This document shows positions 1-36,086 of a DNA stretch of 36,086 bases, in pieces (within the stretch, counting starts at the first letter, position 1; each line of letters starts with the position of its first letter). Origin of the DNA: Saprospiraceae bacterium. GTDB lineage: Bacteria > Bacteroidota > Bacteroidia > Chitinophagales > Saprospiraceae. Under the pieces are notes generated by a model. It saw only the letters and a program-made list of their open reading frames with translations. It was not told the DNA's origin and did not search any database. The stretch spans positions 11,978-48,063 of the forward strand of contig JAHDFN010000004.1 of NCBI GenBank assembly GCA_020628145.1. Reading direction: 5' to 3'. The translations under genes were made by a program, and so were the position numbers.

Positions 1-1133
1 CCGAAACAAATGGCTCCTTTTACGCCCCGCGTCATGGCAAGGTTACGACAATAAACGCCGTCGGCATCCGAATAGACACTGTTCTTGTTGAGGTAACGGA
101 TATTGTTTTTATTTTCTATAATCGGTACGCCGGCCAATTCTTTATGTTTTTTTATAATGCTTTCGGATAATTTGATTGAATGCTCCAAATCATTACTTAA
201 TAATAAACGAAGGAAATTAAATCTAGCTTCTCTGGAATTTAATTCACCGGTCATGAATCCGCCACCGGTAAAAGCCATGCAATAATTGTTTTTTATCGGT
301 TTGAAAAAACCTTCCGAATCCAATTTTCCACCACTGGCGTTGTAATGAATCATGATGGAGATGTCAGGATCATATTCATTGATGATTCTGATTCTTTCTC
401 GTAAATCCTTACGATTCATATATTTGAAAATATCCTTGTCGGATGCTTCATTCAAATACCAATCATATTTTTTTTGGGTGATGTTTTTATTTTTTAAATC
501 CTTGTTTAATTCAGATTCGAATTCTTTCTTTTTCCATTTGTGGAATTTATACCCGGATGCATTTTTTCCTTTTTTTCGGGTAATGAAGACGTTAGCCCCT
601 TTTTTATTTAATCTCTTTTTTAGGATTTTTGCGGTTTTCCATGTCAGCTCGGATTCGTAAAAGCCGATGTTGTTTTTCAGTCCGGCTTCAGCAGCTTTTA
701 TTTTCATGAATTTCCTTTCTATGATGGCTGTCTCTAGATTGTGGGCTGAATGTCCGGGGTCAAGAACTATTTTTGCTCCTTTTAATGTTTGGGGGATTTT
801 GTTTTCTACTGCGGCACGCCAATCCGTAAAAATAACTTCTCCTTGTTCTTTTATTTTTTTCGAAGTCGTAGCCGTTCCGATTCGGTCAAAAAGATAAAGG
901 AATTTGTCAGCATCTTCCCAAGCGATTTTTAATTCGGGTTTATTTTGCTTTTTGTCTTCCGAAGAAGCGAAAATCTGAACGCCTTTGTCGTTTATCAGTA
1001 TTTGATTCCTCAATACATCATTGCGGATAAGGTAATTGATGTTTTTTTTAGCCCTGGATTGATAATCTACCTGGGCAAAGGAAGGGGATTGTGCGGATAA
1101 AATAAATAATAAAAAGGGAATGTATTTCAACAT
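1..1133 (-). CDS. N-acetylmuramoyl-L-alanine amidase (Amidase_3-like), 3' end outside window
   Basis: This would cut the amide bond between MurNAc and the stem peptide in the cell envelope. The minus-strand frame is open from an ATG at 1133 to the window edge (377 residues visible), so the C-terminus is missing. Residues 1-21 form a Sec signal peptide (hydrophobic core, then SPSFAQ). After a spacer of about 100 residues comes the amidase domain: LDPGH near 124-128 (first zinc ligand), FYESELTW near 160-167 (probable Glu ligand) and IHYNAS (second zinc His, HxNA motif). Near the edge, GVYCRNLAMTRG resembles the family's later conserved block, but the final catalytic Glu is probably beyond the edge. 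An insertion of about 30 residues follows DPGH. The gene starts 37 bases after the stop of the thioredoxin gene on the same strand, so the two may be cotranscribed. The family call is firm; the substrate is inferred. Confidence 0.85.
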   Translation of the reverse strand, partial: MLKYIPFLLFILSAQSPSFAQVDYQSRAKKNINYLIRNDVLRNQILINDKGVQIFASSEDKKQNKPELKIAWEDADKFLYLFDRIGTATTSKKIKEQGEVIFTDWRAAVENKIPQTLKGAKIVLDPGHSAHNLETAIIERKFMKIKAAEAGLKNNIGFYESELTWKTAKILKKRLNKKGANVFITRKKGKNASGYKFHKWKKKEFESELNKDLKNKNITQKKYDWYLNEASDKDIFKYMNRKDLRERIRIINEYDPDISIMIHYNASGGKLDSEGFFKPIKNNYCMAFTGGGFMTGELNSREARFNFLRLLLSNDLEHSIKLSESIIKKHKELAGVPIIENKNNIRYLNKNSVYSDADGVYCRNLAMTRGVKGAICF

Positions 1134-1170
1134 GGTTTTTAAAATTAATTTACTCGAAGACAAATAGGTG

Positions 1171-1740
1171 TTATTCTTTTTTTATTTCCTCTTCGGCATT
1201 TTCTTCTTCCAAAACCAACCTCTTGAATTCATCCATAAGCCGGGAAAAGTGTTGTGGATCGTAACCGGTAAATTGCCTTAATATTTTCCCTTCTTTATCA
1301 ATAATTACATTCCGAGGAATGTATTTGTCTGCAAACAAATGATAAATATTCCTGTCGGGATCAGCGACAATCGATGATTTTTCCATTTTATGTCTTTTGG
1401 AAAAAGGTTCGAGTTGTGCTTCCGTGTGGCTCCTGCCGATATAAAGGATGACAAAATCATCTTCCCCTTCGAGTTCATTGGAAAGGCCGACCAAATGAGG
1501 TATTTCTCTTACACATGGCCCACACCAGGTAGCAAAGAAATTAATCCATATAGTTTTCCCTTTCAGGTCTTCAATATTATATGCTTCCCCATCCATAGTC
1601 GTGAATGAAAATGCAGGAACCTCAGCCAGTCTTTCGGTTTTGAATTTTTTGTCCGGATTTTTTCTTTGGGCTTGGGTTTCATTGATTGAGGTAAATGAAA
1701 AAACCAAAATCAAAAGCGGGTATAATATATATATATTCAT
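1171..1740 (-). CDS. TlpA-like thioredoxin-fold protein, exported
   Basis: A 189-residue thiol-disulfide oxidoreductase of the TlpA/ResA/AhpC-Redoxin type, expected in the periplasm or anchored to a membrane. Residues 1-25 form a signal peptide (hydrophobic run, then ETQAQ). The thioredoxin domain follows: the redoxin start VPAFSFTTMDG near 41-51, strand IWINFFATW, then the active site WCGPC with Cys73 and Cys76. YIPRNVIIDKEGKI near 140-153 holds the usual cis-Pro region. The C-terminus is an acidic/basic tail rich in Glu and Lys. It lies 37 bases upstream of the amidase on the same strand. Such proteins usually reduce disulfides in secreted proteins or in cytochrome maturation; the partner here is unknown. 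Confidence 0.88.
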   Translation of the reverse strand: MNIYILYPLLILVFSFTSINETQAQRKNPDKKFKTERLAEVPAFSFTTMDGEAYNIEDLKGKTIWINFFATWCGPCVREIPHLVGLSNELEGEDDFVILYIGRSHTEAQLEPFSKRHKMEKSSIVADPDRNIYHLFADKYIPRNVIIDKEGKILRQFTGYDPQHFSRLMDEFKRLVLEEENAEEEIKKE

Positions 1741-1833
1741 CTTATCTATTTGTCAGATAAAACTAAGGATTTTTCAAGGACATCGCCAATATCGGAATGA
1801 TGATAAGAAAATATTAACCCTAAAAAGGCGATA

Positions 1834-2481
1834 TCATATTTTCTTATCCAAATAAAGGAAATGTTCTAATGTATATGCATCCAAGAAGGAAAGCACTTTG
1901 TGGAAGGGCGTGTACTCTTCGTTGCTGAAGGTAAGTTGCATTACATTTTGGAGGATGTTTCTTCTTTCTTCATCGGACAAGGGGACGGTCAATGCGTTTT
2001 TATAGATATCTTCAATCCTATCACAAAAGGGAGATAATATGTTCATCAGTGAATCGAATGCTCCTTGACTTCCTTTCTGGGCTTCATGAGCCATTTGTTG
2101 AATCTTTTCAGGTGATTCAGGTTGGAATCCTAGAGCATTTCTCCATCCGATGATTCGTTGTATAATATGCTCCATACAGGCTTTTTTGCTCCACCAGACC
2201 ACATATTCCCCAATAGGAAAGTCCCTGTCTTCTTCCAAGTATTTTTCCAAACCGTTTTCGTAGGCTTCCAAGGATATGTCAATCATGTCCTCTAGTGGAA
2301 TCCAAGCCAGGGCATACCTACGTGCTACTCCGTAAGGATAAATAAGGTTGTGATGATATAATGATTCTTTTTCCCCTTCTTCGATCCATTGTATCTCCTG
2401 TTCCCTTTCGAGGGATGGATGTTCTTTTATGAAATTCCTCAAAGCATCCAATCCGACTGCTTTACACCTTATTTTCTGCAT
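1834..2481 (-). CDS. Divergent sigma-70 region 2-like protein, no region 4 seen
   Basis: A 215-residue protein with no signal peptide or membrane segment. Residues about 22-110 follow the layout of sigma-70 regions 1.2-2.4: an EREQEIQWIEEGEKESL segment like the helix before region 2, then HHNLIYPYGVARRYA (compare 'NLRLVxxIAxRY'), IPLEDMID (compare 'PLLDLIQEG'), GLEKYLEEDRDF (compare 'GLxKAxxKFD') and GEYVVWWSKKACMEHI (compare 'YATWWIRQAITRAI'). The WW pair is kept. The second half, from about residue 131, starts KGSQGAFDSLMNILSPF, which loosely recalls an ECF sigma region 2. No region 4 helix-turn-helix is visible, so promoter -35 recognition is doubtful. It could be an unusual sigma factor, an anti-sigma-like decoy or a degenerate copy. 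The ATG at 2481 is the only sensible start. It lies just downstream of the aldehyde dehydrogenase terminator. Confidence 0.6.
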   Translation of the reverse strand: MQKIRCKAVGLDALRNFIKEHPSLEREQEIQWIEEGEKESLYHHNLIYPYGVARRYALAWIPLEDMIDISLEAYENGLEKYLEEDRDFPIGEYVVWWSKKACMEHIIQRIIGWRNALGFQPESPEKIQQMAHEAQKGSQGAFDSLMNILSPFCDRIEDIYKNALTVPLSDEERRNILQNVMQLTFSNEEYTPFHKVLSFLDAYTLEHFLYLDKKI

Positions 2482-2490
2482 GGGATAAAA

Positions 2491-2524
2491 TTAAAAATCC
2501 CCTGTGTGACACACAGGGGATTTG
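2491..2524 (-). terminator. Rho-independent terminator of the aldehyde dehydrogenase gene
   Basis: Perfect 13-bp stem (2495-2507 with 2511-2523) around a 3-base loop. On the minus strand it is followed by a T-rich run. It lies 14 bases past the stop of the aldehyde dehydrogenase gene, and 9 bases separate it from the sigma-like gene's ATG. Confidence 0.85.
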
Positions 2525-2537
2525 TTTGGATTCTTTT

Positions 2538-4067
2538 TTATAAATCGAATTTGATGCCCTGTGCCAATGGGACGTCCTTACCGTAATTAATGGTATTGGT
2601 CTGTCTTCTCATATAGGCCTTCCAGGAATCCGATCCGGATTCACGTCCACCACCGGTTTCTTTTTCTCCTCCGAAAGCTCCACCTATTTCCGCTCCCGAT
2701 GTCCCGATGTTCACATTGGCGATACCGCAATCCGAACCGGCACAGGAAAGGAACAATTCGGCTTCCCTGAGATTGTTGGTCATGATAGCTGAAGAAAGTC
2801 CTTGCGGCACATCATTCTGCATTTCTATTGCTTCATCTATGTCATCATACGGGATAAGATAAAGGACAGGTGCAAAAGTCTCATGTTGTACAATCGGCAT
2901 GTTGTTGTGTGCTTCTACGATGGCCGGTTTGACATAACATCCGCTTTCATACCCTTCGCCTTCAAGCACTCCTCCTTCGACAATTACACTGCCTCCCTGC
3001 TCTACAGCTTGTTCCAATGCACCGAGGTACATTTTTACGGCATCCTTATCAATAAGCGGGCCTACATGGTTATTCTCATCCAATGGATTACCGATACGCA
3101 ATTGTGCATAGGCATTGATTAGATTTTCCTTGACCGTATTATAAATACTTCTATGAACGATCAATCTACGGGTAGAGGTGCATCTTTGACCGCAGGTTCC
3201 TACCGCTCCGAAAACGGAACCGGCCAGGACGACCGCCAAATCGGATGATTCTGTTACGATGATGGCATTATTTCCACCTAATTCCAATAAGGTACGCCCT
3301 AAACGACCGGCAACTTCCTGAGCAACGATTTTACCCATTCTGGTAGAACCCGTAGCGGAAACCAAAGGAATACGGGTATCCTTGGTCATGTATTCACCAA
3401 CCTTGTAATCTCCATTGATGATACAGGAAATACCTTCCGGTAAATCATTGGCTTCGGCGACTTCTTTCCAAATGTTTTGACAAGCAACAGAACATAAAGG
3501 TGTTTTTTCGGAGCCTTTCCAAACACAAACATCTCCACAAACCAAGGCCAACATACTGTTCCAAGACCAGACGGCTACAGGAAAGTTAAATGCAGAAATG
3601 ATCCCTACCACACCGAAGGGATGCCATTGTTCATACATCCTATGGTTAGCCCTTTCGGAATGCATAGTCAATCCATACAGTTGACGGGAAAGGCCTACGG
3701 CGAAATCGCATATGTCTATCATCTCCTGAACCTCTCCGTATCCTTCCTGGAGGCTCTTACCCATTTCAAAGGAAACCAGTTTGCCTAAAGGCTCTTTGTA
3801 TTTCCTTAATGCTTCTCCATACTGACGCACGATTTCTCCTCTTTGAGGAGCCGGAACCTTTCTCCAGTGTTTGAAGGCTTCCTGAGCCTTGTCCATTACG
3901 GTTTCATATTGTGATTGGGTGGTGACACTCACACTGGCAATATATTTCCCATTCACAGGAGAATAGGAATCGATATAATCGGCTTCGGATTCATAGGCTC
4001 TGGCACCTGTAGATGTGCCGGCATTCCTTTCTTCCAATCCGAGTTCCTTTAGAAAATCCAATTTCAT
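2538..4067 (-). CDS. Aldehyde dehydrogenase, ALDH7/antiquitin type (probable alpha-aminoadipic semialdehyde dehydrogenase)
   Basis: A 509-residue NAD(P)+-dependent aldehyde dehydrogenase, full length for the family. The oxyanion Asn is in SAFNFPVAVW (Asn161). The catalytic base is Glu262 in LLELGGNN and the nucleophile is Cys296 in GQRCTST. The block EIGGAFGGEKETGGGRESGS near the C-terminus is typical of ALDH7 (antiquitin/AmaB), which oxidises 2-aminoadipate semialdehyde to 2-aminoadipate in lysine breakdown. The substrate is therefore inferred from family. No other lysine catabolic gene is in the window, so it stands alone, with its own promoter (4104-4111) and terminator (2491-2524). It is expected in the cytoplasm. 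Confidence 0.92.
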   Translation of the reverse strand: MKLDFLKELGLEERNAGTSTGARAYESEADYIDSYSPVNGKYIASVSVTTQSQYETVMDKAQEAFKHWRKVPAPQRGEIVRQYGEALRKYKEPLGKLVSFEMGKSLQEGYGEVQEMIDICDFAVGLSRQLYGLTMHSERANHRMYEQWHPFGVVGIISAFNFPVAVWSWNSMLALVCGDVCVWKGSEKTPLCSVACQNIWKEVAEANDLPEGISCIINGDYKVGEYMTKDTRIPLVSATGSTRMGKIVAQEVAGRLGRTLLELGGNNAIIVTESSDLAVVLAGSVFGAVGTCGQRCTSTRRLIVHRSIYNTVKENLINAYAQLRIGNPLDENNHVGPLIDKDAVKMYLGALEQAVEQGGSVIVEGGVLEGEGYESGCYVKPAIVEAHNNMPIVQHETFAPVLYLIPYDDIDEAIEMQNDVPQGLSSAIMTNNLREAELFLSCAGSDCGIANVNIGTSGAEIGGAFGGEKETGGGRESGSDSWKAYMRRQTNTINYGKDVPLAQGIKFDL

Positions 4068-4103
4068 AATTTATCAGGTTTATATGGTTGAAATAAACTG
4101 CCG

Positions 4104-4111
4104 CAAAGGTA
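4104..4111 (-). promoter_or_regulatory. Bacteroidota -7 box upstream of the aldehyde dehydrogenase gene
   Basis: On the minus strand this reads TACCTTTG, an exact TAnnTTTG match. It lies 37 bases before the ATG at 4067. No clear TTG is seen at the -33 position, so only the -7 half is supported. Confidence 0.6.
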
Positions 4112-4174
4112 AGAAACACTTTCACATCTACATGGGCTGTAGGTGGAATTAATTTATCTGTCGGTGAAATACCG

Positions 4175-4231
4175 CTTTTGTGCCATGAACATCCTTCTCA
4201 CATATATGAGTGGCTAATCATGTCACAAAAG
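4175..4231. repeat. Inverted repeat (13 of 14 positions paired)
   Basis: The left arm CTTTTGTGCCATGA at 4175-4188 pairs with TCATGTCACAAAAG at 4218-4231, with one mismatch. The 29-base middle contains CTCA (4197-4200) and TGAG (4207-4210) around CATATA. No T-run follows on either strand, so it is not a standard terminator. It could be an operator, a cruciform or an RNA hairpin. Confidence 0.6.
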
Positions 4232-4294
4232 TGCATTAAACGGCAGAAGAGGCCACTTCAACGATTATGGAAATATATAATAAGGACTCTGATA

Positions 4295-4302
4295 TAAATT
4301 TG
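4295..4302 (+). promoter_or_regulatory. Possible -7 box for the histidine kinase pair
   Basis: TAAATTTG matches TAnnTTTG on the plus strand. It lies about 130 bases before the first kinase's ATG, which would give a long leader. No TTG is seen 20 bases upstream. Confidence 0.35.
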
Positions 4303-4432
4303 TGGTGTGATTGCGGGTAACGTTTGAGGTCTTGTATGAACTAGAATAAAACGCAGTCATAGTAAAACACTCATTTTTTAACCGATCCTTATTTTAAGCC
4401 CCCTCAGAATATGGATTGTAAAAACCGAATCT

Positions 4433-5845
4433 ATGGACTACAAGAATTATAAAATGGAAAGGGGCGGGTATCAAAAATACCGTTTGGCTGCGTTAACCAT
4501 CCTAATGATACTGCTAGGTTGTTGTGGTTTGATATTGGCCAAGTCCGCAGAAAAGAAGAAAGAACTCTCACCTGTGGTGGATGTCATATCCGAACAACGT
4601 CTCTTGTTGGAAAAAATTTCCTATCAGGCATTGATATCCTTCAAAGAGGAAAATCCGGAAAAAAGGCAGGCAAATCTTTCCAAACTTGAATCATACGTCA
4701 GAGAAATGAGATTCAATCATCATCTTCTCCTTACCCGTACAAAGGCTGTTGCCCATCCTAACCTTTCCCGTCAAATAGGAATCGTTCTGGAAGCAACACC
4801 TTATACTTTGAATAATAATCTATCTAATTATTGGGATGGTGTGGAAGCTTTGATTTTATCAAAGGAAGTGGAACCGGAAAAATTGGAAAAAATAATCGGT
4901 CATGGTTATTCGGCAGAATTGATGAATGCTATGGAAATCATAATCGAATTGATCGATGCGGATGCCACAGGTAATGCTGATAATGTAAGGAGGGTATCCA
5001 CTGTTATGCTCATGGCTATTCCCTTAATTCTTTTATGGGAGATTTCTTCATGGTTTCAACCTGATGAAGAGATTAGAACTACTAAGGAAGAAGATTTACA
5101 ATCCGAAAATGAAAAATTACAAAAACGAATTTCGGAATTGGAAGATATGTCGGCTATGATGGCACACGATTTCAAAAAGCCATTGAGAACGATAGGTAGT
5201 TTTGCCCAACTGGCTAAAAAAAGATTACCCGCCCACGCGGCCGAAGACATCAAAGAATATTTAGAATATATAGAGGGTAGTGTCTCTAGTTTGGCGGGTT
5301 TGGCGGATGCAATTATGGATTATTCCAAATTGAACGGAAGAGAACCGATAAAAGAGGATGTGATTCTTGATAATCTATTGGATGAAGTTAAATTGGATAT
5401 GCATGATGACATCAAGGAAAAAAATGTAGATATCTATACATTCAATTTACCCATTGTTAAGGGAAATCGGTTGCAATTGATGAGGGTGTTCCGGAATCTT
5501 CTGGAAAACGGTATCAAGTATAATGAAAGTGAAACACCTAAGCTGATTATTGAAAATAAGGAGACTGAAACCCATCATTGTATTTCTATAAAGGATAACG
5601 GAATCGGGATAGCAGAAGAATACAAGGAGCAGGTGTTCGATATTTTCCAACGCCTGAATGCATATGCCTATCCCGGAAACGGTATCGGATTGGCCAGTTG
5701 CAAAAAAATCATAGGTCAACACCAGGGAGAAATCTGGTTGGAATCCGAAATAGGGAAAGGAACTGCATTTTATTTTACCCTGCCTAAAGCAGTCGAGATT
5801 ATCAAAGAAGATGTTCGAGATACCCCTTGGCTAAAAGCCGGATGA
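4433..5845 (+). CDS. Membrane sensor histidine kinase with NarX/PilJ-like periplasmic domain
   Basis: A 470-residue two-component sensor kinase. One membrane segment lies near residues 16-36 and a second near 188-206. They flank an all-helical periplasmic region of about 150 residues that begins with ISEQRLLLEKISYQAL, which resembles the first helix of NarX/PilJ-type four-helix sensors. A coiled coil (about 217-240) leads to the HisKA dimerisation domain with phospho-acceptor His245 in MAHDFKKPLR. The HATPase domain follows: N box RNLLENGIKYN (about 354-364), G1 DNGIGI (388-393), G2 GNGIGLA (415-421). All catalytic motifs are intact. The second kinase starts 59 bases downstream on the same strand, and no response regulator is nearby, so the partner is encoded elsewhere. 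The signal is unknown. Confidence 0.88.
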   Translation: MDYKNYKMERGGYQKYRLAALTILMILLGCCGLILAKSAEKKKELSPVVDVISEQRLLLEKISYQALISFKEENPEKRQANLSKLESYVREMRFNHHLLLTRTKAVAHPNLSRQIGIVLEATPYTLNNNLSNYWDGVEALILSKEVEPEKLEKIIGHGYSAELMNAMEIIIELIDADATGNADNVRRVSTVMLMAIPLILLWEISSWFQPDEEIRTTKEEDLQSENEKLQKRISELEDMSAMMAHDFKKPLRTIGSFAQLAKKRLPAHAAEDIKEYLEYIEGSVSSLAGLADAIMDYSKLNGREPIKEDVILDNLLDEVKLDMHDDIKEKNVDIYTFNLPIVKGNRLQLMRVFRNLLENGIKYNESETPKLIIENKETETHHCISIKDNGIGIAEEYKEQVFDIFQRLNAYAYPGNGIGLASCKKIIGQHQGEIWLESEIGKGTAFYFTLPKAVEIIKEDVRDTPWLKAG

Positions 5846-5904
5846 ATGAAAAAGAAAAAGAAGTTGGCATAGTTTCTTCATCCTTATGATTATATTGCAA
5901 AATC

Positions 5905-7320
5905 ATGGGGAATCCGACCACTTCCAAATTGTCTCATATCCTTGATAGATTCATTCCTTTTCCAGAAGAAAAGGAGGCTGGGAAATTGTTTTTGGCTAGA
6001 AGATTCGTAGGAGCAATCTTATTGATCATCTTAATGAGCCTTATCGTTTGCTTCCTACAATTAGTCGTGGGGTTCGAAGAAGAATTCCCTGTTGCTACTT
6101 CGATTGCCATCCTTTTCGGAATTTTATTCTTATATAAAAAAAGCGACAGTGTCCGATGGGCCGGAAATCTCACACTTCTTTTTTTCTTCGGATGCATATT
6201 ATGGCAAATCTTTAATGCCGGAGGGATTGCAACACCGCATTTTCGATGGATGATGATCCTTCCTATGTTCTCCTTACTTTTCATAGATCTCCTCTCTACC
6301 TTATTTTGGGGATTTGCTGTTCTCCTGATTAATATATTTGTTTATTTCCATTTGGGAGATGGCCACCTGGAAAATAAAGAAGTGATTTTTAATGCGGATT
6401 ATTATCTAATCGATAATACATTATTTATTGCCACAGGGCTGAGCCTCATTTATATTTATTATAAGGCATTGGAATTATTGAATCGGGAATTGGAAGCAAA
6501 AAACATTTCCCTTATAGCCAAAACAGAAGAAATAGAAAAACAAAAAAAGAAACTGGAGCAGACCCAACAGGAACTTATGGTATCCTATAAGGACTTGGAA
6601 AGTTATGCCTATGTGGTGTCCCACGATTTGAAAGCTCCGCTTAGGGGGATCAATAGCTTTTCCAAATTATTGGAAAGACATTTGATCAACAAAGGAGATT
6701 TGGATGACAATACCCGGGAGTTTCTGGGATACATCATGGGGAATTCGGAACATATGGGGAAACTCATCGGTGATATTCTGGAATACTCCAGAATCGGAAA
6801 GGATAATCATTACGAATTCATTAAAACGGATTTGAATGTCGTTTTGACAAAAGTGGAATATGGATTGGCATCCATGATTGATAAATATGATGTCATTATA
6901 GAAAAAGAGGAGTTGCCCAAAGTCGAAATACTTTCCACTCTGATGGGGCAGGTTTTCCAAAACCTGATTTCCAATGCTATTAAATTCAGAAAGAAAGATG
7001 TACAACTCAAGGTCAAAATCGGAGTAGATGACATGGGACATGAATACCTTTTCCATGTAACGGATAATGGAATAGGGATTGATGAACAATTCCACGATGC
7101 CATTTTTGAACCTTTCCGTAAGCTCCATAATAATGCTGATTACGACGGCTCCGGTATCGGTTTGGCTACCTGTATGAAAATACTCGTAAAGCATAGGGGA
7201 AGCATCTGGGTGGAGTCGGAAGAAGGAATCGGAACCTCTTTTTATTTTACTTTACCCAAAAAACAGACATTACCCGAGGAAGAAAATTCAATCGGCTCAT
7301 CTTCTAGTATAAATAACTGA
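5905..7320 (+). CDS. Membrane histidine kinase with multi-TM (about six) sensor domain
   Basis: A 471-residue kinase. The N-terminal half has about six hydrophobic segments (roughly residues 33-56, 64-76, 86-103, 115-132, 134-149, 167-187) with little outside the membrane, so it probably senses something within the bilayer. A coiled coil (about 190-230) precedes HisKA with His240 in VVSHDLKAPLRG, the variant common in phytochrome-like Bacteroidota kinases. HATPase motifs are complete: N box FQNLISNAIKF, G1 DNGIGI (387-392), F box FEPFRKLH and G2 GSGIGLA. It follows the first kinase by 59 bases and is probably cotranscribed. The two C-terminal halves share motifs, but the sensor halves are unrelated by eye. 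No response regulator is adjacent. Confidence 0.88.
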   Translation: MGNPTTSKLSHILDRFIPFPEEKEAGKLFLARRFVGAILLIILMSLIVCFLQLVVGFEEEFPVATSIAILFGILFLYKKSDSVRWAGNLTLLFFFGCILWQIFNAGGIATPHFRWMMILPMFSLLFIDLLSTLFWGFAVLLINIFVYFHLGDGHLENKEVIFNADYYLIDNTLFIATGLSLIYIYYKALELLNRELEAKNISLIAKTEEIEKQKKKLEQTQQELMVSYKDLESYAYVVSHDLKAPLRGINSFSKLLERHLINKGDLDDNTREFLGYIMGNSEHMGKLIGDILEYSRIGKDNHYEFIKTDLNVVLTKVEYGLASMIDKYDVIIEKEELPKVEILSTLMGQVFQNLISNAIKFRKKDVQLKVKIGVDDMGHEYLFHVTDNGIGIDEQFHDAIFEPFRKLHNNADYDGSGIGLATCMKILVKHRGSIWVESEEGIGTSFYFTLPKKQTLPEEENSIGSSSSINN

Positions 7321-7398
7321 TTTTTATTGGTTTATGGTTTCGTTTCTTTGTGATTTTCATTATCCAAGACAATAATTCAGACTCTTTTTTTATTTATT

Positions 7399-7414
7399 AA
7401 CTAATGAATTAGTT
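7399..7414. promoter_or_regulatory. Operator palindrome 1 of the BlaI-type repressor
   Basis: AACTAAT-GA-ATTAGTT is a perfect 7-bp inverted repeat with a 2-base spacer. It overlaps the first two bases of the TTG (-33) element at 7413-7415. Binding by the downstream repressor is inferred from family habit (BlaI/MecI autoregulate through palindromes). Confidence 0.7.
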
Positions 7415-7443
7415 GTGTAATTAATTGATTAGTTATAGATTTG
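7413..7443 (+). promoter_or_regulatory. Promoter of the BlaI/M56 operon
   Basis: TTG (7413-7415), then 20 bases, then TAGATTTG (7436-7443), matching the Bacteroidota -33/-7 consensus. Transcription would begin near 7449, about 15 bases before the ATG at 7464. Both operators lie over the -33 box and the spacer. Confidence 0.72.
7419..7434. promoter_or_regulatory. Operator palindrome 2 of the BlaI-type repressor
   Basis: AATTAAT-TG-ATTAGTT has the same form as palindrome 1, with one half-site base changed (AATTAAT for AACTAAT). Its centre is 20 bp from the first, about two helical turns. It fills the spacer between -33 and -7. Confidence 0.68.
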
Positions 7444-7463
7444 TTTCAGACAATATAAAGTTT

Positions 7464-7826
7464 ATGAAAAAATTGGCACAGAGAGAAGAACAAATCATGC
7501 AGGTACTTTGGGAGCAAGGGCCATCCTTTGTTAAGGAGATAGTGGAGGCACTACCCAATCCTAAACCGCATTATAATTCCGTTTCCACAATGGTTCGGAT
7601 TTTGCAGTCCAAAGGTTTTATCAATCATAAGGCATTCGGTAAGACACATCAGTATTTCGCCGTCATTTCCAAAGAAACCTATCAGGCCCAAGCTGTGGAA
7701 GAACTGGTAGGGAATTATTTCAAAGGTTCCATTTCGGAGATGGTTTCTTATTTCGCAAAAAAGGAAAAAATAAGTGAGGCGGAATTAACCGATATTATTG
7801 AAATGATCAAAAACCAGAAGAAATGA
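7464..7826 (+). CDS. BlaI/MecI/CopY-family transcriptional repressor
   Basis: A 120-residue winged-helix repressor, the usual size for the family. It opens MKKLAQREEQIMQVLWEQGP, the classic BlaI N-terminus, and continues with the recognition region NPKPHYNSVSTMVRILQSKGF and the wing (HKAFGKTHQYFAVI). The C-terminal helices (YFKGSISEMVSYFAKKEKIS) are the dimerisation part. A longer reading from a TTG at 7425 would begin inside operator 2 and upstream of the likely transcription start, so the ATG at 7464 is chosen. The stop overlaps the M56 gene start by 4 bp (ATGA), the standard repressor/protease pairing. In the family, the protease inactivates the repressor when a signal arrives. Here it should repress its own operon through the two palindromes. 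Confidence 0.93.
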   Translation: MKKLAQREEQIMQVLWEQGPSFVKEIVEALPNPKPHYNSVSTMVRILQSKGFINHKAFGKTHQYFAVISKETYQAQAVEELVGNYFKGSISEMVSYFAKKEKISEAELTDIIEMIKNQKK

Positions 7827-10564
7827 TCCCGTATATTATCCACGTATCCGTTTTGTTGGCCGTATTTTACACTTTTTATTGGCTGCTGTTGAGGAAGGAA
7901 ACTTTTTATAAATTGAACCGCTTTGTATTGATTGGTTCATTGGTTTTATCGTTTTCCCTTCCCCTCATCCATATTCCGGCATCGATGTCTTTACATTCGA
8001 TAATAATGGAAGAACCTGTTGCGGATGCCATTATCCCTGAAATGGAATTGGAAGCCGTTAGGGAAAATAAAAGCCATGAAAATATCCGGAAGGAAGAATT
8101 AATCCATAAGGAAGAAATAATGCCTTTGGAAGAAAGTAAGGAAAGTATTTCTCTTTTTTCTACGATCCAATCTTGGGGCTGGTCTAAGATTCTTTGGGCG
8201 ATTTATGGAATAGGTGTGGCTATTTTTTCGATTACATTCCTGATACAGTTCTTTGTCATTCTTTTCAGTCGGATAAATCTGAAATTCATACAGGATGGTA
8301 AATACAGGATTTATGAAATGAGTAAGGAAACGCCCCCTTTTTCCTTTTTGAATTGGATTTTCATTAATCCGACATTATATGACTTGGAGGCTTTCAATCA
8401 GATTTTGGAACACGAGAAAATACATGTGAGCCAAGCCCATTCGATTGATAAGTTATTGGCTGAATTCATTATTATCTTTAATTGGTTCAATCCTTTTGCC
8501 TGGTTGTACAGAAAAACGATTAATAATAATATCGAATTCCTGACGGATCAGGAAATGTTGAAAAAAGGAACGGAAAAACAATCCTACCAAATGAATTTAC
8601 TGAGAATTTCCGTACCTCAACATGCTCTTACCTTAACCACCAATTATAACGAATCTTTTCTCAAGGAACGAATAGGGATGATGAATTCGAAAAAATCATC
8701 CGCACGTTCCAGTTGGAAATATTTAATGGTGCTTCCCTTGATTCTTTTTACCGTGATGAGTCTGAATGCGATTCAAAAAGAAACAGGTGGAAACCTGATT
8801 CCGGAAATCGAAGATTCAGAAACTTTGGAAAAAGTCATTGAAGGAAAAACATTGTCTGAAGATGAAAAAGAAAAACCTATTTTGAATCAATCTCCTTCGG
8901 ATAGAAAGACTAATGAAGTTATTGCCGAAGAAAAAAACGAAAAAGAGGAGCAAAAAAATGAAGTACTGAATGAAGCAGGGAATCCTTTAGGGAGTTTTTC
9001 CCAATCAGAATCGAATGTAGGGGAAGTCGAATCCGAAAAATTATTCGGAAAGGATTTTCCAATGCCGGAATCCGAGAGAAGGAAATTGGAAGAATTGGCC
9101 CAGTTGGGTGATGTGTTCAAGGAAAGTTTCCAAGGGTTACCTTTTGACGGGGATGAAGTAGTAGAGGAAGTTATGAAATCAATGAATGGGAATAATATAA
9201 CCATGACGACTACCACAACGACTTCATCAAAACCGAAGAATTCTTGTGATGACAAGAAAAAAAGTTCATGTGATACAAGCAAAAAGAAATCATCTTGTAA
9301 TACCGACAAGAAAAAATCCTCCTGTAATCCTTCAGGTGTGAAATTAAATCCGGGAGAATGGTTTGCGAAAATCGAAGAAAACGAAGTTTGTTTTCATATG
9401 AATCGAAAAACAAGGAAAAAACAGATATGGGAGGTGGCTGAATGTTTTTCTAGAAATTCATTGGGTTCCTTGCCTCGTTATTCCTCGGGGAGTTTTATTG
9501 CCAATCGAGATCCCGGTAAAATTGTTTTTACAGGAAAATTCTCCGGTAATACCGGCGAAGGAGATTTCACATTCAAGGAAAGTAATGAATTTATTTCTTT
9601 TTTGAAAAATGAACAAATCGGTTCGATTACTTTGGATGAATTGTTTCTCATGTATTTGAATAATACTTCCAAGCAATATATCCGAGGATTGAAATCCAGA
9701 GGGTATGATGTGGATGTTGAAGATGTCTTGGAATTAGGCGTGCATGAAGTGAGCCTGGATTTTATTGACCGATTAAAAAAAGAAGGGTATAAGGATTTGT
9801 CCTTGGATAAAATCATTGAATTTTCAATTCACGGCATCCAACCTGATTTTATTTCCGAATTGAAGAAATTAGGATATAAAAATGTTTCAGGAAGGGATGT
9901 TGTTAATTTGAAAAATCACGGAGTGTCCGTCGAATATTTGAGAAACCTCAAAGATTTGGGCTATGGTGCGGATCGCATGAGGATAAATAAGGTCATTGAG
10001 TTTGCCATTCATGGTGTCAATTCAGATTATTTGAAAAAAATAAAAAAGATCGGTTATGGTTCTGATAATTTATCTCCGAATAAAGTCGTTGAATTCGCCG
10101 TACACGGAGTAGGCTCCGAATACTTGAAAAAATTAAAAGCCCTAGGCTATGGTTCCGAGATGTTGTCTCCGAGCAAGGTCGTTGAATTTGCTGTACACGG
10201 TGTCAATTCGGAATATATAACCAATCTGACCAACTTGGGATATGGGGCGGATAATTTACCTCCTAATAAATTGATCGAATTTGCCGTACACGGCATTATG
10301 TCGAAATATGTAAAATCGCTAAAAGACGAAGGATATAATAGTTTATCTCCTTCGGATATTATAAAGGGAGCCATTCATGGATTGGATACCCGATATATCG
10401 GTAAGTTGAAATCAATGGGCGTAAGGAACTTGTCTTATGATAAATTAATCGAAGCACAAATACATGGCGTTACGTCCCGTTTCATACAGGAGGCCAAAAG
10501 CAACGGAGCGAAATCAGATGATTTATCGGATTTTATTCAGATGAAAATTCATGGGATTTATTAA
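7823..10564 (+). CDS. M56 (BlaR1-like) membrane metallopeptidase with C-terminal HG(V/I) repeat domain
   Basis: A 913-residue inner-membrane zinc peptidase, far longer than the membrane protease part alone. Hydrophobic segments lie near residues 5-22, 34-52, 124-148 and 300-316. The active site is HEKIH at 197-201, with the third ligand probably Glu238 in NNIEFLTDQEML. After the last membrane segment comes a charged Glu/Lys-rich linker (about 320-450), then a Ser/Cys/Lys stretch with four SSC or NSC units (Cys475, 483, 492, 501). Next is a beta-rich segment (about 511-600, with RDPGKIVFTGKFSG), and finally nine repeats of 29 or 31 residues (639-907) plus a partial KIHGIY. BlaR1's penicillin-binding sensor domain is absent. 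Coupling to the BlaI repressor is shown by the 4-bp overlap. The C-terminal region probably senses or binds a ligand outside the membrane; that is inference. Confidence 0.88.
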   Translation: MIPYIIHVSVLLAVFYTFYWLLLRKETFYKLNRFVLIGSLVLSFSLPLIHIPASMSLHSIIMEEPVADAIIPEMELEAVRENKSHENIRKEELIHKEEIMPLEESKESISLFSTIQSWGWSKILWAIYGIGVAIFSITFLIQFFVILFSRINLKFIQDGKYRIYEMSKETPPFSFLNWIFINPTLYDLEAFNQILEHEKIHVSQAHSIDKLLAEFIIIFNWFNPFAWLYRKTINNNIEFLTDQEMLKKGTEKQSYQMNLLRISVPQHALTLTTNYNESFLKERIGMMNSKKSSARSSWKYLMVLPLILFTVMSLNAIQKETGGNLIPEIEDSETLEKVIEGKTLSEDEKEKPILNQSPSDRKTNEVIAEEKNEKEEQKNEVLNEAGNPLGSFSQSESNVGEVESEKLFGKDFPMPESERRKLEELAQLGDVFKESFQGLPFDGDEVVEEVMKSMNGNNITMTTTTTTSSKPKNSCDDKKKSSCDTSKKKSSCNTDKKKSSCNPSGVKLNPGEWFAKIEENEVCFHMNRKTRKKQIWEVAECFSRNSLGSLPRYSSGSFIANRDPGKIVFTGKFSGNTGEGDFTFKESNEFISFLKNEQIGSITLDELFLMYLNNTSKQYIRGLKSRGYDVDVEDVLELGVHEVSLDFIDRLKKEGYKDLSLDKIIEFSIHGIQPDFISELKKLGYKNVSGRDVVNLKNHGVSVEYLRNLKDLGYGADRMRINKVIEFAIHGVNSDYLKKIKKIGYGSDNLSPNKVVEFAVHGVGSEYLKKLKALGYGSEMLSPSKVVEFAVHGVNSEYITNLTNLGYGADNLPPNKLIEFAVHGIMSKYVKSLKDEGYNSLSPSDIIKGAIHGLDTRYIGKLKSMGVRNLSYDKLIEAQIHGVTSRFIQEAKSNGAKSDDLSDFIQMKIHGIY
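9737..10561 (+). repeat. Nine protein-coding tandem repeats of 29 or 31 codons
   Basis: Units of 29, 29, 31, 31, 31, 31, 29, 29 and 29 residues, then a six-residue partial. The consensus reads roughly (A/S)(I/V)HG(V/I)xSxYxxxLKxLGYxxLSxxKVIEF. His and Gly are nearly invariant, except that unit 1 has HE. Units 3-6 are the most alike, suggesting the most recent duplication. Confidence 0.9.
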
Positions 10565-10572
10565 GAGCCTTT

Positions 10573-10615
10573 AGAAGCCGTTTCAAAGCGAAGGATATGT
10601 TTTGAGACAGCTTCT
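10573..10615 (+). terminator. Imperfect hairpin after the M56 gene, possible terminator
   Basis: Bases 10573-10587 pair with 10601-10615 (13 Watson-Crick pairs, one wobble, one mismatch), with a 13-base loop. It begins 8 bases after the stop. No T-run follows, so termination may be weak or the hairpin may protect the 3' end. Confidence 0.4.
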
Positions 10616-10916
10616 TATCGCATAGGGGTTAAAGGAAAATAATTTTAATTATTTAGGAAAAGATAATTATTTCTGCCGGAGAGTAGATATGACAGATATT
10701 CCTTTGTCTTTATAATAGAACGAACTTAAACAACGAATGATGAAACCAAAAAGTGAATAGATCGTAATTAGAATAATGTGGGGAAAGGAAATCCTATTGT
10801 CCCTTAATTGATTTTTGATCTGCTTGATTAAAGCAGAATTTTATTCAACATGACATAACCGTTTTCGGATGGACTGAAGGGTTGATTCTCCGGAATCAAA
10901 TAGCCGTCCTTTTGGA

Positions 10917-10944
10917 TTTATTCATGAAATGACTCATGAATAAA
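10917..10944 (+). repeat. Perfect 11-bp inverted repeat in the DUF5916 leader
   Basis: TTTATTCATGA (10917-10927) and TCATGAATAAA (10934-10944) pair perfectly around AATGAC. The right arm contains an in-frame ATG at 10936 that would extend the gene by 15 codons. That ATG would be sequestered in the stem. Confidence 0.65.
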
Positions 10945-10980
10945 GGCCATCCTATTGCTCAAAATAAAAATCATCCTAAA

Positions 10981-13626
10981 ATGAAAAAAGCGTTTTTGAT
11001 TACATTGACGACTGTTTTTTTTCTAACGCAACTTGTTAGCCAAAAAGAAAATACACCTATTGAAAAAAGGAAATATTTCACAAAAAAACTCGAAGGTGAA
11101 AAAGCTCCGGAAATAGACGGTGTTTTAAGTGAGGAGTGTTGGGGAATGGTGGAGTGGAGTTCCGATTTTACACAACGGGACCCGGAAGAAGGAATACCCC
11201 CTACCGAAAAAACAAAATTCAAGGTTATTTATGATGATAAGTACCTTTATTTGGGTATCCAGTGCTTGGATTCCGAACCCGATAAAATCAATAAAAGATT
11301 GGCTCGCCGTGACGGTTTCGAAGGAGATTGGATTATCGTTTCCATTGATAGTTATCATGATTTGAGTACGGCCTTTTGTTTCAACGTAACTGCTGCCAAT
11401 GTGAAAGGAGACGAAGTCTTGTCTTCCAATGGAAATAGTTCCGATGCAAGTTGGAATCCGATTTGGTACAGTAAAGTGACGCAAGATACGGAAGGTTGGA
11501 CAACGGAAATGAAAATCCCTTTTAGCCAACTTCGTTTCGGTGCTGATGAAAACCAAGTATGGGGTTTGCAGGTTTCGAGAAAAATTTTCAGGAAAAATGA
11601 AAGAACCAATTGGCAGCACATTTCAAAAAGCGAAGCCGGATGGGTGAGTAATTTCGGAGAATTGCATGGTATTGAAAATGTGAAACCGCAAAGACAATTG
11701 GAATTGCAACCTTATATTGTAGGTTCAATGGAAACCTACGAAAAGGAAGAAGGGAATCCATATAGGAAAGGAAGGGAAGGGAAATTTTCTGCCGGTCTGG
11801 ATGGTAAAATCGGAATTACGAATGATATCACTTTGGATTTTACGATTAACCCGGATTTCGGGCAGGTCGAAGCAGATCCTGCTGCAATTACTTTAGACGC
11901 TTTTCAGATATTTTTTAATGAACAGCGACCCTTTTTTATCGAGAATAAAAATATTTTCGATTATCCTGTTTCGAGATCGGTTGCCGGAAATACTTTTTGG
12001 AATGATAATCTATTTTATTCTCGTAGAATAGGTAAACGTCCTTCGGGGTATCCGCAGTTGAATGATAACGAATATTTCAAACAACCGAATAATACTAAAA
12101 TCCTTGGAGCAGCTAAAGTGAGTGGCAAAACAAAAGACGGATGGTCTATCGGGATTTTGGAAACGGTTACGAGTAAGGAATTTGCGAAAATATCCGATGG
12201 CGAAAATGAGCGGAAAGAAATCGTAGAACCTCTGACTAATTATTTTGTCGGACGGGTGAAAAAAGATTTTAATGAAAGGAATTCTTTTTTCGGTGCTGTC
12301 TTTACGGCCACGAATCGGAAGCTGGAAGGGAACTTGGATTTTATGCATAAATCGGCATATAGCGGAGGTATCGACTTTGAACATAGATGGAAGGAAAGGG
12401 CTTGGTATGTGGCAGGGAATACGGTCTGGAGTCATGTCTCCGGAAGTAAGGAAGCGATTTTAAATACACAACATTCCATCGGGCATTTGTTCGATAGGGT
12501 AGATGCGGATTATTTATCTGTCGATACGACAAGAACTTCCATGACCGGCATGGGGGGACACCTGAAAATAGGAAAAGTAGGAAATGGAAATCTCATGTTT
12601 GAAAGTGGAGTGGCTTGGAGAACCCCCGGACTCGAATTAAATGATTTGGGTTTTCAGCGAAGAGCAGATGATATTCGTCATTTTACATGGGTGAGTTATG
12701 TATGGAGGAATCCCTTTTCCATTTTTAATAGATTGCAAGTGAATTATAATCACTGGTCCGTTTTTGATTTCGGAGGAAATCTGAATAGTATTGCCCTGAA
12801 TGTAAATATGAACACCACATTTAAAAATAATTGGAGTACGGGAACTGGAGTTAATATTAATCCCTATCAATTCTCGAATTCCGAATTACGGGGCGGCCCT
12901 CGTTATCGTTATTTGCCGGGGGCCAATATGTGGTATTGGTTCAACTCCGACCACACGAAAAAATTCCGTTTCGGAGGTAATTTTAATTATGGTAATATTA
13001 AAGATAAATCGGAAATTTTCTGGTATTCCAATGCTTATGTCAGGTATCAACCCATTAATGCATTGGATATTTCCATGAGTGCGAATTATAATACTTTGGA
13101 CAAGGAGTTGCAATATGTAAGCGAACGGGAATTTAATGGAGAAGCCCGATATTTAATGGGGACGATTGAACAAAGAACCGTAGGCGTTTCCCTTCGATTG
13201 AATTATACGATCAATCCTAATTTATCCATCCAATATTATGGCCAACCCTTCGTGTCAAGAGGTCGTTATTCCGATTTTAAATATATTACAGATGCCACTT
13301 CCGTCGATTTGGAAAATAAATTCGCAGCTTATGATACCGGACAGTTAAAGGAAATGGACGGTTATTATTCCATAGATGAAAATGGTGATGGAACAGAAGA
13401 TTACACCCTCGGTAATCCCGATTTTTCATTCGTTCAGTTTCGTTCCAATCTGGTAATGCGTTGGGAATATATTCCGGGGTCCGAACTCTTTTTTGTTTGG
13501 TCGCAGGGAGGGACAGGATTTGGAGACCCGCAGGAAAAACTATTGACGAGTTTCGATAATCAGATATTGGATAGGAAATTACAGAATATTTTCTTAGTGA
13601 AATTTACATACCGTTTTATAAAATAG
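10981..13626 (+). CDS. DUF5916-family outer-membrane protein with N-terminal CBM9-like domain
   Basis: An 881-residue exported protein. The ATG at 10981 is chosen because it begins directly with a signal peptide (MKKAFLITLTTVFFLTQLVSQ); an upstream ATG at 10936 lies inside a hairpin. Mature residues up to about 230 form a CBM9-type beta-sandwich: APEIDGVLSEECW, YLYLGIQCLDSEP and WTTEMKIPFSQLRFG are typical. The remainder carries the DUF5916 signature (TLDFTINPDFGQVEADPA, then FFNEQRPFFIENKNIF). It ends in aromatic, alternating strands finishing KFTYRFIK, as expected of an outer-membrane beta-barrel. The biochemical role of DUF5916 proteins is not established; the binding domain suggests a polysaccharide ligand. 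It has its own terminator at 13713-13753. Confidence 0.88.
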   Translation: MKKAFLITLTTVFFLTQLVSQKENTPIEKRKYFTKKLEGEKAPEIDGVLSEECWGMVEWSSDFTQRDPEEGIPPTEKTKFKVIYDDKYLYLGIQCLDSEPDKINKRLARRDGFEGDWIIVSIDSYHDLSTAFCFNVTAANVKGDEVLSSNGNSSDASWNPIWYSKVTQDTEGWTTEMKIPFSQLRFGADENQVWGLQVSRKIFRKNERTNWQHISKSEAGWVSNFGELHGIENVKPQRQLELQPYIVGSMETYEKEEGNPYRKGREGKFSAGLDGKIGITNDITLDFTINPDFGQVEADPAAITLDAFQIFFNEQRPFFIENKNIFDYPVSRSVAGNTFWNDNLFYSRRIGKRPSGYPQLNDNEYFKQPNNTKILGAAKVSGKTKDGWSIGILETVTSKEFAKISDGENERKEIVEPLTNYFVGRVKKDFNERNSFFGAVFTATNRKLEGNLDFMHKSAYSGGIDFEHRWKERAWYVAGNTVWSHVSGSKEAILNTQHSIGHLFDRVDADYLSVDTTRTSMTGMGGHLKIGKVGNGNLMFESGVAWRTPGLELNDLGFQRRADDIRHFTWVSYVWRNPFSIFNRLQVNYNHWSVFDFGGNLNSIALNVNMNTTFKNNWSTGTGVNINPYQFSNSELRGGPRYRYLPGANMWYWFNSDHTKKFRFGGNFNYGNIKDKSEIFWYSNAYVRYQPINALDISMSANYNTLDKELQYVSEREFNGEARYLMGTIEQRTVGVSLRLNYTINPNLSIQYYGQPFVSRGRYSDFKYITDATSVDLENKFAAYDTGQLKEMDGYYSIDENGDGTEDYTLGNPDFSFVQFRSNLVMRWEYIPGSELFFVWSQGGTGFGDPQEKLLTSFDNQILDRKLQNIFLVKFTYRFIK

Positions 13627-13712
13627 TTCCTAGCAGTGATATAAACGACTATTTTATACCCGCTGTATTTTTAAGTGAAGTCCTTTATTATTATTGGATG
13701 AGTTAGGTATTG

Positions 13713-13753
13713 AAAAATCCCGAATTTTGGCTTTCCAAAATTCGGGATTTTTT
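13713..13753. terminator. Bidirectional Rho-independent terminator
   Basis: A 16-bp perfect stem (13713-13728 with 13737-13752) and an 8-base loop, with T-rich sequence on both strands. It separates the plus DUF5916 gene from the converging minus lectin-like gene. The core closely resembles the terminator at 22508-22540. Confidence 0.9.
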
Positions 13754-13776
13754 ATTAAACCTGCATCAATGAAAAA

Positions 13777-14913
13777 TCAATCATCATCCGGCTTTTCCCC
13801 TTCTTCCCAATATCTGGAAATATCCCCTTTTTTGGAATCCTTGTGATATTCTATTAATAAGGCATCGCTTTCATACATATTCGAACGAAGAACGGTTTCC
13901 TGTTTTCCATATTTATCGGTAATTGAAATACCTGCCGTATTCGGCGGGATTTCTCCCAGGTTGTGTGCATGCAAAACAAGATAACTCCTTTGATTTTCCA
14001 ATGTGAATTCGAAAACGCTTCCCGCATTCGTCAATTGGAAATGATCCAAGACCCATTTGCCATTCAGATTAACCGAAATAATGTCCCCGTCTTCAATATT
14101 GATATCCCAAACCCGGATTTTTATTTCCTTGGAATGAACGATGATTTTTTTCGTTTTTTTGATATTCCTACCGACATCCGTAATATATGGAACTTCCCTT
14201 TCCTGTGCTGCCATCGACATACAGGATAATTCATGAATCGAATGGCTTTTTCCCGTCGCCGCAGTCACACCTACCCAGGCACCGCCACTGTCCAGATTCA
14301 GGATTTTCGTAATATCCAACGGAGCTGAAAGGAGTTCCACATCATCCAGATATATGGTCATCATCGGATTGACATAATGAATGCGGGCAGTATGGGTTTT
14401 CCCATCTTTGATGTTGCCGGGCAAAGGCATGGATGCCAATGATGCGGCCTTGTCGTGCGAATTGGGATAAACACCATTGCTTTGGATACTGACATGGGGG
14501 CCGCCCATATCCTCGGTATCCAATACATCGAATTCTACCGCAATACTGTTCGGAATACCTGAATAACCTAAACCTTCCCCTTTTCCTCCGTTTTTATTGA
14601 AGGCTTCATTATTATGAATCAAAAGGGCCAAGCCTTCTCCGCCATCTTTCTTACCGCCGTTTTTATAAATACGGAAACAGAAATTCAAATCGAAACTGTC
14701 CGAAACAATCATTTTTCTTTTTGAAAAATACAATGCACCTCTTCTATTGGGAGCCGATGGTGTCAGCCTCACCTTGCTCTTGTCTTGGGTCGCATCCGAA
14801 GTACGGGTAAGTCCGTTCATTTCCTTGAATTTCTCATACTCGAATGTTTCGGTCTTCTGGGCCGATAAGAAAACAGGAAGAATCAAAAGAAAAAGGATAA
14901 GGTATTTTTTCAT
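13777..14913 (-). CDS. Secreted protein with L-type (legume-like) lectin domain
   Basis: A 378-residue exported protein. A signal peptide spans residues 1-19 (MKKYLILFLLILPVFLSAQ). Residues about 30-235 read as a legume-lectin-like beta-sandwich: GEGLALLIHNN, GYSGIPNSIAVEFDVLDT, PHVSIQSNG and a later ILNLDSGGAWVGVTAATG. These match the order of strands and the conserved 'GhaxxI', 'aVEFDtxxn' and 'hVgi' blocks of bacterial L-lectins. Residues about 240-350 form a second beta-rich domain (IKIRVWDINIEDGDIISVNLNG) of a kind seen in secreted Bacteroidota proteins, followed by a charged tail. Sugar binding is inferred. It starts 25 bases after the stop of the small membrane-protein gene on the same strand, so they probably form a two-gene operon. 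Confidence 0.78.
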   Translation of the reverse strand: MKKYLILFLLILPVFLSAQKTETFEYEKFKEMNGLTRTSDATQDKSKVRLTPSAPNRRGALYFSKRKMIVSDSFDLNFCFRIYKNGGKKDGGEGLALLIHNNEAFNKNGGKGEGLGYSGIPNSIAVEFDVLDTEDMGGPHVSIQSNGVYPNSHDKAASLASMPLPGNIKDGKTHTARIHYVNPMMTIYLDDVELLSAPLDITKILNLDSGGAWVGVTAATGKSHSIHELSCMSMAAQEREVPYITDVGRNIKKTKKIIVHSKEIKIRVWDINIEDGDIISVNLNGKWVLDHFQLTNAGSVFEFTLENQRSYLVLHAHNLGEIPPNTAGISITDKYGKQETVLRSNMYESDALLIEYHKDSKKGDISRYWEEGEKPDDD

Positions 14914-14938
14914 AACAAATAGGTATAATCGATTAGGG

Positions 14939-15247
14939 TTAATAATCGTGCCGGTAATACATCAATACCGCTCCGAATGCAGTAATCAAAAAGACCAATA
15001 TCGTCGCCATCCGTATAGAGTAGCGAATGTGTGAAACGAATGTCAGTATATCTTCTTTGGATTGTGGATAACGGGGCAGAACCTCTTTCTCCAAACGATC
15101 CGTATTGAAAATATGTACCGTGCCGAAATCCACATTATTCTGAACCAGTTTTTTGTAGGCCTTCATGACTTTGACCCTGAAATAGATATTCAGAAACAAC
15201 ATGGCTACAAATAATCCGATGATAACAGAAACAAGAATGATGTACAT
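14939..15247 (-). CDS. Small membrane protein, two TM segments, unknown function
   Basis: 102 residues, not assigned to a family. Hydrophobic segments near residues 1-22 and 79-96 frame a hydrophilic middle rich in charged residues (RLEKEVLPRYPQSKED). Both ends are near the membrane, and there is no lipobox or signal cleavage site. It is the first gene of the operon with the lectin-like gene (25-base gap), and a TACCTTTG -7 box sits 35 bases before its ATG. Confidence 0.75.
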   Translation of the reverse strand: MYIILVSVIIGLFVAMLFLNIYFRVKVMKAYKKLVQNNVDFGTVHIFNTDRLEKEVLPRYPQSKEDILTFVSHIRYSIRMATILVFLITAFGAVLMYYRHDY

Positions 15248-15281
15248 AACCTTTCTAAATTACTACAAAAATAGTTCATTG

Positions 15282-15289
15282 CAAAGGTA
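15282..15289 (-). promoter_or_regulatory. -7 box for the small membrane protein / lectin operon
   Basis: Minus-strand TACCTTTG, an exact TAnnTTTG match 35 bases before the ATG at 15247. No clear TTG -33 element was seen. Confidence 0.6.
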
Positions 15290-15292
15290 AAT

Positions 15293-15589
15293 ACTGTTAG
15301 GGGATTATGTGGGAATTGTTATCGGATTCTTAAATATGGACGATAATCACAAGAAACGGTGATTTCTAAAAGAGCACACACACGTACCTATAATCGTAAT
15401 CCGGCTATTGACATGGGCACACTCGGATTCGAGTAATAATATCCATGTTGGGTAATGGATATTGATGGGGTACAGGAGAGAAGTGGAAAGTGTTAAATCC
15501 TAACACGCCCATAATTGCTCTATTAGCCGATTTATATTTTTACTATTGAACCTCCCGTCGCATTCAACGGAATGTGGCGGGAGGTTTTT
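15293..15589 (+). ncRNA. Candidate small RNA ending at the orphan terminator (5' end uncertain)
   Basis: A strong plus-strand terminator follows about 250 bases with no gene but with local structure. TGTTAGG near 15294-15300 can pair with CCTAACA near 15497-15505 and enclose two perfect small hairpins. No good plus-strand promoter was found, so the 5' end is a guess. It does not resemble tmRNA, SRP RNA or RNase P RNA as far as can be read. A 6S-like RNA cannot be excluded. Confidence 0.25.
15549..15589 (+). terminator. Strong plus-strand Rho-independent terminator with no upstream gene
   Basis: A 17-pair stem (15549-15565 with 15570-15586, two wobbles), loop AACG, then a run of five T. The other strand lacks a T-run. 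The nearest upstream genes are on the minus strand. Confidence 0.85.
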
Positions 15590-15707
15590 CATATTGGATA
15601 TTTTGATAGAATCCAAAGCCTTGAATTTCGATGGATAAGACAGGAATCAATTATTGAGAAACATTTCGGACAGGAGTTTCTGCCAAGCAATAGAAAAATT
15701 ATTTATT

Positions 15708-15715
15708 TACCTTTG
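15708..15715 (+). promoter_or_regulatory. -7 box of the glyS operon
   Basis: TACCTTTG, an exact TAnnTTTG match 22 bases before the glyS ATG, giving a leader of about 15-18 bases. The -33 element is not obvious. Confidence 0.65.
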
Positions 15716-15737
15716 CACCCTTTAAAACAAAAGAAAA

Positions 15738-17291
15738 ATGGCGAATCAAGACGACTTGTTCAAAAAAATAACTTCCCATTGCAAGGAATACGGTTTCATC
15801 TTCCAATCCAGCGAAATTTATGATGGACTGGCGGCGACTTACGATTATGGCCCCTATGGTATTTTATTGAAAAATAACATCAAGGATTATTGGTGGAAGT
15901 CTATGGTGCAGATGCACGAAAATATTGTCGGTATAGACGCCGCTATTTTTATGCATCCTACCACATGGAAAGCATCCGGTCACGTAGATGCCTTCAATGA
16001 TCCCATGTTGGATAATAAGGATTCCAAGAAAAGATACCGTGCCGATGTCCTCATCGAGGAATACATGGATAAGATCGAAGCCAAAATCAATAAGGAAATC
16101 ACAAAAGCCAAAAAACGTTTCGGCGACGCTTTTGATGAAGAACAATTCCGTGCCACCAATCCCCGGGTCTTGGCCAATACGGAAAAGAAAGACAATATAG
16201 CCGCCAGATTGGCCAAGGCTATGACCGATGGTGATATGGATGATCTGAAAGCCCAGATCGAGGAGTATGGAATCGTTTGTCCGGCCTCCGGTTCCAGAAA
16301 CTGGACCGACGTAAGACAGTTCAACCTTATGTTCTCCACACAATTGGGTGCAGTTGCAGGAGAGGAAGGTAAATTGTATCTGCGTCCCGAAACGGCTCAG
16401 GGTATTTTTGTCAATTTCCTGAATGTCCAAAAAAGCTCCCGTCAGAAATTACCCTTCGGTATCGCACAAATCGGTAAGGCATTCCGGAATGAGATTGTCG
16501 CAAGGCAGTTCATCTTCAGGATGAGGGAATTCGAACAGATGGAAATGCAATTCTTCATCAAACCGGGCACTCAGATGAAATGGTACGAGTACTGGAAAGA
16601 ATCCCGTCTGAAATGGCACAAGGCCATTGGTCATGAATCGGAAAATCTCCGGTTCCATGATCATGATAACCTCGCCCACTATGCCGATGCGGCAGTAGAT
16701 ATCCAATTCAATTTCCCCTTCGGTTTCAAGGAACTGGAAGGTATTCATTCCCGTACCGATTTTGATTTGGCCAGCCATCAGGAACATTCAGGTAAGAAAT
16801 TACAATACTTCGACCCCGAAACAAAGGAAAGTTACATTCCTTATGTCTTGGAAACCTCCATTGGTTGTGATAGGATGTTCCTCGCTACAATCAGCCATGC
16901 CTATACACAGGAAATGGTGCCGGACTCAAAAGGAGGTGAAGCCGAAAGAACGGTCTTGAAAATCCATCCCGCACTGGCACCAATAAAATGTGCTGTTTTG
17001 CCTTTGGTTAAAAATAAACCCGAATTGACAGAAAAGGCAAGAAAGATTTTCGATAGTGTGAAAGCGTATTTCGATTGTCAATATGATGAGAAAGATGCCA
17101 TCGGTAGAAGATATCGAAGACAGGATGCTATCGGTACGCCTTATTGTATCACGGTGGATTTCGAAACCTTGGAAGATGATACCGTCACCATCCGGGAAAG
17201 AGATTCTTTGGCACAGGAAAGAATTCCTATTTCCAAGATTGCGGAAATCGTCAAAGAGCGAACGGATATGGCCGCATTGTTTGTAGGTTAA
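15738..17291 (+). CDS. glyS: Glycine--tRNA ligase (class II, alpha2 type)
   Basis: A 517-residue homodimeric-type glycyl-tRNA synthetase, charging tRNA-Gly in the cytoplasm. Visible class II features are the N-terminal YDGLAATYDYGPYG block, motif 2 (FRNEIVARQFIFRMREFEQME) and motif 3 (SIGCDRMFLA), followed by an anticodon-binding domain (PIKCAVLPLVKN, then GRRYRRQDAIGTPYC). This is the eukaryotic/archaeal-like single-subunit form used by Bacteroidota, not the alpha2beta2 enzyme of enterics. A glutamate-rich insertion (about residues 108-165) matches the family's usual insertion. The start ATG sits 22 bases after the -7 box. It leads an operon, with the pseudouridine synthase starting 9 bases after its stop. 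Confidence 0.97.
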   Translation: MANQDDLFKKITSHCKEYGFIFQSSEIYDGLAATYDYGPYGILLKNNIKDYWWKSMVQMHENIVGIDAAIFMHPTTWKASGHVDAFNDPMLDNKDSKKRYRADVLIEEYMDKIEAKINKEITKAKKRFGDAFDEEQFRATNPRVLANTEKKDNIAARLAKAMTDGDMDDLKAQIEEYGIVCPASGSRNWTDVRQFNLMFSTQLGAVAGEEGKLYLRPETAQGIFVNFLNVQKSSRQKLPFGIAQIGKAFRNEIVARQFIFRMREFEQMEMQFFIKPGTQMKWYEYWKESRLKWHKAIGHESENLRFHDHDNLAHYADAAVDIQFNFPFGFKELEGIHSRTDFDLASHQEHSGKKLQYFDPETKESYIPYVLETSIGCDRMFLATISHAYTQEMVPDSKGGEAERTVLKIHPALAPIKCAVLPLVKNKPELTEKARKIFDSVKAYFDCQYDEKDAIGRRYRRQDAIGTPYCITVDFETLEDDTVTIRERDSLAQERIPISKIAEIVKERTDMAALFVG

Positions 17292-17300
17292 TATTTGGAT

Positions 17301-18014
17301 ATGTCCGATAATTCCATCAGTCTGAATAAATTCATTAGCAGCAAAGGACTTTGTTCCAGAAGGGAAGCCGATAGGTGGATCGAAGAAGGGAGAGTGGCCC
17401 TTAACGGTGTCATTGCTAAAAAAGGAAATCGGGTATCTCCGGGAGATAAGGTGGAAATTGATGGTAAGGCGGTTAAGAATAAGAGTCGGGCAGCGTATAT
17501 CATGTTCAATAAGCCGGCAGGTATTACTTGTACTACCGACAGGAAAGACAAGAGCAATATCATAGATTATATCGGATTCAAAGAAAGGATCTTTCCAATA
17601 GGAAGATTGGATAAGAATTCGACGGGCTTGATATTGTTGACCAATGATGGTGATATTGTGAATCGGGTTCTCCGCAAGGAAAATAAACATGAAAAGGAAT
17701 ATGTGGTTACCGTAGATCAACCGATTACATCCGAATTCCTGAAAAGAATGTCCAAGCCTATTCCCATGTTGGGAACGAAAACATTACCTTGTAATGTCAC
17801 CCACTTGAAGGATAATGTTTTTAAAATCGTATTGACACAAGGACTGAACAGACAGATACGCCGAATGTGCGAATATTGCGGATACAAGGTTTTAGCCTTG
17901 AAAAGAATCCGGATCATGCATATCCGATTAGGAAAATTAGAAAGGGGAAAATGGCGTTATCTCAATGACAAGGAATTAAATACCCTTTTGGATGAAACAT
18001 CCGATAAATCCTGA
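17301..18014 (+). CDS. rluF: RsuA/RluF-family rRNA pseudouridine synthase
   Basis: A 237-residue RNA-modifying enzyme that isomerises uridine in rRNA. The N-terminal S4 RNA-binding domain (about 7-55: SLNKFISSKGLCSRREADRW, then VALNG and GDKVEIDG) is followed by the catalytic domain. This has FNKPAGITC and the motif GRLDKNSTGLILLTNDG with catalytic Asp104. ReRQIRRMCEYCG-like sequence (NRQIRRMCEYCG) supports the RluF/RluB/RsuA group. RluF (23S U2604) is the closest guess; distinguishing it from RluB needs a tree. The ATG at 17301 is chosen over a TTG at 17295. It lies 9 bases after glyS and 12 bases before lptB. Confidence 0.88.
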   Translation: MSDNSISLNKFISSKGLCSRREADRWIEEGRVALNGVIAKKGNRVSPGDKVEIDGKAVKNKSRAAYIMFNKPAGITCTTDRKDKSNIIDYIGFKERIFPIGRLDKNSTGLILLTNDGDIVNRVLRKENKHEKEYVVTVDQPITSEFLKRMSKPIPMLGTKTLPCNVTHLKDNVFKIVLTQGLNRQIRRMCEYCGYKVLALKRIRIMHIRLGKLERGKWRYLNDKELNTLLDETSDKS

Positions 18015-18026
18015 CGGATTAGATAT

Positions 18027-18782
18027 ATGAAGCTGAGAGCAGAAAATCTGAAAAAAATATATGGGAAGCGAACCGTTGTCAACGGTGTTTCCCTAGAAGT
18101 CAATCCCGGAGAAATAGTTGGTCTCTTAGGGCCTAACGGTGCCGGAAAGACCACTTCTTTTTATATGGTTGTGGGATTCGTAAGACCCAATGAAGGTAAG
18201 GTGTTTTTAGATGATAATGACATCACACCCTTGCCCATGTATAAAAGGGCTCGGATGGGTATCGGTTATCTGCCGCAGGAGCCGTCCGTTTTCCGTAAGT
18301 TGACTGTCGAGGATAATATCAAGGGCGTTTTACAAATGACTAAATTATCCAAACAGGAACAGAATGAAAAATTGGAATCCCTAATCAAGGAGTTCCGTTT
18401 GGAACATGTCAGAAAAGGAAAAGGGGATACATTATCCGGAGGGGAGAGGCGACGTACCGAAATCGCAAGGGCATTGGCGACCAGCCCGAAATTCATTCTT
18501 CTGGACGAACCCTTTGCTGGGATTGATCCCATAGCAGTGGAAGACATCCAGTATATTGTTGCCAAACTCAAGGAAAAGAATATAGGCATCCTCATTACCG
18601 ATCACAATGTCCAACAAACACTTTCAATTACGGATCGGGCATATGTCATGTTTGAGGGAAGTATCCTAATGGCAGGCACCGCCGAAGAATTAGCAGAAGA
18701 CGAACACGTAAGGAAAGTATATCTGGGCCGTAATTTCGAACTCAAACGGACGGTTATAGATTTGGATGAAGAGAGGGAATAA
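18027..18782 (+). CDS. lptB: LPS export ABC transporter ATP-binding protein LptB
   Basis: A 251-residue cytoplasmic ATPase that powers extraction of lipopolysaccharide from the inner membrane with LptF/LptG. Walker A is GPNGAGKT (35-42). The Q-loop lies in [13 protein letters not shown], the signature LSGGE is at 136-140, Walker B is FILLDE (156-161), and the H-loop is in [20 protein letters not shown] and [18 protein letters not shown] are characteristic of LptB rather than other ABC ATPases. It lies 12 bases after the pseudouridine synthase and 9 bases before the zinc-ribbon gene. No lptA/C/F/G is in the window. Confidence 0.96.
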
Positions 18783-18791
18783 TAGATAATC

Positions 18792-19238
18792 ATGGGCTTT
18801 AGTTGGATACCGTTTAAGAATTATAAGCGACATTACATCTGTTTGCAATGCCGGAAAGGATTTAAACGTCCTTCCAAAAAGGACATGAAAAATCCCGAAA
18901 ACGATAACCTTTCGAATTTGATGGATAAATATTATGCATCCGAATCCAAAGAGGATATCATCCTATATGTAAATAAGGCTCATCAAAAGCTAAAAGCGAC
19001 TTGCCCTAATTGTCAACACCAAATGATCCAAGTACATTATGATTTCGAAGTCCCTCCTCAACGAAAAGACAAAACTTGGGCAGAAATCAAAGAAAGGTTT
19101 TCATCAAAACTGAAAATAGAATATGCCATTTATATCCAATGGCATATTTTGGAATTAAAAAAAGTGGAATCCGGTTCCAAGGAATCCGAAATGCTCCGAA
19201 TAAATCTGAAAAAACTGGACGTAATGTCTAATAGTTAA
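18792..19238 (+). CDS. Zinc-ribbon-like protein of unknown function
   Basis: 148 residues, no family recognised. Two CxxC pairs (Cys17/Cys20 in YICLQCRKGF and Cys71/Cys74 in TCPNCQHQM) could bind one zinc. They are separated by about 50 mostly helical, charged residues. The conserved-looking DFEVPPQRKDKTWAEI follows, then a helical tail. There is no signal peptide or membrane segment. It is the last gene of the glyS operon, 9 bases after lptB and just before a terminator. A structural or nucleic-acid-binding role is possible but unsupported. Confidence 0.8.
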   Translation: MGFSWIPFKNYKRHYICLQCRKGFKRPSKKDMKNPENDNLSNLMDKYYASESKEDIILYVNKAHQKLKATCPNCQHQMIQVHYDFEVPPQRKDKTWAEIKERFSSKLKIEYAIYIQWHILELKKVESGSKESEMLRINLKKLDVMSNS

Positions 19239-19240
19239 AA

Positions 19241-19278
19241 AAATCCCCGGCTTATAAATCTATAGGCCGGGAATTTTT
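19241..19278. terminator. Bidirectional terminator between the zinc-ribbon gene and terC
   Basis: A 16-position stem (19241-19256 with 19261-19276), with one mismatch, one wobble and a 4-base loop. T-rich sequence follows on the plus strand and A-rich sequence precedes, so it can act for both converging genes. Confidence 0.85.
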
Positions 19279-19294
19279 ATTTACGATTTGCCGA

Positions 19295-20125
19295 TTAGAT
19301 CACGCCCTTCTTTTTCGCTACTTCCTCTACTCCGTGTAATTGTACCGGGTCGGCTTTTTTCCGTATTTTCATATTCAGGAATTCTACCAATAAGGCAAAT
19401 GCAATTGCAAAGTAAAGATACCCTTTAGGAATCGCTCCTTCTATCAGGTGGGCCATGTGTGCCCCCTCTGCAATCAGTAGGAATCCGATGAGGATAAGAA
19501 ACGACATTCCCAACATCTGTATCGTAGGATGTTTGTTCACAAAGCGACCCACAGGAATGGCAAAGATCATCATAATCAATACGGAAAGGACAACGGCAAT
19601 GATCATAATCAATAATGCTCCTGTAATTCCTGTTGTCATACCAACAGCAGTCAGAATGGAATCAAAAGAGAATACGATATTGATGATGGTGATTTGGATG
19701 ATCACATTGGTCAATGAAACTCCCTTCTTCTTGGCTTCATGCTCCGCATGGCCTTCTCCTTCCAATTTATGATGGATCTCAGTTACACTTTTATACAAGA
19801 GGAACAGTCCACCCGCTATGAGGATAATACTCTGTCCTGAAAATCCGGCATGTTTGCCGAATAGATCCATTTCGAACCAGGGTTTTTCCATTGCAATGAG
19901 GATGTTGATACCGAATAATAATGCTATACGCATAATCATGGCTAGGGCCAAACCGATATTGGTGGCTTTCTTTTGTTGCTCTTCCGGTAGTTTGCCCGCT
20001 GCAATCGAAATGAAGATGATATTGTCCACACCCAATACGATTTCCAGAAAGGTAAGTGTCAATAAACTCATCCATACTTCGGGTGAAGCGAAGTCCGGCA
20101 TGACCAATAATAGGGAAGTAATCAT
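19295..20125 (-). CDS. TerC-family integral membrane protein
   Basis: A 276-residue protein with about seven membrane segments. It carries the two family signatures: LTFLEIVLGVDNIIFISI (about 22-39) and VFSFDSILTAVGMT (about 151-164), whose acidic residues lie within the membrane. The family is linked to metal export, and in several bacteria to manganese efflux or metallation of secreted enzymes; tellurite resistance is a historical name. The cytoplasmic His-rich stretch HHKLEGEGHAEHEA between segments could bind metal. No ter operon genes are nearby, so it is a stand-alone TerC. Its promoter is at 20149-20179. Confidence 0.92.
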   Translation of the reverse strand: MITSLLLVMPDFASPEVWMSLLTLTFLEIVLGVDNIIFISIAAGKLPEEQQKKATNIGLALAMIMRIALLFGINILIAMEKPWFEMDLFGKHAGFSGQSIILIAGGLFLLYKSVTEIHHKLEGEGHAEHEAKKKGVSLTNVIIQITIINIVFSFDSILTAVGMTTGITGALLIMIIAVVLSVLIMMIFAIPVGRFVNKHPTIQMLGMSFLILIGFLLIAEGAHMAHLIEGAIPKGYLYFAIAFALLVEFLNMKIRKKADPVQLHGVEEVAKKKGVI

Positions 20126-20148
20126 AGAATTATTATTTTAACAATGGC

Positions 20149-20179
20149 CAAAAATAGTACATTGCATTTGAATTGCCAA
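20149..20179 (-). promoter_or_regulatory. terC promoter (-33 TTG, -7 TATTTTTG)
   Basis: On the minus strand TTG (20177-20179), 20 bases, then TATTTTTG (20149-20156). This gives a transcript start about 18-20 bases before the ATG. It overlaps the upstream region of the divergent YjbR gene, with 59 bases between the two starts. Confidence 0.68.
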
Positions 20180-20184
20180 TATTT

Positions 20185-20541
20185 ATGAATATAGAAGAAT
20201 TCAGGAATTATTGTTTATTGAAAAAAGGAGTGGAAGAAACCTTCCCTTTTGATGACGTAACTTTGGTTTTCAAGGTGATGGGCAAGATGTTTGCAGCAAC
20301 AGGCTTGGATGCTGAAGAGTTCACTGTTAATCTGAAATGTGATCCCGAAAAAGCGATAATGCTTAGGGAGGAATATGGCGATGTACGCCCTGGGTGGCAC
20401 ATGAACAAAAAACATTGGAATACGGTTGTTTTCGAAGGAGGACTATCGGATAAGATGCTAAAGGAATTAATTGATCATTCTTATGATTTGGTCGTGGCCA
20501 AACTCAAAAAAGCCGATAGGGAATTCCTAAAAGAATTATAG
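20185..20541 (+). CDS. MmcQ/YjbR-family protein
   Basis: A 118-residue protein of the MmcQ/YjbR family (DUF419), with the CyaY-like fold. The ATG at 20185 is chosen over a TTG at 20173 because family members begin with the short MNIEEFRNYC helix. Typical features are GVEETFPFDD near the start, VFKVMGKMFAATGL, NLKCDPEKA and RPGWHMNKKHWNTV. The cellular role is poorly defined; DNA binding has been suggested. It lies 52 bases upstream of the phosphatidylserine decarboxylase gene and is probably cotranscribed, with a small hairpin between them. Confidence 0.9.
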   Translation: MNIEEFRNYCLLKKGVEETFPFDDVTLVFKVMGKMFAATGLDAEEFTVNLKCDPEKAIMLREEYGDVRPGWHMNKKHWNTVVFEGGLSDKMLKELIDHSYDLVVAKLKKADREFLKEL

Positions 20542-20558
20542 GTCGAATCAAAACGAAG

Positions 20559-20577
20559 GATAAGGGAATTCCTTATC
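20559..20577 (+). repeat. Small hairpin between yjbR-like gene and psd
   Basis: GATAAGG (20559-20565) pairs with CCTTATC (20571-20577) around a 5-base loop. No T-run follows. It could be an mRNA processing or stabilising hairpin within the operon. Confidence 0.45.
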
Positions 20578-20593
20578 GGAAAACATAAAGATT

Positions 20594-21250
20594 ATGAGAC
20601 TACACAGAGAAGGAAACGTTATTATCGCTTTGACTTGCTTGATATTGGGAGCCATCATGTTGTTGGTTTTCTTTTTTCTGCCGGATTGGGCGTTTTACAT
20701 ATTCATTCCCATTTCATTGATTATCCTCGGATTGGTCGTTCAGTTTTTCAGGAATCCTGAAAGGAAAATTCCGACAGTGGATGAACGGCTCGTCTTCGCT
20801 CCGGCCGATGGGAAAGTAGTCGTTATCGAAGAAGCTGAAGAAAACGAATATTTCAAGGATAAAAGAATGCAGGTCTCCATTTTTATGAGTCCGTTGAATG
20901 TCCATGTCAATAGGAATCCGATTTCGGGTATGGTAAAATATTTCAAATACCACCCGGGAAAATACCTAGTGGCTTGGCATCCCAAATCATCTACCGAAAA
21001 TGAACGGACGACCTCGGTTTTGGACAATGGTAAACATGAAATCCTACTCCGTCAGATAGCAGGTGCTTTGGCCAAGCGGATTGTCAATTATCTGAAGGTA
21101 GGGGATCAGGTTGAACAAGGCTCGGAATTGGGTTTTATCAAGTTCGGTTCACGTATGGACATTTTCCTTCCCTTAGGTACCGAAATCCTTGTGAATCTGG
21201 AACAACCGGTCAAAGGAAACCTTACCCGTATAGCCCGTTTGCCTCGCTAA
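20594..21250 (+). CDS. psd: Phosphatidylserine decarboxylase proenzyme (short, psd-A type)
   Basis: A 218-residue proenzyme that makes phosphatidylethanolamine from phosphatidylserine at the inner membrane. Two hydrophobic segments lie near residues 8-29 and 33-51. FFRNPERKIP and VFAPADGKVV follow, then SIFMSPLNVHVNRNP, the conserved block. KFGSRMDIFLP near 183-193 contains Gly185-Ser186, the self-cleavage site at which Ser becomes the pyruvoyl group. This is the short class of the enzyme common in Bacteroidota. No pssA is nearby. Confidence 0.95.
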   Translation: MRLHREGNVIIALTCLILGAIMLLVFFFLPDWAFYIFIPISLIILGLVVQFFRNPERKIPTVDERLVFAPADGKVVVIEEAEENEYFKDKRMQVSIFMSPLNVHVNRNPISGMVKYFKYHPGKYLVAWHPKSSTENERTTSVLDNGKHEILLRQIAGALAKRIVNYLKVGDQVEQGSELGFIKFGSRMDIFLPLGTEILVNLEQPVKGNLTRIARLPR

Positions 21251-21315
21251 TGTCTGCATACGGACGTTACTATTCATAATGGATTGTTAAAGTAGTGTCC
21301 CCTCAGTATGAAAAG

Positions 21316-21346
21316 TTGTGTCTAAGGGTAGGATTCATTATTTTTG
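21316..21346 (+). promoter_or_regulatory. Promoter of the Cys-rich repeat gene
   Basis: TTG (21316-21318), 20 bases, TATTTTTG (21339-21346). A start near 21352 leaves a leader of about 60 bases before the ATG at 21411. Confidence 0.72.
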
Positions 21347-21410
21347 AACCGCTAAGGACATTTTTTGTTCTAAACATCAATTAAATCAAATTTTAAAAGA
21401 AATTATACTT

Positions 21411-22223
21411 ATGAAAAAGTTCCTCATGTTATTTGCAGTTGTGGCTTTTATTGGAACATCTGCCACTGCACAATGTACTAAATCCAAAAAAGCTTGTACC
21501 AAGTCAAAAACTGCTTGTACCAAGGCTAAAACTTCAGAAGTGAAATTGGTCAACGCCGAGTTGCCGGCTTGCCCAACAAAGGCTGCTGCGGTATTGGCTT
21601 CCCAGGATGAGAATATCCAAGCAAAGACCTGTGCTTCATCCGGTACTGTTTCTTACTATAAGAAATCTGTTTGTGCTAAGTCAGGAAAGGTTTCCATGAG
21701 CGAAGTGAAATTCTGCAACGATTCCAAGAGTTTTGTGAATGTCGCTCCTGCTACTTTAAAAGGAGAAGCTATTAAAGCGGTTTCCGGAGAGAAGAAAAGC
21801 TGTGCTAAGAAATGCACGAAAGGAAAAACTTCTTGTACAAAAGCGAAAACACTTAATACCGCCAAAACTGTGAATGCCGAGTTACCGGCTTGCCCAACGA
21901 AGGCTGCTGCTGTATTGGCTTCTCAGAATGAGGACATCCAAGCAAAGACTTGTGCTTCATCCGGTACTGTTGCTTACTATAAGAAATCTGTTTGTGCTAA
22001 GTCAGGAAAGGTTTCCATGAGCGAAGTGAAATTCTGCAACGATTCCAAGAGTTTTGTGAATGTTGCTCCTACTACTTTAAAGGGAGAAGCTGTTAAAACG
22101 GTTTCCGGAGAAAAGAAAAACTGTGCTAAGAAATGCACGAAAGGAGCAAAGACATCCTGCAGTTCTAAAAAGACATTGGATGCTTCTCCTAAGGTAATCA
22201 AGGTGAAAAGCGATTTGAAATAA
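21411..22223 (+). CDS. Secreted Cys/Lys-rich protein with internal tandem duplication
   Basis: 270 residues, function unknown. A signal peptide covers residues 1-21 (MKKFLMLFAVVAFIGTSATAQ). The mature protein starts with a KSKxACTK-type stretch rich in Cys, Lys and Thr, followed by two near-identical units. Each unit reads ELPACPTKAAAVLASQ, CASSGTVxYYKKSVCAKSG, VSMSEVKFCNDSKSFVNVAP, and a Lys/Cys-rich tail (CAKKCTKG). Each has about six Cys. The two units are offset by exactly 321 nt (107 codons). The gene has a strong promoter and a 15-bp terminator, so it is probably well expressed alone. Disulfide-bonded or metal-binding surface roles are possible; neither is shown. Confidence 0.88.
   Translation: MKKFLMLFAVVAFIGTSATAQCTKSKKACTKSKTACTKAKTSEVKLVNAELPACPTKAAAVLASQDENIQAKTCASSGTVSYYKKSVCAKSGKVSMSEVKFCNDSKSFVNVAPATLKGEAIKAVSGEKKSCAKKCTKGKTSCTKAKTLNTAKTVNAELPACPTKAAAVLASQNEDIQAKTCASSGTVAYYKKSVCAKSGKVSMSEVKFCNDSKSFVNVAPTTLKGEAVKTVSGEKKNCAKKCTKGAKTSCSSKKTLDASPKVIKVKSDLK
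21555..21825 (+). repeat. Tandem repeat copy 1 in the Cys-rich gene
   Basis: This aligns without gaps to 21876-22146. By hand count there are about 16 differences in 271 bases (about 94% identity), mostly transitions. One stretch of about 90 bases in the middle is identical. Confidence 0.92.
21876..22146 (+). repeat. Tandem repeat copy 2 in the Cys-rich gene
   Basis: Second copy, period 321 nt. Differences from copy 1 cluster at both ends rather than in the centre, around the YYKKSVCAKSG-coding part. Confidence 0.92.
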
Positions 22224-22255
22224 GGAAGATTTAACTTCCCTTTTCAAAGGATAGT

Positions 22256-22290
22256 AAAAGCCCTTCCGGAATCATCCGGAAGGGCTTTTT
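22256..22290 (+). terminator. Rho-independent terminator of the Cys-rich gene
   Basis: A 15-bp stem (22256-22270 with 22275-22289), loop ATCA, ending in five T. It starts 32 bases after the stop. Confidence 0.93.
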
Positions 22291-22507
22291 GTTTGTGATA
22301 GGTTGATATAGAAGCCATCAATAAACGACTAGGTTAATACTACTGACTGCTTTCTGTAACGAAATTTGATAAATCAGGCTTTTCAAAACAATGGATATTT
22401 TGGGGATGCTTCTAAAATGATATTATTGCTAAGGATGAATGAAAGCCGGTGATATTTGGTTAGTAGAAATGGAGGTGGTTCAAGTTTAAACAAACCCCAT
22501 AATGAAA

Positions 22508-22540
22508 ATCCCGAATTTCGGCTTCAACGAAATTCGGGAT
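22508..22540 (-). terminator. Terminator of the outer-membrane protein gene
   Basis: A perfect 13-bp stem (22508-22520 with 22528-22540) and a 7-base loop, followed on the minus strand by TTTTC. The stem and loop share ATCCCGAATTT and GGCTT with the terminator at 13713-13753. Confidence 0.8.
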
Positions 22541-22572
22541 GACGAATATTGAAAAGAGTACGGGAGATTTAT

Positions 22573-23220
22573 TTAGAAAGTATAGAAAACACCCACCCTA
22601 ACGGTATAAGGACTGTTCCTGGGAGAATTGATCCTATCATATAATACATCGATAATGAACTCCGTATAGAATCCTAACCGTTCTCCAAAACTGGAAGAAT
22701 AACCTCCACCGAGAAAAAGTGCACTTTCAGTTCGGTTAAAACAGTTTTCAGCACAATTGGGATCTACTGTCGGATCACAATCTTCACAGAAATTAACCAC
22801 ATTATCCTGTACATTGCCTAACGGGTCTCGATATTTCACATTGAAGGATTGGTATTGGTATTCGGCTACGGCATAGAATTGGGAGAACACATTGGCTTTG
22901 GCAAAAACCCTTGGGCCTATGGTTCGGCTGGTAACCTTGTCGTTCTGTGCGAAGTAGTCGAAAGTAGAAGAGTAGGAGTAATTGATCCCTGCACCAAGAA
23001 TCAACCAATCCTTTACAGCATAACCTACCCCGGGAGAGAAATCCAGAAGCCAACCGTTATTATAACTGAATCCTACATAACTACCAACATGAAGGCCCTT
23101 CAGTTTGCTTTTGTCATCCAAAGCATCATCGACTTCACTGTTTCTTTGTCCTTGGGCCGTCGTGGCGAAAATAAACAGGGCTGCAACAACCCATGTCAAC
23201 AACTTGAGATTTTTCTTCAT
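22573..23220 (-). CDS. Outer-membrane beta-barrel protein
   Basis: A 215-residue exported protein. The ATG at 23220 (MKKNLKLLTWVVAALFIFATTAQGQ) gives a clean signal peptide, so the longer start at 23250 is rejected. The mature part alternates Gly/aromatic strands (SYVGFSYNNGWLLDFSPGVGYAV, then LILGAGINYSYS) and ends VRVGVFYTF, with a terminal Phe as expected for BAM-dependent insertion. An unusual loop near residues 147-163 carries four Cys (CEDC, then CAENC), which could form disulfides outside the cell. It most resembles the OmpA/OprF-like porin-barrel class (outer membrane beta-barrel, PF13568/PF13505 type). The ligand is unknown. Confidence 0.82.
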   Translation of the reverse strand: MKKNLKLLTWVVAALFIFATTAQGQRNSEVDDALDDKSKLKGLHVGSYVGFSYNNGWLLDFSPGVGYAVKDWLILGAGINYSYSSTFDYFAQNDKVTSRTIGPRVFAKANVFSQFYAVAEYQYQSFNVKYRDPLGNVQDNVVNFCEDCDPTVDPNCAENCFNRTESALFLGGGYSSSFGERLGFYTEFIIDVLYDRINSPRNSPYTVRVGVFYTF

Positions 23221-23372
23221 TATCATTATTATTTCAATTGCTAAATTCAAATTTTGCTTTCATATATTAAGACGCAAAAAAATGCTTATGGTTGGGGTTA
23301 TCCCGAAATTATCGGACTAAATTGGCAGTTTAATTCTAATCATGAAAGTTTTTTCCTTTAAAAATTATAAAT

Positions 23373-23564
23373 ATGTCCGTTCAGCGAAATGATTTGAATA
23401 TCCTTCTTCGGATTCTCTGCCTCATATGGCCTTTGGGCTTGCTCTTCTTCATCCTGATGAAAAAACAACAACCGAATGCATCCAAACAAGCCTTGAATAT
23501 GGCACTGATTGGTTTCGGTATCAGTATGGTCTTAATCATCGTGTTTTCACTGCTGGCCTCTTAA
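23373..23564 (+). CDS. Small membrane protein, two TM segments
   Basis: 63 residues, with hydrophobic segments near 11-28 and 42-61 joined by a short basic loop (MKKKQQPNASK-type). No family is recognised. It has a proper ATG and sits upstream of another small membrane protein (110-base gap). It may be a regulator or subunit, but no evidence indicates which. Confidence 0.6.
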   Translation: MSVQRNDLNILLRILCLIWPLGLLFFILMKKQQPNASKQALNMALIGFGISMVLIIVFSLLAS

Positions 23565-23674
23565 AAATCGTGTTAATACAATTAAGTTGCCACAAACCAT
23601 ATCATATTTAGGAAAATTTTAATTAATTTGCTTTAAGAAAGTAATTATCTCATTTTAATCTTTAAATCATCATT

Positions 23675-23995
23675 ATGGAAAATCAACTTAACAACAAGTT
23701 GCCTAATGCTCAGGTGTCTTTCATTTTGGGCATCGTTTCTATCTTTCCGGGTTGTCTTTGTAATCTTTTGGGACTGGTCTTGGGAATTGTGGGTTTTGTG
23801 ATGGCGAAGAAAGCCATTGAAGAATATGAAGCCAATCCTGATTCTTATTCCAGCGAAGATTATCAGAAAGCACAGAATGGTAAGAAATTCTCAATGATAG
23901 GTATCATCCTTTGTGCAGTTTTGTTTATAGTAGGTCTTATCTTGAACCTAACCGGTGTTATGGCCGGATTGATGGATCAGGGAGGAGGATTCTAA
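23675..23995 (+). CDS. DUF4190-like small membrane protein
   Basis: 106 residues with two or three hydrophobic segments (about 14-45 and 71-95). The pattern VSFILGIVSIF, CLCNLLGLVLGIVG, then a polar stretch and IGIILCAV follows DUF4190-type proteins, in which a 'lGivs...giilgiial' repeat recurs. The polar middle (EEYEANPDSYSSEDYQKAQNG) resembles relatives found in Bacteroidota next to DUF2752 genes, as here. The role is unknown. A DUF2752 gene follows after 14 bases, so they are probably translated from one message. Confidence 0.8.
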   Translation: MENQLNNKLPNAQVSFILGIVSIFPGCLCNLLGLVLGIVGFVMAKKAIEEYEANPDSYSSEDYQKAQNGKKFSMIGIILCAVLFIVGLILNLTGVMAGLMDQGGGF

Positions 23996-24009
23996 TCCAC
24001 CCTTGATAC

Positions 24010-24408
24010 ATGCAATATAAAGGTATTCTACTTCCAATGCTCCTATTGTTATCAGTAGGGGCATTGGTTGTTTATTTTATTTTCTCTCCATACGAGTACG
24101 ATTTGTTGCCTTGTCCGATATATGAATATGGCGGTATCTATTGTGGAGGATGTGGGATGCAAAGGGCCTTGCATCATCTCCTGCATTTTGAAATAGGGAA
24201 AGCATTATCCAATAATTTGTTATTACCGGTTTGGATATTCTTAGGATTGGACTATACCCATTCCATATTCTTCAAAAATAGAACCCGCAATCCCTTGTTG
24301 ATGAAGAATTGGATGCCTTGGTTCGTATTCGTATCATTGGGAATATTCATTATTCTGAGGAATATCCCATATTATCCGTTTGATTTATTGGCACCGATAT
24401 GGGAATAA
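24010..24408 (+). CDS. DUF2752 membrane protein
   Basis: 132 residues with three hydrophobic segments (about 7-25, 69-83, 104-118). The family signature is present: LPCPIYEYGGIYCGGCGMQRAL with Cys35, Cys45 and Cys48, then HHLLHFEIGKALSNN. DUF2752 proteins have no known function; the Cys cluster could bind metal. It directly follows the DUF4190-like gene (14 bases) and precedes the TPR membrane protein by 61 bases. Confidence 0.9.
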   Translation: MQYKGILLPMLLLLSVGALVVYFIFSPYEYDLLPCPIYEYGGIYCGGCGMQRALHHLLHFEIGKALSNNLLLPVWIFLGLDYTHSIFFKNRTRNPLLMKNWMPWFVFVSLGIFIILRNIPYYPFDLLAPIWE

Positions 24409-24435
24409 TCAAACAAGAACATTTGCCCTGACATT

Positions 24436-24443
24436 TATATTTG
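24436..24443 (+). promoter_or_regulatory. Possible -7 box for the TPR membrane protein gene
   Basis: TATATTTG matches TAnnTTTG, 26 bases before the ATG at 24470. No TTG lies 20 bases upstream, so this may be a secondary promoter inside the cluster. Confidence 0.4.
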
Positions 24444-24469
24444 AAAATCAGCATAATCCTATAGGAAAG

Positions 24470-26452
24470 ATGAGCCAGAAGAAAAGGAAACAGAACAAGA
24501 AAACATCGAAAAAGAAAAAAGTAGTAAAATCGTTGATCAACCCTTTCTCAAAATTGGATTGGACTTTGGCCGGTATCATTTTGGGGCTTTCTTTTCTTGT
24601 TTATGCCAATACGATAGGTCACGACTTCGCATTGGATGATAATTCGGTTTTGGTCGATAGCCATATCGTCAGGGGTGGGGTCAAGAATATCGGTACAATA
24701 TTCCAAACCCGTTACCGACAAGGAACTTTCGGTGATGCAAGTACAACATATCGCCCCGTGTCCATTGCGATGTTTGCTACAGAGTGGTCTATTTCTCCGG
24801 AAACGCCATCCATCCATCATTTTTTCAATGTATTGTTTTATGCAATGGCTTGTGGCTTGCTCTTCCTGACATTCAGGAGGATTTTGAAGGATTATTCATC
24901 CTGGATACCATTTATAGCGACTGTTGTCTTTGCCGTACATCCGGTCCATACCGAAGTGGTGGCTAACATCAAGAGTAGGGATGAAATCATGGTGTTTTTC
25001 TTTGGCATACTTTCTTTATATCTGATTTGGAAATACATTCAGGACGAATCCCAAAAGAAATTTTGGGGGTTTTCTCTGCTGGCTTATGCACTGGCGTTGT
25101 TTTCCAAAGAAAATGCAGTCAACTTTTTCATTCTCATTCCGATGACTATCTATTTCTTTTCAAAATTGCCAATGGATAGGTTATTACCCATTGCAGGTAG
25201 TTTTTTAGTTCCCACTTTGATTTTTATTGGGATAAGAGCTTCCATACTGGGCAGTGCTACCGGAATCGAAAGCGAAATACATCTGATAGATAATTTTTTG
25301 ATGGGAGCGGATGGAATTGTTCAGGAAAAAGCAACGGCCATGTTGGTGATGGGGAAATACCTGTTACTATTATTGTTTCCTTATCCACTTATTTGTGATT
25401 ATAACTACAATTATATTCCGGTAACCAATGCAATGGATTGGAGGGTTATCCTTTCCGTAATACTCCATGTGGGAATGTTGGCTTATGCTTTAATGAACTT
25501 TAAGAAGAAAACATTGCTTTCCTTTGCGATATTGTTTTATTTGGTCAATATGGCTCTTTATTGCAATTTATTCATTGTCATCGGGGCAGGTATGGGGGAG
25601 AGGTTTCTTTTCATAAGTTCTTTCGGTTTCTGTTTGGCATTGGCTTATGGCCTCAGTTATTTTCTAGGGGGAGTGGAACAAACAGAAAATACGGAGCTAA
25701 ATGATTTCTTTTCCAAAAAACCAGCCTTAATTGGAATCCTAGCTGTTGTTACTTTGGTATTTTCATATCTGACATTTGACCGAAATCGGGATTGGTATGA
25801 CTCATACTCCCTTTATGAAGCGGACTTGCCCAAGGCACCGACCAGTTCTAGATTACACGGATACATGGGGACGGAATTCATGAAAAGGGGGAAAGATGCT
25901 ACTGATGAAACCGTAAAAAACGAATATTACGATAAGGCGATAGAGGTTTATAAGAAAGCAGTGGAAATCCATCCCGGATATACCGAAGCCATCGGCCAAC
26001 TAGGTTTAGGATATTTCAGGAAGAATGATAGGGCGACTGCCGCCCAATATTATGAACGGGCGATCCAAGATCCTCAATGTAAAGGTTCGATCTACAGTAA
26101 TTATGGAACCATGCATTTTATGGAATATCAGCGATTATATTCGGAAGGACGTGTAAATGAAGCTCGTGAAAGATTGAATGTTGCCAAAGAATTATTTGAA
26201 AAGGGGGTGAAAAGACAAGCTAATTATTCTGATGGATGGATGAATTTGGGGAGTACATACGGTTCTTTGGGCAATCATGCCAAAGCAATTGAATGTTTTA
26301 AAACGGCCCTTACCTATGATCCTGTAAACAAGGCCCAATTGAATTATTTTATCGGCACGGCTTATAAAAATCTAGGGCAATCTCAAAAATCAAGGGAATT
26401 TATTCAAAAAGCAGCAAGATTGGACAGTGAGTATGCCAAATATTTGAAGTAG
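24470..26452 (+). CDS. TMTC-like multi-TM protein with C-terminal TPR repeats
   Basis: A 660-residue membrane protein. The ATG at 24470 is chosen (MSQKKRKQNKKTSKKKK, a basic cytoplasmic start). A longer reading would begin at a TTG inside the preceding gene. About ten to twelve hydrophobic segments fill residues 25-440. The motif AVHPVHTEVVANIKSRDEI is typical of GT-C-fold (PMT/TMTC-like) glycosyltransferases, where a nearby acidic residue acts early in the membrane domain. Residues about 480-655 hold TPR units (DKAIEVYKKAVEIHPGYTEA; WMNLGSTYGSLGNHAKAIECFKTAL). Sugar transfer to proteins is plausible by homology of layout but not shown. Confidence 0.82.
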   Translation: MSQKKRKQNKKTSKKKKVVKSLINPFSKLDWTLAGIILGLSFLVYANTIGHDFALDDNSVLVDSHIVRGGVKNIGTIFQTRYRQGTFGDASTTYRPVSIAMFATEWSISPETPSIHHFFNVLFYAMACGLLFLTFRRILKDYSSWIPFIATVVFAVHPVHTEVVANIKSRDEIMVFFFGILSLYLIWKYIQDESQKKFWGFSLLAYALALFSKENAVNFFILIPMTIYFFSKLPMDRLLPIAGSFLVPTLIFIGIRASILGSATGIESEIHLIDNFLMGADGIVQEKATAMLVMGKYLLLLLFPYPLICDYNYNYIPVTNAMDWRVILSVILHVGMLAYALMNFKKKTLLSFAILFYLVNMALYCNLFIVIGAGMGERFLFISSFGFCLALAYGLSYFLGGVEQTENTELNDFFSKKPALIGILAVVTLVFSYLTFDRNRDWYDSYSLYEADLPKAPTSSRLHGYMGTEFMKRGKDATDETVKNEYYDKAIEVYKKAVEIHPGYTEAIGQLGLGYFRKNDRATAAQYYERAIQDPQCKGSIYSNYGTMHFMEYQRLYSEGRVNEARERLNVAKELFEKGVKRQANYSDGWMNLGSTYGSLGNHAKAIECFKTALTYDPVNKAQLNYFIGTAYKNLGQSQKSREFIQKAARLDSEYAKYLK

Positions 26453-26569
26453 AATTTCTTTTTCAAATATTACTATTTTACAAATTTGTTAAATTTAGGA
26501 TGCTTTCTCATCGTAAATTCGGACATTAATTATGTCACAATATAATCATTCGGTCTTTCGTAATATAAT

Positions 26570-28048
26570 ATGGCAATGCGGCTAAAAAAAATATTTCTTA
26601 TAGTGTTTTTTGCGGGTCAGGTGTTGTGTCTGTTGGGGCAGAAGTCTGATATGCAGAATTTTATTCCATTTGTGTCTGATTCTGATTTCAATAATGCATT
26701 GATAAGTATTTCCCTTATCGATATTGAAACCGGCAGTCTGTTGGGTGAGCATCAATCCGACATGAGTTTGGTGCCGGCATCATCCATGAAAGTTATCACG
26801 ACGGCCACTGCATTAGCTGTCTTGGGAAAAGACTTCAAATTCAAGACCGAACTCCAATATGACGGAGAAATACTGAAAGATGGGACACTCAAAGGAAATA
26901 TATATATAAAAGGATTTGGAGATCCAACATTAGGAGCAGAAAAACCCGAAGGCAATATACCCTATGTCCAATTAATGTCCGAATGGGCTACAAAGATCAA
27001 AGCCCTTGGAATTCGAAAAATAGAAGGTAAGGTTATAGGAGACGCTTCCGCATTCGAATATGCAGTATTGGCACCTACCTGGCAATGGAACGACATTGGG
27101 AATTATTATGGTGCAGGTGCTTCAGGATTGAATATCAATGCAAATACCTATGAGTTGGAATTCAAACAGAATCCCCAGCTCAACGGCCGCCCTGCCGTTA
27201 ATACGGTTACTCCGAACATCCCCAATCTTTATTTAATCAATGAGGTGGTTTCTGCGGGAAGAAATTCAGGAGATAACTGTTATATCTACGGGGCTCCTTA
27301 CCAATATGTTCGTTATTTAAGAGGTTCTATCCCACTGGGAAATGGCAAGTTTACAGTCAAGGGAAGTATTCCTGAACCTGCTTTTACCGCTGCAATGTTG
27401 CTTTTGGAAGAACTGGAGAATCAGGGAGTTGCAACAAATAAGATTGCAACGACTCAATTAGAGGAATTCCAAAGTGGGAATACGACATCTGTGAACCGGA
27501 AAAGCATCCATGTCCATCATTCCCTTCCATTATCCCAAATCATGAAAATTACCAATGAGGAAAGTATCAATCTATACTGTGAGGCAATGCTGAAAATGCT
27601 GGGTTTGAAACAGAAAGGTGAAGGTAGCCTAGAGAAAGGAATTGAAACAATCAAGGAATATTGGGAGGACAAAGGCTTGGATACAAAAGGATTTTTCATG
27701 GAGGATGGAAGCGGATTGTCTCCTAGGAATGGTATCACGTCAAAGCAGTTTGCTTCTATTCTAAAACTCGTAGCCAAGGACAAAGCCTTGTTTAATGATT
27801 TTAAAAACACACTTCCCCTTGCCGGGCAAACCGGCACATTAAAATTCATGTTCAGGAATTCTCCGGCTAAAGGGAGAATATGGGCGAAGACCGGTTCCAT
27901 GCGTCGGATTAGAAGTTATACCGGTTATGTGAAAGCCAATTCGGGGAAGTGGCTGGCTTTTTCGGTAATGGTAAATAATTATACATGTTCGAGTGCTGCC
28001 GCAAGAAAAAAACTCGAAAAAATAATGGAATCCTTTCTTACATATTGA
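26570..28048 (+). CDS. dacB: D-alanyl-D-alanine carboxypeptidase/endopeptidase (PBP4, S13)
   Basis: A 492-residue periplasmic penicillin-binding protein that trims or cuts D-Ala-D-Ala cross-links in peptidoglycan. A signal peptide spans 1-24 (basic start, hydrophobic core, CLLGQ). All three catalytic motifs are present: SxxK as S71-SM-K74, SxN as S332-I-N334 (EESINLYCEAML), and KTG at 440-442 (WAKTGSM). The GQTGTLKFMF segment before KTG is typical of S13. Length and the internal domain insertion are normal for DacB. It precedes the S8 peptidase on the same strand, but 146 bases separate them. Confidence 0.94.
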   Translation: MAMRLKKIFLIVFFAGQVLCLLGQKSDMQNFIPFVSDSDFNNALISISLIDIETGSLLGEHQSDMSLVPASSMKVITTATALAVLGKDFKFKTELQYDGEILKDGTLKGNIYIKGFGDPTLGAEKPEGNIPYVQLMSEWATKIKALGIRKIEGKVIGDASAFEYAVLAPTWQWNDIGNYYGAGASGLNINANTYELEFKQNPQLNGRPAVNTVTPNIPNLYLINEVVSAGRNSGDNCYIYGAPYQYVRYLRGSIPLGNGKFTVKGSIPEPAFTAAMLLLEELENQGVATNKIATTQLEEFQSGNTTSVNRKSIHVHHSLPLSQIMKITNEESINLYCEAMLKMLGLKQKGEGSLEKGIETIKEYWEDKGLDTKGFFMEDGSGLSPRNGITSKQFASILKLVAKDKALFNDFKNTLPLAGQTGTLKFMFRNSPAKGRIWAKTGSMRRIRSYTGYVKANSGKWLAFSVMVNNYTCSSAAARKKLEKIMESFLTY

Positions 28049-28194
28049 TTTTATCTATAATTGAATTGTTGTTTTTCTATGTCACAGATTTAGTTAATTG
28101 TTGATTACCTAATCCTTCCTTTGGCATTGGTTTTGGAATACAGATGGGTGTTGGACATACGCACAAGCCCATCAACTTTTCAAAACTAATAATA

Positions 28195-31100
28195 ATGAAT
28201 CGGTCAATTACAAAATTCTTTTTCTTATTGGTTCTAACCTTTGCAGGAGTTTTCTCGGCAACAGCCCAGATAACAAAGGAAGAATTGGTTGAGAAGGGAG
28301 AATTCAATAACAAAGTGTATGTTGCCATACAACAAGAAGAATTGGATGAAAATACAAAATCCATATTTATAGATAAGGGAGCTAAAATTAAAGGAGAATA
28401 CGCTGATGGAACAGTTGTGGTTTCCCTTCCCGTTGGGAAAATAAATCACCTTCCAAATACAATTACGGATAAACTTTTTAATCCTGAAGTGGACTCGAAA
28501 ATTGCGGCTACTTTAGAAAGAGAAGGAAATCAGGAATTTGCAATCGTTTTCTTTGAAGATCTTACATCTGATGAAATCAAACACCTTAAACAGGATTTCA
28601 ATCTAATAGAAAAGGAATCCACCATTGTTGGTAACAAAGTGATGATGGTAGAAGGAAATGCTTCTTCTCTGGAAGGAATAGCTTCCCTTCCTAATGTAGC
28701 TTTTATTGATCACCTTTCTGAAGAACCGGAGCCGCTTTGTGACTTGTCCGAATCATTTTTGAATGCAGGTGCATTAAAACATAATACTTTGAGAAACCTC
28801 TCCGGAAAAGGAATGATCATCGGTTTGGGTGATGGAGGAGAGTTGGGAGAACACATCGATTTTGAAGGAAGGATTTTAAATGAAGCCAGTGGGACTTATT
28901 CCAGCTATTTGGATCATGGGGATAAGATCGCAGGTCTATTGGCAGCAAAAGGAAACCTGAAGGAAGAGCATGCCGGGCTGGCTCCCGATGCTAAAATCCT
29001 AACCCAGAAAACTTATCGTATTTTCTATTATTTGGATGATTATTATAATAAATATGATTTGAGGATAACCAATAATTCATATGGTTCTTCTTTCAATTGT
29101 ACAAATGCGGGAAGATATGAATACTATAGCACCATCCTTGACAAACAGATGGTTAAATATGAAGATGTAATTCATGTCATGGCAGCAGGTAATAGTGGAG
29201 AAGCGGTTTGTGATGAGGGGTTTCCCACCGGATATCGTACTGTTTTAAAAGGATATGGGGCTGCGAAGAACGTATTGACGGTTGGTGCTGTTGGCTGGGA
29301 TCATAAGGTATTGCCATCTTCAGGAAAAGGTCCTGCTTTGTATGGTAGGATTAAACCGGAAATCACTTCCCTGGGAGATGGGAATTATTCTACGGGCAAC
29401 TATTATAACTATTCTGTTATTGGTAAAACCAGTGCGGCAACTGCCAATGCTACGGGAATAGCCACCTTATTGTATGAGAGATATAAACAACTACATGACG
29501 GGTTGAATCCTAAAGGAGCTTTGGTTAAAGCTGTGATGTGTAATACCGCTGATGATAGAGGTAATCATGGTCCTGATTTTGAATATGGCTTCGGAGTTCT
29601 GAATGCGGAAAATGCGGTTGAAGCTTTGGAAAACGAACAATATTTCCTAGATGAAATCAATACCACAGGAGAGAACAAAGAATTTACCTTTGATGTCGCA
29701 CCCAATAAAAAACAGTTGAAAGTAATGTTATATTGGAATGATATTGATCAGCCGATATATGACGTCCCTACTTTGATTAATGATTTGGATATTAAAATCA
29801 TCGATCCCGAAGGGGGAGAGGTATTGCCCTGGGTCTTGGATCATTCTCCGGCAAAAGTTGCCAATAATGCAATTAGGGGAATCGATAGAATCAATAATAT
29901 TGAACAAATCACTTTGGATAATCCTAAGGAAGGACAGTATAAGGTGATTGTCTCAGGGCATAATATCACATCGGATGTGGTAAAGTTCGTAGTTACCCAT
30001 ACGGAAATTGAAGAAGAATTCAAGATTACTTTTCCGAATGAAGGACAAATATTCCATCCGGGAGAGCTTTTCTATATGAATTGGATGTCGAATTTGGATA
30101 ATGTAACCGCTTATAAAGTAGAATTCTCTTTAGATGGAGGATCAAGCTGGGCAGTTATGAATGCCAACTATGATGCAGGAAAAAGAGTCCATCCATGGTA
30201 TATCAATGGTAATGTTTCTTCTTCCAATGTGAAAATGAGGGTTACAGCTCTTGGTACGGGAAAATCCGTTACTTCGGATGTATTTCAAATCCTTCCTAGG
30301 GTTTCGGATTTGGTGGCTAGCCCTGTCTGTGGGAATTATGTAAATCTTTCCTGGACAGGAAATGAAAATGCAGTAGCCTACGAAATCTATATGATGCAGA
30401 AAGGTGAAATGCTGAAAATCGATGAGACAACAGATATGTCTTATTTGGTAGAGAAGAGACTGGAAGTAGGTGTTGCTGCTTGGTTCTCCGTAAAAGCCAA
30501 ATATGCAGATGGCTACACTTCAAGAAGGGCCAATGCGGTTACCGCAACACCTAACGGTACTTACCCATGTACTTGGAGTGATGATATACAAATCGTCACT
30601 TTGGAAGCCGGTACGCTTAAAGGAAGAGAATTGACAAGCCTTTCTTTGGCCAATAAAAATAATTTGGTCATCGGATTCAGAAATGCAGGAAATAATCCGA
30701 TTTCCAATTTTCCGATAGAAATCCAAGCAGGTGAAACGACATTTAACGAAACTGTAAATACAACCATTGCTCCGGGAGCTACATATACATATACAACAAG
30801 CAATTCTTTGGACTTTACCAAAGCCGAACGCTATAATGTAGTCGTTACAGCTTCATTGGCAGACGATACCCACGATGGTTTGGACAGAATAGAAAAAGTC
30901 ATTGAGCAGATAGTGAACCAGCCGGTTTTACTTCCTTCCGTTTCTACTTTGGATAACATGCCTTTAGGCAATGTCAAAGAAAGTGTAATAGGAGTGGATG
31001 GTGCTTCTCACTGTGATTTCAATACCCATAACGAAGCAGGTTATATAAAAACCTTCAAGACCGAAGAACAGTTAGGACGGATAATGTCTATCTGGAATAA

Positions 31101-32025
31101 TTCTCCGAATTATGATTCGGAATTGGTGATGACTAGAAACCTGAGCAATTATATGACAAAGGATGTTTTCCTAAGATTGTTCTATAGTCAGGATGTAAAT
31201 ACGAATACCGATAATGGAGCCGTAGTCGAAATTAGAGGAGAAGATACTGATTCATGGGTCAAAGTCCTCGACTTGGATAGAACCGGGAAATGGATCAATA
31301 CGGATTACATCAATCTTTCTGATATCATAAACGGTGCAAGTCAGGAACTTTCAACCAGTACCCAATTAAGATTCAGGGTCTATGGTGAGTCTGTTTTGAA
31401 TATCGATGCAATCGAATTGAAAGATTATAACAGCACACTTCCTGTGGAATTGGAATACTTTGATGCAACAAGAATTGAAGAGAATACATTGTTGGAGTGG
31501 AAAACCGCATCAGAAAAAGACAATGCATATTTTGAAGTCCAGGTAGCTAAAGGGGATGAAGAATACAAAAATGGAAACTTCATCACTTTGGAAATCGTCG
31601 AAGGACACGGTACAACTGCCGAAGCACAATTCTATCATTATAATGATACTGAAAGATTCAAATCCGGAACAAGGTATTACAGATTGAAACAGGTTGACTT
31701 CAACGGACAATATGAATATTCGGAAGTAGTCCCTGTTCATTTCGAAGACCAGCCCAAATTCGATATCAGGATATTCCCTAATCCGACGTTCATCGGAGTA
31801 GGCACGAATATCTTCTTCGAATTACCGATTGACTCTGATGTGAGTTTCACACTAACGGATGTTTCAGGAAGGGTGTTGACCGAAAAAAGAGATTTCTATG
31901 AGGCCGGAAGCGTAACCTTCTCCCTAGAAATCGTAAAGGATCTCCCTCCGGGTGTTTACTATTTGTCCGGAACATTGGAACACAACAGGCAGGTTGTTGC
32001 TAAGATTCTAAAAATTAGAGATTAA
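28195..32025 (+). CDS. Subtilisin-like (S8) peptidase with T9SS type A sorting domain
   Basis: A 1276-residue exported protease. The ATG at 28195 (MNRSITKFFFLLVLTF, then ATAQ) gives the signal peptide. A prodomain-like region (about 30-180) precedes the catalytic domain: Asp213 in GLGDGGELG, His241 in LDHGDKIAG, oxyanion Asn333 in MAAGNSG, and Ser413 in GKTSAATANATG. The His motif departs from HGTHVAG. A jelly-roll follows (LKVMLYWND, LINDLDIKIIDPEGG), then an Ig-like, an FN3-like (about 700-790) and a CARDB-like segment (about 800-895). The last 80 residues match a type A T9SS sorting domain: IRIFPNP, VSFTLTDVSGRVL, LPPGVYYLSG. It is therefore secreted or surface-attached through the PorSS. 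No T9SS machinery genes are in the window. Confidence 0.92.
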   Translation: MNRSITKFFFLLVLTFAGVFSATAQITKEELVEKGEFNNKVYVAIQQEELDENTKSIFIDKGAKIKGEYADGTVVVSLPVGKINHLPNTITDKLFNPEVDSKIAATLEREGNQEFAIVFFEDLTSDEIKHLKQDFNLIEKESTIVGNKVMMVEGNASSLEGIASLPNVAFIDHLSEEPEPLCDLSESFLNAGALKHNTLRNLSGKGMIIGLGDGGELGEHIDFEGRILNEASGTYSSYLDHGDKIAGLLAAKGNLKEEHAGLAPDAKILTQKTYRIFYYLDDYYNKYDLRITNNSYGSSFNCTNAGRYEYYSTILDKQMVKYEDVIHVMAAGNSGEAVCDEGFPTGYRTVLKGYGAAKNVLTVGAVGWDHKVLPSSGKGPALYGRIKPEITSLGDGNYSTGNYYNYSVIGKTSAATANATGIATLLYERYKQLHDGLNPKGALVKAVMCNTADDRGNHGPDFEYGFGVLNAENAVEALENEQYFLDEINTTGENKEFTFDVAPNKKQLKVMLYWNDIDQPIYDVPTLINDLDIKIIDPEGGEVLPWVLDHSPAKVANNAIRGIDRINNIEQITLDNPKEGQYKVIVSGHNITSDVVKFVVTHTEIEEEFKITFPNEGQIFHPGELFYMNWMSNLDNVTAYKVEFSLDGGSSWAVMNANYDAGKRVHPWYINGNVSSSNVKMRVTALGTGKSVTSDVFQILPRVSDLVASPVCGNYVNLSWTGNENAVAYEIYMMQKGEMLKIDETTDMSYLVEKRLEVGVAAWFSVKAKYADGYTSRRANAVTATPNGTYPCTWSDDIQIVTLEAGTLKGRELTSLSLANKNNLVIGFRNAGNNPISNFPIEIQAGETTFNETVNTTIAPGATYTYTTSNSLDFTKAERYNVVVTASLADDTHDGLDRIEKVIEQIVNQPVLLPSVSTLDNMPLGNVKESVIGVDGASHCDFNTHNEAGYIKTFKTEEQLGRIMSIWNNSPNYDSELVMTRNLSNYMTKDVFLRLFYSQDVNTNTDNGAVVEIRGEDTDSWVKVLDLDRTGKWINTDYINLSDIINGASQELSTSTQLRFRVYGESVLNIDAIELKDYNSTLPVELEYFDATRIEENTLLEWKTASEKDNAYFEVQVAKGDEEYKNGNFITLEIVEGHGTTAEAQFYHYNDTERFKSGTRYYRLKQVDFNGQYEYSEVVPVHFEDQPKFDIRIFPNPTFIGVGTNIFFELPIDSDVSFTLTDVSGRVLTEKRDFYEAGSVTFSLEIVKDLPPGVYYLSGTLEHNRQVVAKILKIRD

Positions 32026-32093
32026 TAAAATAAAATCGCCTGTTGGAACGACGACGGCGATAAGACTTGATTGATTTTATTATTCATGGTTGG

Positions 32094-32117
32094 GTGCTCG
32101 GGAATTTTTCCGGGCAT
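32094..32117. terminator. Probable terminator between the S8 peptidase and the permease gene
   Basis: A 9-position stem (32095-32103 with 32108-32116, two wobbles) and a 4-base loop. CTTTATTTT follows on the plus strand. Only about 70 bases separate the two converging stops. Confidence 0.65.
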
Positions 32118-32119
32118 CT

Positions 32120-33373
32120 TTATTTTCTAATAGCTTCAACCGGATCCATGAAAGCGGCAATAATCGCCGGGATAATACCCGAAACAATACCCGTAATGGT
32201 AGAGGCGGCAATACCCACCATTAGGTTTTTGAAACTCAGGGTTATTTCGAAATCCAGAAAACGAGTCAATCCCAAACCGAACAGCCAAACGAAAAGAATA
32301 CCCAATAAACCTCCAACCATACAGAGAATAATGGCTTCCGTAAGGAATTCCGTCAAAATAACCTGCCATTTCGCACCCAATGCTTTTTTGATTCCAATGA
32401 TATTCGTCCGTTCTTTTACAGAGACAAACATGATGTTGGCTACACTGAACATCCCCACTATCAAGGCAAACAGGCCGATAACCAACCCGGCAGAACCTAC
32501 AATCGCAAAAATACTGTCCAATGCTTTTGAAAAAATGGAAATATTGTTCAATGCGAAATTGTCTTCGGTTTTAGGTTTCAATCTTCGTGAAGCCCTTAAT
32601 ATACTGGTGATTTCATCCTTCATCTCATCCAAAGTGACACCATCTTTGGCTTTTACATTAATCGAACCACCCCGGCGTGTATTCGTCTTGACATCAGTAA
32701 TCTTACGGGCGAATTCATACGACAATAACAACGCACCATCAAAATTGAGGGGGTTGATCAAATCTTTACCCGATTCGGCCAAGACACCTATGACAAAACA
32801 CTTCCTCCCCAATACCTTCACTCTCTTTCCTATGGGATCAATCTCTCCAAATAATTCCTTAGCCACACGGTATCCCAATATGACCTGATTCTTGCCTACA
32901 CCGTATTCTGTTTCAGAATAAAACCTTCCTTTTTCGAATTCCAGATTGAAAATCTGTGCATATTTATCGGTTACGGCAATCGTAAAAGCACCTTCTACAC
33001 TGCTAGAACCGAATTCTACGGTCTTGGGCCCGATGAATGAGGAATAGGTGACCATTTTTGCTGTTCTCATACGACTTTTTAGAGCCTTGTAATCCGTTAC
33101 ACCGGGTTTAGGTCTCCTCATCCATTTCCAATAATTGGCACTGGGATCTTCTCCCCATGAAAACTGACTTACATAAATCACATCATCACCCAATTTATCA
33201 AAACTGCTCCTGATATTCGCCTCCATCGAATCTACCGCCGTATTGACCATTACCACACACCATATTCCAATGGTAATGCCAAGCAATGACAAAAAAGTCC
33301 TCAACTTGTTTCCTGTCAATTGTTGAAAAGCTTGTGCTATACTCTCGTAGAAGATTTTAAAGAGTGTACTCAT
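32120..33373 (-). CDS. MacB/FtsX-type ABC transporter permease
   Basis: A 417-residue inner-membrane permease of the MacB-like type. One membrane segment lies near residues 26-44 (LRTFLSLLGITIGIWCVVMVN, typical MacB start). A large periplasmic MacB_PCD domain (about 45-280) follows. Three segments of an FtsX domain (about 290-410) include FALIVGMFSVANIMFVSVKER and IGIKKALGA, family hallmarks. Its ATPase partner is not in the window, so the pair is probably assembled with a subunit encoded elsewhere. The substrate (peptide, lipoprotein or drug) cannot be told. Confidence 0.9.
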   Translation of the reverse strand: MSTLFKIFYESIAQAFQQLTGNKLRTFLSLLGITIGIWCVVMVNTAVDSMEANIRSSFDKLGDDVIYVSQFSWGEDPSANYWKWMRRPKPGVTDYKALKSRMRTAKMVTYSSFIGPKTVEFGSSSVEGAFTIAVTDKYAQIFNLEFEKGRFYSETEYGVGKNQVILGYRVAKELFGEIDPIGKRVKVLGRKCFVIGVLAESGKDLINPLNFDGALLLSYEFARKITDVKTNTRRGGSINVKAKDGVTLDEMKDEITSILRASRRLKPKTEDNFALNNISIFSKALDSIFAIVGSAGLVIGLFALIVGMFSVANIMFVSVKERTNIIGIKKALGAKWQVILTEFLTEAIILCMVGGLLGILFVWLFGLGLTRFLDFEITLSFKNLMVGIAASTITGIVSGIIPAIIAAFMDPVEAIRK

Positions 33374-33537
33374 GATGGTTTGAATAATGGAAGTTCCATA
33401 GGATTGGTGATTTTACGAAAATCGGAATTTATACCCTGTTTTCATGAACTTAGTAGATGAATGTAACGTAATTCTATATGAACGGTTCAAATTAGAGGCT
33501 TTTCTTGATAATTATATGCTTCCAATTGGGATTTTTA

Positions 33538-33545
33538 TATTTTTG
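33538..33545 (+). promoter_or_regulatory. Possible -7 box of queA
   Basis: TATTTTTG, an exact TAnnTTTG match about 65 bases before the ATG at 33611. No TTG lies 20 bases upstream. Confidence 0.4.
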
Positions 33546-33610
33546 TGGACATTTTTCGGAATGATATTAACCCCTGTTTTAAAAAGGGATTTAAATACTT
33601 GTGATCCAAT

Positions 33611-34669
33611 ATGAAGTTGTCGAGTTTTGATTTTGAATTGCCGGATGAATTGGTTGCCAAATATCCGGCAAAAGAAAGGGATGAATCCCGATTAATGGTT
33701 GTTCATCGTGATACCGGTAAGATAGAGCATAAGGTATTCAAGGATGTTATCAATTATTTTGATGAAGGTGATGTTATGGTGTTTAACAACACCAAAGTCT
33801 TTCCGGCCCGACTATTCGGTAAAAAGGAAAAAACAGGAGCCAATATCGAAGTTTTCCTTCTAAGGGAATTGAATCATGATGCACGTCTTTGGGACGTATT
33901 AGTCGATCCTGCTAGAAAAATCAGGGTCGGTAATAAACTTTATTTTACCGATGAAGATGAAATGGAAGCCCTGATCGCAGAGGTTGTCGATAATACGACT
34001 TCAAGAGGCCGGACCATCCGTTTCCTTTTTGATGGTACAGATGACGAATTCAATCGTGATTTGTTCAAATTAGGGAAAACACCTTTACCTAAATATATCA
34101 ATAGAGATGCCGAACCGATTGATAGGGAACGTTATCAAACAATATATGCCAAGGAAATAGGAGCCGTAGCTGCTCCAACGGCCGGTTTGCATTTCAGCCA
34201 CCACCTCATGAAACGATTCGAATTATTGGGTGTCGATTTTGCAGAATTAACACTTCATATTGGTCTAGGTACTTTCAGGAATATTGAAGTTGAGGATTTG
34301 TCCAAACATAAAATGGATGCCGAATATTTCAAAATAGAACAGAAGGCAGCAGATATTGTTAATCAGGCCAAAAAAGCCAAGAAAAGAATATGTACGGTAG
34401 GAACGACCTGTGTTAGATCCGTTGAATCGGCCGTCTCGGCAGACATGTATCTGAAACAGGCGGAAGGTTGGACCAATAAGTTCATCTACCCACCATATGA
34501 TTTTCAGATTTCCAACGCTATGATTACCAATTTCCACCTGCCTAAATCCAGTCTTGTCATTATGATTTGTGCTTTTGGTGGTTATGATTTGATCATGAAG
34601 GCATATGAAGAAGCGATCAAGGAAAAATACCGCTTCTTTAGTTATGGTGATGCCATGCTCATCTTGTAA
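33611..34669 (+). CDS. queA: tRNA preQ1(34) S-adenosylmethionine ribosyltransferase-isomerase
   Basis: A 352-residue cytoplasmic enzyme that transfers and isomerises the ribosyl group of SAM onto preQ1 at tRNA position 34, the epoxyqueuosine step of queuosine synthesis. Full length for QueA. Recognisable blocks are [20 protein letters not shown] at the start, [34 protein letters not shown] and [10 protein letters not shown] clean terminator follows. Other queuosine genes are not in the window. Confidence 0.97.
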
Positions 34670-34704
34670 CAATCCGATATAATTTGGCGTTTAAATTATA
34701 TATA

Positions 34705-34736
34705 GGAGTCCTGTGGAATCCCACAGGACTTTTTTT
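34705..34736 (+). terminator. Rho-independent terminator of queA
   Basis: A 10-bp perfect stem (34707-34716 with 34721-34730), loop AATC, then seven T (34730-34736). Confidence 0.93.
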
Positions 34737-34791
34737 GCCTTTTGCCATAATGAAAGATGAATATTGACGTTACTTTGGAAATACCTATTCT

Positions 34792-35967
34792 ATGATAAGG
34801 CTACTGACTGTTTTTTTCTTTTCAATCTTTTTTTCTTTTTATAATATCACCAATGCAGCCGAAATCCATATCGATTTCTATGGCGAATCTATCGGCATAG
34901 AATATGATCCGGTAATGGTGGCCACTTACAAAGGTGGACTGTTGAATGAACAGGATATAGAAAAAGCCTACAAGATTCTTGAAGAAAGGGATTTTTCTAT
35001 TTTTCTTCATTCACTCCGGAATGCACGACTCAATTACCACCTGAACGATTGGCTTTATTCCAAATTGATGTTCGAAGTGTTGGAAAAGACCTGTAAAGGC
35101 AGATCGGATAGGTTCAGGAATATGTTGGTATGGATTACCCTGGCCAAATCCGGTTTTGATGCTCGTGCAACATTTACTCGCTCAGAACTGTATGTCAATG
35201 TCGCAACACGGGAAGAAGTTTTCGAATCCCCTATGTATGATGATAGAGGCAAGAGTTTTGCCAATCTTTCAGTCCTTTTGGAGAAAGGGAGGGATGTGGT
35301 TGTAGTATATGGTGTCAAGCATATACCCAATACTGGGGGAAGGGATTTTTCGTTTAAATTGGAACATAAGCCCCGGCTTCAATCTCGCATTCAACGTTTT
35401 TCCTATGAATTCGATTTTAAAGGGGAAAGGAAAAGGTTATTTGCCGATGTTAATCGGACATTCATTGATATAATGGAGGAATATCCGAATTTTGACGAAA
35501 TAGACTATGTGACGACTCCTTTTTCAGATGCTTTGAGGAATTCCCTTTTACCCGAATTGAAAAGGGAAATCAGAGGAATGGGAGAAAAGGAAAAAATGGA
35601 GTTTTTGGTTACGTTCACTAGGCTGGGATTGACCTACGGTTCTGATAAAAAGACTTTTGGTAATAAGAACAGACCGCTTACCGCAGAAGAAGCATTGTAC
35701 TATCCCGCAGTGGATTGTGAAGATAAGGTCGCCGTTATCTATAATCTCGTCAAGGAACTTACACCCAACCGGGCGGTAGTTCTGGCTTTACCGGATCATC
35801 TTTCTTTTGCCGTAGAATTGAGCCAGCCTTTTGGAGTAACCTATCGTTACAAAGGAAAACAATACACGATATGCGATCCTACCGGCCCGGAGAGTACCTG
35901 CGAAATCGGCATATTTCCGGAAAATAGGAATATCCGAAGGGCAGAAGTATTGGGGGAGTTGAAATAG
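34792..35967 (+). CDS. Secreted protein with transglutaminase-like Cys-His-Asp motif
   Basis: A 391-residue exported protein. A signal peptide spans 1-23 (hydrophobic run, NITNAAE). The middle has MLVWITLAKSGFDAR and ELYVNVATREEVF, then FKLEHKPRLQSRIQRFSYEF. The C-terminal part has Cys309 in AVDCEDKVAVIYNLVKEL, His336 in LPDHLSFAVEL and Asp362 in TICDPTGPES, in the order and spacing of the transglutaminase/papain-like triad. This supports a transglutaminase-like cysteine protease or cross-linking fold. The substrate and activity are unknown. It stands alone: upstream is the queA terminator, downstream about 50 bases before the next promoter. Confidence 0.72.
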   Translation: MIRLLTVFFFSIFFSFYNITNAAEIHIDFYGESIGIEYDPVMVATYKGGLLNEQDIEKAYKILEERDFSIFLHSLRNARLNYHLNDWLYSKLMFEVLEKTCKGRSDRFRNMLVWITLAKSGFDARATFTRSELYVNVATREEVFESPMYDDRGKSFANLSVLLEKGRDVVVVYGVKHIPNTGGRDFSFKLEHKPRLQSRIQRFSYEFDFKGERKRLFADVNRTFIDIMEEYPNFDEIDYVTTPFSDALRNSLLPELKREIRGMGEKEKMEFLVTFTRLGLTYGSDKKTFGNKNRPLTAEEALYYPAVDCEDKVAVIYNLVKELTPNRAVVLALPDHLSFAVELSQPFGVTYRYKGKQYTICDPTGPESTCEIGIFPENRNIRRAEVLGELK

Positions 35968-36017
35968 TGTAATTTTAAATGCTTGATTATCAGCAATGTA
36001 TGCTTCTGGTAAAAAAG

Positions 36018-36048
36018 TTGTAATATATAATTGCAATGCTTACATTTG
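36018..36048 (+). promoter_or_regulatory. Promoter of a gene beyond the right edge
   Basis: TTG (36018-36020), 20 bases, TACATTTG (36041-36048): a near-ideal Bacteroidota promoter. No gene start is seen in the remaining 38 bases. Confidence 0.65.
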
Positions 36049-36086
36049 CGGCGAAATTATAGGCAGAATATTTGTAAGTGAATATT

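Follow-up and report, generated by a model that had tools for sequence, protein, structure and literature searches.

In the window, by which we mean the whole stretch of 36,086 nucleotides from a Saprospiraceae bacterium analysed here, a 45-bp unit upstream of the blaI gene carries two palindromic operators interlocked with a promoter, and we consider it highly likely that this element serves a blaI-M56 operon as an autoregulated promoter, with dyads bound by the repressor and repression relieved by the peptidase. The layout itself, its conservation, its place at blaI only among the genomes of the genus at 0–1 mismatches, and the co-variation of half-sites and recognition helix were all obtained by computation. 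Because the array is conserved and its half-sites track the recognition helix, it is very probable that the dyads are read by the cognate BlaI, which would thereby repress the blaI-M56 operon that encodes it. The initial annotation had described the locus as a complete autoregulatory switch, a description that these data support by inference.

Operator 1 (7399–7414) reads AACTAAT-GA-ATTAGTT, with the half-sites at 7399–7405 and 7408–7414 around the central GA (7406–7407), and all seven of its opposed positions are complementary. Operator 2 (7419–7434) reads AATTAAT-TG-ATTAGTT (left half 7419–7425, centre 7426–7427, right half 7428–7434) and pairs at six positions out of seven. Direct reading of the sequence confirmed the two 7-2-7 palindromes set 20 bp apart before blaI. 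They had been presented as the same palindrome with one half-site base changed: the C to T change in the half-site is indeed there, but the two central bases differ too, the two 16-mers, whose starts are 20 bp apart, being identical at 13 of 16 bases. The changed left half AATTAAT is common to the four relatives compared (L009, L010, L011 and L029).

Single dyads of this type are not commoner than chance: allowing up to 2 mismatches, the window contains 4 where 2.49 are expected, and with up to 1 mismatch allowed the genome to which it belongs contains 10, fewer than the 19 matches of the reversed pattern. Since single sites were not significant, the claim rests on the pair of dyads. The window contains one palindrome pair; any such pair appeared in 7 out of 500 dinucleotide shuffles of the whole window, and an equally alike pair in none of the 500. 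This test replaces an earlier per-sequence shuffle count (“3 of 5000”), which was discarded since its criterion required a conserved G:C pair, absent from dyad 2 of the window.

As for the promoter, the box TAGATTTG lies on the plus strand at 7436–7443, and the TTG upstream of it (7413–7415, plus strand), formed by the last two bases of operator 1 and the next G, is what we take to be the −33 element of a Bacteroidota sigma-A promoter. The right half of operator 1 runs into this TTG, the spacer between TTG and TAGATTTG is 20 bases long (7416–7435), and the second dyad sits in it because the spacing of the dyads and that of the promoter are equal in length; the overlay proposed at first, with one dyad reaching the −33 box and the other in the spacer, therefore holds at the level of positions. 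In Flavobacterium psychrophilum the corresponding −7 box, of consensus TAnnTTTG, is placed at −12 to −5 according to the available portion of PMC9723704; if the box of the window spans the same positions, transcription would start at 7448 on the plus strand. The ATG of blaI (7464) comes 20 bases after the end of the box (7443), as annotated, and in the nearest relatives an ATG is found at the equivalent place, 19–21 bases past the −7 box. The rejection of a longer repressor start at 7425 was also upheld, as the TTG at 7425 falls inside dyad 2, upstream of the −7 box, and it is further supported by the equal dyad and promoter spacings and by their interlock.

The blaI gene (7464–7826, plus strand, ATG start) encodes a 120-residue repressor of the BlaI/MecI family, matching Pfam PF03965 (Penicillinase_R) with 109.1 bits against a cut-off of 22.6; its best matches among named genomes are Saprospiraceae assemblies. 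In the structure model (mean pLDDT 79.7) the helix 37–50 is the predicted recognition helix, and the best PDB matches were MecI (1okr) and BlaI (1sd4), with operator complexes among the matches; the protein is predicted to share the winged-helix fold of MecI and BlaI. Its Tyr96-Phe97 aligns with the Asn-Phe bond cleaved in known BlaI, N101-F102 in the part of PMC3305447 available. The adjoining gene (7823–10564, plus strand), which shares its first 4 bases with the end of blaI, encodes an M56 (BlaR1-type) membrane peptidase with a C-terminal repeat domain, and scored 41.6 bits with Pfam Peptidase_M56 (cut-off 31). M56 was the only Pfam match in the protein, with none in the C-terminal domain, and a beta-lactam sensor (penicillin-binding) domain was not found; the NCBIfam model blaR1_generic gave 21.5 bits, below its cut-off of 400. 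The C-terminal domain contains direct repeats of 93 nt (31 residues) at 9986–10264.

To evaluate the conservation of the array, a 45-bp ungapped model was seeded from the window, with a threshold score reached by 1% of shuffles, and applied upstream of 135 distinct BlaI homologues with upstream DNA, from the genus, named genomes and the family (first set). The dyad-dyad-promoter unit was found in 104 of them. The frozen model then retrieved it upstream of 62 of 108 further blaI genes from a class-wide draw (second set), planned as other families only and including three loci from the window's own family (L253, L263 and L273). Duplicate proteins were merged, L044 was excluded from the counts (start codon not found), and both sets contain related sequences; at 70% identity their effective sizes are about 60 and 35 sequences. 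The lack of such conservation upstream of orthologous blaI genes had been named beforehand as evidence against the initial annotation, and the conservation observed was strong. Between the window and its four relatives the 45-bp unit agrees at 398 of 450 compared positions, while the preceding 45 bp agree at 152 of 450. A scan independent of both motif and spacing searched 133 upstream regions for 16-base palindromes that were nearly perfect and contained one G:C pair or more. It returned 36 pairs at spacing 20, where a shuffle set gave 0.06 on average, and 5 at spacing 21, where it gave 0.04. A third dyad of full quality, 20 bp further upstream, was present in 25/95 arrays of the first set and in 4/53 of the second. 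Four plasmid loci of named Bacteroidales species were inspected as well: by eye, dyads of AACTA type, 21–23 bp apart, lie before blaI in L326 and L327, and the two-dyad array was not seen in L325 and L328.

The array was not found upstream of 31/135 and 46/108 blaI genes in the two sets, 18 and 16 of which follow a same-strand frame ending within 150 bp; some of these may be second genes of operons transcribed from further up. An HExxH (M56-like) frame lies downstream of blaI in 151 of the 158 loci with enough DNA, with or without the array.

The half-site tables took 95 of the 104 arrays of the first set (score at least 15) and 53 of the 62 of the second. Among these 148 arrays the exact TTG-N20-TA occurs in 102. 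In the 45-bp model of the first set, constraint is strongest in AGTTG, the stretch in which the right half of dyad 1 passes into the −33 box, in TA..TTTG, and at the outer bases of dyad 2. A clear TAnnTTYG was recognised in 93 arrays, and in 23 of these (e.g. L021, L107, L117 and L189) the gap from the box to the ATG is at most 5 bases, being exactly 4 in 18. With a gap of 4 bases and a box at −12 to −5, as in the accessible text of PMC9723704, the start codon would begin at the first transcribed base, and these mRNAs are predicted to be leaderless; the same source reports 5.5% of leaderless mRNAs for F. psychrophilum.

The half-site letters vary among loci: [A/T]ACTAA accounts for 187 of 344 scored half-sites, followed by forms ending in CTAT, CTTA, CGAA, CGTA and CTGA. 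We scanned BlaI for the stretch that best explains the distance between half-sites after removal of the distance over the rest of the protein, using 146 of the 148 tabled arrays (93 from the first set, 53 from the second). The best-tracking stretch was formed by residues 37–47 in the first set and 36–46 in the second, and the window codons for residues 36–47, at 7569–7604 on the plus strand, encode this part of the protein. A set of six residues on the recognition helix, picked after the first set was seen, beat 1000 out of 1000 random column sets in each set. By product-corrected mutual information the helix columns were near the top, mixed with others, and in the second set other columns came first; it is the distance-corrected scan that carries the co-variation claim. 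The single-residue rules, fixed before the second set was collected, were borne out only partly: R45 went with A at the outer base in 45/46 cases and N38 with A at position 5 in 43/50, and the one case of G at position 4, expected only with S42 and S/T38, fitted, but the other half of the residue 45 rule, K45 with outer T, failed (2/7). Post hoc refinements related A41 to outer T (3/5 vs 0/48) and N38 together with T42 to A (43/44). As a whole, the letters of the half-sites co-vary with the recognition helix of the adjacent BlaI, which suggests that repressor and operator belong together.

This result bears directly on whether the dyads could be bound by some other regulator, or by one of the BlaI paralogues that the genome encodes, rather than by the adjacent BlaI, an explanation that we regard as improbable. 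Cross-binding is conceivable, as the genome (an assembly of 4.3 Mb in 340 contigs, about 92% complete) has three BlaI genes. The paralogues, however, have different dyads before their own genes, a two-dyad AACTTA array for L007 (G000:C295) and a TGACGTA-type dyad for L006 (G000:C57), and across loci the half-site letters follow the adjacent protein. An even less probable alternative is that the true operator is a single central palindrome, with dimers in an everted register on TTAGTT-N4-AACTAA between the dyads. Since half-sites recur every 10 bp or so along the array, the everted palindrome exists as well, and the motif-free scan gave 60 pairs at spacing 10, a large share of them presumably everted palindromes between dyads; nevertheless, arrays with one dyad (e.g. 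L176 and L177) retain the inverted form in the spacer, and the Enterococcus site AACTACAGATGTAGTT and the CopY consensus RNYKACANNTGTMRNY are of inverted form as well. Finally, we give hardly any credit to an RNA hairpin or terminator of the upstream kinase gene, since the 46-base stretch does fold as RNA better than its own shuffles (z −4.34) but is unremarkable in its 143-base context (z −0.41), its stem is A+T-rich with no U run behind it and precedes the predicted start of the transcript, and the conservation tracks the promoter boxes and the DNA-reading helix.

In the preferred reading, an autorepressed blaI-M56 operon, BlaI dimers would occupy both dyads from one side of the double helix, with some two turns between them; operator 1 covers the −33 TTG and operator 2 fills the spacer as far as the −7 box. 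With both operators over the −33 element and the spacer, the bound repressor would shut out RNA polymerase. The M56 peptidase would then sense a signal, probably via its C-terminal domain, leading to removal of BlaI and to a rise of the operon; we infer repression and its relief by the peptidase by analogy with BlaR1-BlaI, as described in the available text of PMC3305447.

The initial annotation had also suggested a motif search for a regulon; none emerged in the window's own genome, and relatives have arrays at DUF1573 and TPR genes and at a gene for a stand-alone relative of the M56 C-terminal domain. In the own genome the single-site search reported above was rejected as evidence of a regulon, and 7 of the 8 DUF1573 loci, inspected with a tolerance of up to 5 mismatches, showed no array; given an assembly completeness of about 92%, a target may have been missed. 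At 0–1 mismatches the pair occurred only at blaI within the nine genomes of the genus, in four of them; at 3 mismatches the hits are background, each of the nine genomes having fewer of them than of the reversed pattern. Across the 120 family genomes, the 55 forward matches were merged by hand into 44 distinct arrays; the reversed pattern gave 5 forward matches. Of the arrays, 31 stand immediately upstream of blaI, 3 upstream of a TPR gene preceding blaI, 1 upstream of a DUF1573 gene preceding blaI and 5 upstream of further DUF1573 genes; the remaining 4 were found elsewhere.

The paired operators before DUF1573 genes are at L288, L299, L300, L301, L310 and L311 (identified by Pfam in the first four and by eye in L310 and L311), L299 being a DUF1573-blaI-M56 cluster; L295, L302 and L315 are TPR-blaI gene pairs in which the TPR gene has the array in front of it (TPR by eye in L315). 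One of the arrays found elsewhere, at L316:1503-3206 (G022:C30), precedes a 526-aa stand-alone relative of the C-terminal domain of the window M56 protein (E 3.1e-52); this frame adjoins a sigma-70-family gene, and no BlaI frame was seen in 3.7 kb. The other three may be due to chance.

Taken jointly, these observations allow a broader reading, to which we assign about equal chances of being right or wrong: Bacteroidota BlaI proteins would follow a readable DNA code, with arrays of dyads at a spacing of about 20 bp, merged with the −33 and −7 elements and conserved across the sampled families; the half-site letters would be set by residues of the recognition helix (among 38, 41, 42, 43, 45 and 46), and paralogous blaI-M56 switches within one cell would thereby be insulated from each other; in some genomes BlaI would drive distant genes, including a free copy of the M56 C-terminal domain, possibly a feedback decoy. 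BlaI genes are common in the family, with matches in 102 of 120 genomes and up to 17 per genome, but the literature searched gave no recognised description of a Bacteroidota BlaI operator, most subscription papers being outside its coverage. A defined operator, a fixed place in the promoter and a relation between helix and letters would make BlaI regulons searchable and the pairing of repressors with targets testable, and the arrays at DUF1573 and TPR genes are first hints of the targets of apparently non-beta-lactam switches. It is the spread of one interlocked layout, together with the helix/half-site relation, that lifts this locus above routine.

Compared with known systems, the locus resembles BlaI/MecI with BlaR1/MecR1 of Staphylococcus aureus and Bacillus licheniformis in repressor family, fold, adjoining M56 gene and probable autorepression, and in having several operators (three in B. 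licheniformis, between repressed genes, in the available part of PMC3305447). It differs from the BlaR1 system in that no beta-lactam sensor domain was detected in the peptidase by Pfam or NCBIfam, and from BlaI/MecI in that the operators are built into a Bacteroidota −33/−7 promoter at a 20-bp phase; moreover, the core operator TACA-N2-TGTA is absent at the window dyads, whose core is TAAT-N2-ATTA. On an Enterococcus plasmid, a blaI accompanied by an annotated BlaR1 beta-lactam sensor is preceded by a single dyad, AACTACA-GA-TGTAGTT, which begins 31 bases upstream of the gene; the window AACTAAT-GA-ATTAGTT has the same frame with two inner half-site bases changed (AT for CA). The copper repressors CopY/CopR belong to the same family, and, as far as the accessible text of PMC7253601 goes, their 16-base RNYKACANNTGTMRNY matches the window at half-site positions 1–5 and the two cop operators are proposed to block the −35 element and polymerase. 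By contrast, positions 6–7 are AT for CA in the window, cop operators are mostly 24–39 bases apart with a mode of 26 (same source), the window BlaI scored 42.6 bits with the CopY_TcrY model, below the cut-off of 121.95, and none of its 120 residues is a cysteine, hence it has no CXC metal site. With respect to Bacteroidota sigma-A promoters (TAnnTTTG), TAGATTTG with its upstream TTG is of the same type, but here the −33 element and the spacer are composed of operator sequence. The kind of circuit, BlaI/MecI autoregulation, is therefore known, and what is new is the inner AT for CA, the 20-bp phase and the interlock with the promoter.
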